Assembly: GCA_014163555.1 (NCBI GenBank)
Contig: JACJGO010000031.1
Location: 1-56,437 of the forward strand
Reading direction: 5' to 3'
DNA length: 56,437 nt
Source: Flavisolibacter longurius
Lineage (GTDB): Bacteria > Bacteroidota > Bacteroidia > Chitinophagales > Chitinophagaceae
This document shows, one piece after another, positions 1 to 56,437 of this stretch. The notes below the pieces were generated by a model. The model had not been told where the DNA came from and did not search any database. It worked only from the letters and a program-made list of their open reading frames with translations. How positions within the stretch are numbered: the stretch's first letter is position 1; every line of letters begins with the position of its first letter. The position numbers were made by a program, and so were the translations under genes.

Positions 1-231
1 ACAGAACAATAACTAAACCGCTAACTTTAGCCTGCCAGTAAACAATCCCGCATGCCTTCTTTCTTCATACAACTTAGGGTGGTCAATTAGGAGCGAAATA
101 GAGTGATCAGTTACAGCGAAATCTCCAGGATATAAGGTAGTTAAGGATAGCCCGACGTCTGTAGCTGAACCAAATCCCAATGTTGTTCCGCAGAAAATAA
201 TTGATAAAGACATTGAGTTAAAAGATAAAAA

Positions 232-615
232 ATGAAACTTCTAAAAACAGTCTTCATTGCTGAAATAGTCTTGCTGTTGTTGTGGATGATTGTTGAGGGT
301 ATTTATACCGCAGCACTGGTCTGGAGCCTTGTTGGAATAGTAGGCTTAGTACTGCTTACCGTCTTTGTTCCATCCGGGACAGATACGATCGGGCGTAGGG
401 CAAAGACATTATTTGTGATAGCGGATGTTTTAGCGGTAAGCTTTTTTGTGATGCAGATATCTTATGTGGTTTACGAGAATGAAGTAAAACCCCAACTACC
501 GATTCCATACAATAGGCTCAAGTACCTCGGTTATTTTTTGGTTTACCTAAGTATAATCTGCTTGTTTTTGGGCCTAATTATTCTGCTTATATCCAAAACG
601 GTTAGAAAGCGATGA
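232..615 (+). CDS. Small four-helix membrane protein, unknown function
   Basis: A 127-residue protein that I do not recognise. Hydrophobicity suggests four membrane segments at about residues 4-24, 27-48, 61-82 and 101-122, with a basic C-terminus (KTVRKR) expected in the cytoplasm. A charged loop between helices 3 and 4 carries NEVKPQLPIPYNR. The ATG is preceded by an A-rich stretch rather than a Shine-Dalgarno site, as is normal in Bacteroidota. It lies inside the segment bounded by the decayed recombinase and tRNA-Ser, so it may be cargo of a former integrated element. An 11-bp hairpin follows the stop. That it is a gene is fairly likely from its length and coherent membrane profile; its function is unknown. 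Confidence 0.55.
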   Translation: MKLLKTVFIAEIVLLLLWMIVEGIYTAALVWSLVGIVGLVLLTVFVPSGTDTIGRRAKTLFVIADVLAVSFFVMQISYVVYENEVKPQLPIPYNRLKYLGYFLVYLSIICLFLGLIILLISKTVRKR

Positions 616-634
616 GAGCGGCAGGCAGCTTAAA

Positions 635-665
635 ACAAAGCCGGACTGTATAGCTCCGGCTTTGT
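635..665. terminator. Hairpin after the small membrane protein gene
   Basis: ACAAAGCCGGA pairs perfectly with TCCGGCTTTGT (11 bp) around a 9-nt loop. The T-run after it is interrupted (GTCGTTTGT), so it is a plausible but weak terminator. Confidence 0.45.
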
Positions 666-704
666 CGTTTGTATTCTTTAATGAAAAGGTTTTGCATGGC
701 GGCT

Positions 705-800
705 TTACCCCAGCACATTTTTATTCTTCTTATTGGCGATGAAGCTGTCGAGGAACTCAAAGACGAGTTCCTTTTCTTTTTTGGGGAGGCGGTCGATGTC
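705..800 (-). pseudogene. C-terminal fragment of an XRE-like transcriptional regulator
   Basis: Reading the minus strand upstream of the TAA at 707-705 gives DIDRLPKKEKELVFEFLD followed by SFIANKKNKNVLG. This resembles the tail of small helix-turn-helix (XRE) regulators of Bacteroidota, which often end in a DxDKLPxxDKxxxxxxLDxFI pattern. Further upstream the frame stays open but no longer resembles such a protein, and there is no helix-turn-helix domain. I take it as a remnant of a larger gene. It lies next to the damaged serine recombinase, consistent with decay of a mobile element. The family call rests on a short motif recalled from memory and is tentative. Confidence 0.33.
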
Positions 801-2161
801 TTGTATGGTTCGTATGCAACGGGGCGGTAGGGAAAGCAACGATACAGCGAAGGTGGGGTTACCTACAGGTAAACCTGCGACTATAATAATCTGGCAATAA
901 ACTAAAAGAATTTTACAGTTATGTGGTCATTGCACAGGATTACCTGAATAAACAGGAGGAGGCGCTATTAAACTCGCTCAAGACCTGCGGGAAAAGTATG
1001 GCGTTTCCGTCTTTGCCGTTACCCAACCCACTGATACCTCCAATCCAAGTGGCGTACTGCATCAAAACATACAGCTTTTGTTTTCCGAGTTTGACAACCA
1101 GCTACGCAAGCAAAGAGCGGTGGCAGGCATGAAGGAAAAGTTTCAAAAAGGAGAATGGGTCACCCGCGTACCGCAAGGCTATGATATTGTAAAAATCAAT
1201 GGTGTTCGCAAAATTGTGGTCAATGAAGAAGGAAAGAAGCTCCGAAAAGCTTTCCAGTGGAGAGCCAAGGGAATGAAAAACGAAGAGATCATTCAGCGGT
1301 TAAGGGCGATGGGAGTTAAGATGTACAAGCAACAACTGACCAAACTGTTCAAGAAGCCCTTTTACTGTGGTATCATCAATCATGGTATGCTGGATGGGCA
1401 GGTAGTGGAAGGAAACCATGAGAAGCTAATTTCAAAAGAAATATTCCTTCAGGTCAATGGCCTGCACAGGGCGGCGGCAAACTACGGCGTGCCCCATAAA
1501 AAGGAAAGGGATGCCGTGCCCTTAAAAGTCTTTATTAAATGCGAGGATTGCAAAGAGCCATTCACCGGCTACATCGTAAAAGCAAAAGGTTTGTGGTACT
1601 ACAAATGCAGAACCAAAGGATGCAAGTGCAATATAAGTGCTAAGAAGCTGCATGCAGCATTTGAAGAACTACTCAATACCTACAGTACTGACCCTAAAAT
1701 GGCGAAGGTTATTGCTTACCAGATCGAGTACTTATTTGAACAGATGAATAAGGAAGGTATCGAGCAGGAAAAAGCCTCCAAAGAAAAATTGGCTGAGATA
1801 ACCAAGAAGATTGATACCATAGAAGAGAAATATTATGTGCTCGAGGAAATGAGCAAGGAAAGCTTTGATAAGTTCTATGCGAGGTATAGCAAAGAAAGAG
1901 ACGAAATCAATGAAATACTTCAAAAACTCACCCCTCAGATTTCGAACCTCAAAAAGAGCATTGAAGAAGGGATTGCTTTTTCTTCCGAACTCGCTACCCT
2001 GTGGACTTCCAGCCCTGTGAGCACAAAAGAAAAACTGCAAAAGCTCATCTTTCCTGAGGGAATCATCTATTCCAAGAAAAATGAGGCATTTCGAACCGAT
2101 AAGGTAAATTCCTTTTTTGCCCTGATTGCAGATGCAGCAAAGGATTCAGGGCAAAATAAAA

Positions 2162-2196
2162 AGGGGACAAACAAAGCTTTGCCTTGTTTGTCCCCA
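2162..2196 (-). terminator. Terminator of tRNA-Ser
   Basis: GGGGACAAACAA on one side pairs with TTGTTTGTCCCC on the other, extended by GC-containing inner bases with one mismatch. On the minus strand the stem is followed by a T-rich stretch (TTTTTATTTT). It starts 4 nt beyond the tRNA 3' end. The same bases are also read as codons by the recombinase remnant. Confidence 0.75.
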
Positions 2197-2200
2197 TCAG

Positions 2201-2285
2201 CGGAGAGAGAGGGATTCGAACCCCCGGACCTGTTACAGTCAACGGTTTTCAAGACCGCCGCATTCGACCGCTCTGCCATCTCTCC
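2201..2285 (-). tRNA. tRNA-Ser(UGA)
   Basis: On the minus strand the acceptor stem GGAGAGA pairs with TCTCTCC. The anticodon loop is CTTGAAA with anticodon TGA, there is a long variable arm typical of serine tRNAs, and a T-loop GGTTCGAATCC. CCA is not encoded. A perfect promoter TTTG-N19-TATATTTG ends 5 nt before the tRNA, so transcription should begin at or just before the mature 5' end. Its 3' end touches the recombinase remnant, matching the common use of tRNA genes as integration sites. Confidence 0.95.
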
Positions 2286-2289
2286 GGCG

Positions 2290-2320
2290 CAAATATAGAA
2301 GCCGGATAATTACCAACAAA
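2290..2320 (-). promoter_or_regulatory. Promoter of tRNA-Ser
   Basis: TATATTTG (2297-2290) is a perfect TAnnTTTG -7 box, with TTTG (2320-2317) exactly 19 bp upstream. The start site predicted a few nt downstream coincides with the tRNA 5' end, which supports the assumed spacing. Confidence 0.8.
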
Positions 2321-2398
2321 AATTATTCAGGCCTTCTGCAAAAAATTAAGCCTGAATGCGTTCGAAAATTTGTAAATTTCTCCTACAAACCATAGCAT

Positions 2399-2833
2399 AT
2401 GAAAAAAGTGGCTGATATCCTCAACCGAAAAGGCCGCAACATCATCGCCGTTTCACCGGAAACGACCGTGATCGATGCCCTTCAACTGATGGCCGATAAA
2501 AACATTGGATCGGTGCTTGTACTGAAAGACGATAACTACATCGGGTTGATGACAGAACGCGATTACTCCCGCAAGGTGGTCCTCAAAGGAAAAGCATCCA
2601 ACGACACCCTGGTTTCGGATATCATGACCACCGATCTGCCGGCAGTGCACCCGTCCGACACCATCGAAAACTGCATGCAGCTGCTTTCGGAAAAGCATAT
2701 CCGCTACCTACCCGTATTTGAGCAGGACAAGATTGCCGGTATCATCTCCATCAACGACGTGGTAAAAGAGATCATTCTTTCCCAGGAAGAAACCATAAGC
2801 AACCTGAAAGATTACCTCTATTCCAACGCCTGA
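2399..2833 (+). CDS. CBS-domain pair protein
   Basis: A 144-residue soluble protein made almost entirely of two CBS domains (about residues 8-65 and 74-130). The first carries DALQLMADKNIGSVLVLKDD and LMTERDYSRK, the second ENCMQLLSEKHIRYLPV and ISINDVVKE. CBS pairs bind adenine nucleotides and usually regulate other proteins; stand-alone versions like this are common in Bacteroidota and have no assigned target. The gene converges on mutS2 with only 2 nt between the stop codons and no terminator between them, so the 3' ends of the two transcripts probably overlap. The ATG directly follows an AT-rich spacer after tRNA-Ser. Confidence 0.85.
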   Translation: MKKVADILNRKGRNIIAVSPETTVIDALQLMADKNIGSVLVLKDDNYIGLMTERDYSRKVVLKGKASNDTLVSDIMTTDLPAVHPSDTIENCMQLLSEKHIRYLPVFEQDKIAGIISINDVVKEIILSQEETISNLKDYLYSNA

Positions 2834-2835
2834 CC

Positions 2836-4938
2836 TTATTCAGCTTTTTCACGGATCTTTACCAGGTTGGAAAGTTCGATCTGCATGGGCAGTAAGCCGA
2901 TCTTGACAACGGCCTTTTTGCCGCGCAGTTCCAGCACCTCGCCTACCTGCAGGTTGCGTTTCATTTTTACTTTATCGCCAATCTGTATGTCACCGGTCAC
3001 CTCTTCATACCGGCTGTCCAGGAGCTTTTGTTTCTTGCTGGCGGTTTTCTGGTCATTCTTTTTCCCAAACAGGAGAGCCGCCATTTCCTTTACGGCCCTG
3101 TCCTTGTCTTCTGTTTTTTTCCATTCCACCACCATGGTGCGCAGCTTTCGCTCCATGTCTTTGAGGAAGGCCATCCGCTCTTCCGTGATCCGGTTTTGCT
3201 GCTTCAGGATCTCAACCTGCTGCCGGTGCCGCTCTTTGTCCAGCACATGCTCCATCTCCTTTTTCAGGCGTTCGTTTTCTTTCACCAGCCGGTGCAGGTC
3301 CTTTTCTTTTTCCTGTACTTTCTGCAGGTCCTGCTCGGTCCTGTTCAGGAGTTTGTCCAGGGTAAAATGGTTTTCATCCACCAGCGACCTTGCTTTGCTG
3401 ATCAGGCGTTTGTCCAGCCCAATGCGTTCGGCAATGGCAAACGTATATGAACTTCCGGGTTTGCCTACCGTAAGTTTATATTGCGGCAAGAGGTTCTTTT
3501 CATCAAACGCCATGGCACCATTGATAATGCCAGGGGTTTTATTGGCCATCACCTTCAGGTTCAGGTAGTGGGTGGTCACAATACCATAAGCATGTTTTCG
3601 GGCTAGTTCTTCCATGATCACTTCGGCAAAAGCCCCTCCAAGATTGGGATCACTGCCACTACCCAGTTCGTCGATAAAGAATAGGGTTTTACCATTGGCC
3701 GTTTCCATAAAATGTTTCATGCTCAGGAGGTGACTGCTATAGGTACTCAACTCAAACTCCAGGCTTTGCGTATCCCCGATGTGGATCATGATCTGCTTAA
3801 AAATTCCGAACTGCGAAGAAGGATGCACCGGCACCAGCAGGCCGCTTTGCACCATAATTTGCAAAAGTCCTACGGTTTTCATCGATACGGTTTTTCCCCC
3901 GGCATTGGGTCCGCTGATCACCAGGATCCTTGCCTTTTCATCCAGCGTGAGGTCCACCGGAATCGTTGGTTTTCCCGAACGTTGGTTGTACAGGTACAGC
4001 AAAGGATGATAAGCTTTTACCAGGTGCACATGTGCCTTATCAGTTACCACCGGGTATTCACCATGAATATCGATTGCAAAAGCGGCCTTGGCCCGGATAA
4101 AATCATATTCGCCAACAACAGCATGGTAAACACTCAGTAAAGGAGCATGTTGCCGCAGGCGCCTGGTCAGCTCCCGCAAAATGCGGTACACTTCCTTTCG
4201 TTCGGCCCCTTCCAGTTCATGAATATCGTTGTTCAGGTCTATGGTTTCTTCCGGCTCGATAAACGACGTGCGGCGACTGTCACTCTCCCCATGCAGAATG
4301 CCTTTCACAGTGCGTTTTTGTTCGGCATACACCGCCAGCACACGGCGGCCATTGAGAAAGCTTTCTTCTATATCTGCTAAATATCCTTGCTTGTTTAACT
4401 TTGAAACAATCCGGTCGAAGAGCCGGCGCAGTTCATTTCGCTTCCGGTAAAGCCCCATGCGAATAGCCGCCAGCTCTTCCGAAGCATTGTCTTTTACATT
4501 GCCCGATTCATCCACCACTTCATCGATCAGCTCTTTTATTTTCTTTTCGTAATAGGTGCCTTTAATGACTTCAGCCAGGCCACTGTAGGCCTCTCTCCTT
4601 TCGGCATCAAACCAGCGAAAGATCTTTTCCATGCTTTCGGCCAGCTTGCGGATGTCGATCAGTTGCTCACCACTCAAAAGCGAACCTTCAATGCTCAACA
4701 GTTGCAATTCCTTCCCCAGGTTGAGCACATAATCATTGGGAAAATAAATGGCATTTTGCTGCAGTTGCCGGGCCTCGTGGGTTTGTTTCAGTTCCCGCTC
4801 AATAAAATCCTTTCGGGTATGGATGCGCAGGTCCGCCGCTTTGGTTTTGGCATATTCGGTGCGGCATTTCTGAAGTAAGAGATCTTTGATTTTATCAAAT
4901 TCCAATTGCACTAACGCAGAATCCGGGTAAACTTTCAT
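2836..4938 (-). CDS. mutS2: MutS2-type ATPase without Smr domain
   Basis: A 700-residue member of the MutS2 family. It has an N-terminal coiled clamp region, then the MutS ATPase with Walker A GPNAGGKT at about residues 343-350, the STYSSHL signature, Walker B FFIDELGSGSDPNLG, and a long charged coiled coil at about 500-630, typical of MutS2. It ends at KIREKAE after a small KOW-like barrel (GDKVKMKRNLQVGEVLEL). The C-terminal Smr nuclease domain that makes many MutS2 proteins about 780-790 residues long is missing. The start ATG is 26 nt downstream of a perfect TACCTTTG box. MutS2 proteins are linked to suppression of recombination or to ribosome rescue, and both roles have been tied to Smr, so the function here is uncertain. 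Confidence 0.92.
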   Translation of the reverse strand: MKVYPDSALVQLEFDKIKDLLLQKCRTEYAKTKAADLRIHTRKDFIERELKQTHEARQLQQNAIYFPNDYVLNLGKELQLLSIEGSLLSGEQLIDIRKLAESMEKIFRWFDAERREAYSGLAEVIKGTYYEKKIKELIDEVVDESGNVKDNASEELAAIRMGLYRKRNELRRLFDRIVSKLNKQGYLADIEESFLNGRRVLAVYAEQKRTVKGILHGESDSRRTSFIEPEETIDLNNDIHELEGAERKEVYRILRELTRRLRQHAPLLSVYHAVVGEYDFIRAKAAFAIDIHGEYPVVTDKAHVHLVKAYHPLLYLYNQRSGKPTIPVDLTLDEKARILVISGPNAGGKTVSMKTVGLLQIMVQSGLLVPVHPSSQFGIFKQIMIHIGDTQSLEFELSTYSSHLLSMKHFMETANGKTLFFIDELGSGSDPNLGGAFAEVIMEELARKHAYGIVTTHYLNLKVMANKTPGIINGAMAFDEKNLLPQYKLTVGKPGSSYTFAIAERIGLDKRLISKARSLVDENHFTLDKLLNRTEQDLQKVQEKEKDLHRLVKENERLKKEMEHVLDKERHRQQVEILKQQNRITEERMAFLKDMERKLRTMVVEWKKTEDKDRAVKEMAALLFGKKNDQKTASKKQKLLDSRYEEVTGDIQIGDKVKMKRNLQVGEVLELRGKKAVVKIGLLPMQIELSNLVKIREKAE

Positions 4939-4963
4939 TAACTTCCTCGCTGTAAATTTTGTT

Positions 4964-4971
4964 CAAAGGTA
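4964..4971 (-). promoter_or_regulatory. -7 element of mutS2
   Basis: TACCTTTG on the minus strand matches TAnnTTTG perfectly. The predicted start near 4960 gives a leader of about 22 nt before the ATG at 4938. Confidence 0.55.
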
Positions 4972-5086
4972 GACGCAAACGGGCATCCAGAAGGTCTGAA
5001 TTTGTATCAAAACGCTGTGTTAAAAAGGGGATGTTGGCTTTTCGTTTTATCTTTTGCGACCCAAATTTGTAATCTAACCTCACGCT

Positions 5087-5743
5087 ATGTTTTCGAAACT
5101 ATTGATAACCTTAAGCCTCTCGGCCTTGTTTGCGTGTAATTCTGAAAAAAATTATAAGGTAATGAGTACCTCTTTACAAACAGCAATGGATCGGATCGAC
5201 AAAGTGGAGACGGCTACGTTTGGCACCGGGTGTTTTTGGTGTACGGAAGCAATCTTTGAGCAACTGCACGGTGTGCTGAGCGTAACATCCGGTTACATGG
5301 GTGGCCAGGTAAAAAACCCAACCTACAAAGAGGTTTGCACGGGCGAAACCGGCCATGCCGAATGTGTGCAGGTGGTTTACGAGCCCTCTAAAATTTCATA
5401 TGATGAGCTGCTGAAGGTCTTTTTTGAAGTGCACGATCCCACAAGTTTAAACCGCCAGGGTGCCGATGTGGGCACGCAATACCGCAGTGCGATCTTTTAC
5501 CATACACCGGAACAAAAATCCAAAGCGGATTATTACAAAAAAGAATTGAACAGCAGCGGTGCCTATGAGAAGCCGATTGTGACCGAAGTAACGCCAGCGT
5601 CTGATTTTTATGTGGCCGAAGATTATCACCAGGAGTACTACCAGAACAATAAAAACACCAACCCCTATTGTTCGATTGTGATTCGTCCCAAGCTGGAAAA
5701 GTTCCAAAAAGTTTTTGCTGATAAACTAAGAAAAGAGATGTAA
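5087..5743 (+). CDS. msrA: Peptide methionine sulfoxide reductase MsrA, lipoprotein form
   Basis: A 218-residue protein. Residues about 40-205 are a complete MsrA domain: the catalytic GTGCFWC motif, GYMGGQVKNPTY, GHAECVQVVYEP, DPTSLNRQGADVGTQYRS and the AEDYHQEYY signature. MsrA reduces methionine-S-sulfoxide in proteins with electrons from thioredoxin. The N-terminus MFSKLLITLSLSALFACNSE is a lipoprotein signal with lipobox LFAC, so the enzyme should be anchored in the cell envelope, where it would repair oxidised secreted proteins. An internal ATG at 5162 would give a cytoplasmic form without the signal; the lipobox argues for the first start. A strong terminator follows. Confidence 0.93.
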   Translation: MFSKLLITLSLSALFACNSEKNYKVMSTSLQTAMDRIDKVETATFGTGCFWCTEAIFEQLHGVLSVTSGYMGGQVKNPTYKEVCTGETGHAECVQVVYEPSKISYDELLKVFFEVHDPTSLNRQGADVGTQYRSAIFYHTPEQKSKADYYKKELNSSGAYEKPIVTEVTPASDFYVAEDYHQEYYQNNKNTNPYCSIVIRPKLEKFQKVFADKLRKEM

Positions 5744-5764
5744 GCTTTTTCCCCTATAAAATTG

Positions 5765-5790
5765 AAACTCCATGTAAATGGAGTTTTTTT
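5765..5790 (+). terminator. Terminator of msrA
   Basis: AAACTCCAT and ATGGAGTTT form a 9-bp stem with a GTAA loop, followed by a run of T. Confidence 0.85.
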
Positions 5791-6126
<336 letters not shown>

Positions 6127-6134
6127 TATATTTG
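6127..6134 (+). promoter_or_regulatory. -7 element of the hydroxyacyl-CoA dehydrogenase gene
   Basis: TATATTTG matches the consensus perfectly. It also contains the TTG at 6132 that opens the longer reading frame, which shows that the true start is the ATG at 6153, about 15 nt after the predicted start of transcription. Confidence 0.65.
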
Positions 6135-6152
6135 CCCTCTCAAAATAACCAC

Positions 6153-7040
6153 ATGAAAAAGATTGCTGTTATAGGAGCCGGCACCATGGGTAACGGGATT
6201 GCCCACGTTTTTGCCCAGGCCGGGTTTGCCGTATCGCTGGTTGATGTCTCCCAACCGCAACTGGACAAAGCGCTTTCCACCATCGCCAAAAACTTCGACC
6301 GCCAGATTTCCAAAGGAACGTTGGCCCTGGAAGGAAAAGAATCAGCCCTAAAAAATATTACCCCGCATACGTCTATGGAAGCCGGGGTTTCCGACGCCGA
6401 CTTAGTAGTGGAAGCCGCTACCGAAAACATTCAATTAAAGCTTTCCATCTTTCAACAACTCGACCAGTTTGCCCCAAAGGATTGCATTCTGGCATCCAAT
6501 ACATCTTCCATTTCCATTACAAAAATTGCTGCTGCCACTGCACGACCTGAAAAGGTTATCGGCATGCATTTCATGAATCCTGTGCCGGTAATGAAACTGG
6601 TAGAGATTATTAACGGTTATGCCACCACGCCAGACGTTACGGAAAAGATCGTGGCGCTGAGCCGGCAGCTTGGCAAAGTTCCCTGTACAGTAAATGACTA
6701 CCCCGGATTTATTGCCAACCGCATTCTTATGCCCATGATCAATGAAGCCATTTATTCACTTTATGAAGGAGTGGCCGGTGTAGAAGAAATTGACACGGTT
6801 ATGAAACTTGGTATGGCTCACCCTATGGGGCCTTTGCAGCTGGCTGATTTTATCGGCCTCGATGTTTGCCTGAGTATCCTGAACGTATTGCACGAAGGTT
6901 TTGGCAATCCAAAATATGCGCCCTGTCCCCTGTTGGTGAATATGGTGACCGCCAAAAAATTGGGAGTAAAAAGCGGCGAAGGGTTTTATACCTACTCGCC
7001 GGGAAGCAAAGACCTGGTTGTGAGTTCACGTTTTCAATAA
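6153..7040 (+). CDS. 3-hydroxyacyl-CoA (3-hydroxybutyryl-CoA) dehydrogenase
   Basis: A 295-residue cytoplasmic NAD(P)-dependent oxidoreductase that interconverts 3-hydroxyacyl-CoA and 3-oxoacyl-CoA, in fatty acid, butanoate or related degradation. The N-terminal Rossmann fold opens with IAVIGAGTMGNGIAHVFAQAGF. The signatures SNTSSISIT, GMHFMNPVPVMKLVEII and the PGFIANR hinge are present, and the C-terminal domain carries MKLGMAHPMGPLQLADFIGLD. The length fits the single-function Hbd/PaaH type rather than a FadB fusion. The frame is open back to a TTG at 6132, but that codon lies inside the promoter box, so I use the ATG at 6153. It stands alone, and a shared hairpin separates it from the convergent aromatic operon. 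Confidence 0.93.
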   Translation: MKKIAVIGAGTMGNGIAHVFAQAGFAVSLVDVSQPQLDKALSTIAKNFDRQISKGTLALEGKESALKNITPHTSMEAGVSDADLVVEAATENIQLKLSIFQQLDQFAPKDCILASNTSSISITKIAAATARPEKVIGMHFMNPVPVMKLVEIINGYATTPDVTEKIVALSRQLGKVPCTVNDYPGFIANRILMPMINEAIYSLYEGVAGVEEIDTVMKLGMAHPMGPLQLADFIGLDVCLSILNVLHEGFGNPKYAPCPLLVNMVTAKKLGVKSGEGFYTYSPGSKDLVVSSRFQ

Positions 7041-7044
7041 AAGA

Positions 7045-7068
7045 AAAAGCCTCTGTTCAGAGGCTTTT
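7045..7068. terminator. Bidirectional terminator between dehydrogenase gene and aromatic operon
   Basis: AAAAGCCTCT and AGAGGCTTTT form a 10-bp stem with a GTTC loop. A-tract and T-tract flank both sides, so it can serve the plus gene and the minus operon. Confidence 0.85.
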
Positions 7069-7085
7069 ATCTTATACGTACAATT

Positions 7086-7382
7086 TTATTGAAACTTTTC
7101 TGTCTTTTCGCTTCCGGTGATGGGCCCCTGGCTGCGGATCTGGATTTGTAAACTGGTGATCCATTCGGCGCAGCCATTTTGAACAAGGTGTTCGTTGACC
7201 CTGTGTATAACCTCCATTACTTCTGCATACCTTCCTTCCAGGGTGGTGGCAAACGGCCCCACCTCGTGTTTGATCCCTGACTGTTGAATGATGGCAATGG
7301 CTTCATCCACCCAGTCATAAGGATGCCGGTCCTGCACAATGGGCAGAAGCTGAATGGAAGCATTGATGGTATAATCGTGCAT
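7086..7382 (-). CDS. Thiamine-binding-like (DUF77/MTH1187) protein, last gene of aromatic operon
   Basis: A 98-residue protein of the DUF77 / MTH1187-YkoF-like family, small ferredoxin-like proteins, some of which bind thiamine or hydroxymethylpyrimidine. Recognisable pieces are the INASIQLLPI first strand, VDEAIAIIQQSG, VGPFATTLEG and VMEVIHRVNEHL. Its ATG overlaps the aroC stop by one base (TGATG), so it is translationally coupled to chorismate synthase and is the last gene of the operon. Nothing in the family explains a role in aromatic synthesis, so the link may only be positional. A shared hairpin terminator lies 17 nt downstream. Confidence 0.8.
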   Translation of the reverse strand: MHDYTINASIQLLPIVQDRHPYDWVDEAIAIIQQSGIKHEVGPFATTLEGRYAEVMEVIHRVNEHLVQNGCAEWITSLQIQIRSQGPITGSEKTEKFQ

Positions 7383-8374
7383 CAGAGGGTTCGTTTTATT
7401 TGTTGTTCCAAAAGAAGAAAATCAGCCAACACCAAGGCCGTCACAGCCTCCAATACGGGTGGCACCCGCAGGGCAATGCAAAGATCATGACGACCTTTTA
7501 CGGAGAAGGCTTCCACCTGCTGGCTTTCCCAGTTCCAGCTTTGTTGTTCTTTAGGCGTGGAAGAAGTGGGCTTGATGGCCACACGGAAAACGAGTTCGTT
7601 GCCATTGCTGATGCCACCCACCACACCGCCGGCGTGATTGGTAGCAGTCATTCCGCTTCCGTCTGTAATCGCATCATTGTGATCGGCACCAAACATACGG
7701 GCAGCGGCAAAACCGGTTCCAAACTCAATACCCCTTACTGCCGGAATAGAGAACACGGCATGCGCAAGCACCGATTCCAACGAATCGAAAAAAGGCTCAC
7801 CCAAACCTGCCGGCAGTCCGGAAACACGACATTCAACGATGCCGCCAACGGAATCCTTTTGTTCGATGGCTTTTTGCAGGCCGGCCTCGATGTCCTTTTC
7901 ACCTCCAATTTCTAAAATGGTTGATTGGACCGAAATGTTCCGGAGCAGCTTTTTTGCCACCACGCCGGCACCTACCAGGCACACGGTCAGGCGTCCACTA
8001 AAGTGTCCCCCACCCCTGTAATCTTCAAAACCCGCAAACTTCTGGTGCGCTACAAAATCGGCATGGCCGGGCCGAGGGAAAGCCCGCTGTTTTTCATAAT
8101 CGCCGGAACGGGTGTTTTTATTTTCAAATAAGATCGTCAGCGGAGCACCGGTGGTTTTGCCGTAAAATACACCGGTTACAAAAATGGGCCGATCGTCTTC
8201 CTTCCGGGGAGTGGTTCCTTTTTGCATTCCGCCTTTGCGGCGTTCAATATCGGTGGTAAAATCTTCTTCTGCAAGGGTCAATCCGGCCGGGCAACCGTCA
8301 ATAGAAATGCCCACCGAAGGCCCGTGCGACTCGCCAAAGATGCTTACACGAAAAATGCGTCCAAATGAATTCAT
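7382..8374 (-). CDS. aroC: Chorismate synthase
   Basis: A 330-residue FMN-dependent enzyme for the last step of the shikimate pathway (EPSP to chorismate). Signatures present: FGESHGPSVGISIDGCPAG, RRKGGMQKGTTPRKEDD, ENKNTRSGDY, RPGHADF, and DYRGGGHFSGRLT, in which the active-site His and Arg region lies. The conserved C-terminal segment with GISNGNELVFRVAIKPTSS is also present. It is slightly shorter than the usual 350-390 residues, but all core motifs are there. It lies 36 nt downstream of aroA and overlaps the next gene by one base. Confidence 0.96.
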   Translation of the reverse strand: MNSFGRIFRVSIFGESHGPSVGISIDGCPAGLTLAEEDFTTDIERRKGGMQKGTTPRKEDDRPIFVTGVFYGKTTGAPLTILFENKNTRSGDYEKQRAFPRPGHADFVAHQKFAGFEDYRGGGHFSGRLTVCLVGAGVVAKKLLRNISVQSTILEIGGEKDIEAGLQKAIEQKDSVGGIVECRVSGLPAGLGEPFFDSLESVLAHAVFSIPAVRGIEFGTGFAAARMFGADHNDAITDGSGMTATNHAGGVVGGISNGNELVFRVAIKPTSSTPKEQQSWNWESQQVEAFSVKGRHDLCIALRVPPVLEAVTALVLADFLLLEQQIKRTL

Positions 8375-8410
8375 GCCTTTCTTTTATCAATAATAATTTT
8401 CGATCCTGTT

Positions 8411-9679
8411 TTACACAACTTCTGAAAACGTCTGCAGGTGTTCCCAGAACTGCGGGTAGGATTTGTTGACAGCTTCCGCTTCTTCAATAATAACTTCCCC
8501 TTCTGCACTCAGGGCAGCTACTGCACAAGCCATGGCAATGCGATGGTCATGGCGGGAATGCACCTGAGCACCTCTTACCCCTTCCCCACCTATTATCAGC
8601 ATCAGGTCATCCTGGAAAGTGATGGTCACACCCATCTTTCCAAATTCTTCCTGCAGGGTCAGGGCTCGGTTGCTCTCTTTATGAGTCAGGCGATGTACAC
8701 CTTCAATCACGGAAGTGCCATCACAATAAGCAGCAAGGGCTACCAGCGGTGGAAACAGATCAGGACAATCCGTAGCATTAAAATGAAACGGCTTCAACTT
8801 GCTTTTCCTTACATGAATCTGTGTTTCTTCAATGCTGATAGTGGCGCCACATTGCATCAGGGCTTGCAGGATGGCTTTATCAGCCTGCGTGGAAAATACA
8901 TCCAACCCTTTCACAACCAAATCACCAGCAACCGCACCGGCAACCAGCAAAAATGCACCTCCGCTCCAGTCGCCTTCCACAGTATAAGAAAACGATTCTC
9001 CTTTATCCGTTTTGTTGTCCTGCGCTGGAAAATAAAACGATTGGTAATTGTTGTTTTGAGGGATGGTAAGGCCAAAGTCTTTCATAACCTGGAGGGTCAG
9101 GTCGATATAAGGCTTGCTGTTTAAGTTATCTACCGTGATCGTTACATCACTGGCTTTAGCGGCAGTAAATGCAAACAACAAGCCGGTCAGGAACTGCGAA
9201 GAAAGCGATCCGTCCACGGTAATGTTTTGCGGCACTAGCGGACCTTTAATATGCAGCGGAAGCAAACCTTCCTGGCTCCTGCATTCCACTCCCAATTGGG
9301 GAAGTGTTTCCGTAAAAAAAGAAAACGGACGTTTGCGGAGGCTGCCACTACCGGTTACCTGTATGGGTGTTTGGCTAAGCGCTGCAATCGATGTGAACAT
9401 CCGTGCCGAAAGCCCGCTTTCACCGCAATCGATCGTATCATTGACCGGATTTACGCCACGGCTTTCGATGACTATAGTTTGATCCTCCTTGGTAACAAGT
9501 GCACCCAGTTGGGTAATGATATCAAGAGCAGCATTGTCGTCGTTGGAAATACCGGGATTTTGTAAAATTGTTTTGCCACCCCGCAACAGGGCAGCTGCAC
9601 AGGCCCGCTGCATAGCACTCTTGGAAGCTGGCGCTGTAATGATTCCGTTAACTTTTGAGGGAGAAACTGTAACCTGCAT
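8411..9679 (-). CDS. aroA: 3-phosphoshikimate 1-carboxyvinyltransferase (EPSP synthase)
   Basis: A 422-residue enzyme that joins phosphoenolpyruvate to shikimate-3-phosphate. Visible features: PASKSAMQRACAAALL near the N-terminus (substrate-binding Lys-Ser and Arg), DCGESGLSARMFTSIAAL, GSGSLRKRPF, SSQFLTGLLFA, the GDWSGGAFLLVAGAV strand, NATDCPDLFPPLVALAAYC, and DHRIAMACAVAALSAEGEV near the end. It overlaps aroB by one base (both share 9679), so the pair is translationally coupled. The product passes directly to AroC, encoded next in the operon. Confidence 0.96.
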   Translation of the reverse strand: MQVTVSPSKVNGIITAPASKSAMQRACAAALLRGGKTILQNPGISNDDNAALDIITQLGALVTKEDQTIVIESRGVNPVNDTIDCGESGLSARMFTSIAALSQTPIQVTGSGSLRKRPFSFFTETLPQLGVECRSQEGLLPLHIKGPLVPQNITVDGSLSSQFLTGLLFAFTAAKASDVTITVDNLNSKPYIDLTLQVMKDFGLTIPQNNNYQSFYFPAQDNKTDKGESFSYTVEGDWSGGAFLLVAGAVAGDLVVKGLDVFSTQADKAILQALMQCGATISIEETQIHVRKSKLKPFHFNATDCPDLFPPLVALAAYCDGTSVIEGVHRLTHKESNRALTLQEEFGKMGVTITFQDDLMLIIGGEGVRGAQVHSRHDHRIAMACAVAALSAEGEVIIEEAEAVNKSYPQFWEHLQTFSEVV

Positions 9680-10689
9680 TACATGTGTTTAAAGATTTCC
9701 TGCAATGGTATTTTTTTGACAACGGCTTTGCCGATCTTTTCAAGAAGAACAAAATTCATCTGTTCCCCTTCCCGCTTTTTATCACTCACCAAAACATCAA
9801 ACACTTTTTGTTTGTTGTAGCCGGCGGTGATGGGTAAGCCATAGTTATCGATGATCTGCACAAGTTTATCGCTGCCTTTGAACTGCAAAAACTCAGCGGA
9901 TAACCGGGAGGCAAATACCATCCCTACGGCCACTGCTTCGCCATGCATCAGGCTATATTGCTTTTCTACGGCATGGCCTAGGGTATGACCGAAATTGAGC
10001 AAACGGCGCCTGTCCCTTTCAAACTCGTCTTCCTTAACCACTTTTGCTTTCAGCAGTGCATTTCGCATCACCAGTTTTTGAAGGGCGGGCTTGTTCGTTT
10101 GAAAAAAGGAGAGCTTTTTTTTATCCAGTTCCTTGTACATCGCACCATCCAGGATGGCGGCATGCTTGATGATCTCGGCAAACCCATTTCGCCATTCATT
10201 CTCGGGCAACGTTTTCAGCAGGCTGACATCGTACAAAAGGAACTGCGGCTGATTGATGGTGCCAACCATGTTTTTGTACAGGCCTACATCAATGCCATTT
10301 TTTCCACCAATGGCAGCATCCACCATCGCCAGAATGGTTGTGGGGACAAACCCAAAGGAAATACCACGCAAATAAATGGAAGCCACATAGCCGGTTATAT
10401 CGGTCACCACACCACCCCCTACACCCACAAGCGTCCATGTGCGGTCTGCATGCAGGGCAATCAGTTGCTGGATGATGGTATCAACCGTTGTCTGGACCTT
10501 GAATTCTTCGCCGGCATTGATCACGATGGTTTTCCAATCCTTGAACAATTTGGGATGGGCAGCCGCTAAATGACTGTCGGTGATAACAACGGTTGTTTCC
10601 GGGGAAACAATTTTTTTCAGTTGTGCAAACGAAGAATCGAAATAAAAAGCGGTTGCACTCCTGCTGAACTGAATTTTTTTTACCTGCAT
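9679..10689 (-). CDS. aroB: 3-dehydroquinate synthase
   Basis: A 336-residue NAD- and metal-dependent enzyme that converts DAHP to 3-dehydroquinate, the second shikimate step. Signatures: VGVGGGVVTDITGYVASIYLRG (NAD binding), PTTILAMVDAAIGGKNGID, LPENEWRNGFAEIIKHAAI, and the metal ligands in NFGHTLGHAVEK and LMHGEAVAVGM. It shares one base with the DAHP synthase gene upstream and one with aroA downstream. The genes for the following steps (aroD/aroQ, aroE, aroK) are not in this window and must lie elsewhere. Confidence 0.96.
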   Translation of the reverse strand: MQVKKIQFSRSATAFYFDSSFAQLKKIVSPETTVVITDSHLAAAHPKLFKDWKTIVINAGEEFKVQTTVDTIIQQLIALHADRTWTLVGVGGGVVTDITGYVASIYLRGISFGFVPTTILAMVDAAIGGKNGIDVGLYKNMVGTINQPQFLLYDVSLLKTLPENEWRNGFAEIIKHAAILDGAMYKELDKKKLSFFQTNKPALQKLVMRNALLKAKVVKEDEFERDRRRLLNFGHTLGHAVEKQYSLMHGEAVAVGMVFASRLSAEFLQFKGSDKLVQIIDNYGLPITAGYNKQKVFDVLVSDKKREGEQMNFVLLEKIGKAVVKKIPLQEIFKHM

Positions 10690-11774
10690 CAGCCGTTAAA
10701 TACTTTGTTTTGGCGATTGATACTTTCCATATGCACCGCGTCAAGGTACCTGGTAACAAACTCACGGCTCAGGCCCATCTTATCGCCTTTTTTGCAGGCA
10801 CGTTCCAGGATCTCGTTCCAGCGGCGGGTTTGCAAAATGGTAATGTTGTTTTCTTTTTTGTACTGCCCAATCTTCTCAGCAACTTTCATACGTTCCGATA
10901 AAAGAAGCATCAATTCATCATCCAGTTGGTTGATCTGCTGGCGAAGCTTTTCGAGTGTTGCATGAAATTCAGCAGAGGCAATGTCTTCCCGCAACCACAC
11001 CATCTCTCCCAGCATCTCTGCCAATTTTTCGGGTGTGATCTGCTGCTTGGCATCACTCCAGGCATTGTCGGGATCAATATGGCTTTCGATCATCAGTCCA
11101 TCAAAATCAAGATTGATGGCTTCCTGCGCCACTTCCTGTAAAATATCCCGGCGGCCGCAGATATGCGAAGGATCGTTCACGATCAGCATATCCGGGTTGC
11201 GGCGCTTCATTTCGATAGCCAGATGCCACATCGGGGCATTGCGGTATTCAGTATTGCCGTAAGAAGAGAATCCACGATGGATCAAACCAATTTGGTTGAT
11301 GCCGGCTTTGGCCACACGTTCTACTGCGCCGGTCCATAATTCCAGGTCGGGATTGATGGGGTTTTTAATGAGAACGGGTACATCCACACCCCGTAATGCA
11401 TCGGCCACTTCCTGTACACTGAAAGGGTTCACAGTGGTACGGGCACCAATCCACAGAACGTCCACATCAAAATGCAAAGCGTCTTCCACCTGCTTGGCGG
11501 TAGCCACTTCCACGGCAATGGGTAATCCCGTAACCCGTTTGGCCTGTTGCAGCCAGGGCAGGCCCTTGGTACCAATGCCTTCAAAACTACCCGGACGTGT
11601 ACGTGGCTTCCATATACCGGCCCGCAACATATTTACCTTACCAGTTGCGGCCAGGCGGGTAGCAGTTTCCAAAACCTGCTCTTCGGTTTCGGCGCTGCAG
11701 GGACCGGAAATGATTAGCGGACGTTTTTTCCAAACTTCCTGCACGGCAGATTTTTGGTCTTTCACTTTTTCCAT
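10689..11774 (-). CDS. Bifunctional DAHP synthase / chorismate mutase
   Basis: A 361-residue two-domain protein. Residues about 15-260 are a type I-beta (KDO8P-like) DAHP synthase with RPLIISGPCSAE, MLRAGIWKPRTRPGSFEG, VLIKNPINPDLELW, GLIHRGFSSYG and NDPSHICGRRD. Residues about 270-355 are an AroQ-type chorismate mutase (LRQQINQLDDELMLLLSERM, EKIGQYKKEN). It catalyses pathway entry and the branch toward prephenate, which is the substrate of TyrA and PheA encoded upstream. Such a mutase domain can also serve as a feedback sensor for prephenate; that is family knowledge, not visible here. A 113-bp spacer with inverted repeats separates it from tyrA. Confidence 0.95.
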   Translation of the reverse strand: MEKVKDQKSAVQEVWKKRPLIISGPCSAETEEQVLETATRLAATGKVNMLRAGIWKPRTRPGSFEGIGTKGLPWLQQAKRVTGLPIAVEVATAKQVEDALHFDVDVLWIGARTTVNPFSVQEVADALRGVDVPVLIKNPINPDLELWTGAVERVAKAGINQIGLIHRGFSSYGNTEYRNAPMWHLAIEMKRRNPDMLIVNDPSHICGRRDILQEVAQEAINLDFDGLMIESHIDPDNAWSDAKQQITPEKLAEMLGEMVWLREDIASAEFHATLEKLRQQINQLDDELMLLLSERMKVAEKIGQYKKENNITILQTRRWNEILERACKKGDKMGLSREFVTRYLDAVHMESINRQNKVFNG

Positions 11775-11795
11775 TGTTGTAAGTTTTAATTTTTA

Positions 11796-11881
11796 GTGAA
11801 ACGTGAGACGCTAAACGTGAAACGGAAGAGACCTTGACTTTGGAGTAAACTCCCATTTCACGTCTCACCTTTGACGTTTCA
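11796..11881. repeat. Inverted-repeat cluster inside the aromatic operon
   Basis: GTGAGACG (11803-11810) pairs with CGTCTCAC (11861-11868). TGAAACG (11797-11803) pairs with CGTTTCA (11875-11881). CGTGAAA (11815-11821) pairs with TTTCACG (11856-11862). This is the only large gap in the otherwise tightly packed operon. It may be an mRNA processing or stabilising element, or an inserted dispersed repeat. Confidence 0.55.
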
Positions 11882-11887
11882 TCATTC

Positions 11888-12727
11888 TCACTTAATAATT
11901 CGTTTTATTTTATTTGCCTGCTCGATCAAGTCGGTCAGGTAATCATAATTTTCTTTTTCCAAACAAGCCTTGAACTTTCGCAACTGGCTGATGTGTTCAT
12001 TCAAAACATCCAAGACATTTTCGCGGTTTTCTTTAAAGATGGGTACCCACATGGCCGGGTTGCTTTTGGCCAGTCGCACCGTGCTTTCAAAACCACCACT
12101 CGCCAGTTCAAAAATGGCCTCTTCTTCTTTTTCTTTTTCCAGTACTGTATTGGCAAGTGCAAAGGACGTTATGTGCGAAATATGGCTTACATAGGCTACA
12201 TGAACGTCGTGGTCTTCGGCATTCATGTACACCAGGTGCATGCCCAGCACTTTATAAATATTTTCCACCATCTCCAGCGCATCAGCGTCGGTTTCTTCTT
12301 TGTTGCAGATAACCGTTGCTTTGGAGATGAAAGCGCTTTTCACGGCAGCTTCCGGACCGCTGTATTCTGTTCCCCACATGGGGTGCGTGGCAACAAAACG
12401 TCCCCGCTTTGGATGGTCTTTGATCAGATTCAGAATCGCACTTTTGGTTGACCCGGCATCCATTACCACCTGCTTGTCCAAGATGTCTAAAATAAACAAC
12501 ACCACTTCCTGTATTGCATTCACAGGGATAGCAAGAATCACCAAATCAGAGCTAATAACTGCATCCGGCAAGTCCATAATTTCATCCACCAAACCGAGTT
12601 CCAACGCCTTGTGCTGGTGTGCTACATTATTGTCAACCCCAATGATCCTTGTTGCCACAGCTTTTTCCTTCAGGGTTAAGGCCATGGAACCACCGATTAA
12701 ACCGACACCAACAATCGTAACAATCAT
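11888..12727 (-). CDS. tyrA: Prephenate dehydrogenase
   Basis: A 279-residue NAD(P)-dependent enzyme of the tyrosine branch (prephenate to 4-hydroxyphenylpyruvate). The N-terminal Rossmann fold opens with VTIVGVGLIGGSMALTLKEK. It also has VMDAGSTKSAIL, FVATHPMWGTEYSGPEAAV (the conserved His of the HPM motif) and YVSHISHITSFALAN. The C-terminal helical domain is complete. No chorismate mutase or ACT domain is fused; the mutase comes from the next gene. Its start overlaps the aminotransferase stop by 4 nt. Confidence 0.95.
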   Translation of the reverse strand: MIVTIVGVGLIGGSMALTLKEKAVATRIIGVDNNVAHQHKALELGLVDEIMDLPDAVISSDLVILAIPVNAIQEVVLFILDILDKQVVMDAGSTKSAILNLIKDHPKRGRFVATHPMWGTEYSGPEAAVKSAFISKATVICNKEETDADALEMVENIYKVLGMHLVYMNAEDHDVHVAYVSHISHITSFALANTVLEKEKEEEAIFELASGGFESTVRLAKSNPAMWVPIFKENRENVLDVLNEHISQLRKFKACLEKENYDYLTDLIEQANKIKRIIK

Positions 12728-13899
12728 GCTTGAGGGTTTTGCCTTGCTTTTTTAATTCTGTTAATGGCAGCCTGTAGGTTTTCTTCCGTACTGCATAAAC
12801 TAACGCGTATATACCCGTTACCTTCCGTTCCAAAGATGCCTCCCGGCGTAATAAACACCCGTGCACCGTACAGCACGTCATCACTCACGGCATAACCATC
12901 TTTCGCCGCTTGCGGAACACGGGCCCAAACAAACAAACCAACTTGTTCCCTGCTATACTGGCAATCCAAAAGATCAAGCAGTTCAAATACTTTTTCGCGG
13001 CGCTTTTTATAGTGTGCGTTGAGCTGCTCATGCCAGTCACCATTCAGTGATAAGGCTTTGGTGGCTGCCAGTTGCAAAGGCAAAAACATACCGCTGTCCA
13101 TATTGCTTTTAAAGCGCATCACTTCGTTGATGCGTTCTTTATCGCCACAAAGCATGCCTACCCGCCATCCGGCCATGTTGTGCGATTTGCTCAGCGAATT
13201 CAGTTCCACCGCCACATCCAGGGCGCCATCCACCGACAAAAGACTCGTTGGCGATTCGTTCAGGATAAAGCTATAAGGGTTATCGTGGCAGATAAGAATA
13301 CTGTGTTTCTTTCCGAAGGCTACCAGTTTTTCAAAAAGCTTTTTGGAAGCTTTCTGCCCGGTGGGCATGTGTGGATAGTTCACCCACATCAGCTTTACGT
13401 TGCTAAGGTCTTCCTTTTCCAAGGCATCAAAATCGGGTGCCCAGGCATTTTGCTCTTTAAGGTGGTAATAGCGGGGACGGCCACCCGAAAGCTTTACAGC
13501 ACTGGAATAGGTGGGATAGCCTGGATTAGGTACCAGCGCTTCGTCTCCTTCATTGAGATAGGTCATGCAGATATGCATAATGCCTTCTTTGGAACCGATT
13601 AACGGAAGGATCTCCGAATTTGGATCCAGAGTAACACCATACCATTTTTTGTACCATGTCGCCATGGCTTCCCGCAGGGCAGCCGCGCCTTTGTAGCTTT
13701 GGTAAGCATGCACATTGGGCCGTGCGGATTCTGACCGGAGCATGTCAATCACCATAGCATCCGGCGCCATATCAGGACTGCCGATACCCAGGTTAATAAC
13801 CGTCTCCCCTTCTTTGTTCATGGTTTCTATCTCCCGCAATTTTTGCGAGAAATAGTATTCGCCGATTCCGTTTAATCTGTTAGCTACCTCTAGTTTCAT
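12724..13899 (-). CDS. PLP aminotransferase, probably for aromatic amino acids
   Basis: A 391-residue class I/II aminotransferase. It has NLGIGSPDMAPD, GSKEGIMHICMTYL, NPGYPTYSSAVKLSGG, WVNYPHMPTGQKAS, the CHDNPYSF region and the PLP-binding lysine in SLSKSHNMAGWRVGML. Its position between pheA and tyrA, with 4-nt overlaps on both sides, argues that it transaminates phenylpyruvate and 4-hydroxyphenylpyruvate to Phe and Tyr, or prephenate to arogenate. The sequence belongs to a broad family that includes LL-diaminopimelate-type enzymes, so the substrate is inferred from context rather than motifs. Confidence 0.88.
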   Translation of the reverse strand: MKLEVANRLNGIGEYYFSQKLREIETMNKEGETVINLGIGSPDMAPDAMVIDMLRSESARPNVHAYQSYKGAAALREAMATWYKKWYGVTLDPNSEILPLIGSKEGIMHICMTYLNEGDEALVPNPGYPTYSSAVKLSGGRPRYYHLKEQNAWAPDFDALEKEDLSNVKLMWVNYPHMPTGQKASKKLFEKLVAFGKKHSILICHDNPYSFILNESPTSLLSVDGALDVAVELNSLSKSHNMAGWRVGMLCGDKERINEVMRFKSNMDSGMFLPLQLAATKALSLNGDWHEQLNAHYKKRREKVFELLDLLDCQYSREQVGLFVWARVPQAAKDGYAVSDDVLYGARVFITPGGIFGTEGNGYIRVSLCSTEENLQAAINRIKKARQNPQA

Positions 13900-14726
13900 T
13901 TGGAAGGATTTGCATTTCCATTTTTATATACACCGTACACTTTAACGCTTTCGGTTACCGGTTCAATCTCTTTTATTACAGCCTGCAACTGCGGCAACGA
14001 ATCAAATTCAAGGTCTGCATGAAAATTATATCGCCATGCATTGCTGGGAATGGGAAAGCTTTGCAGCTTGCTGAGGTTAATGCCGCCTTCAGCAATCTTG
14101 GTTAACACACGGGCCAGGCTTCCGCGGGAATGATCGGTATGAAAGGAAAGCGAAGCTTTGTCCGCATCCGGTTGTTCGGCCGCTTTTTTCTGCAGGATCA
14201 GGAACCGGGTATAATTGTTTTTCTCAGTGTGAATATTTTCTGCAGCCATTTCCAGCCCGAAAAGTTCTGCAGCCAGCTTACCGGCTACCCCTGCAATGTG
14301 TTTGCTCTTCCGTTGGTGAATGTGTTTTGCACTCAGGGCGGTGTCTTCTGTTTCCACCAGCTTCCAGTTGTATTGCGAAAGAAAATCGATACACTGCAGG
14401 ATGGCCATGGGATGCGAATGCACTTCTTTGATGTCTTCGAGCTTCACACCCGGGTTTACCAACAGGTGCTGTCGGATGGGCAGGTACACTTCACCGGCGA
14501 TGGAAAGACCGGATTTGTGCAGAAGATTATAATTAGCCAAAATGCTGCCGGCAATGGAATTTTCAATTGCCATCACGCTAGCATCTGTCTCCCCTTTTTT
14601 AGTAGTGTCTACCACATCGCGAAAGGTGGCACAGGGCAATATGCCAATGTCGTTTCCAAAAAACTGCCGGGCGGCTATCTGGTGAAAACTTCCTTCAAAG
14701 CCCTGTATGGATACTAAGTTTGCCAT
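13896..14726 (-). CDS. pheA: Prephenate dehydratase
   Basis: A 276-residue enzyme converting prephenate to phenylpyruvate. Residues about 4-180 are the dehydratase domain (IQGFEGSFHQIAARQFFG, DASVMAIENSIAGSI, VHSHPMAILQC and the conserved TRF in NNYTRFLIL). Residues about 195-270 form a C-terminal ACT domain (HTDHSRGSLARVLTKIAEGG, INLSKLQSFPIPSNAW) that would bind phenylalanine for feedback inhibition. It has no chorismate mutase domain. It is the first structural gene of the aromatic operon. Its ATG sits only 6 nt after the T-run of the attenuator terminator, so initiation depends on readthrough of that hairpin. Confidence 0.96.
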   Translation of the reverse strand: MANLVSIQGFEGSFHQIAARQFFGNDIGILPCATFRDVVDTTKKGETDASVMAIENSIAGSILANYNLLHKSGLSIAGEVYLPIRQHLLVNPGVKLEDIKEVHSHPMAILQCIDFLSQYNWKLVETEDTALSAKHIHQRKSKHIAGVAGKLAAELFGLEMAAENIHTEKNNYTRFLILQKKAAEQPDADKASLSFHTDHSRGSLARVLTKIAEGGINLSKLQSFPIPSNAWRYNFHADLEFDSLPQLQAVIKEIEPVTESVKVYGVYKNGNANPSK

Positions 14727-14732
14727 TTACAT

Positions 14733-14863
14733 AAAAAAATCCCGGCTTTTGGCCGGGATCTCTATTGTTGAATTAACTTGTTTAAACGCTTTCAACAAAA
14801 GCAATCCCGGCTCTTACCAAAATAAAAGTAAAAATAGAAGCCGCGATAGGTTGTTGCTTTTGT
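14733..14863 (-). promoter_or_regulatory. Transcription attenuator of the aromatic operon
   Basis: All coordinates are read on the minus strand. Pairing 1:2 is ACAAAAGCAA (14863-14854) with TTGCTTTTGT (14804-14795), 10 bp. Pairing 2:3 is GCCGGGAT (14811-14804) with ATCCCGGC (14759-14752), plus TTGTTGAA (14798-14791) with TTCAACAA (14772-14765), 16 bp in all around a 5x5 internal loop. Pairing 3:4 is ATCCCGGC (14759-14752) with GCCGGGAT (14746-14739), 8 bp followed by a T-run, a strong terminator. The three pairings exclude one another as in classical ribosome-mediated attenuation. A ribosome stalled on the aromatic codons (14839-14819) would block segment 1, freeing 2 to pair with 3 and preventing termination. 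Confidence 0.88.
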
Positions 14864-14866
14864 CAT
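14792..14866 (-). CDS. Phe/Tyr-rich leader peptide of the aromatic operon
   Basis: A 24-codon reading frame upstream of pheA encodes MTKATTYRGFYFYFYFGKSR followed by DCFC and TGA. Seven consecutive residues (10-16) alternate Phe and Tyr, with a further Tyr at 7 and Phe at 23; that is far beyond chance. The frame lies between a perfect promoter and the terminator hairpin, and its start and stop regions form arms of the competing RNA structures. The ATG is only about 5 nt from the predicted transcription start. Its job should be to sense charged tRNA-Phe and tRNA-Tyr, not to make a functional product. Confidence 0.88.
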   Translation of the reverse strand: MTKATTYRGFYFYFYFGKSRDCFC

Positions 14867-14874
14867 TCTGTTTA

Positions 14875-14905
14875 CAAATATAAAAGGGCAGTGTTCAGAA
14901 ACAAA
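14875..14905 (-). promoter_or_regulatory. Promoter of the aromatic operon
   Basis: TATATTTG (14882-14875) with TTTG (14905-14902) exactly 19 bp upstream on the minus strand. Both boxes are perfect. The predicted start near 14871 lies about 5 nt before the leader-peptide ATG. Confidence 0.82.
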
Positions 14906-14964
14906 TTATTTTTTTGCTTTTTAATATGATAGCCAACAGGAGCCTTTTGCCTGCAAATCCGCTC

Positions 14965-16635
14965 CTAGCGCCGAACAGAGTCAGCTTCGTTCATGCGTAT
15001 CCGACGGCCTTTGTACTTTTTACCATCAATGGCCTGCATCATTTTATTAGATGCGCCTTTGTCGATTTCGATCCAACTATTCATCTCTTTCATATCGATC
15101 CTTCCCAAAACATCTTTTGGAAGATCGCTCATATCCAGAATAAACTGAAGGAAGCTGGCCTTGTAAAAACCGTCTTTTGTACCCAAGTTTACAAAGAGCC
15201 TTGTCATGTTACCACTGCTACTGTACTCACGGCCACGGGTTTCCCTGCGCCTGTCGGTGCCACGGTCACCGCCACGGTCTGAACCTCTTTCAAAGCGAGT
15301 TTCCCTTTCGCGAACATTCAGGTCTTCGGCATTTTCGTAGTATTTTAGAAAACGGTCAAACTCCAGTGCCGCTACGCGTTTCAGCACTTCCTCCTTGGTT
15401 ACTTCGGCAAACTTTTCGGAGAGGATGGGCATATAGGCTTCGTAATCGCCATGGCTGATGTCAGCAGACAATAACTTATCCATGAAATAAAAAAACTGCT
15501 TGCGGCAAACATCCTTTCCGGAAGGCACTTCCAGTTTGTGAAACTGAACCTGCGCCATGCGTTCAATATCGCGGATGCGGCGTACTTCACGAGTATGCAC
15601 AATCGAAATGCAGACGCCAGTCTTGCCGGCACGGCCTGTACGGCCACTGCGGTGCGTATACACTTCCATGTCATCGGGCAGTTCAAAGTTGATGACGTGT
15701 GTAATGCCCGACACGTCAATACCTCGTGCTGCCACATCGGTTGCAATAAGGAGTTGAAGGGTTTTGTCCCGGAATTCATCCATCACCTTATTACGCTGCT
15801 GCTGGCTTAGGTCACCGTGCAGCGCTTCAATATCGTAACCTTCGCGGGTAAGTTTTTCCGTGATCTCCTGCGCATCGGCCTTGGTACGGGTAAATATGAT
15901 GCCATACATACCTGGATTAAAATCAATCAGCCGCTTCAGCACTTCGTAACGGTGCTGGGCCTGCGTAACCACAAACTGGTGGTCGATGTTTTTACTGGCC
16001 GTATTTTTTTTACCAACGGTGATTTCTACCGGCTCTTTCATATACCGCTTGCTCACACCACGAATCTCCGGGGGCATCGTGGCACTGAACAGCCAGGTGC
16101 TTTCCCGCTTTGGTGTATTCTGCAAAATGGTTTCAATATCTTCCTGGAAACCCATGTTGAGCATTTCATCGGCTTCGTCCAGCACCACGTAGCTGATCTC
16201 TTCCAGGTTGATGGCTTTACGTTCGATCAGATCAATCAAACGGCCCGGCGTGGCCACAACAATTTGCACACCGCGACGAATGTCCCGGATCTGCTGCGAG
16301 ATGGAAGTGCCGCCGTAGACCGCAACCAGATGTATGCCTTTTGAATGTTTTTTGAAATTTTCGACTTCGTTTACGATCTGCATGCAGAGCTCCCGGGTGG
16401 GACAGATCACCAATGCCTGTGGGTATTTTTTAGACGTATCGATCAGTTGAAGTAACGGCAAGCCAAAGGCTGCGGTCTTACCAGTTCCGGTTTGGGCCAG
16501 GCCAATAAAATCCTTGGTTCCGGAAAGCAATACCGGGATTGCTTTTTCCTGTATGGTGGTGGGCTCTGTAAATCCAAGCTCCTCAACAGAAGCTAAAAGC
16601 TGCTCATTCAGCCCCAGTTCACTAAATAATGCCAT
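14965..16635 (-). CDS. DEAD-box RNA helicase with DbpA-type RNA-binding domain
   Basis: A 556-residue ATP-dependent RNA helicase of the DeaD/CsdA group. Helicase motifs in order: Q motif (ELGFTEPTTIQEKAIPVLL), Walker A AQTGTGKTAAF, PTRELCMQI, TPGRLIDLI, DEAD in VLDEADEMLNMGF, SATMPPEI, then the second RecA domain with ARGIDVSGITHVINFELP and HRSGRTGRAG. An Arg/Gly/Asp-rich linker (about 440-475) leads to a C-terminal DbpA-like RRM (about 480-550, RLFVNLGTKDGFY and GRIDMKEMNSWIEI). Such enzymes act in ribosome assembly and cold adaptation. A TACCTTTG box lies 13 nt before the ATG, giving a leader of about 10 nt. Confidence 0.94.
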   Translation of the reverse strand: MALFSELGLNEQLLASVEELGFTEPTTIQEKAIPVLLSGTKDFIGLAQTGTGKTAAFGLPLLQLIDTSKKYPQALVICPTRELCMQIVNEVENFKKHSKGIHLVAVYGGTSISQQIRDIRRGVQIVVATPGRLIDLIERKAINLEEISYVVLDEADEMLNMGFQEDIETILQNTPKRESTWLFSATMPPEIRGVSKRYMKEPVEITVGKKNTASKNIDHQFVVTQAQHRYEVLKRLIDFNPGMYGIIFTRTKADAQEITEKLTREGYDIEALHGDLSQQQRNKVMDEFRDKTLQLLIATDVAARGIDVSGITHVINFELPDDMEVYTHRSGRTGRAGKTGVCISIVHTREVRRIRDIERMAQVQFHKLEVPSGKDVCRKQFFYFMDKLLSADISHGDYEAYMPILSEKFAEVTKEEVLKRVAALEFDRFLKYYENAEDLNVRERETRFERGSDRGGDRGTDRRRETRGREYSSSGNMTRLFVNLGTKDGFYKASFLQFILDMSDLPKDVLGRIDMKEMNSWIEIDKGASNKMMQAIDGKKYKGRRIRMNEADSVRR

Positions 16636-16648
16636 AGTAAAATTTCCG

Positions 16649-16656
16649 CAAAGGTA
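16649..16656 (-). promoter_or_regulatory. -7 element of the DEAD-box helicase gene
   Basis: TACCTTTG on the minus strand, a perfect TAnnTTTG, with a predicted leader of about 10 nt before the ATG at 16635. Confidence 0.55.
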
Positions 16657-16813
16657 ACCGCTGATTCGCAGGATTAGAGAAGGTTTTCCAAGTTTCTACC
16701 GAAAACCCGCCTGCTGGAATACAAAACAACCGGCCAATGCTATGTTTGAAAAAGTATATAAAAATGGAGAAGCAAGCCGGCAATCGAAACGTGATGCCTG
16801 CCAATCCAAGGTG

Positions 16814-16846
16814 AAAAAGAAAAGCTGCCCTGTTTCCAGGACAGCT
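16814..16846 (-). terminator. Terminator of the lipoprotein cluster
   Basis: On the minus strand AGCTGTCCTG pairs with CAGGGCAGCT (one mismatch) around GAAA, followed by TTTTCTTTTT. It lies 80 nt after the last of the three lipoprotein genes. Confidence 0.75.
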
Positions 16847-16926
16847 CTTGCTAATGATTGCTTGCCAAAAAACGGTATCATGTAAGGAATGCCGGCAAAC
16901 AGGGAGCTAAACCTTACCGACCACAA

Positions 16927-17142
16927 TTACTGTTGAGTAGTAGTTGTAGTATCGCCAGCTACAGTTGACGTATCGCCACCGAGAGTAGTTGTCGTATCGG
17001 CAGAAGGAGTAGTCAAAGGAGCTGCAGTTGATGTGTCAGTTGTAGTAGTTGCAGGAGAGTCAGTAGCAGTTGTTTCGCTACCAGAGTTGTCACAAGCTAC
17101 TAATACGCCAGCAATTGCTAAGATTCCGAGGAACTTTTTCAT
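16927..17142 (-). CDS. Small Thr-rich lipoprotein
   Basis: A 71-residue protein with the lipoprotein signal MKKFLGILAIAGVLVACDNS (lipobox LVAC, acylated Cys at 17). The mature part is almost pure Thr, Ser, Asp and Ala with repeated TDTS/DTTTT stretches and ends in QQ; it should be unstructured. It is the third of three adjacent minus-strand lipoprotein genes whose mature proteins all start CDN(S/A). The gene lies 40 nt after the preceding one. Asp after the acylated Cys would favour inner-membrane retention in Escherichia coli, but that rule is not established for Bacteroidota. The function is unknown. Confidence 0.75.
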   Translation of the reverse strand: MKKFLGILAIAGVLVACDNSGSETTATDSPATTTTDTSTAAPLTTPSADTTTTLGGDTSTVAGDTTTTTQQ

Positions 17143-17182
17143 GTGTTGTTTGATTTTTGGATTGATTTTAAAAAAATTATTA

Positions 17183-17422
17183 TTAATTGTTTTTGTTCAT
17201 GGTGTCTTTTACCGCATCAGTCACCTCATCTACTCTTTGCTTCAGGGAGTCGGTATTGCTTTGAATGGTATCGATGGCCTGATCGGCAGCCTCTTCAACG
17301 GATTGCACTTTCAGGTTTTTAATAGAGTCCAGCGAATCTTTAATTTGATCTCCTGCATCTCCTGCATTGTCACAGGAAACCAAAAAACCAACTGCTAATA
17401 AGGCCAGGAGCGTTTTTTTCAT
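17183..17422 (-). CDS. Small helical lipoprotein, unknown function
   Basis: A 79-residue lipoprotein starting MKKTLLALLAVGFLVSCDNA (lipobox LVSC). The mature part is a Lys/Asp-rich amphipathic helix (IKDSLDSIKNL, DTIQSNTDSLKQRVDEVTDA), reminiscent of Lpp-like or late-embryogenesis-like coiled proteins without being clearly either. An in-frame start 24 nt further upstream adds MTTLKQNK before the basic n-region; I prefer the internal ATG because it gives a normal signal peptide. It is the middle of three related adjacent lipoproteins, transcribed away from the ECF sigma factor gene. Confidence 0.72.
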   Translation of the reverse strand: MKKTLLALLAVGFLVSCDNAGDAGDQIKDSLDSIKNLKVQSVEEAADQAIDTIQSNTDSLKQRVDEVTDAVKDTMNKNN

Positions 17423-17451
17423 TTTGTTTTGTTTAAGGGTTGTCAAAGATT

Positions 17452-17664
17452 TTAGTCTTTTCTTGACGAATCTCTCAGGTTATCAAATTTCTTTTCCAGA
17501 GTATCCAGTAACCGTCCCCCTTTCTGCCGGGCCGAATCGGCCAGTTTATCCAGGGTTGTATCCAATCTTTTTGCCAGGCTGTCTGCTTTCCCTTCTACTT
17601 TTGCGCTATTATCACAGGCAGAAAGACCCAGAACCAGCGATGCCAACAAAACGATTTTCTTCAC
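17452..17664 (-). CDS. Small helical lipoprotein, first of three
   Basis: A 70-residue lipoprotein with signal MKKIVLLASLVLGLSACDNS (lipobox LSAC). The mature part is a charged amphipathic helix with DSL/DKL repeats (KADSLAKRLDTTLDKLADSA, LLDTLEKKFDNLRDS). It resembles the next gene more than the Thr-rich third one, suggesting duplication and divergence. It is divergent from the ECF sigma factor gene across 118 bp that contain a matched inverted repeat, so the lipoproteins may be targets of that sigma factor. This is inference from arrangement only. Confidence 0.72.
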   Translation of the reverse strand: MKKIVLLASLVLGLSACDNSAKVEGKADSLAKRLDTTLDKLADSARQKGGRLLDTLEKKFDNLRDSSRKD

Positions 17665-17701
17665 GATTGCCGGTTTTTAAAGGATTAATACCCCGATTAA
17701 A

Positions 17702-17753
17702 AAAAGGTAACCCGTTTTTTAAAAAAAATTTTTTACCAGCATCTTTGGGTTAC
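17702..17753. promoter_or_regulatory. Divergent promoter region with inverted repeat
   Basis: GGTAACCC (17706-17713) and GGGTTAC (17747-17753) form an inverted repeat flanked by A5 and T5 tracts. Each arm overlaps a near-consensus -7 box: TACCTTTT (17709-17702, minus, toward the lipoproteins) and CATCTTTG (17740-17747, plus, toward the sigma gene). It could be an operator or a pair of sites for the sigma factor itself. Confidence 0.4.
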
Positions 17754-17782
17754 TTTTTCACTATTACTGTATTAAAAAGGGA

Positions 17783-18355
17783 TTGCAGTTGAAAGCAGAG
17801 CACAATCAGATCGCTTTACTTGAAGGATTAGCCCGGCAGGAAAAAAAAGCTATCGAAACCATATACAAAGAAAATTTTAATCTGGTTCAGGCCCTTGTCC
17901 TGAATAATAATGGCAGTGCGGATGATGCGAAGGATATTTTTCAGGAGGCCATGATTGTTTTATACCAAAAAGTCCAATCCGGAAACTTTGAATTAAACTG
18001 TCAGATCAAAACATTCGTCTATTCTGTAAGCAGGCGATTGTGGCTGAAACGACTGGTGCAGCAATCAAGGTATTCGCTCCATGAAAACCACGAAAATATT
18101 GTGTTGGTAGATGAGGATGTGGAAGACCACGAGCAGAAGAACACCGCGTTCAACATGATGGAAAAGGCCATGAACAGCCTGGGCGAACCCTGCAAAAGCC
18201 TTCTTGAATCCTTTTATATGGGGAAAAAAGGCATGCAGGAAATAGCGGAAAGCTTTGGGTACACCAACGCCGACAACGCAAAAACCCAGAAGTACAAATG
18301 CCTGATGCGGTTACGGAAACTATTTTTTTCGCAATATAAAAACGGGTCCAACTAA
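17783..18355 (+). CDS. ECF-type RNA polymerase sigma factor
   Basis: A 190-residue sigma-70-family protein of the extracytoplasmic-function type. Region 2 spans about 22-95 (AIETIYKENFNLVQALVLNN, DAKDIFQEAMIVLYQKV, IKTFVYSVSRRLWLKRL). Region 4 spans about 128-185 (GEPCKSLLESFYMGKKGMQE, IAESFGYTNADNAKTQKYKC, MRLRKLF). No ATG is available; the frame opens with TTG at 17783 or 17789, which is unusual and makes the exact start uncertain. Just 1 nt separates its stop from the next ATG, so sigma factor and the following membrane protein are co-translated partners in the usual sigma/anti-sigma arrangement. The signal sensed is unknown. Confidence 0.9.
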   Translation: MQLKAEHNQIALLEGLARQEKKAIETIYKENFNLVQALVLNNNGSADDAKDIFQEAMIVLYQKVQSGNFELNCQIKTFVYSVSRRLWLKRLVQQSRYSLHENHENIVLVDEDVEDHEQKNTAFNMMEKAMNSLGEPCKSLLESFYMGKKGMQEIAESFGYTNADNAKTQKYKCLMRLRKLFFSQYKNGSN

Positions 18356-18356
18356 A

Positions 18357-19484
18357 ATGGATGACATTAGATTACTGGAAGCTGTAGAAAAATACCTCGC
18401 CGCGGAAATGTCTCCTGACGAGCGGTCTTCTTTTGAGGATTTGCGTAAAAGCAATCCCGAAGTGGACCAATTGGTGGTAGAGCACAGTTTCTTTTTACAA
18501 CAAATCGGCCGATTTGAAGACGTGAAATCGTTCAAGGGCAAGCTGGCTGAAACGCATTTACACCTTGCGGAAGTAGGCGCCATTCAAAACCCGGAGTTGA
18601 GGGGGAAAGCCAAGGTTATTCACCTTTTCAATCGGTATAAGCGTACGGCTGCCATAGCGGCTTCTATTGCCGGCATCACGGCTCTTTCCATCAGTGCACT
18701 GATCTGGTCGGTATCACCTGCCAAGCCTCTTAATAAAAAAGACCTGGAAACACTCAACCGCAACATCCGGGTGATTGACAACAAAGTCAACCAGGTAAAA
18801 AATGAGAACGCAGCCCTGCAACAACAGATCAGCAACCTGCCCGACAATTCAAGAGCGCCAATCGAATATACCAGCGGTGGAACCGGCTTTTTGGTAGATG
18901 TGAAAGGCCTTCTTTTCACTAATTACCATGTGGTGGAAAAGGCCCGCTATATTGCTGTGCAGAACCACAACGGAAAAGACCTGCAGGCAAAAGTGGTGTA
19001 CACCGATCCGCAACGAGATATTGCCATTCTTAAGATTACCGACACGGCCTTCAGATCGCCGTCCTCGATTCCTTATGCCATTAAAAAATCGACCGCCGAT
19101 ATAGCCGAACCCATCTTTTCGCTGGGTTATCCCCGCAACGATATTGTGTACGGCGAAGGTTACCTGGCGGCCAAAACTGGTTATGATGGCGATACCCTTT
19201 CTGTACAGATTTCTATAAATGCCAACCGTGGTAACAGCGGCAGTCCGATCATCAACCGCAACGGTGAAATCATTGGTGTGCTGAGTGCCCGGCAGACCTC
19301 TGTAGAAGGTGCCGTGTTTGCCGTACAGTCGAAATTTATTCACCAGGCGCTGAACAGCCTCCGCAAAAAAGATACAAGCTTTCAGCAAGCAAAATTGCCT
19401 ACATCGTCCAGCCTAAAAGGTGTTGACCGCACCCAGCAGGTGAAAAAAATAACGGACTATGTGTATATGGTAAAAGTGAATTAG
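18357..19484 (+). CDS. Anti-sigma-like membrane protein fused to a trypsin-like protease
   Basis: A 375-residue protein in three parts. Residues 1-95 form an acidic helical cytoplasmic region (AVEKYLAAEMSPDERSSFED, then SNPEVDQLVVEHSFFLQQIG) like the N-terminus of Bacteroidota anti-sigma factors, without a zinc His-Cys motif. Residues about 97-120 form one membrane helix. A short coiled coil (125-160) leads to a periplasmic Deg/HtrA-like trypsin fold with the triad His191 (TNYHVV), Asp221 (DIAILK) and Ser294 (GNSGSP). No PDZ domain follows. Placed 1 nt after an ECF sigma gene, it looks like an anti-sigma factor carrying its own protease. An alternative reading is a stress protease merely regulated by that sigma factor. 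Confidence 0.85.
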   Translation: MDDIRLLEAVEKYLAAEMSPDERSSFEDLRKSNPEVDQLVVEHSFFLQQIGRFEDVKSFKGKLAETHLHLAEVGAIQNPELRGKAKVIHLFNRYKRTAAIAASIAGITALSISALIWSVSPAKPLNKKDLETLNRNIRVIDNKVNQVKNENAALQQQISNLPDNSRAPIEYTSGGTGFLVDVKGLLFTNYHVVEKARYIAVQNHNGKDLQAKVVYTDPQRDIAILKITDTAFRSPSSIPYAIKKSTADIAEPIFSLGYPRNDIVYGEGYLAAKTGYDGDTLSVQISINANRGNSGSPIINRNGEIIGVLSARQTSVEGAVFAVQSKFIHQALNSLRKKDTSFQQAKLPTSSSLKGVDRTQQVKKITDYVYMVKVN

Positions 19485-19518
19485 GAGGTTTGAGTTTTTC
19501 TCAAATAATGATATAAAC

Positions 19519-19550
19519 AAAAAGCGCAATCCAACAGATTGCGCTTTTGT
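19519..19550. terminator. Bidirectional terminator after the protease gene
   Basis: AAAAAGCGCAATC and GATTGCGCTTTT form an 11-bp or longer stem around CAACA, with A and T tracts on either side, between two convergent genes. Confidence 0.85.
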
Positions 19551-19606
19551 TTTACGTAGAACAAGAAAACAAAGTTTTCTTTTCTTTTATTGTTCCGTTG
19601 AACCTC

Positions 19607-20506
19607 TTACCACAAACGATTGGGATATTCGTTTGCTTCAATGAGTGTATTCAGGTTACGCTGCACAATGGGTGCATCTTCTTTATAGGTAACGCCAAAC
19701 CAGGGAGCAGTTGTAGGAATTACTTTAATCACGCCCCTGTTTTGTTTGATAAACTGGTCGGCTACAAAAGGAATCAGGAACTCGGCCTTGGGCTCGTTCA
19801 GGTTTTTTCCGAGGAAGTTTGCAAACTCTTCGCGGATAAACTGGAAAATAGAAGGATGGAAACACCAGAAGTTCATCGAGGAAAGCGACTCTTCCTTCAC
19901 GGGGTATTTGGCACCTTCACCTTCTTCGTAAACAATCTGCCCGTTATCCCGGTATAATTTTACTCTTTCGTTAATAGCAACCAGGCGTTCGGATTCATCC
20001 ACCTCAATCACACCGCGGCTAACGGAACCGTGTTCGGATAATGTTTTGTTTAACTGGTAAGCCACAATTCCATAAACATCTTCTTTGCATTCCAGCACCA
20101 GGAAATTGTTGGCCTTTACAAATGCATCGGTTCCGTAAAAATCATCCGCATTGATGACGGCGAAAGGACCTTTTACAGCTTCGTGGGCACACAAAATGGC
20201 ATGCGCTGTTCCCCATGGTTTTTTGCGGTCTTCCGGAATTTTATGCTGACCGAGAAAAGCATCCAGTTCCTGGTATACATATTCGGTTTCGATCTTTCCA
20301 TTTAGCTTGGGTTCAAAAATAGCTTTGAAATCTTCGGCAAAATCTTTCCGGATGATAAAAACCACTTTTCCAAACCCCGCTTTGATAGCATCATAAATAG
20401 AATAATCCATGATGGTTTCACCGCTGGGTCCGAATTGCTGTATTTGCTTCATGCTGCCGTATCGCGATGCCATGCCTGCAGCCATAATTACTAAGGTTGG
20501 TCTCAT
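19607..20506 (-). CDS. Sugar nucleotidyltransferase-like protein
   Basis: A 299-residue cytoplasmic protein of the GT-A nucleotidyltransferase fold. The N-terminus LVIMAAGMASRYGSMKQIQQ is the G-x-G-x-R-x-G NTP-binding loop. The GETIMDYSIYDAIKAGFGKV segment, the KPWGTAHAILCAHEAV substrate region and the metal-binding INADDFYGTDAF follow. Its length and these motifs fit the sugar-phosphate nucleotidyltransferases, but the sugar cannot be told from sequence. It stands alone, convergent with the protease gene and divergent from the PLP enzyme gene; the intergenic box TAATTTCG is one base off the -7 consensus. Confidence 0.88.
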   Translation of the reverse strand: MRPTLVIMAAGMASRYGSMKQIQQFGPSGETIMDYSIYDAIKAGFGKVVFIIRKDFAEDFKAIFEPKLNGKIETEYVYQELDAFLGQHKIPEDRKKPWGTAHAILCAHEAVKGPFAVINADDFYGTDAFVKANNFLVLECKEDVYGIVAYQLNKTLSEHGSVSRGVIEVDESERLVAINERVKLYRDNGQIVYEEGEGAKYPVKEESLSSMNFWCFHPSIFQFIREEFANFLGKNLNEPKAEFLIPFVADQFIKQNRGVIKVIPTTAPWFGVTYKEDAPIVQRNLNTLIEANEYPNRLW

Positions 20507-20556
20507 ATGTCCTTTTTTAAAATTGCTGCGAAATTAACTACTTTTCACCCGACTTG

Positions 20557-21450
20557 ATGATACCCCTTTTCAATCCTTCCTGCCGCATCGATTCCATTGA
20601 GTTGGCGCCCGGTTTATCTATTCTGATGGATGTTCTGCGGCTTGATCTTATTGATCCTGTTGTCTCCGGTAACAAATGGTTTAAACTGAACTATTACCTG
20701 GAAGAAGCCGTGAAATCAGGCAAAACCATTCTTACGTTCGGTGGGGCTCACTCAAATCATATTGTGGCTACTGCCGCTGCTGCGCGGAAAGTCGGCCTGA
20801 AAAGTATTGGCATAATCCGGGGCGAAAGGCCACTTGTTCTTTCCCCAACGTTGGTACAGGCTACTGAGCTGGGCATGGAGCTTCTTTTTAGCAGCCGCAA
20901 TGATTACAAGGAAAAGCGCATTCCGGAAACAATTACAAGTAGTGAAAAAAATTTATACATCATCCCCGAAGGTGGCCGGGGGCATTTGGGAATGTTGGGT
21001 GCCAAAGAAATTTTGCTACAAAATAAAACGGCAACGTATACACATATTCTGTCGGCAGTAGGAACCGGCACCACCCTGGCCGGACTGGCAGCAGCATCTA
21101 CCGACAGTCAACACGTAATCGGCATCTCCGTTTTGAAAAATTATTTTTCTCTGGGGTCAGAAGTGGATGAATTATTGCCGGCGGACAAAAAAAATAACGT
21201 CAGCATTTTGCATGACTATCATTTTGGTGGCTATGCCAAACGCAAAGAAGACCTGATCCGGTTTATGAATAATTTTTTTCGAGAGACAGCTATACCCACC
21301 GATTTTGTTTATACCGGTAAAATGGTGTATGCGGCTATGGACCTGGCGAGGAAACAATTTTTTCTACCCGATTCAAAAATACTACTGGTGCACACCGGCG
21401 GCCTTCAGGGCAATCGGTCGCTGCCAAAGGGAACGTTAATATTCGGGTAA
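20557..21450 (+). CDS. PLP-dependent deaminase, ACC deaminase / D-cysteine desulfhydrase family
   Basis: A 297-residue fold-type II PLP enzyme. The PLP lysine lies in VSGNKWFKLNYYLEEAV. The family hallmark LTFGGAHSNHIVATAAAARK follows, with IIPEGGRGHLG and the phosphate-binding AVGTGTTLAGLAA. Relatives are D-cysteine desulfhydrase and 1-aminocyclopropane-1-carboxylate deaminase; the short Bacteroidota members are usually annotated with both names and the true substrate is uncertain. The frame opens with TTG at 20554, but the ATG at 20557 is the natural start. Confidence 0.88.
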   Translation: MIPLFNPSCRIDSIELAPGLSILMDVLRLDLIDPVVSGNKWFKLNYYLEEAVKSGKTILTFGGAHSNHIVATAAAARKVGLKSIGIIRGERPLVLSPTLVQATELGMELLFSSRNDYKEKRIPETITSSEKNLYIIPEGGRGHLGMLGAKEILLQNKTATYTHILSAVGTGTTLAGLAAASTDSQHVIGISVLKNYFSLGSEVDELLPADKKNNVSILHDYHFGGYAKRKEDLIRFMNNFFRETAIPTDFVYTGKMVYAAMDLARKQFFLPDSKILLVHTGGLQGNRSLPKGTLIFG

Positions 21451-21504
21451 AAAAAGGCCAGCCTTTTATATTTGCAAGGCTCGGGCCCAGAATCCGTTAT
21501 GTGA

Positions 21505-22194
21505 ATGATGAAGCGCCTTTTTCTGACTACCACCATCATACTATCTGTTTTTGCAGGCTTTGGACAAGATACACTGCCGAAATTTACCGTAAAGAACTTA
21601 GGAAATACCCGGGAAGGAACACCCAATATCGTCATTAGTTGGGTTAATCCATTTGAAACCTTGAAGCAGTTGAGCATTCAAACCTCACACGACAGCATAC
21701 GGAATTACCGCACCTTGATCAGTCTTACCGACCCCAATGCCAAAACGAACGGCTTTGCCGACAAGCGGGCACCAAACGATCATATGTTCTATCGCCTGTT
21801 TGTAGTGAAAGGAAACGGCGAGTATTTTTTTACGGTGGCAAAAAAACCTTTCCTGGACACTGCAACAACTTATACCCCCATTGAAACGGCAGCAGCGAAA
21901 AAAGCACCGGAAAACCCGGTTTTAAAGAAACCCGATTTTACGCCTTCTTTTTATGTGTACACCAACAAGGAGGGATATGTCTTCATCAACCTTCCGGATG
22001 CGGAAAAGCAGCAGTACCACGTAAAGTTTTTTGAAGAAGACAATACCTTGCTGTTTGAAATAAAAAACATCAAACAACCTGCTCTTACCTTGGACAAAGC
22101 CAATTTTCATCACGCCGGCTGGTTCAATTTTGAACTTTACAACGACGAAAAACTCGTAGAGAAACACAAGTTTTACCTGAACAAGGATTTCTAG
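21505..22194 (+). CDS. Secreted protein of unknown function
   Basis: A 229-residue protein with a cleavable signal peptide (MMKRLFLTTTIILSVFAGFGQ). The mature part seems to have two beta-rich halves joined by an Ala/Pro/Lys linker at about 130-150. The first half contains NIVISWVNPFETLKQLSIQTS and MFYRLFVVKGNGEYFF, fibronectin-type-III-like in feel. The second contains SFYVYTNKEGYVFINLPDAE and ends HKFYLNKDF. I do not recognise a named family; similar secreted proteins occur in Chitinophagaceae. Either of two adjacent ATG codons may start it. It converges on lipB. Confidence 0.7.
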   Translation: MMKRLFLTTTIILSVFAGFGQDTLPKFTVKNLGNTREGTPNIVISWVNPFETLKQLSIQTSHDSIRNYRTLISLTDPNAKTNGFADKRAPNDHMFYRLFVVKGNGEYFFTVAKKPFLDTATTYTPIETAAAKKAPENPVLKKPDFTPSFYVYTNKEGYVFINLPDAEKQQYHVKFFEEDNTLLFEIKNIKQPALTLDKANFHHAGWFNFELYNDEKLVEKHKFYLNKDF

Positions 22195-22248
22195 GCGAAG
22201 AGAACAAAAGAGAAATGGAGAAAAGAGGTTAATAGACGCTAACAACAG

Positions 22249-22989
22249 TTATCCTTCCTGAAGCTCAGCATTGAATACCTTTTCAAAATTTTGTTTGAGC
22301 TTTTCTTTTACATTATTCATGTCTATTGAGTGACCCAGTTCTTCTTTGATAGAGGTTACTTTTTTGTTTTGAATGCCACAGGGAATGATGTGATCAAAAT
22401 AAGAAAGATCGGTATTTACATTTAGCGCAAAACCATGCATGGTGATCCAACGGCTGCACCGGACACCCATGGCACAGATTTTTCGTTCTTTTCCTTTGAT
22501 GGCAGCATCAATCCACACACCGGTTTCACCTGCCGAGCGGCCGCCAACAATACCATATTCCGCCAGCGTTAAAATGATCACTTCTTCCAGTTCCCGCAGG
22601 TAGCGGCCAATATCAGTGTAAAATTTTTCTAAATCAAGAATTGGGTAACCGACAATTTGTTCGGGCCCATGAAACGTGATATCTCCTCCCCTGTTGGTCT
22701 GAAAAAAAGCAATTTCTTTTTCCTCCCGCTCTCTTTCACCGATCAGAACATTTTCCATCTTGCCGCTTTTGCCAAGCGTATACACTGGCGGGTGCTCCAC
22801 GAAGAGTAAATGGTTCACAGTCGGTAATTCAACGTCAACATCCGTTACTTTCTGGTGTTGATCTGTAAACTGTGAATTGTAATCTGCTTTAACCGCCAAA
22901 TTCTCCTTCAACAAGGCCTCCTGGTAATCCCAGGCCTGTTTGTAATCCATGCTTCCCAAATCCCGGAACAGGACTTTTTGCTTTTCCAT
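22249..22989 (-). CDS. lipB: Octanoyl-[ACP]:protein N-octanoyltransferase
   Basis: A 246-residue LipB. It moves octanoate from acyl carrier protein to lipoyl domains, the first step of lipoate synthesis. Signatures: HPPVYTLGKSGK, TNRGGDITFHGPEQIVGYPI, GVWIDAAIKGKERKICAMGV, and ITMHGFALNVNTDLSYFDHI followed by PCGIQNKKVTSI, which holds the catalytic Cys. The TRGG-like motif appears as NRGGD with the conserved His after it, and the active-site Lys lies in KVTSI. It is slightly longer at the N-terminus than the E. coli enzyme (213 residues). A TACTTTTG box lies 7 nt before its ATG, so the mRNA leader should be about 4 nt. Confidence 0.95.
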   Translation of the reverse strand: MEKQKVLFRDLGSMDYKQAWDYQEALLKENLAVKADYNSQFTDQHQKVTDVDVELPTVNHLLFVEHPPVYTLGKSGKMENVLIGEREREEKEIAFFQTNRGGDITFHGPEQIVGYPILDLEKFYTDIGRYLRELEEVIILTLAEYGIVGGRSAGETGVWIDAAIKGKERKICAMGVRCSRWITMHGFALNVNTDLSYFDHIIPCGIQNKKVTSIKEELGHSIDMNNVKEKLKQNFEKVFNAELQEG

Positions 22990-22996
22990 CGTGCTG

Positions 22997-23020
22997 CAAA
23001 AGTAAGCTCCTTTATTTTTG
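22997..23020. promoter_or_regulatory. Divergent -7 elements of lipB and the pseudouridine synthase gene
   Basis: TACTTTTG (23004-22997, minus) serves lipB and TATTTTTG (23013-23020, plus) serves the synthase. The two start codons are only 37 bp apart, and predicted leaders are about 4 and 3 nt. The two -33 regions must overlap the opposite promoter. Confidence 0.6.
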
Positions 23021-23026
23021 TACCCT

Positions 23027-24082
23027 ATGGCCGAAAATCACATTCCCAATGCCGACGAGCAGGAAAGCAGTGACGAGTTATACGAGCGGTTTCAGTTCAA
23101 CGCTGACAAAGGCCAGGAACCTTACCGTATCGATAAGTTTTTGATGAACCGGATTGAAGGCGCCACCCGCAACAAACTGCAACGGGCCATCAATACAGGA
23201 CTGGTATTGGTAAACGGCAAGGAAGTCAAGCAGAATTACAAAATCAAGGCCTTCGACCAGATTATTGTGTATTCGGATCTGTCTCCGGAGTCCACCGACA
23301 TTGTTCCCGAAAAACTGCCTCTCAACATACATTTTGAGGACGACGATCTTATCATCATCAACAAACCGGCGGGCATGGTGGTGCACCCGGGCAGCGGCAA
23401 TTACAGCGGAACTCTATTGAATGGTATTGCGTGGTACCTGAAGGAAAAAAATCCAACCCTCGATGAAGAAACACTCCCTCGTTTTGGCCTGGTTCACAGG
23501 ATTGACAAAAATACCAGCGGTCTATTGGTGCTGGCCAAATCGGACAAAGCCATGCGCCAACTGGCCAAACAGTTTTACGACCATACGGTAAGGCGGCAAT
23601 ACATTGCACTGGTTTGGGGCGATGTGGCGCAGGATGAAGGTACCATCGTTGCGCATGTAGGCCGCAACCTTCGCTTCCGTAAATTGTTTGAAGCCTACCC
23701 TGAAGGCGATCATGGAAAAGAAGCCATTACGCATTATAAAGTTTTGGAGCGATTCAACTATGTAACGCTGGTGCAATGTGTGCTGGAAACAGGCCGTACC
23801 CACCAGATCAGAGTACACATGAAGCATATCGGCCACCCGCTTTTCAACGATGATTTTTATGGCGGCGACCGTATTGTGAAAGGCACCATCTTCAGCAAAT
23901 ACAAGCAGTTTGTTGATAACTGTTTTGTCATCTGTCCACGGCAGGCCCTGCATGCCAAGACGCTTGGTTTTACCCATCCTTCCACCGGCGAAGAAGTTTT
24001 TTTTGACACCGATCTGCCACCCGACCTGGCTCAGGTGATTGAAAAATGGCGGAACTATGTAAAAAATTTAAAACAGGAATAA
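23027..24082 (+). CDS. RluA-family pseudouridine synthase (RluD-like)
   Basis: A 351-residue RNA-modifying enzyme. It has an N-terminal S4 RNA-binding domain (about 33-90, YRIDKFLMNRIEGATRNKLQ, LVLVNGKEVKQNYKIK). The catalytic domain carries IIINKPAGMVVHPGSGNYSG and the catalytic Asp in LVHRIDKNTSGLLVLAKSD. ETGRTHQIRVHMKHIGHPLF and PRQALHAKTLGFTHP follow. S4 plus this catalytic core is the RluD type, which makes pseudouridines in helix 69 of 23S rRNA; RluC is an alternative. The frame is open to a TTG at 23018, but that codon is part of the promoter box, so the ATG at 23027 is used. Confidence 0.93.
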   Translation: MAENHIPNADEQESSDELYERFQFNADKGQEPYRIDKFLMNRIEGATRNKLQRAINTGLVLVNGKEVKQNYKIKAFDQIIVYSDLSPESTDIVPEKLPLNIHFEDDDLIIINKPAGMVVHPGSGNYSGTLLNGIAWYLKEKNPTLDEETLPRFGLVHRIDKNTSGLLVLAKSDKAMRQLAKQFYDHTVRRQYIALVWGDVAQDEGTIVAHVGRNLRFRKLFEAYPEGDHGKEAITHYKVLERFNYVTLVQCVLETGRTHQIRVHMKHIGHPLFNDDFYGGDRIVKGTIFSKYKQFVDNCFVICPRQALHAKTLGFTHPSTGEEVFFDTDLPPDLAQVIEKWRNYVKNLKQE

Positions 24083-24258
24083 ACCATTCCAGCGTTGCGG
24101 CAGCCAGTTTTTGCCGGAGCAGAAACAACCCATTACCTTTATTCTGTATTCGTAAACAATTTTTATTTTTCGTATTCCCGCCCTGAGAAAACGTTTGATG
24201 TTTTGCTAACCTGTAGAAGACACTTATTTTTTACGCAAAACCAAAATCGCAAACCATC

Positions 24259-25209
24259 ATGTCAGCAAAAAAAATCATTACTGTTTTTGGCGCCACCGGT
24301 GCCCAGGGCGGCAGTCTCGCCCATGCCATTTTAGACGACCCCAATAGTGAATTTTCAGTAAGGGCCGTAACAAGGGACACGGAATCGGATAAGGCCAAAG
24401 CGCTGGCGGCCAAGGGAGCGGAAGTAATGGCCGGTGATATCGACGACAAACAAAGTGTGGTCAATGCCATGCAAGGAGCTTACGGTGCTTTTTGTGTGAC
24501 CTTTTTCTGGGCGCACTTTTCCCCTGAAAAGGAAATGGAAGAAGCCAAGCGATTTGCCGAAGCGGCAAAAGAAACCGGCGTGCAGCACCTGATCTGGTCA
24601 ACGTTGGAGGACACCCGTAAATGGGTGCCCCTCGAAGATGATCGCATGCCTACCCTGCAGGGAAAATACAAAGTGCCGCATTTCGATGCCAAAGGCGAAT
24701 CGGATCATTACTTTACCGACCTTGGCGTGCCCACTACATTTTTGCGGGCTTCGTTCTACTGGGATAATTTTATCCATTTTGGCAGCGGTCCCAAAAAAGG
24801 ACCGGATGGCAAACAGTACCTGACCTTTCCGCTGGATGATAAAAAAATGGCTGGTATAGCAGCAGAAGACATTGGCAAATGCGCTTACGGCATATTCAAA
24901 CGAGGCAAAGAAACCATTGGTCAAACTATTGGCATTGCGGGTGAGCATCTCAATGGTGAGGAAATGGCGCAGAAAATGTCGAAAGCACTTGGCCAGGAAA
25001 TAACGTATAACAATGTAAGCCCTGAAACTTTTCGGAGCTTTGGTTTTCCCGGAGCCGATGACCTGGGAAATATGTTCCAATTCTACCGCGATTTTGAAGA
25101 AGACTGCAATACTGTTAGGGATGTGAATCGGTCAAAGGAGTTGAATCCTGAACTGCAATCGTTTGACCAGTGGCTGTCGAAAAATGCTTCGCGGATACCA
25201 ATTGAGTAG
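24259..25209 (+). CDS. NmrA-like NAD(P)-binding protein
   Basis: A 316-residue atypical short-chain dehydrogenase of the NmrA/HSCARG family. The Rossmann motif ITVFGATGAQGGSLAHAIL is at residues 7-25, followed by VRAVTRDTESDKAKAL and GAEVMAGDIDDKQSV. The usual catalytic Tyr-x3-Lys pattern is weak (GKYKVPHFDAK). Family members often sense NADP(H) redox state rather than catalyse. The C-terminal part contains HLNGEEMAQKMSKALGQEIT, typical of the family. It is a single gene with a 176-bp upstream spacer in which I see no clear promoter. Confidence 0.87.
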   Translation: MSAKKIITVFGATGAQGGSLAHAILDDPNSEFSVRAVTRDTESDKAKALAAKGAEVMAGDIDDKQSVVNAMQGAYGAFCVTFFWAHFSPEKEMEEAKRFAEAAKETGVQHLIWSTLEDTRKWVPLEDDRMPTLQGKYKVPHFDAKGESDHYFTDLGVPTTFLRASFYWDNFIHFGSGPKKGPDGKQYLTFPLDDKKMAGIAAEDIGKCAYGIFKRGKETIGQTIGIAGEHLNGEEMAQKMSKALGQEITYNNVSPETFRSFGFPGADDLGNMFQFYRDFEEDCNTVRDVNRSKELNPELQSFDQWLSKNASRIPIE

Positions 25210-25257
25210 GGTGAATGGTGAGTAAGTGAAGGCTATTTTTCAATAGATCAAAAATGG

Positions 25258-25297
25258 AACCGGCCGCTCTTCTGTTATGAACAGCGGCCGGTTTTTT
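25258..25297. terminator. Bidirectional terminator between the NmrA-like gene and def
   Basis: AACCGGCCGCT and AGCGGCCGGTT form a perfect 11-bp GC-rich stem followed on the plus strand by TTTTT. It begins 2 nt after the def stop codon. Confidence 0.88.
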
Positions 25298-25883
25298 ATT
25301 TCTTGGGGAACAACATTTTATAGTCTACCCGGATGGAGCCTTTGGCAATATCATCCAGCTTTCGTTTATAAAGCTTTCGTTTCAGGGGCGAGATGTGGTC
25401 AATAAAAAGCTTTCCGTCGATATGGTCGTATTCGTGCAGAATGATCCGACCGGTAACACCGTCAAAGGTTTTAGTGTGCTTCACAAAATTCTCATCCATA
25501 AATTCCAGTGTCACTTCTTCGGCCCGGTAGATGTCTTCCCTGATCTTTGGAATGCTCAGGCAACCTTCATTGTAGGGCCAATCGTCGCCGGCTTCTTCCA
25601 CGATTCGGGCATTGATAAAAACCTGCTTGATACCCGGCGCATCGGGGTAGGATTCTTCCGCTTTTTCTTCATCGTCCATATTGGCAAAAATCTGTTCACT
25701 GTCCACCACAAAAAGGCGAATAGGCCGGTTGATTTGGGGAGCTGCCAGGCCAACGCCACTGCTGCCATACATGGTTTCCCACATATCTTCTATCAGTTTG
25801 TTCAGCCCCGGATAATCGGGAGTAATGTCCTCAGCCACTTTGCGCAAAACAGGATGGCCATATGCTACGATCGGAAGAATCAT
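25296..25883 (-). CDS. def: Peptide deformylase
   Basis: A 195-residue metalloenzyme that removes the formyl group from nascent proteins. The three family motifs are present: GSSGVGLAAPQI, EGCLSIPKI (metal-binding Cys) and HEYDHIDGKLF (metal-binding His pair and catalytic Glu). An acidic insert (EQIFANMDDEEKAEESYPD) precedes motif 2. The frame is open to an ATG at 25904 (MIKIRVY), but the ATG at 25883 gives the standard start MILPIVAYGHPVLRKVA. A perfect TACTTTTG box lies about 60 nt upstream. Confidence 0.95.
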   Translation of the reverse strand: MILPIVAYGHPVLRKVAEDITPDYPGLNKLIEDMWETMYGSSGVGLAAPQINRPIRLFVVDSEQIFANMDDEEKAEESYPDAPGIKQVFINARIVEEAGDDWPYNEGCLSIPKIREDIYRAEEVTLEFMDENFVKHTKTFDGVTGRIILHEYDHIDGKLFIDHISPLKRKLYKRKLDDIAKGSIRVDYKMLFPKK

Positions 25884-25943
25884 GTATACACGAATTTTTA
25901 TCACGAATTACACGAAAGTTTGATTCGTGCATTTTTTGTGGTG

Positions 25944-25951
25944 CAAAAGTA
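25944..25951 (-). promoter_or_regulatory. -7 element of def
   Basis: TACTTTTG on the minus strand. The leader of about 57 nt that follows contains three copies of a CACGAA-type motif (CACGAATT, CACGAATT, CACGAAAG read on the plus strand). Confidence 0.5.
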
Positions 25952-25984
25952 GTTTATACAGAGGGGGTTTCGTGTTTTTAAACC

Positions 25985-26395
25985 TTAAAATTTGTTCATG
26001 TAGTCCTGCAGCATGATGGTGGCGGCAATTTCATCCACCAGGGCTTTGTTTTGTCGCTGCTTTTTTTTAAGGCCCATGTCCAGCATGGCCCGGGTGGCCA
26101 TTTTGGAGGTAAAGCGTTCATCCACTTCGGCAACGGGAATGGAGGGAAAAGCTTTTTTGAACTGAAGAATAAAATTCCTTACGAGGGGTGTGGCATGCGT
26201 ATCCGAATCATCCATATTGGTGGGCATGCCGATGATCACTTCCTCGACACCTTCCTTAGCGATGTAGTCTTTTAAAAAAGCCAAGAGTTTGGGCGTTTCC
26301 ACCGTGGTAAGGCCACTGGCAATAATCTTCAAGGGATCGGTAACCGCGAGCCCTGTACGCTTTTTCCCGTAGTCGATGGATAAGATTCTGCCCAT
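25985..26395 (-). CDS. ruvX: RuvX/YqgF-type RNase H-fold nuclease
   Basis: A 136-residue protein of the YqgF/RuvX family, linked to pre-16S rRNA 5' processing and, by structure, to Holliday-junction resolvases. Motifs: LSIDYGKKRTGLAVTDPLKI (first catalytic Asp), VEEVIIGMPTNMDDSD, VAEVDERFTSKMATRAML (catalytic Glu/Asp and ERFTS) and DEIAATIMLQDYM (last catalytic Asp). Length is normal. Only 1 nt separates it from ubiA upstream, so the two are co-transcribed with the vapBC pair. Def, downstream, has its own promoter in the 100-bp gap. Confidence 0.92.
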   Translation of the reverse strand: MGRILSIDYGKKRTGLAVTDPLKIIASGLTTVETPKLLAFLKDYIAKEGVEEVIIGMPTNMDDSDTHATPLVRNFILQFKKAFPSIPVAEVDERFTSKMATRAMLDMGLKKKQRQNKALVDEIAATIMLQDYMNKF

Positions 26396-26396
26396 A

Positions 26397-27332
26397 TTAT
26401 GTATTTACAAACAGGTCGGTAATTACAAATACGGCAAATACCACGCTGGCAATGCCATTGGCCGTCATAAAGGCCAGGTTTACCCGCCGCAGGTCGTTGG
26501 GTTTTACAATTGAATGTTGATACAGTAACATGCCGCCAAACACCAGTACACCTACCCAGTACAGCCAGCCAAAACCGCCGAGTTTTCCGGCAGCAATGAC
26601 CGCCGCAGCACTAAACAGGTGAAGGATTTCTGAAACCCGAAGCGCTTTGGCTTTACCCAGCCAGGCCGGGATAGAATAAAGCTGGTTGGAGCGATCAAAC
26701 TCTTCGTCCTGCAGGGCATAAATAATATCAAAGCCGCTTACCCAAAAGATTACGGCCAGCGAAAAAAGGATCGGCAGCCAATGAAACACACCGGTAACGG
26801 CCAGGTAAGCACCGATAGGTGCCAGGGATAGCCCCAACCCCAAAACCAGGTGACAAAGTGGGGTGAATCGCTTTGTATAACTATACCCTAACACGACCGC
26901 CAACGCAACCGGAGAGAGGTAAAAACAAATGGGGTTGATGAAAAACGTTGCGGCAATAAAAACTACGCAACTCATGATGGTAAAAAGCAAGGCGTTTTTC
27001 GGTGTGATGATGCCTTTTGGGATTTCCCGGATGGCCGTGCGGGGGTTCATCGCATCCCAGTTACGGTCGAGATAACGGTTAAACGCCATCGCGGCACTGC
27101 GGGCGGTGGTCATGCAGATGAGCACGAGAAGAAAAGTAAGGTATAGAGGTTGACTGCCAGGTCCTTCGAATTCAACTTCCACAGGATCGATTGTGTTATT
27201 TAATCTCCATTCACCGACACCATAAATAACATTCATACGGATGGCCAAAAAAAAGCCAATCAACGCAAACGGCATCGCAAAAATGGTATGCGAAAATTTG
27301 ATGAGAGAAAGATAGTTTTTTACTGTGCTCAT
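26397..27332 (-). CDS. UbiA-family prenyltransferase
   Basis: A 311-residue integral membrane protein with about eight to nine helices. The first prenyl-diphosphate-binding motif is FNRYLDRNWDAMNPRT (N-x3-D) and the second DIIYALQDEEFDR. It attaches a polyprenyl chain to an aromatic acceptor in quinone synthesis. Bacteroidota make menaquinone, so it may be the futalosine-pathway enzyme MqnP or a MenA-like enzyme; I cannot choose from sequence alone. A loop of about 25 residues after helix 1 (VIYGVGEWRLNNTIDPVEVE) is an odd insertion. It is wedged between vapC and ruvX with 1-nt gaps and shows no promoter of its own. Confidence 0.88.
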   Translation of the reverse strand: MSTVKNYLSLIKFSHTIFAMPFALIGFFLAIRMNVIYGVGEWRLNNTIDPVEVEFEGPGSQPLYLTFLLVLICMTTARSAAMAFNRYLDRNWDAMNPRTAIREIPKGIITPKNALLFTIMSCVVFIAATFFINPICFYLSPVALAVVLGYSYTKRFTPLCHLVLGLGLSLAPIGAYLAVTGVFHWLPILFSLAVIFWVSGFDIIYALQDEEFDRSNQLYSIPAWLGKAKALRVSEILHLFSAAAVIAAGKLGGFGWLYWVGVLVFGGMLLYQHSIVKPNDLRRVNLAFMTANGIASVVFAVFVITDLFVNT

Positions 27333-27333
27333 T

Positions 27334-27705
27334 TTAAAATTCTACTAATTCCAACGGCAGGTTTTCAATCTGCCTGTATTGTTTATCGGCTGTGATCAAT
27401 GTTAACTGAAGTGTAATGGCGGTAGCCGCGATAATGCAGTCCGGCAGTTTTAAGGCGTAGGTTTTTCGGAGTGAAATAGCCTCCTGCTTTATACTTTGAT
27501 CAATATCGATGATCCTGAATTGTGACAAGAATTGTCGGATACTTTTTTCTTCCTTGGTTGTAAGCCTGCTAAAACTGAACAGTTCAATCTCACTAACAAA
27601 GGAAGTATATAGGCTTTTTCTGTGCAGATGGTTTGCCAATGTTTCATTACCGGTAAGGATGTAAAGAATAATATTGGTATCGAGAAGATACTTATGCCCA
27701 TTCAT
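27334..27705 (-). CDS. vapC: PIN-domain toxin (VapC-like)
   Basis: A 123-residue PIN-domain endoribonuclease. The four acidic positions of the family are visible: LLDTNIILYIL (Asp near residue 8), SEIELFSF (Glu), LPDCIIAATAI (Asp) and LITADKQYRQI (Asp). VapC toxins usually cut tRNA or rRNA and are held by a VapB antitoxin. The ATG at 27705 lies inside the last codons of the antitoxin gene (14-nt overlap), which implies coupled translation. Its stop is 1 nt before the ubiA start. Confidence 0.9.
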   Translation of the reverse strand: MNGHKYLLDTNIILYILTGNETLANHLHRKSLYTSFVSEIELFSFSRLTTKEEKSIRQFLSQFRIIDIDQSIKQEAISLRKTYALKLPDCIIAATAITLQLTLITADKQYRQIENLPLELVEF

Positions 27706-27847
27706 CACGCAACCGTTTTTGAATGGCCATTGGGTCTTCTTTCAGCTTCAGAACACCACAAAATTTTTTTGTGTCCACTCCCCTATCAACGGCTGTTTTC
27801 GTGCGACGCACCTGTTTGATCTTCGGCTCTTTTTTACGGGATTCCAT
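27692..27847 (-). CDS. Antitoxin partner of VapC
   Basis: A 51-residue basic protein, too short to be noticed easily. It reads MESRKKEPKIKQVRRTKTAV, continues through KKFCGVLKLKEDPMAIQKRL, and ends RDEWA. The C-terminal part matches the toxin-binding tail of small Bacteroidota VapB-type antitoxins (pattern FxGxLKLxxDPxxIQKxLRDEW). The N-terminal Arg/Lys region would be the DNA- or toxin-binding part. It overlaps vapC by 14 nt, and a perfect -7 box lies 5 nt upstream of its ATG, so its mRNA is predicted to begin 1-2 nt before the start codon. Free antitoxin normally represses its own operon. Confidence 0.78.
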   Translation of the reverse strand: MESRKKEPKIKQVRRTKTAVDRGVDTKKFCGVLKLKEDPMAIQKRLRDEWA

Positions 27848-27852
27848 ATTGG

Positions 27853-27860
27853 CAAAAATA
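27853..27860 (-). promoter_or_regulatory. -7 element of vapBC(-ubiA-ruvX)
   Basis: TATTTTTG on the minus strand, in the 17-bp gap between the methyltransferase stop and the antitoxin ATG at 27847. The predicted leader is about 2 nt. Confidence 0.6.
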
Positions 27861-27864
27861 CGTC

Positions 27865-28398
27865 TCAATCAGCTTTCATCCGCTCCCGGATTAATTCCCA
27901 CAGCACCACTCCTGCTGCCGTTGCAACATTCAGCGAATGTTTCATGCCCAGTTGCGGAATCTCGATCACGCCATCGCACAAAGCAATCGTGCTTTGCTCC
28001 ACGCCGGTGACTTCATTGCCAAAAACCACGGCAACCTTGTCATCTTCTACTGCAAAAGACCCCAGCTTCCAGCTATCCACTGCCTGCTCAACAGCATACA
28101 CTTTGTAACCCAACGACCGGATTTCTGCAATCGCTTCTTCAATATTCCTGAAATGCTTCCAGGCTATGGAATCCTCTGCCCCCAATGCAGTTTTCTTGAT
28201 CTCTTTGTGTGGCGGGAAGGCCGTATACCCGCAGAGGTAGATACTTGCCAGCAGAAACGCATCGGCCGTACGGAACACCGAACCTACATTGTAGGCACTG
28301 CGGATATTTTCCAGTACAGCAATCACGGGCAGCTTTTCCGACTGCTTAAATTCTTCTACCGATTTACGGCCCAATTCGGCCATACTTAATTTGCGCAT
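27865..28398 (-). CDS. TrmH/SpoU-family RNA methyltransferase
   Basis: A 177-residue SAM-dependent 2'-O-methyltransferase of the SPOUT class. The three family motifs are present: NIRSAYNVGSVFRTADAF (motif 1), VFGNEVTGVEQSTIALCD (motif 2) and IPQLGMKHSLNVATAAGVVL (motif 3), which form the trefoil knot and cofactor site. It is a minimal version without a substrate-binding N-terminal domain, so the target RNA (tRNA or rRNA) is not clear. It precedes vapBC on the same strand, and some readthrough into that unit is likely. Confidence 0.9.
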   Translation of the reverse strand: MRKLSMAELGRKSVEEFKQSEKLPVIAVLENIRSAYNVGSVFRTADAFLLASIYLCGYTAFPPHKEIKKTALGAEDSIAWKHFRNIEEAIAEIRSLGYKVYAVEQAVDSWKLGSFAVEDDKVAVVFGNEVTGVEQSTIALCDGVIEIPQLGMKHSLNVATAAGVVLWELIRERMKAD

Positions 28399-28545
28399 AG
28401 TTTTCTGTTGTAGCCGTGAAGACGTGAATTCAATATTCCTGAAATACGTTCTGCCTTACCGCCTTCCCGGCAATATTCAATCGCCGCAAATGTAAGCCCC
28501 AATACTCCGTGGATAAAAAAGGGGTTGAATACGATGCGCTGCCGC

Positions 28546-28553
28546 TATTTTTG
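28546..28553 (+). promoter_or_regulatory. -7 element of mutS
   Basis: TATTTTTG, with the ATG at 28565; the leader is about 8 nt. Confidence 0.6.
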
Positions 28554-28564
28554 CCGCAATCGCT

Positions 28565-31165
28565 ATGAGTAAGATAAAGCCGGCAGAAACACCACTGATG
28601 CAGCAGCACAAAGCCATCAAGGCAAAATACCCTGATGCGGTTTTGCTGTTTCGTGTGGGTGATTTTTATGAAACCTTTGGTCCCGATGCCATCATCGCTT
28701 CGCAGGTATTGGGCATCACCCTTACCCGGCGCAACAATGGTGGTGCGTCTGACAGCGAACTGGCCGGTTTTCCACATCATGCGTTGGACACCTACCTGCA
28801 CAAGCTTGTGAAAGCCGGATACCGTGTGGCCATCTGCGATCAATTGGAAGATCCCAAAACCGTCAAAGGCATTGTCAAACGTGGAGTTACAGAAATGGTG
28901 ACTCCCGGCACGGCCACCAACGACAAGCTGCTGGATTTTAACAGCAATAATTTCCTGGCGGCGGTGCATATCAGCAACGAAAAATACGGGCTTTCGTTCT
29001 TGGACATTTCCACCGGTGAATTTTTTATTGCTGAAGGCGACCGCGAGTATGCCGATAAACTGCTCATGGGATTTAAACCCGCAGAGGTGATCTTTCAGCG
29101 CCACCACCAACGACGATTCAAAGAAGAATTCGGCTCCCGCTTTTACACTTACACGCTGGACGAATGGATCTTCAGCCGGCAATATGCCGAAGAAAGCCTG
29201 CTCAAGCATTTTGACACCCATTCCTTGAAAGGTTTTGGCATCGAAAGTTCGGAAGGGGGCATTGTGGCAGCCGGCGCTGTATTGCATTACCTGAAGGAAA
29301 CAGAGCATCCCAACCTGCAGCACATCACCTCTATCCACTTGCTGGCACAAACCGATCACCTGTGGATGGACCGGTTTACCATTCGCAACCTGGAGTTGAT
29401 TCACAAAAGCAGCGAAGGCGCCCAAACCCTGTTGGATGTACTGGACGCTACCGTAACCCCGATGGGTGCCCGCATGCTGCGCCGTTGGATCGTGTTCCCG
29501 CTGAAGGATATCCAAAAGATCAATGAACGCCTGCAAACCGTCGAGCATTTTATCCTGCAAACAGACCTGCGCAACCAGATATTGCATGCGCTAAAGCAAT
29601 GCGGTGACCTGGAAAGACTGGTGTCCAAGATCCCGCTGAAAAAGATCAATCCGCGGGAATTGCTGCAACTGGCCCGTTCCCTGGCGCAGATAGAGACCAT
29701 CAAAAAGGTTTGTACAGAAAGCGGGAATGCCTATCTCCGGCGATTGAGTGAAACGCTGAACCCCTGTCCCTATATCATTGAAAAAATCACGGCTTCGATT
29801 GCGGAGAACCCGCCGGCACTGGCTGCAAAGGGTGGTTTCATCCACAAAGACGTGGACGAAGAACTGGACGGCCTGCGGCAAATTTCCCATAACGGCAAAG
29901 AATACCTGTTGCAACTGCAACAAAAAGAAAGCGAGGCGACGGGTATTTCTTCGCTGAAGATCGGCTTCAACAATGTGTTCGGGTATTACCTGGAGGTCAC
30001 CAATTCGCACAAGGCAAAAGTGCCGGCTGGTTGGATGCGCAAACAAACCCTTGCCAATGCTGAACGCTACATTACTCCCGAATTAAAAGAATACGAAGAA
30101 AAAATCACCGGTGCAGAAGAAAAAATTCTGGCCATTGAACTGAAAATTTTTGATGCCCTGCTGAACGAGTTGCATGATTTCATTGCACCGATCCAGGCCA
30201 ATGCGCAGATTGCCGCCACGCTGGATTGTCTTTGTTGTTTTGCCCACAATGCGCTTCAATACAATTACAAAAAGCCGGAACTACACGAAGGGGATGAATT
30301 GTCCATCAAAGAAGGCCGTCACCCAGTGATTGAACGATCACTGCCACCGGCAGAACCCTTTATCAGCAACGACCTCCTGCTGAATAAAACGGAGCAGCAG
30401 ATCATTATCCTGACGGGTCCGAACATGAGCGGTAAGTCGGCCCTGTTGCGGCAGACGGCTTTGATTACATTGATGGCGCACATGGGATCATTCGTGCCGG
30501 CATCGGAAGCATTTGTGCCGCTTACAGACAAAATTTTTACCCGTGTCGGCGCATCGGATAACCTGAGTGCGGGAGAAAGTACGTTTATGGTGGAGATGAA
30601 TGAAACGGCTTCCATCATCAACAACGTGTCGCCACGCTGCCTCATTCTGCTGGATGAAATTGGACGAGGCACCTCAACTTATGACGGTATCTCTATTGCC
30701 TGGAGCATTGCCGAGCACCTGCACAATGCACCGGAACAACCCAAAACTTTTTTTGCCACGCATTACCACGAGCTGAATGAACTGGAAGCAAGACTGCCAA
30801 GGGTTCGCAATTTTCATGTCACCAACAAAGAAGTAGGCAACCGCATTATTTTTCTTCGAAAGCTGGCGCCGGGCGGCAGTACGCACAGCTTTGGTATTCA
30901 TGTGGCCAAAATGGCCGGCATGCCTCCCAGTCTCCTTCAACGGGCAAATGAAGTTTTAAAAAGCCTGGAGGAAAAACACGGTGACAGTTCGCTGGCACAG
31001 AATGTAAAAAATCTTACGGCTCCCAAATTGCAGTTAAGCATTTTTGATGCCCACAGCCAAACCTTTGAGGATATTCGTAAAATGTTGGAAGGCATTGATA
31101 TCAACCGGCTGACACCGGTGGAGGCCTTGCTGAAATTAAATGAGATTAAAGGATTGCTGAAATAA
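28565..31165 (+). CDS. mutS: DNA mismatch repair protein MutS
   Basis: An 866-residue, full-length MutS1. The mismatch-reading domain I carries LFRVGDFYETFGPDA (the Phe-x-Glu that stacks on the mismatch). Connector, lever and clamp domains follow. The ATPase has Walker A GPNMSGKS at residues 618-625, the STFMVEMNETA signature, Walker B LILLDEIGRGTSTYDG and the ATHYHEL switch. The C-terminal end matches the MutL/clamp-interaction region (LFDAHS-like IFDAHSQTFEDI). With MutL it starts post-replicative repair. It is divergent from the methyltransferase gene. A second MutS-family protein (MutS2) is encoded at 2836-4938. Confidence 0.97.
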   Translation: MSKIKPAETPLMQQHKAIKAKYPDAVLLFRVGDFYETFGPDAIIASQVLGITLTRRNNGGASDSELAGFPHHALDTYLHKLVKAGYRVAICDQLEDPKTVKGIVKRGVTEMVTPGTATNDKLLDFNSNNFLAAVHISNEKYGLSFLDISTGEFFIAEGDREYADKLLMGFKPAEVIFQRHHQRRFKEEFGSRFYTYTLDEWIFSRQYAEESLLKHFDTHSLKGFGIESSEGGIVAAGAVLHYLKETEHPNLQHITSIHLLAQTDHLWMDRFTIRNLELIHKSSEGAQTLLDVLDATVTPMGARMLRRWIVFPLKDIQKINERLQTVEHFILQTDLRNQILHALKQCGDLERLVSKIPLKKINPRELLQLARSLAQIETIKKVCTESGNAYLRRLSETLNPCPYIIEKITASIAENPPALAAKGGFIHKDVDEELDGLRQISHNGKEYLLQLQQKESEATGISSLKIGFNNVFGYYLEVTNSHKAKVPAGWMRKQTLANAERYITPELKEYEEKITGAEEKILAIELKIFDALLNELHDFIAPIQANAQIAATLDCLCCFAHNALQYNYKKPELHEGDELSIKEGRHPVIERSLPPAEPFISNDLLLNKTEQQIIILTGPNMSGKSALLRQTALITLMAHMGSFVPASEAFVPLTDKIFTRVGASDNLSAGESTFMVEMNETASIINNVSPRCLILLDEIGRGTSTYDGISIAWSIAEHLHNAPEQPKTFFATHYHELNELEARLPRVRNFHVTNKEVGNRIIFLRKLAPGGSTHSFGIHVAKMAGMPPSLLQRANEVLKSLEEKHGDSSLAQNVKNLTAPKLQLSIFDAHSQTFEDIRKMLEGIDINRLTPVEALLKLNEIKGLLK

Positions 31166-31315
31166 GCCCCCTGTCCCCCGGTGGGGGAACTTAGATCGGT
31201 TTACTTTTCTCTCTTCACCATTGCTTACAGTAAAATGATTTTAGTTGCTGCATAGGATTACCAACAGTACAAGTGTGCGACGCAACCGACGTCAAATAGT
31301 AGTACTTCAGCTTAG

Positions 31316-31368
31316 CCCATAAATAAGAAAATGCATGTCATTGAAACATGCATTTTCTTATTTATGGG
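31316..31368. terminator. Perfect 22-bp inverted repeat, probable bidirectional terminator
   Basis: CCCATAAATAAGAAAATGCATG pairs without mismatch with the copy at 31347-31368 around a 9-nt loop. The inner GCATG core is followed by a T-rich arm on both strands, so it can stop transcription of mutS (plus) and of the SET-domain gene (minus). The stem is unusually long for a terminator. Flanking it, GGGGGAACTTAG (about 31184-31194) and CTAAGTTCCCCC (about 31418-31429) form a further inverted pair. Confidence 0.6.
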
Positions 31369-31418
31369 AAGAAAGAACATTGATAAAGAAATGACTGGAA
31401 ATGAAAAGTGGCGTGCCC

Positions 31419-31850
31419 CTAAGTTCCCCCTCCGAGTGACAAGGGGCCGGCCTTATCAAACCACACTTTTTTTTCATCGTCCCAGGTTCCGTTATAATTG
31501 ATGAAAAGTTCTTCGCCGGCTTTAATGTCGCGGACAGAAATAATGCTGATGGCGTCTTTTTTAAAGTACATACCATAATTACAATTGGCCGTGTAGGAAT
31601 GATTGTACATCGACACCAGTCCCAGCGCAACGGCACATTGCGAATTGTCCTTGCCCCATTCAAAAATATAATCGTGCAACAACGTTTGATCCAGCAGGAT
31701 GCGAGCTTCCGGCCCCATCACAATCACAGGCGCCAGTTCAATTAATTTGCCGGCAGCAATGGGGACAGAGGTAAACACACCGCGGCCCATTTTTTTTGTT
31801 CTGGACACATACACGCCTTCCAATAAAAAACTCTGTGGGTTTGCTGCCAT
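31419..31850 (-). CDS. SET-domain protein
   Basis: A 143-residue protein consisting of a compact SET domain. Features: GRGVFTSVPIAAGKLIELAP near the N-terminus (SAM loop), the knot motif SMYNHSYTANCNY (NHS), ISVRDIKAGEELFINYNGTW (EE-x-x-x-NY). SET proteins are lysine methyltransferases in eukaryotes; bacterial versions methylate ribosomal or other proteins, or have unknown targets. There is no post-SET cysteine cluster. The C-terminal residues GPLSLGGGT are encoded by an intergenic-type repeat, so the end of the protein may have been altered recently. It is divergent from mgtE. Confidence 0.85.
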   Translation of the reverse strand: MAANPQSFLLEGVYVSRTKKMGRGVFTSVPIAAGKLIELAPVIVMGPEARILLDQTLLHDYIFEWGKDNSQCAVALGLVSMYNHSYTANCNYGMYFKKDAISIISVRDIKAGEELFINYNGTWDDEKKVWFDKAGPLSLGGGT

Positions 31851-31887
31851 ACAGAAATAAGGGTGAAGATAGGAGGAAAACCTGCAT

Positions 31888-31895
31888 TAATTTTG
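31888..31895 (+). promoter_or_regulatory. -7 element of mgtE
   Basis: TAATTTTG ends 4 nt before the ATG at 31900. Transcription should start at or 1 nt before the start codon, that is, a leaderless mRNA. Confidence 0.6.
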
Positions 31896-31899
31896 AACC

Positions 31900-33276
31900 A
31901 TGACTTTGGAAACGTTAAAGGCAGAACTGGAGCATGTGCTGACGAACGGTGATCCGGAAGAGATCAGGCAATTTCTTGATCAACAGAATATCAGCGATGT
32001 TGCCGAGTTAATTTACGAGGAACCGGAACACGACGCTTCCATCATCATGTACATGTCCATTCACCGGGCATCGGGTGTATTCAAAATTCTGGAAACACCC
32101 ACCCAGCAGGACATTATCCAAAAGCTGCCACCGGGTAAAACAGCCGAACTCCTGAATGAATTGCCACCCGATGACCGTACAGCCCTTTTGGAAGACCTGC
32201 CCAGTGATGTGGTGCGGGAACTGATCAAATTACTGAACCCCGACGAACGCAAGATCACTCTTTCCTTGCTGGGTTACCCGGAGAACAGCGTTGGTCGCCT
32301 GATGACGCCGGATTATGTGTATGTGTATGAAAAAAATACCGTACGGGAAGTACTGGAGATCATCCGGCGGGTGGGCAAAAACAGTGAAACCATCGATGTC
32401 ATTTATGTGATCAATGAAAAAGGCGAATTGCTGGATGATATTCGAATCCGGGAATTCATTCTTGCCCAACCAGATAAAAAAGTTAGTGATTTGATGGACG
32501 AAAGGGTAATCTCCCTGAATGCCTATGCCGACCAGGAAGAAGCCAACGAAGCGTTTAAAATGAATAACCGTGTGGCCCTTCCCGTGGTGAGCAACAGCAA
32601 CAAGCTTTTAGGTATTGTTACCATTGATGATATCCTGTGGGTAGCCAACGAAGAATTTACTGAAGACATCCAAAAGATTGGTGGTACCGAAGCCCTGGAA
32701 CAACCTTACCTTGAAATCTCACTTATGTCGCTGTTCAAAAAGCGGGTGGTATGGCTGATTGTTCTGTTTATAGGTGAATTGATCACTATCAGTGCCATGC
32801 ACCAGTTTGAAGATGAAATTGCCAAAGTTGTAATCCTGGCCACGTTTATTCCCCTGATCATCTCAAGTGGCGGCAACAGCGGATCGCAGGCTGCTACACT
32901 CATCATACAGGCTATGGCCCTCCGAGAAATTTCCATAGCCGACTGGTGGAGCATCATGCGCAGGGAAATACTTTCAGGCTTGATGCTTGGCTTTACCCTT
33001 TGTATCCTTGGCTTTTCGGTTATCTCCATCTGGCACATGCTTTCCAATACGTTTGGAGAGTATTACCTAAGTATTGCCGCTACCATTGGGATTTCACTTA
33101 CCGGTGTTGTATTGTGGGGAACCCTCGTAGGTTCTATGCTTCCCTTGGTGTTGAAAAAGCTAGGTGCCGACCCCGCTGCCTCCTCAACGCCTTTTGTCGC
33201 CACCCTAGTGGACGTAACAGGATTAATCATATATTTTTCGGTTGCCCTGATGATCTTAAAAGGAAAACTGCTGTAG
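31900..33276 (+). CDS. mgtE: Magnesium transporter MgtE
   Basis: A 458-residue Mg2+ channel. In order it has an N-terminal MgtE_N superhelical domain (about 15-125, with PPGKTAELLNELPPDDRTAL, LLEDLPSDVVRELIKLL), a CBS pair (about 130-255, VGRLMTPDYVYVYEKNTV, VVSNSNKLLGIVTIDDILW) and a five-helix pore domain (about 280-455, with FIPLIISSGGNSGSQAATL as the selectivity region and DPAASSTPFVATLVDVTGL). The soluble domains sense intracellular Mg2+ and close the pore. It lies 74 bp upstream of glmS on the same strand and could be partly co-transcribed. Confidence 0.95.
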   Translation: MTLETLKAELEHVLTNGDPEEIRQFLDQQNISDVAELIYEEPEHDASIIMYMSIHRASGVFKILETPTQQDIIQKLPPGKTAELLNELPPDDRTALLEDLPSDVVRELIKLLNPDERKITLSLLGYPENSVGRLMTPDYVYVYEKNTVREVLEIIRRVGKNSETIDVIYVINEKGELLDDIRIREFILAQPDKKVSDLMDERVISLNAYADQEEANEAFKMNNRVALPVVSNSNKLLGIVTIDDILWVANEEFTEDIQKIGGTEALEQPYLEISLMSLFKKRVVWLIVLFIGELITISAMHQFEDEIAKVVILATFIPLIISSGGNSGSQAATLIIQAMALREISIADWWSIMRREILSGLMLGFTLCILGFSVISIWHMLSNTFGEYYLSIAATIGISLTGVVLWGTLVGSMLPLVLKKLGADPAASSTPFVATLVDVTGLIIYFSVALMILKGKLL

Positions 33277-33350
33277 AAGCAGGTTCGTCGGAATCATTTC
33301 TATTTTTCCCCGATTTTGTTTTCTTTCGCAGCTTTCGTAAAATCTCAATT

Positions 33351-35186
33351 ATGTGTGGAATTGTAGCTTATATCGGTCCCCGCGAAGCCTATCCAATAAT
33401 CCTGAAAGGATTAAAACGACTGGAATACCGCGGTTATGACAGTGCTGGTGTTGCCCTTTTGAACAGCGGTCTGAAAGTGTATAAAAAGAAAGGCCGCGTA
33501 TCCGACCTCGAAGAAAATATTGTGGGCAAAGACCTGCATGCGCATATCGGTATTGGCCATACCCGCTGGGCTACTCATGGCGAACCCAATGACTGCAATG
33601 CCCATCCGCATCTTTCCAACAGCGGTCGCCTTGCCATGATTCACAACGGGATCATCGAGAACTATGCGCAGTTAAAACAGGAACTAAAAAACAAGGGATA
33701 TAAATTTCAAAGTGATACGGACACGGAAGTGCTTCTCAATTTTATTGAAGACATCCAGGTCAACAACAATTGTACACTGGAAGAAGCCGTGCGTATTGCC
33801 TTGCGGCGGGTAGTCGGTGCCTATGTGATTGTGCTGATTGACCAGGAAAATCCCGATACCCTGATTGCTGCCCGCAAAGGAAGTCCCTTGGTAATTGGTA
33901 TAGGAAAGAATGAACATTTCCTCGCATCTGATGCCTCTCCTATTATCGAATACACCAAAGAGGTAGTGTATGTGAACGACTACGAAGTTGCCATCATCAA
34001 ACCCGATGAACTGATTTTAAAAAATCTCGGGAATGAACGGCAGACGCCATATATCACCAAGCTGGATATGGAACTGGCAGCCATTGAAAAAGGCGGTTAC
34101 GACCATTTTATGCTAAAGGAAATTTTTGAGCAGCCGCAAACTATCTATGATTGCTTGCGTGGCCGCCTGGATGCTGAAAAGGGAACCATTACCATGAGCG
34201 GCATTGAAAAATATGCTGAGCAGATCATAACAGCCAACCGCATTGTGATGGTTGCCTGTGGTACAAGCTGGCATGCCGGCCTTGTAGCCGAATACATTTT
34301 TGAAGAACTCTGCCGCATCAATGTAGAAGTGGAGTATGCTTCCGAATTCCGTTACCGTAACCCGGTTATCAACAAAGGCGATGTGATCATTGCCATTTCG
34401 CAAAGTGGTGAAACCGCTGATACTCTGGTGGCGATTGAAAATGCAAAGTCTCAAGGCGCCATCATTCTGGGTGTTGTGAATGTGGTGGGTTCGTCCATTG
34501 CCAGGGCTTCGCATGCCGGTGCGTATACGCATGCCGGTCCTGAGATTGGCGTGGCCTCTACCAAAGCATTTACCGCTCAACTAGCAGTGCTAACGATGAT
34601 CGCTTTAAAGATTGCCCATATTAAAGGCTCCCTCAGCCAGGAACGCTACATGAACCTTTTGCGGGAACTGGATACAGTGCCTGAAAAAGTAAAGACAGCA
34701 TTGGAGCAGGACAATCATGTAAAAGCACTGGCCGAAAAATACAAGGACTCAACAGATGCTTTGTTCTTGGGAAGAGGTTACAACTTCCCGGTGGCGTTGG
34801 AAGGAGCCTTAAAGCTGAAGGAGATTTCTTATATCCACGCCGAGGGGTATCCTGCAGCCGAAATGAAACACGGGCCCATCGCTCTTGTGGATGAAAAGCT
34901 GCCGGTTGTGTTTGTGGCAACGAAAGATTCCTACCACGAAAAAGTAATCTCCAATATGCAGGAGATCAAAGCAAGAAAAGGCCGAGTAATTGCGGTGATT
35001 AATGAAGGCGACAGCCAAAGCACATCGCTTGCCGATGATGTGATTGAAGTACCGGAAGCTGATGAGATCATGGCGCCGATGATCAGCGTAATTCCGCTGC
35101 AACTGCTCTCCTACCATGTGGGTGTTGCCAAGGGCTATGACGTTGACAAGCCGAGGAATCTGGCCAAGTCGGTGACGGTGGAGTAA
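33351..35186 (+). CDS. glmS: Glutamine-fructose-6-phosphate aminotransferase (isomerizing)
   Basis: A 611-residue GlmS that makes glucosamine-6-phosphate for cell-wall and lipopolysaccharide synthesis. The start is fixed by MCGIVAYIG, in which Cys2 becomes the N-terminal nucleophile. The glutaminase domain (1-240) contains GYDSAGVALL, GHTRWATHGEPND and AMIHNGIIENY. Two SIS domains follow, the first with VACGTSWHAGLVAEY, AISQSGETADTL and STKAFTAQLA, the second with GRGYNFPVALEGALKLKEIS and EGYPAAEMKHGPIALVD, ending DKPRNLAKSVTVE. A longer frame reaches back into mgtE but has no coding character. No glmS ribozyme-like leader is evident in the 74-bp spacer. Confidence 0.97.
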   Translation: MCGIVAYIGPREAYPIILKGLKRLEYRGYDSAGVALLNSGLKVYKKKGRVSDLEENIVGKDLHAHIGIGHTRWATHGEPNDCNAHPHLSNSGRLAMIHNGIIENYAQLKQELKNKGYKFQSDTDTEVLLNFIEDIQVNNNCTLEEAVRIALRRVVGAYVIVLIDQENPDTLIAARKGSPLVIGIGKNEHFLASDASPIIEYTKEVVYVNDYEVAIIKPDELILKNLGNERQTPYITKLDMELAAIEKGGYDHFMLKEIFEQPQTIYDCLRGRLDAEKGTITMSGIEKYAEQIITANRIVMVACGTSWHAGLVAEYIFEELCRINVEVEYASEFRYRNPVINKGDVIIAISQSGETADTLVAIENAKSQGAIILGVVNVVGSSIARASHAGAYTHAGPEIGVASTKAFTAQLAVLTMIALKIAHIKGSLSQERYMNLLRELDTVPEKVKTALEQDNHVKALAEKYKDSTDALFLGRGYNFPVALEGALKLKEISYIHAEGYPAAEMKHGPIALVDEKLPVVFVATKDSYHEKVISNMQEIKARKGRVIAVINEGDSQSTSLADDVIEVPEADEIMAPMISVIPLQLLSYHVGVAKGYDVDKPRNLAKSVTVE

Positions 35187-35767
35187 AGGCGGCCTCCCCC
35201 GGCCCCTCCGGTGGAGGGGTGGCCTAAACACAGACCCTTGCTTTTAAACGATACATTTTTAACCTCTGTCAGCCTTTTGATAGAGGCTTTTTGTTTTTGA
35301 CTTATAATGAGCAATATTCAATGCTCAACGATCAATTCCCAAGGAATGGAACATGCAATAATTCCATCCCTTCACCCACGGGTTCAGCGCCTTATTGCGC
35401 ATGGGCTAATGCATTTTATTGCAGTAGAGAAGGAATAGCGCAATACAGCGCCTCCAGTAGCTTTCTTTATCAGCCAGTAAAAAGAATAACCTCATGAAAC
35501 CTATTGTGCAGAATGTGGCTGAAAAGAAAGACTGCGTACCTATTGAAACAAGCAACCTGTAATACATGCCTGTTGTGCGCCGGCCCGGAAAAGGCAGCGG
35601 AGCATTTGCCTTTTCCTTGAACTTTTGGCTCCACCTTTTCTTTCAAGAGAAAAGGTGGAAAACAACCTAAAGGAAGGTAAGTCTGCAATTCAAAAGCAAC
35701 CGAAATCTAAAAATATATAAGTAATTATATATTATGTACATTCCTTATAATCCCCCACCCCGTTTCC
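35187..35767. repeat. 580-bp spacer with terminator and several palindromes
   Basis: No credible gene. Starting just after the glmS stop is CCTCCCCCGGCCCCTCCGG followed by TGGAGGGG, a C/G-rich palindrome. The glmS terminator is at 35262-35290 (CCTCTGTC with GATAGAGG, then CTTTTTGTTTTT). AAAAGGCA pairs with TGCCTTTT around a 10-nt loop near 35590-35615. CCACCTTTTCT pairs with AGAAAAGGTGG around 6 nt near 35630-35660. The accumulation of separate hairpins suggests dispersed intergenic repeats. Confidence 0.6.
35262..35292 (+). terminator. Terminator of glmS
   Basis: CCTCTGTC (35263-35270) pairs with GATAGAGG (35279-35286) with one mismatch, followed by CTTTTTGTTTTT. Confidence 0.7.
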
Positions 35768-35775
35768 TATATTTG
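35768..35775 (+). promoter_or_regulatory. -7 element of the DUF4954 gene
   Basis: TATATTTG, 6 nt before the ATG at 35782; the predicted leader is about 3 nt. The longer open frame that starts at 35734 runs through this box and is therefore rejected as the true start. Confidence 0.65.
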
Positions 35776-35781
35776 TTCCCT

Positions 35782-37986
35782 ATGAATAAAAAGCCCCTGC
35801 GATCAATAGGTTACGACTTTATTCATCCCGACTATTTACCGGAGGGAAAAAATGAATACCACCTGCGGAATTTTCAAAACCGCAATGGTATCAATTACCG
35901 TAACCTCAGTGCCTATGAAATTGAAGTATTGGTTCGCAACCGCAATACATCCGACGACTGGAATAAGATTCAGGTATCGGACGCCTTCAACCCCGAACTG
36001 GTAAAGAACTGCAAGTTCTTCGGACTGGTACGCATAGGCAAGCTGGAAAGCATTGCGCTGGAGTATCATAACCTTACCATGCCGGTTGGCCTATATGATA
36101 GCACCATCATCAGTTGCGATTTTGGCGACAACGTCATCATCAACAATGTGAATTACATGTCGCACTACATCATTGGCAACGAGGTAATGATTGCAAATGT
36201 GAACGAACTGCATGTAACAGACCACGCCAAATTCGGAAACGGCATCATTAAAGATGGCGAAGAGGAAGATATCCGCATCTGGCTGGAAGTCTGCAATGAA
36301 AACGGCGGCCGGAAAATTCTTCCTTTCAATGGCATGTTACCTGGTGATGCCTACCTATGGAGCAAGTACCGTGATGACAAGGAGCTGCTGGATCGATTTA
36401 AGGAATTCACAGAGAAAAAGTTTGACAAGCAAAGAGGGTATTACGGAAAGATCGGTGATAACTGCGTGATCAAAAACACAGCCATTATCAAAGATGTGTG
36501 GGTAGGCAGCGATGCCTATATCAAAGGCGCCAACAAACTGAAAAACCTTACCATCAATTCATCCGAAGAAGCGCCGTCACAAATTGGTGAGGGCTGTGAA
36601 CTAGTAAATGGTATCATTGGTTTTGGTTGCCGCATATTTTATGGCGTGAAGGCTGTACGGTTCTTTATGGCTTCGCATTCGCAACTGAAATACGGTGCCC
36701 GCCTTATCAATTCCTTTTTAGGAAATAATGCTACCATTTCCTGCTGCGAGGTTTTGAATTCGCTGATTTATCCGTTTCATGAACAACACCACAACAATTC
36801 TTTCCTGATTGCAGCTACCGTAATGGGACAAAGCAATATTGCGGCCGGAGCTACTCTGGGATCGAACCATAACAGCCGGGCGGCAGATGGCGAACTCCTG
36901 ACCGGCAGGGGTTTCTGGCCGGGGCTTTGCGTCAGTGTTAAACACAATTCACGCTTTGCCACGTTTACGCTCATTGCCAAAGGCGATTATCCTGCAGAGT
37001 TGAACATCCCCATGCCGTTTTGCCTGGTAAGCAATGATGTCACCAACAACAAACTGGTCATCATGCCAGCTTATTGGTTTATGTACAACCTGTATGCCCT
37101 TACCCGCAATGCGGCCAAATATGCCGACAGGGATAAACGAACAAAAAAGCTCCAGCACATTGAATACAATTTTTTAGCGCCGGACAGTGTCAATGAAATT
37201 TTTATTGCCCTGGACCTCTTGCGGAAGTTCACAGCACGAGCTGCCAAACCAGAACTGAACAGTGAAAAAGATACAGAGGTTCAGCAGGAAGGCGATCGTT
37301 TGTTGAATGATGAAACAATCGATGTTAACAAGCTGGCGGTGTATGCGGAAGGCTTTGAATGCACCAACCGGCCGACACAGATCATCAAAGTAAAAGAAGC
37401 ATATGATATTTATAAAAAGCTGGTTGTGTATTATGCCATGGAGCAAATCCTCCAGTTGATTCAAAAAAATTCCATTGCCTCTTTCGAAGCCTTGCAAGAA
37501 GCCTTGCCAAAAGAAACCCAACGTACGCCCTGGGTAAATGTTGGAGGGCAATTGTTTCCATTGGTCTCCCTTCAATCTTTGTTGACCAACATTAAAAAAG
37601 GAAAAGTCAATAGCTGGAACGAAGTGCACCAGTTTTACAGTGATTGCAGCAAAGCGTATCCGTTGCAAAAATTACAACATGCATATGGTTCTTTGCTGGA
37701 ATTATTGCAGCTACAGCCTGCCGGCTTTACCCATGAACTATTTTTATCACTGCTAAATGAAGCACTCTATTTTAAAGCCTGGATGGTAGATGGCATTTAC
37801 GCTTCCCGTGAAAAAGATTACCAGAATGAATTCCGTAAGATGGTGTATGATAATGAAGAAGAAATGGCAGAAGTAGTAGGTCGTTTAGAAGACAACAGTT
37901 TTATCAACCAACAAAAGGCCGAGCTCGAACAATTCAAATCTTTCGTGAGTAGAATCCGGCAAGATTTCGCTTTACAAACAGCCTGA
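35782..37986 (+). CDS. DUF4954 protein with left-handed hexapeptide repeats
   Basis: A 734-residue cytoplasmic protein of the DUF4954 family, found mostly in Bacteroidota. After an N-terminal motif (RNLSAYEIEVLVRNRNTSDD, then WNKIQVSDAFNPELVKNC) comes a long beta-helix of hexapeptide-like repeats (about 95-400: IISCDFGDNVIINNVNYMSH, KNTAIIKDVWVGSDAYIKGA, CELVNGIIGFGCRIFYGVKA, AAGATLGSNHNSR). These resemble sugar-nucleotide acyltransferases and UDP-GlcNAc pyrophosphorylase tails. The C-terminal 300 residues are helical. No function is established; an acyl- or nucleotidyl-transfer role in envelope sugar metabolism fits its neighbour glmS but is inference. No repeat-domain partner gene is adjacent. 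Confidence 0.85.
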   Translation: MNKKPLRSIGYDFIHPDYLPEGKNEYHLRNFQNRNGINYRNLSAYEIEVLVRNRNTSDDWNKIQVSDAFNPELVKNCKFFGLVRIGKLESIALEYHNLTMPVGLYDSTIISCDFGDNVIINNVNYMSHYIIGNEVMIANVNELHVTDHAKFGNGIIKDGEEEDIRIWLEVCNENGGRKILPFNGMLPGDAYLWSKYRDDKELLDRFKEFTEKKFDKQRGYYGKIGDNCVIKNTAIIKDVWVGSDAYIKGANKLKNLTINSSEEAPSQIGEGCELVNGIIGFGCRIFYGVKAVRFFMASHSQLKYGARLINSFLGNNATISCCEVLNSLIYPFHEQHHNNSFLIAATVMGQSNIAAGATLGSNHNSRAADGELLTGRGFWPGLCVSVKHNSRFATFTLIAKGDYPAELNIPMPFCLVSNDVTNNKLVIMPAYWFMYNLYALTRNAAKYADRDKRTKKLQHIEYNFLAPDSVNEIFIALDLLRKFTARAAKPELNSEKDTEVQQEGDRLLNDETIDVNKLAVYAEGFECTNRPTQIIKVKEAYDIYKKLVVYYAMEQILQLIQKNSIASFEALQEALPKETQRTPWVNVGGQLFPLVSLQSLLTNIKKGKVNSWNEVHQFYSDCSKAYPLQKLQHAYGSLLELLQLQPAGFTHELFLSLLNEALYFKAWMVDGIYASREKDYQNEFRKMVYDNEEEMAEVVGRLEDNSFINQQKAELEQFKSFVSRIRQDFALQTA

Positions 37987-38015
37987 CTTTATTCACAAGC
38001 CAGGCTTTTTGTGTC

Positions 38016-39326
38016 TTATTTTTTCCGGAAGAAGATGCGTACGGGCACACCTTTGAAATCAAAGTTTTCCCGCAGCTTGTTTTCCAAATAGTTTTTATAT
38101 GGCGTTTTAATATCGTCGGGATAATTGGTAAAAAAAGCGAAGGAAGGTACAACCGTTGGAAGTTGCGTGATGTACTTGATGCGGATCGGATTGCCACGCA
38201 CCACCGGAGGATGATACGATTCAATCGCCTTCAGCATAACATCGTTCAACTTGGCTGTGGGAATTTTTTTTGTACGGTTTTCAAACACCTTCAACCCGGA
38301 TTCAATAGCCTGGAAGATCCTGGTTTTGTCTTTCGCTGATATAAAAATTACAGGCACATCATTAAAAGGTGCCAGGCGCTGTTTTAAAACCTTTTCATAA
38401 TCTCTAGCCGTGTTGGTTTCTTTCTCCACCAGGTCCCATTTGTTCACCAGCACCACAAGCCCCTTGCCCTTTCTTGCCGCCAGGCTATAGATGGTCAGAT
38501 CCTGTGCGGCAATGCCTTTTTCGGCATCCAGCAACAAGAGACAAACATCCGCTTCATCCAGCGCTTTAATGGCACGGATCACGGAATAAAATTCCAGGTC
38601 TTCGTGCACTTTTGCCTTTCGGCGAATACCGGCGGTATCGATCAGGACAAAATCTTTTTGAAAAAGGGTGTACCGGGTATGAATGGTATCCCGGGTAGTA
38701 CCCGCTACATCACTGACGATGGTTCGCTCCTCTCCTGTTAATGCATTCAGCAACGAAGATTTGCCAACATTGGGTTGACCGATAATAGCAAACTTTGGCA
38801 GGTTTTCTTCCTCCGGATTTATGCCGGTTTCTTCTTTGATCAACACTGTCACATCATCCAGCAGGTCACCGGTACCGCTTCCGCTCATAGCCGAAATAAA
38901 ATGAACGGTTTCAAAACCCAGGCTGTAAAATTCGGAAGCTTCCAACAGGCGTTCGTTGTTATCCACCTTGTTCACGACGAGAAAAACAGGTTTGGTGGAA
39001 CGGCGCAAAATATCAGCCATTGCATCATCCAAATCCGTCATGCCAGTGGCGGCATCTACGATAAATAGAATAACACTTGCTTCGTCCATGGCGATTCGCA
39101 CCTGCTTGCGTATTTCCCGTTCAAACAGGTCTTCACTTTCTGGGACAAACCCACCGGTATCAATCACATAAAATGATTTGCCGTTCCACTCGGCCGTTCC
39201 GTATTGGCGGTCTCTTGTCACCCCCGGAATGTCCTCCACAATCGCCTTGCGCTGTTCCAGCAAACGGTTAAAAATGGTGCTTTTTCCTACGTTGGGTCTT
39301 CCTACTATCGCTACTGTAAATGCCAT
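38016..39326 (-). CDS. der: GTPase Der (EngA)
   Basis: A 436-residue double-GTPase required for 50S ribosome assembly. G domain 1 opens with VAIVGRPNVGKSTIFNRLLE (residues about 5-24), with DTGGF and NKVD. G domain 2 opens with FAIIGQPNVGKSSLLNALTG (about 177-196), with DTAGIRRK and NKWDLVEK. A C-terminal KH-like domain (about 350-436) contains NDVMLKAIESYHPP and NPIRIKYITQLPTVVP. All G1-G5 motifs are intact and length is normal. Near-consensus box TACCTTTA lies about 20-30 nt upstream. It converges on the DUF4954 gene. Confidence 0.97.
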   Translation of the reverse strand: MAFTVAIVGRPNVGKSTIFNRLLEQRKAIVEDIPGVTRDRQYGTAEWNGKSFYVIDTGGFVPESEDLFEREIRKQVRIAMDEASVILFIVDAATGMTDLDDAMADILRRSTKPVFLVVNKVDNNERLLEASEFYSLGFETVHFISAMSGSGTGDLLDDVTVLIKEETGINPEEENLPKFAIIGQPNVGKSSLLNALTGEERTIVSDVAGTTRDTIHTRYTLFQKDFVLIDTAGIRRKAKVHEDLEFYSVIRAIKALDEADVCLLLLDAEKGIAAQDLTIYSLAARKGKGLVVLVNKWDLVEKETNTARDYEKVLKQRLAPFNDVPVIFISAKDKTRIFQAIESGLKVFENRTKKIPTAKLNDVMLKAIESYHPPVVRGNPIRIKYITQLPTVVPSFAFFTNYPDDIKTPYKNYLENKLRENFDFKGVPVRIFFRKK

Positions 39327-39367
39327 GATTCAATGATTCAAAAATCGCGTAAAGGTAAGCACTATAT

Positions 39368-39403
39368 AACGAAGCCCTTCACCGAAAGGCAAAGGGCTTC
39401 GTT
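39368..39403. terminator. Hairpin downstream of the outer-membrane-protein operon
   Basis: AACGAAGCCCTT pairs perfectly with AAGGGCTTCGTT (12 bp) around a 12-nt loop. It lies after the last gene of the minus-strand operon and before der. The T-run is weak, so termination efficiency is uncertain. Confidence 0.6.
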
Positions 39404-39422
39404 AAATGATAAGGAAAATGCG

Positions 39423-40376
39423 TTATTCAGCCGTATTCAGGTTCTTCATCAGCGATAAGGTTAACCGGATATTCCAATAAATTCCTTCACTGAACGTTCG
39501 GCCCCTTGGCATGGAACCTACTTCCACCCCATAACCAAGATTGACCACACGACCCGTAGGCGTACTGAAAAAACCAAAACGGGCACCATAGTTCATTAGT
39601 TTATTCGTGCTGGCGTTCGGGTCAATCTGGTACACGATTTTCACACCATTGTCTTCACTTTCAACGGTACTGTAAGTGTTGGACGTCGGGTAGATAAAGT
39701 CCAGGAAATATTCACGTATGTATTGCTTCCTGCGGGTACCATACACCGGGTATTTCACCTTTGTATTTTTAATACGGGTAGCGTTGAGGCCTACAAAAGC
39801 AAAACCTGTCGATAACATAGGTGTGGCACTGACTTCTTCCGGTCCCTGATTGGGGTTGTTTACATTGATCAGCGTTGTGTTGTAGTTGGTTGCACTGTTG
39901 GTGATATTTCCATAACCAACCCGTACACCATACAATGCCAATCTTGTCATGGGAACAGGATCCACCGTTACCTGTACGGTTCTGTAACCAACACTTTCCG
40001 ATTTTACCGGCATCCACTCTTCCACTTCTTTTTCTTTGTTGGCAAAAAAATAGGTTATCCCCCCTTCATACCCATATCCTTGTTTTTTACCATTATGTTT
40101 ATACACGGCATATTCATCACTCATATCAAACATAGAACGCATATATTCACCACTGATGGCAACCCGGTTGTTGGCTCTGTAAGATGCCCGGATTGTAAAT
40201 TCTGACCGCGTATTGTTGTCTCCGTTGCTTGCCGTTAAATTCAGTGGCGTCAGTTCAAGCCGAAGATTAGGTGACAGTTTAGGATCTTCTTCCAAAATTT
40301 CACGTTTGGTTTGCGAAAAGGCCATTTGGGAAACAAAAAGTGTCGAAAAAAGCACAGCACTCACTCGAATGTTCAT
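39423..40376 (-). CDS. Exported, probably outer-membrane protein of unknown function
   Basis: A 317-residue protein with a signal peptide cleaved near residue 21 (MNIRVSAVLFSTLFVSQMAFS). The mature part is rich in alternating polar and hydrophobic residues and aromatic strand ends (SEFTIRASYRANNRVAISGE, KQGYGYEGGITYFFANKEKE, MLSTGFAFVGLNATRIKN) and ends with a strand WNIRLTLSLMKNLNTAE. This suggests a beta-barrel or beta-sandwich at the outer membrane. I do not recognise the family. It is the third gene of a minus-strand unit after two DUF3857-type proteins (15-nt gap), which hints at a shared role in the envelope. Confidence 0.75.
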   Translation of the reverse strand: MNIRVSAVLFSTLFVSQMAFSQTKREILEEDPKLSPNLRLELTPLNLTASNGDNNTRSEFTIRASYRANNRVAISGEYMRSMFDMSDEYAVYKHNGKKQGYGYEGGITYFFANKEKEVEEWMPVKSESVGYRTVQVTVDPVPMTRLALYGVRVGYGNITNSATNYNTTLINVNNPNQGPEEVSATPMLSTGFAFVGLNATRIKNTKVKYPVYGTRRKQYIREYFLDFIYPTSNTYSTVESEDNGVKIVYQIDPNASTNKLMNYGARFGFFSTPTGRVVNLGYGVEVGSMPRGRTFSEGIYWNIRLTLSLMKNLNTAE

Positions 40377-40391
40377 ACGTAGTTGTTTTGA

Positions 40392-42635
40392 TTATTGTTT
40401 TTTGAGTAGGATTTTCAATTGTGAGAAATCATACGCCGCATCGATGAATTCGAGCATCTTACCCCAGTTGGCAGCAGGCTCAAACGAACGGTTGTAGATT
40501 TTGCTCACGTGGATAACCAACTTGCCGTTTTTTACGGCAGCTTTGCTGGTAAAGCTCCCGGTTTCATTTTGTACAGACCTATTCAATGCCTCGGTGCCTT
40601 CCACAGTAAAGCCTTCCGGAACCTGCAGGCGAATTATATGGGAAAAGGACCGGGCATAGGGCATTTGAATATTGTACTTGCGATTGCGTTGTTCATTTTT
40701 AACCTGAAGCTGTCCACCAATAAACAAGCCTATATCCAGCAGGTAATTAGGGCCGGCCTTTTTCACCAGTCCATCTACATCATAAGCTTCCGTAAATAAA
40801 AATTCCCGCTGGTTATGCCGGTTGCCCTGTTTCAACACCTTCAGGTCACGAAACGCAACTGGCTTCATTTCAAAACTTTTTTCAATCTCCTTCTGCGCAT
40901 ATTCTTCACGCTTTTTGCGGGCTTCTTTATAGGCCTGCTCATATTCCTTCAACAAAACAGCACCACGCTTTTTTCCTACCCTTGCCAAAACTTCTTCGGC
41001 AAATAACCGTTCCCCCAGCATAGTTCTCTCTACATCCACATATTCTTCAAAAAGAGATAGCGAAACCTGGTTATCAAATGCCCCGTTGCCACTTACAGCT
41101 TTACTGCGTTTCACCTGCAGCAATTGCGGATTTGCTTTGTCAACGGCTATATCCAATTCTTCCAGTGAAGCATTAAATGTTGATTTGGTTGTCGGCAACC
41201 GCTCAATAACGGATTTAGCGCCGGATGACCGCAGGGAGGTGCTGCGGAAAACATAAGCTTCCTGACCTTCCAGCGAAGCTGGAAAGCTATTGGCAATGGT
41301 AAACATGGAAGGCGGAACGAGGTAATAATCGGTGCTGCCTTTTGCCCGGATAAAAAACAGGAAATCATCCATGGAAACAGCAGTGGCGATGGTGCCCGTG
41401 GGCCTCGTTACTGTAAACAGGATGTCAAAATCAATATCGAAATAGTTGAAAGCTGCAATCAGGTAACCGTAAAAATTATAATTGGTCGATGCGAAGTTTC
41501 GTTCCAAACCAATTTCAATTTTACTGTCCGTCATGTAATCATAGAGGTAGTTATACCGGCCATAATAGTATAGGTAGTGGATCAGGGAGTCGCGGTCAAG
41601 ATCTTTCCCTTTTTGCTTTTTCAGGTTCTTAATATACTCTTTGGCCATGGCTGCCCGTTCGTAGCCAGCCGTATTGTTTGAAAAGGCATAATACAGTTTT
41701 GACGAGAGTTCACCATCCACCCATTCTTTCGGCAATCCTTTTATAATCTGGCCTTTTTCGGGTGCAAAGGTTTTGTTTCGTTTGGCTGTATTCCCGGGAA
41801 CAATATTGATCTTGATAACCGGTAGTTCTCGACGATCGTACACCCAGTTATCGTCCGGTGCCTGGGCAATATTTTTCAATTCCGTTCCCAGGTAAATAAA
41901 TTCATTGTCTCTCCTTTGTGAAGGTTCCGGAGCGCCATTGTCTGTACTGTAAATGACGGCGAACCCATTGTTGATTTTGGTGGCAAATGCATACAGCGCT
42001 ACCGGGTACGACCCCCCGAAAACAATATCCAGCGGTTCTACAGGGTTGTCCGAACTGCTTTCTTTTTCCACCCGTGAATAGATGTCGAGGATATCTCCTA
42101 CCTGCAACCCGGGAATGGCCAGCTTAAACTTATCCTTTTCATCTTCATCGCCGGCGTTAACTGCTTCTTCATCGATGTTTATTTTTTTGGTGCTGCCATC
42201 CGGTTTGATAACGGTAATGCCATAAAACGTATACGCTGCTTTTTTGAAAAAGCTGGATTGGCTACGGATTTTCTGAAATGAAAATTCAGCATATTCCTCC
42301 AGGGCATTTTTGTCCTGAATTTTAATTTTCTCCCGTATCGTCAGGGCATAGCGGATGGTGTTGGTCACATCTTTTCCATAAAAAAGCGAAAACTTCACCT
42401 TGCTCTTGAGGTCAGAAAAAAGATCAACTTTCTTGGCCAGGATCACAGCCGATGCCTTGCTGTATTCTGCGGGCACCACTGTTGTAGAAAAAAATGGATC
42501 GGCATTTCCCAGCACTTCTTCTTCCACTTCTTTGGACCGAAGCGCATATTTTTTTTCTTCCTTGCTTTGCGACCACACCGTTATAGTAGCCAGTAATAGC
42601 AGGAAGGTTGCGAAAATTCGCCTGTTCTGTTTCAT
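40392..42635 (-). CDS. DUF3857-like protein with degenerate transglutaminase domain
   Basis: A 747-residue exported protein (signal peptide MKQNRRIFATFLLLLATITV then WSQ). The layout matches the neighbouring protein: a DUF3857-like beta domain (about 90-260, with AYTFYGITVIKPDGSTKKIN and LAIPGLQVGDILDIYSRVEK), then a transglutaminase-like helical core (about 330-470), then a C-terminal beta region ending IDAAYDFSQLKILLKKQ. At the place of the catalytic Cys (YGDC in the paralogue) it reads ASTNYNFYG. The His and Asp motifs are replaced by MDDFLFFI and YYLVPP, so it should be inactive. It lies 2 nt downstream of the active paralogue, suggesting a structural or substrate-binding partner. Confidence 0.8.
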   Translation of the reverse strand: MKQNRRIFATFLLLLATITVWSQSKEEKKYALRSKEVEEEVLGNADPFFSTTVVPAEYSKASAVILAKKVDLFSDLKSKVKFSLFYGKDVTNTIRYALTIREKIKIQDKNALEEYAEFSFQKIRSQSSFFKKAAYTFYGITVIKPDGSTKKINIDEEAVNAGDEDEKDKFKLAIPGLQVGDILDIYSRVEKESSSDNPVEPLDIVFGGSYPVALYAFATKINNGFAVIYSTDNGAPEPSQRRDNEFIYLGTELKNIAQAPDDNWVYDRRELPVIKINIVPGNTAKRNKTFAPEKGQIIKGLPKEWVDGELSSKLYYAFSNNTAGYERAAMAKEYIKNLKKQKGKDLDRDSLIHYLYYYGRYNYLYDYMTDSKIEIGLERNFASTNYNFYGYLIAAFNYFDIDFDILFTVTRPTGTIATAVSMDDFLFFIRAKGSTDYYLVPPSMFTIANSFPASLEGQEAYVFRSTSLRSSGAKSVIERLPTTKSTFNASLEELDIAVDKANPQLLQVKRSKAVSGNGAFDNQVSLSLFEEYVDVERTMLGERLFAEEVLARVGKKRGAVLLKEYEQAYKEARKKREEYAQKEIEKSFEMKPVAFRDLKVLKQGNRHNQREFLFTEAYDVDGLVKKAGPNYLLDIGLFIGGQLQVKNEQRNRKYNIQMPYARSFSHIIRLQVPEGFTVEGTEALNRSVQNETGSFTSKAAVKNGKLVIHVSKIYNRSFEPAANWGKMLEFIDAAYDFSQLKILLKKQ

Positions 42636-42637
42636 GT

Positions 42638-44518
42638 TTAGTTTTTAGTAAGGATTATCTGGTCGAGGTACCGCGAAGAAAGCTGCCCAATGGCCTTGTT
42701 CCAGGCTTCAAATGCCGCCTTTTTCAGGGTAGTGTTGTGTATTTGCAGTTGTTTTTGATAACGGATCGTTTGTTGATCGGTTTTGTAAGTGACGCGGAAC
42801 GAAAAATCCGGATGCTGTATGTCCAGGTCTTTGGGCAGCGATGTCACTTTATACCCTTGTGGCAGTTGAAGACTGGTTTCTGTTTGGTAGTTGTATTTAT
42901 ACGGAAAACAATAATCAAACCTGCGGGCCGTATCAATCAATAACTGGTTGAAGGTTTTGTTGTAATCCACATCAATGTACATTTCGTTGCCAAATTGAGA
43001 AACAGCATTGCTATTTCTGGCCAAAAACCGGATCCACAAATCACCATCCACCGCGGCCAGATCGGCTGTTTGCACATCGGTAATCTGGTAGTTTTTGTTG
43101 TCGTTTGTAATGTATTTTTCCAGTTGTGCCTGCACCTTATCTTTTTGGGTGCTGTGAATGGAATGAAACAATTGCTGTTTGCTTTCGCCGCGAAAGCGGT
43201 ATTCAATATTACCGGCCAACGCATTGCCCTCAAGCTGCAAGATTTCTTTAAATTGTGTACCATTCTGGTCCGGTGATGTCTGCGGGATTCTCTCCAACAA
43301 ATACGTATCGCCATTTTCGATCAGTACCTGCCTTCCCTGTATCCGTTCGGCATAATTGTTTACCGGAAGGTATTGCTCCGTGCCATCCAGGAAATATTTT
43401 TTCCCTCCATAAATAAGACAACAGATCATATGGTTGTCAACACAAAGGGCCGGTGTCGAATAATCATACCGGATCCGGTTGGTGCCAATCCAGGCAAGGC
43501 GGGCATTAAAACCCAAGGCAACCAGGAGCTCTTTGGTAAGATTGGCCATCCCCTTGCAATCGCCGTATTTTTTCTGAAGAACATTTTGCGCTACATCGGG
43601 TTTAAAGCCGGCAATCCCGTCTTCAAAAGCAACATACCGGATGTTTTCATACACCCAGTACAGAATGCCTTTTATTTTATCCATGTCTGTATTTGCTCCG
43701 GCCGTGATCTCAAGTGCTTTTGCCTTTATTAATGCCGCATCATTCTTACAAAGACTTACAATTTTTTTATACCAGGCATACTGATCGGCAAGCGTATTGA
43801 AAAATGTGACCTGTTGTCCATTGACGTCGGCTGATTTATTCAGCAACAAGAGGTGGGGGTAAACATGGGTTGCACCGGGCTGTCTGGATTCTGATTTTCG
43901 TGCCGGCAGGTTTACCATTTGAAACGAATAAACATCCGCTTCTTCTTTTTCGGAATACGTCTGGCTGCGGGTTACATGATAACCCTCGAAATTATATTCG
44001 CGGATATCTGCCTTCATCCACCGTGGTACGATGACGACAATTTCTTTCCGGACAACCGGGTATGATTCGGGAAAAAACAGGTTGCAGAAATACCGCGGAT
44101 CCTTTATGGTTTTTTTCAGGCGGACTTCATTCTCGGTTCCGCTCCTAGAGAAATTCAGCTCCAGGTCATAGATCTTGGCATCGGAATAAAAAATATCCTC
44201 GATGGTATAGGCTTTAAGCTCCCTGGACGCAGCCCTTTTCTTTCCGTCTTCTATCAATTCCACACCGTCCAGAGAGGTCTGGTCGTCGAAGAATTCATAA
44301 AAAATTCCTTTCTCACGAAAGTTGCGGCACTGGTAACGGTTGACAATTTCGCCCTTGATCTCAACCGAATTTTTTGATTTGGAATAAACGTAACGATACG
44401 TTTCAACAGAGCTGGTTAAAACAATATTTTCATTGTTATCAAAACGCGGGGAAGCTTTTAGCGCCGTAAAAGAAAAAAGGAAAAAGCAGCAAATGGCAGC
44501 TTTGAACCAGTTTATCAT
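42638..44518 (-). CDS. Exported DUF3857 / transglutaminase-like protein
   Basis: A 626-residue exported protein with signal peptide MINWFKAAICCFFLFSFTAL. The DUF3857 domain (about 35-200) is followed by a transglutaminase-like domain with a complete triad: Cys321 in KKYGDCKGMANL, His in CVDNHMICCLIYG, Asp in YFLDGTEQY. A C-terminal DUF3858-like beta domain follows (YKVTSLPKDLDIQHPDFSFR). Such proteins are common in Bacteroidota; the enzyme type (protease, cross-linker or amidase) is unknown. The frame is open to a TTG at 44551, which lies inside the TATATTTG promoter box (44556-44549), so the ATG at 44518 is the start. It heads a three-gene operon. Confidence 0.88.
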   Translation of the reverse strand: MINWFKAAICCFFLFSFTALKASPRFDNNENIVLTSSVETYRYVYSKSKNSVEIKGEIVNRYQCRNFREKGIFYEFFDDQTSLDGVELIEDGKKRAASRELKAYTIEDIFYSDAKIYDLELNFSRSGTENEVRLKKTIKDPRYFCNLFFPESYPVVRKEIVVIVPRWMKADIREYNFEGYHVTRSQTYSEKEEADVYSFQMVNLPARKSESRQPGATHVYPHLLLLNKSADVNGQQVTFFNTLADQYAWYKKIVSLCKNDAALIKAKALEITAGANTDMDKIKGILYWVYENIRYVAFEDGIAGFKPDVAQNVLQKKYGDCKGMANLTKELLVALGFNARLAWIGTNRIRYDYSTPALCVDNHMICCLIYGGKKYFLDGTEQYLPVNNYAERIQGRQVLIENGDTYLLERIPQTSPDQNGTQFKEILQLEGNALAGNIEYRFRGESKQQLFHSIHSTQKDKVQAQLEKYITNDNKNYQITDVQTADLAAVDGDLWIRFLARNSNAVSQFGNEMYIDVDYNKTFNQLLIDTARRFDYCFPYKYNYQTETSLQLPQGYKVTSLPKDLDIQHPDFSFRVTYKTDQQTIRYQKQLQIHNTTLKKAAFEAWNKAIGQLSSRYLDQIILTKN

Positions 44519-44548
44519 AGAGCAGGGTAGTTTTGGTTGTATTGGCGT

Positions 44549-44556
44549 CAAATATA
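44549..44556 (-). promoter_or_regulatory. -7 element of the DUF3857 operon
   Basis: TATATTTG on the minus strand; the leader to the ATG at 44518 is about 27 nt. Confidence 0.65.
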
Positions 44557-44569
44557 ATCAACGGGATTG

Positions 44570-45436
44570 TCAATAGCCATACTCCCGCAGAAAATTTTCA
44601 TTTTCTCGCCATTTCGGCCGCACTTTCACAAACAGTTCCAAAAAAACTTTTTGATCGATGAATTGTTCAATCTCGGTTCTGGCTAGGGTGCCAATCTGCC
44701 GGATCATTTTCCCGCCTTCGCCGATGATGATGGCTTTCTGCGATTCCCGCTGTACAATAATCTCGGCACGGATTTTCACCAAGGTGGATTTTTGCTTGAA
44801 CTCATTTACAATCACTGTTGCCTGATAAGGTATCTCCTCTTCAAAAAGCGTATAAATTTTTTCGCGGATGATTTCGGATACGAAAAACTTTGTGGGCAGA
44901 TCGGAAAGTTCGTCTTCCGCATAAAACGGTTCTCCCTCCGGCAGGGCCATAACAATTTTTTCCAGTAAACTATCTGTACCCTGTCCCGAAATTGCCGAAA
45001 CAGGAATCACCTCGTTTGCATATTTTTTATCGACAAAAAACTTCCGGGCTTCTTCCAGGCTGTCGCCTTTTACACTATCGATCTTATTCAGCAAAACAAA
45101 AGAAGGAACTTTTAAGCGAAGCGAGGAAAAGATAGCATCGGCTTCCTGCCAGTTATCATTGATATCAACAATCAGCAAGGCCAGGTCAGCATCTTCCAGC
45201 GCACTTTTTACAGCCTGCATCATTTTTTCATGCAGTTTGTACTTTGGCTCAATAATGCCCGGTGTGTCGGAAAAGATTATTTGGTACTGATCGCTGGTAA
45301 GAATGCCTTTGATGCGATGACGGGTGGTTTGCACTTTTGGCGAAACTATTGCCAGTTTTTCCTGCATCAGAGCGTTCAACAATGTGCTTTTGCCCGCATT
45401 GGGTTTACCGAAGATATTGACGAATCCTGCCTTCAC
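44570..45436 (-). CDS. era: GTPase Era
   Basis: A 288-residue GTPase that binds the 3' end of 16S rRNA and assists 30S assembly. It has G1 NIFGKPNAGKSTLLNALMQE, G3 DTPGI, G4 NKID, and a C-terminal KH domain with the RNA-contact motif RESQKAIIIGEGGKMIRQIG. The start is GTG at 45436 (GTG AAG GCA GGA); no ATG is available upstream in frame. A perfect TACATTTG box lies 22 nt before it. In many bacteroidetes era and der are near each other; here the three-gene envelope operon separates them. Confidence 0.95.
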   Translation of the reverse strand: MKAGFVNIFGKPNAGKSTLLNALMQEKLAIVSPKVQTTRHRIKGILTSDQYQIIFSDTPGIIEPKYKLHEKMMQAVKSALEDADLALLIVDINDNWQEADAIFSSLRLKVPSFVLLNKIDSVKGDSLEEARKFFVDKKYANEVIPVSAISGQGTDSLLEKIVMALPEGEPFYAEDELSDLPTKFFVSEIIREKIYTLFEEEIPYQATVIVNEFKQKSTLVKIRAEIIVQRESQKAIIIGEGGKMIRQIGTLARTEIEQFIDQKVFLELFVKVRPKWRENENFLREYGY

Positions 45437-45458
45437 GCTTTGTTAAAGATTTAGGCAA

Positions 45459-45466
45459 CAAATGTA
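45459..45466 (-). promoter_or_regulatory. -7 element of era
   Basis: TACATTTG on the minus strand, with a predicted leader of about 19 nt before the GTG start. Confidence 0.55.
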
Positions 45467-45481
45467 CGCAGCTAAAAAATG

Positions 45482-45513
45482 TTTGGTGGCAATGTGTAGG
45501 TGTTCTATATTTG
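45482..45513 (+). promoter_or_regulatory. Promoter of tRNA-fMet
   Basis: TATATTTG (45506-45513) with TTTG (45482-45485) 20 bp upstream. The predicted start near 45517 leaves about 50 nt of 5' precursor before the tRNA. Confidence 0.7.
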
Positions 45514-45567
45514 CACTCCACAACGACAATACGTCGCCAGTTCTTTTAAAAACAAAACTTTTTATAT

Positions 45568-45639
<72 letters not shown>

Positions 45640-45647
45640 CTAAAACA

Positions 45648-45675
45648 ACCCTCGGTTCTTCCGGGGGTTTTTTGT
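45648..45675 (+). terminator. Terminator of tRNA-fMet
   Basis: CCCTCGG pairs with CCGGGGG (one G-T) around TTCTT and is followed by TTTTTT. Confidence 0.75.
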
Positions 45676-45835
45676 TTCTATCCCGCTCTGAATAAGCATT
45701 TCAAGCAAATGGATGCTTGAAAAGCGCTTGATTAAAAAAATAATTATGATCACAGTCAGTACCAGCAAAAGGTAGCAGAATCTCACCTGTTCTGGCGCAT
45801 CTGGGACGCTTAACCTCTGGCAATTCTTCAGAAGA

Positions 45836-46021
45836 TCAAGGTCCCATTTTCCGTGACCGTAGATACTTTCTGCGATAAATCATCACAATGCCTAGAAGTA
45901 CCAAAATAATTATTGGCTGGACAATGGCAAATAAGATAACATTCCACTCCTCATATGTCAGCCCCAGCCATTTTGCAGTAATCTGCATGAAGTGTACGCA
46001 ATCCCAAAAAAACTGGTTCAT
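45836..46021 (-). CDS. Small single-pass membrane protein
   Basis: A 61-residue protein with an amphipathic N-terminus (MNQFFWDCVHFMQITAKWLG), a clear membrane helix at about residues 29-48 (ILFAIVQPIIILVLLGIVMI) and a strongly basic tail (YRRKYLRSRKMGP) that should stay in the cytoplasm. I do not recognise it. The length, hydrophobic profile and positive-inside pattern make it a likely real gene. It is followed on the same strand, 91 nt upstream, by another short exported protein gene; whether they work together is unknown. Confidence 0.5.
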   Translation of the reverse strand: MNQFFWDCVHFMQITAKWLGLTYEEWNVILFAIVQPIIILVLLGIVMIYRRKYLRSRKMGP

Positions 46022-46112
46022 AGTAATAGATTTATGAAATCATCAAATAGGGAAGTTTTGATACACAGGTAAGGTATTAAAAGCCCTTAAAAATTCCCAG
46101 TAAGACTTTAAA

Positions 46113-46568
46113 TCAATTTCTAAATGTCGGTTTTAAATCAATGAATTTCCAATCAATTGTAAAGTCTGGGTACTTAGTAGAAACTGTTATGGATGTCAAA
46201 ATATCTTCTCTACTTTCAATGATAACAGTTGTTTCGGCATTCTCGTTTTGTGCTTTATAGTGAATCGTGCGTACTCGGTTGGAAATCCGATCGGTGACCT
46301 TTCTTACCAGTGGTAATGCAAATGATTTATCTATTGCATCTTTAAGCGTACCCTTTGGACCAATAATCAATGTTCTATAATCATGGCCCTCTGTAGGCAC
46401 AAAGCTAATCCGCATAGTGTCTCTACTTGCCGGTGGATTGCTTTTACTTCTTTTTCTGGAGATGCTATTTTTGTACGAATAGTATTCTTGGACCTGTGAG
46501 AAACTTACCAAAGAAGATAGGAAGAAGAGAGAAATGAGAAAGAATCTGACTATTGTATTCTTGATCAT
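46113..46568 (-). CDS. Small exported protein of unknown function
   Basis: A 151-residue protein with a signal peptide (MIKNTIVRFFLISLFFLSSL, then VSFSQ, cleavage likely after FSQ). The mature part starts with a basic Ser-rich stretch (YKNSISRKRSKSNPPAS) and continues as a beta-rich domain (MRISFVPTEGHDYRTLIIGP, ENAETTVIIESREDILTSIT, VSTKYPDFTIDWKFIDLKP). I recognise no family. The start codon lies only 3 nt from the first base of the CAP-like fragment on the other strand, which may mean this gene, or its promoter, replaced the missing half of that fragment. Confidence 0.6.
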   Translation of the reverse strand: MIKNTIVRFFLISLFFLSSLVSFSQVQEYYSYKNSISRKRSKSNPPASRDTMRISFVPTEGHDYRTLIIGPKGTLKDAIDKSFALPLVRKVTDRISNRVRTIHYKAQNENAETTVIIESREDILTSITVSTKYPDFTIDWKFIDLKPTFRN

Positions 46569-46570
46569 GC

Positions 46571-46936
46571 TTGTATGACTTCAAAAGAAAGTGTACAGGT
46601 TGTTGGTTATTGTTAGAGAGGATTTCTGTTGTTAAGTTAAGGAGTTTTGTTTTTAGTATTCACAAGGCCGGATACCAACTGGATTCAGGATGGTTGCGGA
46701 AACCCGATGCGAATTTCTTTGAATCGTGTAATGCGGGCGTACTGACAGGATTGGCAGCCATAAAATTGCTTCAAATCGATGAAGGCGTTCCATCGCTTGG
46801 CCACAGAAACCATCTGTCGGGAATTGACCCTTGGAGCGCAAGCCTGAAGGACATTGACATCGGCTATGCCTGGGCCGGCGAAGGAAAACAATTCAAGACC
46901 TATACCTGTGTGATCATTGCCAAGCATCCCCGGTAA
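46571..46936 (+). pseudogene. C-terminal fragment of a CAP/SCP-like secreted protein
   Basis: From about 46660 the frame reads AGYQLDSGWLRKPDANFFES, then CNAGVLTGLAAIKLLQIDEG, VPSLGHRNHLSG and a tail ending CVIIAKHPR. The DEGVPSLGHRxxL stretch followed by a Gly-rich strand resembles the second half of CAP (SCP/PR-1) domains. No signal peptide or N-terminal half precedes it; the first 25 residues look random, and the divergent gene begins 3 nt away. I consider it a truncated remnant. The CAP assignment rests on the GHR motif and its context and is moderately sure. Confidence 0.5.
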
Positions 46937-46952
46937 CCATGAAGAGAGGCTG

Positions 46953-47699
46953 ATGGTTTGTAGTCAAAAAATAGATCCTTCAAATTTGAGCAAGGTTTTG
47001 ATAGTGCTAGCAATGCTGACGACTTCATTCCTAACGTCTTTCACGTTTGCAGAAGACGAGCTTTTCAGCAGTTGTACGATAGACCTCAAAAAGCAAACCG
47101 TGAGAACGTTCTGGAAGAACACCCGTGGTGAAAAGATAAAGACCCTGTCACAACTAAAAGCATAACTGGACTCGGGTGGACAAAAGCTCCGTTTTGCGAT
47201 GAACTGTGGCATGTACACAGAGGACAATTCTCCGGTTGGACTTTATATTGAGAATGGCAGGAAACTATCTTCCATGAAGATCTGTAACAGTCGGAAGGCC
47301 AACTTTTGTCTTCAGCCGCAAGGCGTCTTCTATCTTACAAAAGACCGGAGAGCAGGCATCAGCACAGTATCTGCTTTTTCGTCTCAGAATGTGGTATATG
47401 CGATTGAAGCGGCACCTATGATTGTGATAGAGGGCAAAGAGAATCCTTCACTTCCCAAACAAAGCACCTTTATCGGAAATGGCGCAGGCATTAGAAGAGA
47501 CGGGAAGGTTGTATTGGCCATTTTAAACAGGCCTGTGACCTTTCCCCAACTGGCGCAGTATTTTATTGCGAAGGGCTGCACAACCGCTGTTTACTTTGAT
47601 GGTGGCGTTTCCATGTCACTACTTTCCGATAATTTAATAGTTCCGAAACGCAGGGGTACGAGAGGTGGATTTGGGGCAATGATCGCTGTGTTCGACTAA
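46953..47699 (+). pseudogene. DUF2233 / phosphodiester glycosidase-like gene broken by one stop
   Basis: Two pieces in the same reading frame (46953-47165 and 47166-47699) are separated by a single TAA at 47163-47165. Piece 1 carries a signal-like segment (VLIVLAMLTTSFLTSFTFAE) and CTIDLKKQTVRTFWKN. Piece 2 reads LDSGGQKLRFAMNCGMYTED, GLYIENGRKL, LQPQGVFYLT, VYAIEAAPMIVIEG and the Gly/Asp motif TTAVYFDGGVSMSL. These are landmarks of the NAGPA-like (DUF2233) phosphodiester glycosidases. The junction SQLKA-stop-LDSGGQKL aligns with a continuous LK-x-L-DS segment in relatives as I recall them, so a single point mutation explains it. Stop suppression or an assembly error are alternatives. Confidence 0.72.
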
Positions 47700-47794
47700 G
47701 GTGATGTGTACCTTTATGAAAAAGTAAACGGTGGGTCTTTGTACCATTGATTTCTGCCAAACCAGTCTTAAACAGCAAAACAAAACACGATACT

Positions 47795-47997
47795 ATGCAT
47801 CCTCTGCTTCTCAGCCTTCTTTTGCTTCTCCTCCCATTTAAGCAAGATGCTGTATTGAATGCAAAAGCGGTACTGCCTATGCCTATCACAGTCATTACTG
47901 CAGGGGACTGAAAGAATGTACGCATCCTGTGGACAATGTCTCGCTGAAAGAGGCACTCAGTCAGAAAAGGACAGCGTGTGGCTATTGCTACAAGTAG
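47795..47997 (+). pseudogene. Frameshifted small Cys-rich secreted protein
   Basis: The ATG at 47795 opens a signal peptide (MHPLLLSLLLLLLPFKQDAV). About 20 codons on, a different frame carries CKSGTAYAYHSHYCRGLKEC, THPVDNVSLKEALSQK and RTACGYCYK before TAG at 47997. The pattern C-x-S-x-x-A-x-x-YH-x-x-x-x-CRGL-x-x-C with a terminal C-x-x-C matches small secreted proteins seen in many Bacteroidota. Joining the two frames needs one missing base near 47853-47858. As it stands the first frame ends at a TGA after 38 residues. The length would be about 67 residues if repaired. Confidence 0.5.
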
Positions 47998-48322
47998 GCC
48001 GCAACACCGACGACTCCTTCTCCCTCCCAGTGCCAGGCTACAACCAAAAAGGCAAACAATGTTCAAGGAAAGCCAGCTCAAATGGTTAATGCTGGCAGCA
48101 TGATTAATTGAAGGCCTTATTCCGGTACGTCGATAAGAGCCCGCAGATCTTTTTCGGAAGGGAAAAGCACAGTACTCATTTCTCAACCCATAGAGTGTCG
48201 CCTGCTTGCAGATACAAAACCTGCATATTATTTTCGCGCCTTGCCTAATAAGGCAAGTATCCGATCCGTTACATGCTTTTTTGGAGGAAGTAACGGTCGA
48301 AGAAAATTCAAAATCCTAACGA
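47998..48322. other. 325-bp spacer with two hairpins before the NHL-repeat gene
   Basis: No gene is seen. CTTGCCT (48240-48246) pairs with AGGCAAG (48251-48257) around a 4-nt loop. CCGTTAC (48266-48272) pairs with GTAACGG (48290-48296). Both are perfect 7-bp stems close upstream of the ATG at 48323 and could shape the mRNA leader. A TTGGAGGAAG stretch sits in the second loop; it is not at Shine-Dalgarno distance. Confidence 0.4.
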
Positions 48323-51300
48323 ATGATGAGAACATCCCGTATCCTACTGCATTATTTATGTCTTCTGCTGCTTAGTGTCAGCCTGCAAACAGTCAACGCG
48401 CAGCTGATCTTTACCAAAGCCGGTACCGGAAACCCCGGCGACTACACCGCCGCTACGGCTTCTGCCCTTGGTCTACCGACAAGTGTCGCACTCGACGGCA
48501 GTGGTAATATTTATGTTTCTGACCAGACAAACCGGGTTCGTAAAATAAACGCCTCTACGGGTATCATTCAAACAGTTGCCGGTACTGGCAACTGGGGGTA
48601 CTCGGGTGACGGCGGAGCGGCAACATCGGCTTCCTTTGCATCGATCTACAGTATTGCGGTCGATGGCAGCGGCAACCTCTACATCGCGGATCAAAACAAT
48701 CATCGCATCCGCAAAGTGAATGCGGCTGATGGCAAGGTGTCCACGGTAGCGGGCAACGGAACCGCAGGGTATACAGGCGATGGCGGCGCCGCAACTGCCG
48801 CCTCTTTACGGCAACCCTACGGTATTGCTGTTGATGCCAGCGGCAACCTTTACATTTCTGATTACGGCAACCATTGCATCCGGAAAGTAAGCGTTGCCGA
48901 TGGTAAAATTTCTACGGTAGCCGGGAGCGGAACGGGCGGCTTTGCCAACGGCACCGGAACCGCTGCCCTGTTTAACAACCCTTCCGGCATTACCCTAGCC
49001 GGCAATGATGTGCTTTATATCGCCGACAATGCCAATCACCGCATTCGCCGGCTGGTCATTTCGACACGTGTCGTTTCCACCGTCGCCGGAAACGGAACGG
49101 CAGGTTTTGCCGGCGATGGCGGAGCGGCTACCACGGGTTCCCTCAGAAACCCCTGCTCCGTCGCTGTGGATGCCGCAAACAACGTTTATGTTGCCGACCA
49201 AAATAATAACCGCATCCGGAAGATCACGGCCGCTGACGGTAAGATCAGCACCTTTGCCGGAAATGGAACGAATACCTACGGCGGTGATGGCGGAGCGGCG
49301 ACAGCCGCTTCGGTCCGCGTACCGGCCGGCGTCGCCCTGGATGCAAGCGGCAACCTGCTGATCGCCGATTTAAATAATCACCGGATCCGGAAAGTCACGG
49401 TTGCCACCGGCATCATAACAACCATCGCCGGAAACGGCACCATCCGTTTTTCCGGCGATGGCGGCGCTGCCACCAGGGCAACACTGGCCAGTCCAACCGA
49501 TGTTGCCGTCGATGGCAATGGTCATCTGTATATCGCCGACCAGGAAAATGGCCGCATCCGCAAAGTGAATGCGGCCGACGGCACGATTTCCACCATTGCC
49601 GGACCTGGTGTCTACGGAATCACAGGGGACGGGGGGCCGGCAACCGCCGCATATCTGTCGTCTCCTACTGGTATTGCATTGGACGCTGCGGGCAATCTCT
49701 ATATCGTGGAGCAATTCAATGGGCGCATCCGTAAGGTCTCTGCTGCGGATGGAACGATCACCACCATCGCCGGAAACGGCACCAATACCTATGGCGGTGA
49801 TGGTGGCGCTGCCACGTCCGCATCGCTTTATTATCCGATGGATGTTGCAGTGGACGCGTCCGGTAACCTGTATATTGCCGACCGAAATAATCACCGGATC
49901 CGAAAGGTAAATGCAATGGATGGTAAGATTTCAACCATTGCCGGCACGGGTACAGCCGGCTACTCCGGTGATGACGGTCAAGCAACTGCTGCTGCCATTA
50001 ATGAACCGAATAGTATTTCCCTTGACGCCAGCGGCAACCTGTATTTTGCCGACAGAGGAAATAGCCGTATCCGGAAGATCCATGCAGCCGATGGTACCAT
50101 CTCAACAGTGGCCGGAAATGGCACGGCAGGTTTTGGAAACGATAACGTAATGGCCACGGCCACGGCCCTTTTTTATCCCAATGCCGTGTATGTTGATGCC
50201 AGTGCCAATATCTATATTGCTGATGGATACAACCGGGTGCGGAAAGTCAATGCAGCCGATGGCAAGATCTACAGGATAGCCGGAAGCGGCTTTGGTGGTT
50301 TCTCCGGCGACGGCGGGGCTCCTGTCGCTGCAGCGTTGTACTCACCCTGGGGAATGGATATGGATGGCAATGGCAACCTGTATATAGCGGATGCAAACAA
50401 TTACCGGGTACGCTATATCTGTCCCTCTTCGGCTGCTGCTACCGATAACAGTACCAATCTGCTGACTGCTTTTCCGGAACAAAACACAAGTCTCAACTTT
50501 GTCAAAGATTGTTCGGTACAGCTGAAGCTACTCCCAGGCGGGTCGAAACCTGTAGCCGGCCCTGTTACAAGCAATGTTTGGATTGAACCATTCGTGCCAA
50601 CCACCTCCAACGGACAACCGTATGTGCAACGTCACTACGGCATTACGCCGGAATACAACGCATCTACCAGTACTGGATCCGTAACGCTCTACTTTACCCA
50701 GGCGGAATTCACCGCATATAACAATCATCCGAACCACGGGCTCAACTTACCGATGGATGCAACCGACGCGGCGAATCACAAAGCAAACCTGCGGATCACC
50801 AAAAAGAGCGGAAGCAGCAATGATGGCTCCGGCCTGTATGAATCCTATACCGGCGCTGCGGAAGTGATTGTTCCAAGTAGTGTCGTCTGGGATGCTACAA
50901 TGGGCACGTGGGCTGTCAGTTTTGACGTTACAGGCTTCAGTGGCTTTTTTGTGAGTTCCTCTCCCTATGTGCTGCCGCTTAAGCTGACAGGGTTCACCGC
51001 TCGTCTCCAGGATAATAATGGTATGCTTGGCTGGGAAACCGTGGCAGAAGAAAACGTCCTGCATTTTGAGGTGGAAAGAAGGGTTGATGGCAGAACATTT
51101 ACCAGTATAAAAACGGTGAAAGCAAAAGGTGGAACCACCAATGTGTATACGCATCTTGATAAGGCGATAAACGGCCTCGGTGTACCGGTTGTTTACTATC
51201 GGTTGAAGATGGTGGATACAGACGGTAGCTTTACCTATTCGCACGTTCTTTCGGTGCAGCCTGGCAGCCTGAATATCCATGTTTCACTCTTTCCCAATCC

Positions 51301-51523
51301 TGCGCAGCAGCGTGCGGTACTTACCATTGAAGCGTCTAAAAAAGATGCCGTTCAGTATAGCGTCGTCGATGCGATGGGAAGAACGATTCAATCCAAGAAG
51401 ATACTGGTGAACGAAGGCATAAATCCAGTTGCCATAGAAACCAATGCGTACCCGGCCGGTGTTTATACCCTGCTTGTAACGGGGTCCGCAAACTACGGTG
51501 AAACGCGTTTTGTCAAACAATAG
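48323..51523 (+). CDS. Large secreted NHL-repeat protein with T9SS sorting domain
   Basis: A 1066-residue exported protein. The signal peptide (ILLHYLCLLLLSVSLQTVNA) is followed by twelve NHL-type repeats of about 56 residues (about 50-700). Each has the pattern P-x-x-(V/I)-A-V-D-(A/G)-SGNLYIADxxNHRIRKV, then ADGxISTxAGNGT and GDGGAATAASL. Such repeats build beta-propellers; twelve could make two six-bladed ones. A beta-rich region (about 705-900) and a fibronectin-like segment (LKLTGFTARLQDNNGMLGWE) precede a type A T9SS C-terminal sorting domain (about 990-1066: LFPNPAQQRAVLTIEA, PAGVYTLLVTG). It should be secreted and attached to the cell surface. The ligand is unknown. Confidence 0.93.
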   Translation: MMRTSRILLHYLCLLLLSVSLQTVNAQLIFTKAGTGNPGDYTAATASALGLPTSVALDGSGNIYVSDQTNRVRKINASTGIIQTVAGTGNWGYSGDGGAATSASFASIYSIAVDGSGNLYIADQNNHRIRKVNAADGKVSTVAGNGTAGYTGDGGAATAASLRQPYGIAVDASGNLYISDYGNHCIRKVSVADGKISTVAGSGTGGFANGTGTAALFNNPSGITLAGNDVLYIADNANHRIRRLVISTRVVSTVAGNGTAGFAGDGGAATTGSLRNPCSVAVDAANNVYVADQNNNRIRKITAADGKISTFAGNGTNTYGGDGGAATAASVRVPAGVALDASGNLLIADLNNHRIRKVTVATGIITTIAGNGTIRFSGDGGAATRATLASPTDVAVDGNGHLYIADQENGRIRKVNAADGTISTIAGPGVYGITGDGGPATAAYLSSPTGIALDAAGNLYIVEQFNGRIRKVSAADGTITTIAGNGTNTYGGDGGAATSASLYYPMDVAVDASGNLYIADRNNHRIRKVNAMDGKISTIAGTGTAGYSGDDGQATAAAINEPNSISLDASGNLYFADRGNSRIRKIHAADGTISTVAGNGTAGFGNDNVMATATALFYPNAVYVDASANIYIADGYNRVRKVNAADGKIYRIAGSGFGGFSGDGGAPVAAALYSPWGMDMDGNGNLYIADANNYRVRYICPSSAAATDNSTNLLTAFPEQNTSLNFVKDCSVQLKLLPGGSKPVAGPVTSNVWIEPFVPTTSNGQPYVQRHYGITPEYNASTSTGSVTLYFTQAEFTAYNNHPNHGLNLPMDATDAANHKANLRITKKSGSSNDGSGLYESYTGAAEVIVPSSVVWDATMGTWAVSFDVTGFSGFFVSSSPYVLPLKLTGFTARLQDNNGMLGWETVAEENVLHFEVERRVDGRTFTSIKTVKAKGGTTNVYTHLDKAINGLGVPVVYYRLKMVDTDGSFTYSHVLSVQPGSLNIHVSLFPNPAQQRAVLTIEASKKDAVQYSVVDAMGRTIQSKKILVNEGINPVAIETNAYPAGVYTLLVTGSANYGETRFVKQ

Positions 51524-51553
51524 GTATGTTGCTGCGAACGAATTCAGCAGAAC

Positions 51554-51584
51554 AAAAGCCCCTGGATTTCCAGGGGCTTTTTTG
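51554..51584 (+). terminator. Terminator of the NHL-repeat gene
   Basis: AAAGCCCCTGG and CCAGGGGCTTT form a perfect 11-bp stem with an ATTT loop, followed by TTTTG. Confidence 0.92.
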
Positions 51585-52375
51585 TTACTATCACAGCCCA
51601 AAGGTTTATAGTTGCGGTACGTCAGTAAATAAATTTTGTTAGAAAATTATACTACCTGGCTTCGTTCACTTCTTAAAGTAAATATTTACTTACAGCATAC
51701 AACAAGGAACAATTCAAATTGTAAGCCTAATCCGACTAAACATTTTACTTCTTTTTGTTGTTAAACACAAAGAACCTCTGGGGTAAAACGTTTAAATTTT
51801 TCATTTACCACATACAAGGCTCGCTTGCATAAAGAACCCTCACGAACCTTTTGAATTATCTTTTACCTATAGCTTTTATTATTTGTTTGAAAACAGCCGA
51901 AATGTATATGCTAAGGCTTTTTTCTTAGCGCATTCCAAACGTCGCGAATGGGATTTTTCCGCATACTTCTGGGAGGAGTACGATTTTTAAACTTTTTCTT
52001 TTCCCAAACAAAAAACACCAACATCAATAAATAAAAAACCTAAGCGGAAACACTTAAAACGAGAGGTAAAACGTCATTCTTACGGTACAGATCAAGGTAT
52101 CTTCACATCACCTCTTAGAAGAACTACCTGATTCAACCTTGTGGAAAATACGGTCTTTTTTAAAAAATTTTCGTAAACCTACTTGCAATTGCAAAATCCA
52201 CCTGTTATGTTTGCACTCGTTACGACGTAGTACTACGATCCAAACCAGTAAAAAACCGAATAAGAAATCCGTACCGGCCCCACTAAAAACTATTCCCGCC
52301 TTTACTTATTTCTTATTTCCGACCGTATCCAATACTTCTATGGGTTACCAAATACTTTAATTCAAACCCTAAGAA
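51585..52375. other. Long AT-rich spacer without a visible gene
   Basis: About 790 bp before the next coding region hold no convincing gene in either strand. The base composition is clearly richer in A and T than the surrounding genes. A perfect 16-bp palindrome AAGTAAATATTTACTT lies at 51676-51691, and AAACGTTT occurs near 51788. Weak frames here (for example at 52139-52360) show no family features. It may contain a distant promoter, a long leader, a small RNA or a decayed gene. Confidence 0.5.
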
Positions 52376-53755
52376 ATGAAACAAATCTTTACTCTTTTCG
52401 TATTCTGTTTTTTTGCAATTGCAACCAACGCACAGTTCACTGAGAAATTTGAAAATTATAGTGCCCTCACTTCTAATTGTTGGCAATTAACAGCTACACA
52501 GGCCCAGACTGGCACCGACATAATTGAAGGCGCATCCAGCATTGAAACAATTGATACCGAAACCGCTATTATCAGCTCACCCTATTTGGACTTTACCGGT
52601 GCAACTCAGGTATCATTCACATATCGCTTAAGTAATAAATTGGCAAACCTGGCAACCCGTTCTATTGAAATTGGCACAACCGATAAAAACGGCGTATTTA
52701 CAATTATTGATAATATTCCGCTTAACAAAAACACAGCGCAGAAAACCAATTTTGTTTTTAATAGAAACCTGAATTTTTCTGCCGGAACCAGCCGCTTCAC
52801 TATCCGTATAGTTTCATATCAGGGTGATGGCAATACACAAATTGTTATTGACAATCTGTCTATATCTTCCGCAAGTTTGCATTACAGCCCCCAGTCCTGT
52901 AATACGGCTCCTGTAGTAACTGATGCTTCATTTGCTACGCTTAGCTATGCAACTTTCAATGGAAATCTTGCTTCATTTGCCAGTGACGCCAACGCTGGTG
53001 AAAGCCTTACGTTCGCTCTGGAGACCCTCTTGACTAATAACGGGACATTGGTTGTAAATTCTGACGGTACATTTGCATTTACACCAAACGGAGATTTTCC
53101 CGGAGGCGATATAACGTTTACCTATAAAGTAACAGATAACGGTTATGATCCTTTGTCTTCGAACATTGCTACTGTTACCATTAATTTTGCCGCCAAGGCC
53201 ACCCTGCCTGTTATCATAACCAATTTTTCCGGCAGCATCGCAGCTCAGCAGGCACAGTTGGCATGGTCGGTAGCACAAAACCAGGATGGCGAAATGTTTG
53301 AAGTACAAAAAAGCCATGACGGCAAAAACTTTATGACCGTTGCCCGGGTATTAAATACACAGAAAACCGGTGCAGAACAGTACAGCTATTTTGATGGGGG
53401 TTTCAAGGGTATTGCTTACTATCGCTTGAAAGTGATCAATAAAAACGAATCGTCCAGCTACTCAAAAACCATTGTTCTGCAGGAAAAAAACAGTTCAACC
53501 GGTAATTCACTGACATTGCTTCAGAACCCAGTTCTTTCTTCTATCCAGTTTTCTTACTCTACGCCTGTGGCCGGAGCCGCTACTGTTAACTTGTATACAA
53601 CATCGGGTGTGAAGGTATTTTCCACTACTATCAACATGCAGCGTGGTACCACACAAACTACGTTAGCAACCAATAACAAAGTTGTCGCTGGTACTTATGT
53701 TCTTGAAGTGGTACACGGATCAGAAAGAAGTCTGGTAAAACTGGTTAAACTGTAA
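52376..53755 (+). CDS. T9SS-secreted protein with cadherin/Ig-like domain
   Basis: A 459-residue exported protein (signal peptide MKQIFTLFVFCFFAIATNAQ). Residues about 22-170 form a jelly-roll or adhesion-like beta domain beginning FTEKFENYSALTSNCWQL, with NTQIVIDNLSI at the end. Residues about 178-270 are a cadherin-like/VCBS-type repeat (GNLASFASDANAGESLTFAL, NSDGTFAFTPNGDFPGGDIT FTYKVTDNG). A fibronectin-like segment follows (LPVIITNFSGSIAAQQAQLA W, EVQKSHDGKNFMTV, YYRLKVIN), and a T9SS C-terminal sorting domain ends GTYVLEVVHGSERSLVKLVK. It is probably displayed on the cell surface. The presence of T9SS cargo implies the full secretion machinery elsewhere in the genome. Confidence 0.9.
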   Translation: MKQIFTLFVFCFFAIATNAQFTEKFENYSALTSNCWQLTATQAQTGTDIIEGASSIETIDTETAIISSPYLDFTGATQVSFTYRLSNKLANLATRSIEIGTTDKNGVFTIIDNIPLNKNTAQKTNFVFNRNLNFSAGTSRFTIRIVSYQGDGNTQIVIDNLSISSASLHYSPQSCNTAPVVTDASFATLSYATFNGNLASFASDANAGESLTFALETLLTNNGTLVVNSDGTFAFTPNGDFPGGDITFTYKVTDNGYDPLSSNIATVTINFAAKATLPVIITNFSGSIAAQQAQLAWSVAQNQDGEMFEVQKSHDGKNFMTVARVLNTQKTGAEQYSYFDGGFKGIAYYRLKVINKNESSSYSKTIVLQEKNSSTGNSLTLLQNPVLSSIQFSYSTPVAGAATVNLYTTSGVKVFSTTINMQRGTTQTTLATNNKVVAGTYVLEVVHGSERSLVKLVKL

Positions 53756-53800
53756 GCCTGGCAAACAAATATTGCATCCATCCTCATCGTTCCAATAGCA

Positions 53801-53832
53801 AAAAAGTCCCGCTTCAGCGGGGCTTTTTATTT
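53801..53832 (+). terminator. Terminator of the cadherin-like gene
   Basis: AAAAAGTCCCGC and GCGGGGCTTTTT form a stem around TTCA followed by more T. Confidence 0.88.
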
Positions 53833-53930
53833 CGTGTTGTTTTAAACGATAATACAATTCATCGTACCAGATCAATCAATATTTCTTATTATCGACGAGA
53901 TTGAGTTTTGCGGATAAAACCGACACGCAG

Positions 53931-53938
53931 TATATTTA
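53931..53938 (+). promoter_or_regulatory. Near-consensus -7 element of the histidine kinase gene
   Basis: TATATTTA differs from TAnnTTTG only in the last base. The ATG at 53955 would follow a leader of about 13 nt. Confidence 0.35.
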
Positions 53939-53954
53939 GACGACTTACGATTGT

Positions 53955-56249
53955 ATGACCAGAAAACCCTTACCAACGGAGATCCTTTATTCGTTTTTAG
54001 ACAAACAGCCGCACCCTATTATCTATTATACTCCTATATATGACGGAGGCGCATCTACCATAATTGATTTCGAAATCACTTATTGCAATGAAGAAGCAGC
54101 GTTTGAATACGATTATACGCAGGCCGAAATTACAGGTGGAAGAGTGGCCACCCTAGCCCATGCCGATGATGCTACGAAAACGGCACTTCACCAGCAATTG
54201 CTTCAGGCCTTTGAAAGCACAGAAAACTTAGAATTCACCTATTACAATGCACACCTGAAAAAATATTTCTGCACCAAACGCTTTCGGGTAGAAGGCGGCG
54301 TTTTATCCGTTTCCAAAAACGTAACCGCAGAAGTCCAGGAACGAGCGGAAAGGGAACAGCAGGAAACCCTCTCCAACCTTATTTTAAATTCTTCCCTGAA
54401 CGCCTGGTTTACGGCAAACGCTGTATTGAATAAGGATGGACAGTTAGAAGATTTTGTGATTACCCGTATCAATCCCGCCTTTACCCGGATTGTTGGACTG
54501 GACGAAGAGGCCGTAGTTGGAAAACATTACCTCAAACTTTTTCCTTCTTCCAGGGAACATGGCGTATATGATATTAATCAGAGAGTGTATGAAACCGGCC
54601 AGGGTGAACAAATGCAGTTGTTATACCGCGGCGAAGGTTTGGATGCCTGGTATGAAGTGTCAGTTACCAAGTTGGGAGAGATTGGTATCCTGGTTAATTT
54701 TTCGGATATAACCGTGTCCCGCAAAGCGCTGGAAGAAATTCAACACAAAAACAAGTTGCTGGATAATATTCTTCAACATTCGGCAAGCGGCATTTCTGTA
54801 ACAAGAGTCATTCGCAACAAGCAGGGCGATGTGGTAGATGGCATTACCATCCTCGCCAACGATGCTGCCGTTGCGTACACAGGCATTCCCAGAGAATTGT
54901 ACTTCAATAAAACTGCGGTTGAACTGGAGCCCACCATCCTACAATCGGATTATTTTCAAATGTGCCTGCACACTTTAAACACCGGCGTGCCTTCCTATAC
55001 GCAATACAAGCTTGAAGCTACCGGTCGATGGTTGCAGTTGACGGTTTCCCGTATGGATTCGGAGCATCTCATCACGATCTTTTCGGACATTACAGAGAGC
55101 AAAAATGCACAACTGGCCGTTGAGAATTCTGCCCAGCAATTACAAACCATTATTAACCGTACGCAATCCGGCATATTCACCATCGAACCGGTTTTTAATG
55201 AGATGAATGAAGTGGAAGATTTCCGTTTCCTGATCGTTAACCGTACCCTGGCCAACTATGTGGGACAGGAACCGGAAAAACTCGTAGGGCAGTTGGGAAG
55301 CCTGTGGTTTACTGATTATAAAACCAATGGTTTGTTTGACCTGTTCATGGATACATATTTGAATGGAAATACAAACCGCTTCGATTTCCATTACAATGCA
55401 GATGGCATTGATGCCTGGATTGATATGATGTGCACCCGTTTTGAAAACAATGTACTGGTAACTTTTACGGATTATACAGGGGTAAAAAAGCTGCAACTGG
55501 AATTAGCATCCCTGGTGGAGGCGCTAAAACGCTCAAACCAAAACCTGGAGGAGTTTGCCTATGCAGCTTCGCATGACCTGCAGGAGCCGCTGCGCAAGAT
55601 TCATACATTTGCGGATAAGCTTCGGCAGGAACTGGCACCTCAGATTAACGAAAGACACCAGGCTCTTTTCGAACGCATTGAAAGTGCCACCCGCCGCATG
55701 CGCCACCTGATCGATGACTTACTTTCTTATTCGGAGGCCGGCATCCGGCAGTTTGAAAAAGAACCGGTGCACCTTTCTGAAATTCTTGACCAGACCTTGC
55801 AGGATCTGGAGAACAGCATTCATGAAACCGGTGCGGTCATTAATAAAGAATCACTACCGACGATTGAAGGCAATGAGCGGCAATGGCGGCAATTGTTTCA
55901 GAATCTTATTGGCAATGCCATTAAATACCGCAAGCAGGATGTAGCCCCGGAAATCAATATCCGCTGCCGTACCATAAAAGCCACGGATCCAATCTTTGAA
56001 ACATTCACACCCACGCACAAAGGTGATTTTTACCTTATCGATATTGAAGACAATGGCATTGGCTTTGAACAGGAGAATGCGGAAAAGATATTCAAGGTGT
56101 TTCAACGCCTTCACGGCAAATCTGAATATGAAGGCACAGGTGTTGGCCTTTCAATTGTGCAACGGGTGGTAAATAACCACGAGGGATATGTTTTAGCCGA
56201 AGGGAAACCGGGTGCAGGTGCCACGTTCCGGATTTTTCTGCCAAAATAA
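53955..56249 (+). CDS. Soluble multi-PAS sensor histidine kinase
   Basis: A 764-residue kinase without membrane segments. Four PAS domains follow one another (about 1-125, 140-260, 270-385 and 395-515; marked by ITRINPAFTRIVGLDEEAVV, WYEVSVTKLGEIGILVNFSD, EDFRFLIVNRTLANYVGQEP). The dimerisation domain has the phospho-acceptor His540 in YAASHDLQEPLRKIHTFADK. The ATPase has the N box QNLIGNAIKYRKQ, G1 DIEDNGIGFEQENAEKIF and G2 GTGVGLSIVQRV. It ends with the usual ATFRIFLPK. No receiver domain or response-regulator gene is adjacent, so its partner is elsewhere. The lack of transmembrane helices means it senses a cytoplasmic signal through the PAS domains; the ligand is unknown. Confidence 0.94.
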   Translation: MTRKPLPTEILYSFLDKQPHPIIYYTPIYDGGASTIIDFEITYCNEEAAFEYDYTQAEITGGRVATLAHADDATKTALHQQLLQAFESTENLEFTYYNAHLKKYFCTKRFRVEGGVLSVSKNVTAEVQERAEREQQETLSNLILNSSLNAWFTANAVLNKDGQLEDFVITRINPAFTRIVGLDEEAVVGKHYLKLFPSSREHGVYDINQRVYETGQGEQMQLLYRGEGLDAWYEVSVTKLGEIGILVNFSDITVSRKALEEIQHKNKLLDNILQHSASGISVTRVIRNKQGDVVDGITILANDAAVAYTGIPRELYFNKTAVELEPTILQSDYFQMCLHTLNTGVPSYTQYKLEATGRWLQLTVSRMDSEHLITIFSDITESKNAQLAVENSAQQLQTIINRTQSGIFTIEPVFNEMNEVEDFRFLIVNRTLANYVGQEPEKLVGQLGSLWFTDYKTNGLFDLFMDTYLNGNTNRFDFHYNADGIDAWIDMMCTRFENNVLVTFTDYTGVKKLQLELASLVEALKRSNQNLEEFAYAASHDLQEPLRKIHTFADKLRQELAPQINERHQALFERIESATRRMRHLIDDLLSYSEAGIRQFEKEPVHLSEILDQTLQDLENSIHETGAVINKESLPTIEGNERQWRQLFQNLIGNAIKYRKQDVAPEINIRCRTIKATDPIFETFTPTHKGDFYLIDIEDNGIGFEQENAEKIFKVFQRLHGKSEYEGTGVGLSIVQRVVNNHEGYVLAEGKPGAGATFRIFLPK

Positions 56250-56437
56250 TCGTATGTAAAACTTTAGGTTTTGGGGAAGATATTTTTGAGAGTACAAGCT
56301 GCTTTTTGCAGGTAATGTACTGAAAAATGGTTGGTGGTTTTTTCATCAAATAGGTTTATAATCGCCTTGTCAGTTCGAAGGGGACGCAGGCGCTGCTGGA
56401 GAGCAACCTGCCAGCAATAGGACTGACGCACAAACGG

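Follow-up and report, generated by a model that had tools for sequence, protein, structure and literature searches.

In the pheA and trp operons of enteric bacteria, transcription attenuation depends on a leader ORF carrying codons for the end product, on RNA segments that can pair as 1:2, 2:3 or 3:4, and on a terminator located before the first gene. The leader preceding pheA of Flavisolibacter longurius, found in the window (the whole stretch of DNA analysed, 56,437 nucleotides), likewise has an ORF rich in end-product codons, overlapping 1:2, 2:3 and 3:4 pairings and a terminator before the first gene, but differs in having a mixed Phe/Tyr run, in preceding a joint Phe/Tyr/shikimate operon and in an ATG that should lie near the 5' end of the RNA. 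Membership in the Rfam family Phe_leader (RF01859) was rejected, the score being 16.2 bits (E 2.7) against a gathering threshold of 55. Vitreschak 2004 reportedly mentions Bacteroidetes/Chlorobi. According to Naville and Gautheret 2010 no leader peptide system was known beyond Proteobacteria and Actinobacteria before the Firmicutes case of these authors, ermC aside (PMC2965389), and in B. thetaiotaomicron sORFs reminiscent of leader peptides have been described (PMC7366714).

For F. psychrophilum "strong clues" of leader-peptide attenuation before amino-acid operons have been reported, and both pheA and hisG are preceded there by conserved 5' elements, that of pheA being conserved in Flavobacteriaceae (PMC9723704). 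These elements are from the same phylum, precede the same genes, are suggested to act by attenuation and belong to no Rfam family (PMC9723704). The initial annotation knew of no described Phe/Tyr leader of this kind in the group, and this has to be modified since attenuation and a pheA 5' element are reported in Flavobacteriaceae, while the detail given below was not found in the available part of that paper. An attenuator ORF at the extreme 5' end of the RNA is known from trpL of S. meliloti, which is leaderless, the RNA starting with the ATG, and which is for Trp only (PMC7298713), unlike the window leader with its mixed run and a putative start 1–6 nt before the ATG. Aromatic uORFs before shikimate genes, as here, are uORFC-13-1 of Acholeplasma aroF, which is reported to have at least one Phe codon and is described from Acholeplasma and environmental sequences only (PMC8632094), and a pair of uORFs of shikimate genes that contain both F and Y (PMC6429828).

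The operon downstream of the leader is located on the minus strand and consists of seven genes, mostly overlapping or closely spaced. These are pheA, encoding prephenate dehydratase (13896–14726; PF00800, E 3.5e-57), a gene for a class I/II aminotransferase (12724–13899; PF00155), tyrA for prephenate dehydrogenase (11888–12727; NF006307 above cut-off), a gene for a DAHP synthase with a chorismate mutase domain (10689–11774; PF00793 and PF01817), aroB (9679–10689; TIGR01357 above cut-off), aroA (8411–9679; TIGR01356 above cut-off) and aroC (7382–8374; TIGR00033 above cut-off). The widest spacing within the operon, the 113 nt that separate tyrA from the gene for DAHP synthase, contains no TAnnTTTG box, and all seven genes are probably co-transcribed. 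A possible operon terminator was detected downstream of aroC by a consensus scan (7045–7068, minus strand), but the scan of 7000–15000 gave 11 sites with 10.0 expected, so this site is weak alone. The initial annotation had counted eight genes as tuned by the leader, a number to be corrected to seven, with the terminator-like site following aroC. Relatives of the aminotransferase gene and tyrA are present in the pheA locus, irrespective of order and strand, in 78 of the 80 named loci of the comparison described below. Elsewhere in the window a recombinase-like ORF, named by eye, is found at 1078–2298 on the plus strand; its 3' end overlaps a tRNA gene (2201–2285, minus strand), possibly marking the edge of a mobile element.

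The region upstream of pheA that contains the leader and its promoter extends over 14727–14905 on the minus strand. A TTTG at 14902–14905, which we take to be the Bacteroidota -33 element by its consensus, is separated by a spacer of 19 nt from the box TATATTTG at 14875–14882, which matches TAnnTTTG. A box of this type would occupy about -11 to -4 relative to the transcription start, and transcription should thus begin at about 14871, giving a 5'UTR of about 1–6 nt, with translation of the leader starting a few bases from the end of the RNA. The TAnnTTTG consensus is stated in PMC9723704. Of 104 pheA loci compared, 75 have a TAnnTTTG box that ends 3–10 nt 5' of the leader ATG, with 1.2 expected and a peak at 7; here the last ATG ahead of the F/Y run was taken as the leader start and two of 106 loci without a usable ATG were dropped. 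5'UTRs below 10 nt make up about 3.7% in B. thetaiotaomicron (PMC7366714) and leaderless mRNAs 5.5% in F. psychrophilum (PMC9723704). The ribosomes of Bacteroidota reportedly do not recognise Shine-Dalgarno sequences (PMC9976891).

The leader ORF, MTKATTYRGFYFYFYFGKSRDCFC, comprises 24 codons and a stop (14792–14866, minus strand), with the sensor codons FYFYFYF as codons 10–16 (14819–14839). The core of segment 1, CAAAAGCAA (14854–14862), pairs with 14796–14804 of segment 2 (14792–14814), which extends to the leader stop codon and can pair with either segment 1 or segment 3. Segment 3 (14750–14770) forms an antiterminator with segment 2 or a terminator with segment 4, and the terminator hairpin (14733–14762) has an 11-bp stem of 14752–14762 with 14736–14746, followed by a T-run of seven T (14733–14739), the first T residues of which are used in the outer four pairs. 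The T-run ends 6 nt before the ATG of pheA, and the distance from the leader stop to pheA is 65 nt. In the window copy the whole 1:2 duplex has -21.5 kcal/mol (p 0.020), the 2:3 duplex -26.3 kcal/mol (p 0.005) and the 3:4 duplex -17.2 kcal/mol, and the whole leader is more stable than all of 200 shuffles (z -5.28).

Most of these features had been pointed out in the initial annotation and are retained, namely a promoter before the leader, now seen to be a Bacteroidota-type TTTG, 19-nt spacer and TATATTTG, the 24-codon frame with FYFYFYF upstream of pheA, the overlapping 1:2, 2:3 and 3:4 pairings and the T-run hairpin ending 6 nt before pheA. The span given for the element, 14733–14882, is correctly placed but stops six bases short of pheA at one end and does not reach the -33 element at the other, and the distance of about 5 nt between transcription start and ATG is a predicted one, deduced from the position of the -7 box.

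We interpret the element as a ribosome-mediated transcription attenuator sensing charged Phe-tRNA and Tyr-tRNA, with a probability of roughly 0.93. Leader translation, stalling and termination, which are deduced from sequence, would proceed as follows. Translation would begin within a few bases of the RNA end, and when charged Phe- or Tyr-tRNA is scarce the ribosome would stall in the FYFYFYF run, leaving segment 2 free to pair with segment 3, so that no terminator forms and transcription continues through pheA into the six genes that follow. When both charged tRNAs are plentiful the ribosome would pass the run and cover segment 2, the 3:4 hairpin would form and transcription would end ahead of pheA. 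This is the logic of the pheA/trp type that the initial annotation had proposed, and it is supported by the conserved run and stems, by the swap test and by covariation.

The comparison comprised 110 pheA loci, 30 from a search of 58 genomes (33 with a match) and 80 named loci; the identical upstream regions of L015 and L078 are both counted. An upstream ORF with at least six F/Y in eight codons is present in 104 of the 110, against 0.65 in dinucleotide shuffles, and of 2310 control stretches taken from other parts of these loci 14 contain such an ORF. When the cut-off is lowered to four F/Y per eight codons a short upstream ORF is found in 106 loci, but this means little alone because shuffles give 32.75. 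In L027, L029 and L100 pheA is present and no F/Y-rich upstream leader was found, and the sequence of the fourth locus without one, L030, begins within an apparent leader. The aromatic run, the conservation of which had been named at the outset as decisive, is thus conserved. After 20 of the 105 loci with a complete terminator had been removed as at least 80% alike, 85 remained, and 83 of these leaders have at least two F and at least two Y near the run, with W also present in 14. Because the leaders were picked by their F/Y content, comparing frames inside the run is subject to bias, which does not affect the controls by shuffling and by stretches elsewhere. That one leader senses both Phe and Tyr, as first suggested, is backed by these mixed leaders and by the shift from Phe to Tyr in genomes without pheA described below.

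A small functional protein acting in trans, with the hairpin as the ordinary terminator of a small gene, would also agree with an upstream F/Y ORF in 106 of 110 loci, and a trans-acting leader peptide does exist, peTrpL of S. meliloti (PMC7298713). We nevertheless consider this explanation very unlikely. The GGG of segment 2 is in leader frame 2, 1 and 0 in 38, 23 and 17 of 78 leaders (seven of the 85 were left out, having no GGG match), and the tail after the run is accordingly read in all three frames across species while the RNA is conserved, indicating that it is the RNA that is kept after the run and not the peptide tail. Furthermore, the pairing between segments 2 and 3 is species-specific, and the run has turned to Tyr in three genomes in which no pheA was found.

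A hairpin with a T-run is located before pheA in 105 of 106 leaders; the hairpin of L062 has no good T-run, and this locus was left out of terminator-based counts. The 2:3 duplex beats shuffles at p≤0.05 in 102 of the 105 remaining loci, the exceptions being L023, L068 and L074, and at p≤0.01 in 76, and it covers at least half of the 5' arm of the terminator in all 105. The 1:2 duplex reaches p≤0.05 in 57 of 105. Conservation of the competing stems in relatives, the second point that the initial annotation had considered critical, is thus found for 2:3 and for the 3:4 hairpin, and the three-stem scheme is weaker with respect to 1:2. In a swap test on the 85 loci the own partners paired better than swapped ones, with a z of -10.4 for 2:3 and -20.9 for 3:4, none of 20000 permutations matching the own pairs in either case. 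Of 30 loci with an unusual arm, 18 had an own 2:3 partner that was better than the median swapped one, and 27 an own 3:4 partner of which this was true. On an alignment (A1) built from sequence alone, 94.8% of the cells are paired for 3:4 with both-side changes in eight of nine pairs, and 75.5% for 2:3 with both-side changes in 12 of 14 pairs, counts that may be inflated because the loci are related; versions of 2:3 slid along the alignment have 9–12 pairs changed on both sides, yet at most 46.4% of cells paired. RNAalifold on the alignment of relatives predicts 3:4 alone and no 2:3. In one locus, L024 (G030), the core reads GGCGGGA / TCCCGCC, segment 2 and both terminator arms having changed in concert, which makes this a clear case of triple covariation.

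The register of the stems follows the end of the F/Y run. Segment 2 starts at a median of 7 nt past the run (5–95% range 4–10). When transcripts ending at segment 3 were folded with a masked ribosome footprint for the 85 loci, the mean probability of segment 3 pairing with upstream sequence was 0.82–0.88 as long as the A-site had not reached the last F/Y codon, 0.63 when it was at that codon, and 0.41, 0.28 and 0.24 with the A-site one, two and three codons past it. With the A-site at the stop codon the mean is 0.57, probably because the ribosome in longer leaders is already beyond the GC core, and the mean over the run exceeds the stop-codon value in 66 of 85 loci. Before segment 4 is made and with no ribosome present, the antiterminator has a median likelihood of 0.86, so 1:2 should be no guarantee of termination. 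In full-length folds of the window copy the terminator probability is 0.01–0.09 for the A-site at codons 1–12 and 0.99–1.0 from codon 13 to the stop, and 0.91 without a ribosome; the switch at codon 13 lies within the run (10–16), and stalls at codons 13–16 would therefore still terminate. In 68 of the 85 loci full-length folds with the ribosome at the first aromatic codon give a terminator probability above 0.5, and in 73 the mean over the run exceeds this value, so the terminator is favoured in most relatives despite a ribosome in the run and folding order must decide there. Full-length equilibrium folding did not serve as family-wide proof of switching; among six copies considered individually it works in the window copy and partly in L097.

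A terminator with an alternative stem would suit any attenuator, and the element could in principle be governed by another RNA sensor, such as a T-box, a protein-bound attenuator or a riboswitch, the ORF being incidental. That the stem register tracks the end of the F/Y run makes this highly improbable, and no Rfam family, T-box and other cis-regulators included, reaches its gathering score at the window leader, at the leaders of eight relatives or at three trpE leaders. A permissive Rfam scan gave scores far under the cut-off of each family, and, judged by eye, strong conservation of blocks in the alignment does not go beyond start codon, coding run and stems. The Bacteroid-trp motif (RF01692), a cis-regulatory motif of Bacteroidetes named for trp (PMC2864571), has no match in the window, in the eight pheA relatives or in the trpE loci L275, L276 and L280. 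Translational coupling or reinitiation in place of termination has been proposed between leaders and genes, with a peak gap of 11–14 bp in Bacteroidetes (PMC4833913), but is scarcely credible here, as the gap from the stop to pheA is 65 nt, and 50–291 nt over 106 loci, and a strong terminator with a T-run lies between leader and pheA in 105 of these 106. An incidental ORF or a plain terminator was rejected on the basis of the significance of 2:3, the swap test and the enrichment of F/Y ORFs.

The covariance model R1, whose 85 building sequences include the second copies of L022 and L097, finds one element in the F. longurius genome. With E≤0.01 as the limit, 24 of 38 genomes, F. longurius among them, have a match, some of the weaker ones being plain terminators by eye. 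In L148 an Rfam Flavo-1 RNA (2434–2511, plus strand, 78.6 bits) is located about 225 bases from an R1 match at 2053–2209 and outside the leader. In three genomes, G002, G009 and G016 (completeness 90, 85 and 92%), no pheA was found and an attenuator element is located immediately 5' of the aminotransferase gene (L365, L367 and L369 respectively). Their leaders read MSLFKAYRWYYSYFYCTIVPG, MNNKAYRWYYYFVMEPGSLCSYSI and MIARNAYSWHYSYYFLREPGSL. Near the run F/(F+Y) is 0.17–0.20 in these, against 0.33–1.0 in the 85 leaders with pheA; each has one W and has kept one F near the run. In a quick HisG+TrpE tree G016 is sister to the pheA-bearing G011 (support 1.000), the next branch to this pair is G009 (0.999) and G002 is apart (0.918), which implies three losses of pheA if it was never regained; G035, of another family, is nested in this part of the tree, so its deep branches are doubtful. 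The shift of codons from Phe to Tyr fits what would be predicted of a sensor for the operon's own products, in what are few cases.

All 31 of the Chitinophaga-type loci studied (L022 and L181–L209, from 30 of 45 genomes of a genus that is probably Chitinophaga, and L097 from Chitinophaga japonensis) have a tandem arrangement, with two aromatic leaders, both followed by a terminator of their own, about 50–400 nt 5' of pheA. The 2:3 duplex is significant in 30 of 31 first and in all 31 second leaders, and R1 matches both copies in G022, L181 and L190. An exact -7 box is located 18–26 nt before the first leader in 22 of the 31 loci, and no exact box (only exact ones being counted) occurs within 34 nt of the second in any of them, so both leaders are probably on one transcript. 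Among Hymenobacter-type loci (L099 from Hymenobacter mucosus, and L164 and L210–L239 from a genus that is probably Hymenobacter, 10 of whose 41 matching genomes are outside this set) 21 of 32 are tandem and 11 single, with 2:3 significant in 7 of 21 first, 14 of 21 second and 2 of 11 single leaders; by eye the single leaders are like the one that comes first in tandem loci. A tandem arrangement is also present in L028, which belongs to another family of the same order and has a second 2:3 that is not significant. Tandem attenuators sensing ATP and proline are known from mgtCBR of Salmonella (PMC3641672), which also has two serial leader ORFs before one operon, both being aromatic-rich in the Chitinophaga type. 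Among the papers listed for tandem or double attenuators, those on gene attenuation concern, by title and the start of the abstract, mgtCBR and antibiotic-resistance leaders, e.g. ermB and msrD, and in a search that mostly did not extend to subscription papers no tandem Phe/Tyr attenuators in series were found.

Similar leaders precede other amino-acid operons. A His leader is present at 15 of 17 hisG loci, with a terminator in 14 of the 15 and an exact box 7–11 nt before the chosen ATG in 14, and trp leaders were found at all 14 trpE loci, with no exact box and a one-mismatch box near the ATG in 13; because ATGs with a box were preferred as starts, these distances lean toward the reading of a short 5'UTR. 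L287–L290, weak partial trpE matches, were dropped. In F. longurius the hisG leader (L260, contig C43) is MNKNVHIHHHALPNG and is His-rich, and the trpE leader (L280, contig C15) is M(K)MISNKFWWWHTNSFGVL and is Trp-rich, both having a terminator and a promoter-like box near the start. Leaders of ilvD and homoserine dehydrogenase genes were not found, a result that carries no weight as ilvD regions on the minus strand were scanned in the wrong orientation and the thr regions were guessed. Aromatic leaders occur in genomes at the level of the class too, an ORF with at least five F/Y/W in eight codons being present in 25 of 42 distinct loci listed, a few of which are weak matches. Two phylum-level loci and three from the family of F. 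longurius are counted among the 42, and a negative means little for loci that had no BLAST anchor and were located by position. No such ORF was found in the 30 best-scoring phylum-level pheA loci (L111–L140; 258 genomes with PF00800), and the element is thus not universal in the phylum but limited to a part of it.

Taken as a whole, the comparison points to a real, strongly conserved and classical Phe/Tyr attenuator in Chitinophagaceae and in parts of the class. As far as the literature was searched, the detail, the putative near-leaderless start, the stacked form and the codon shift without pheA appear to be new, with hints at the level of the phylum in print; no paper on attenuation with a leader peptide in Chitinophaga, on a 5'UTR of about 1–6 nt at such leaders or on codon content tracking gene content was found within a coverage from which subscription papers were mostly absent. 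We lean somewhat toward the view that there is a house style of the Bacteroidota, in which leader ORFs for Phe/Tyr, His and Trp start at most about six bases from the RNA end, ribosomes that do not use Shine-Dalgarno pairing load as soon as the 5' end is exposed, the choice of sensor codons goes with the genes that the operon contains, Phe codons being lost together with pheA, and Chitinophaga- and Hymenobacter-type genomes stack two Phe/Tyr attenuators on one transcript. If so, both stacked attenuators would have to be passed, which may make the response to this one signal steeper or tighter. For a phylum in which control of this kind has been mentioned in print but, in the literature found, not described, the element would be a detailed example of attenuation with wide conservation. 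The near-leaderless start raises the question of how initiation is timed relative to the RNA polymerase, the series of two attenuators that of what is gained from the second, and the natural absence of pheA that of how sensor codons evolve with the pathway.
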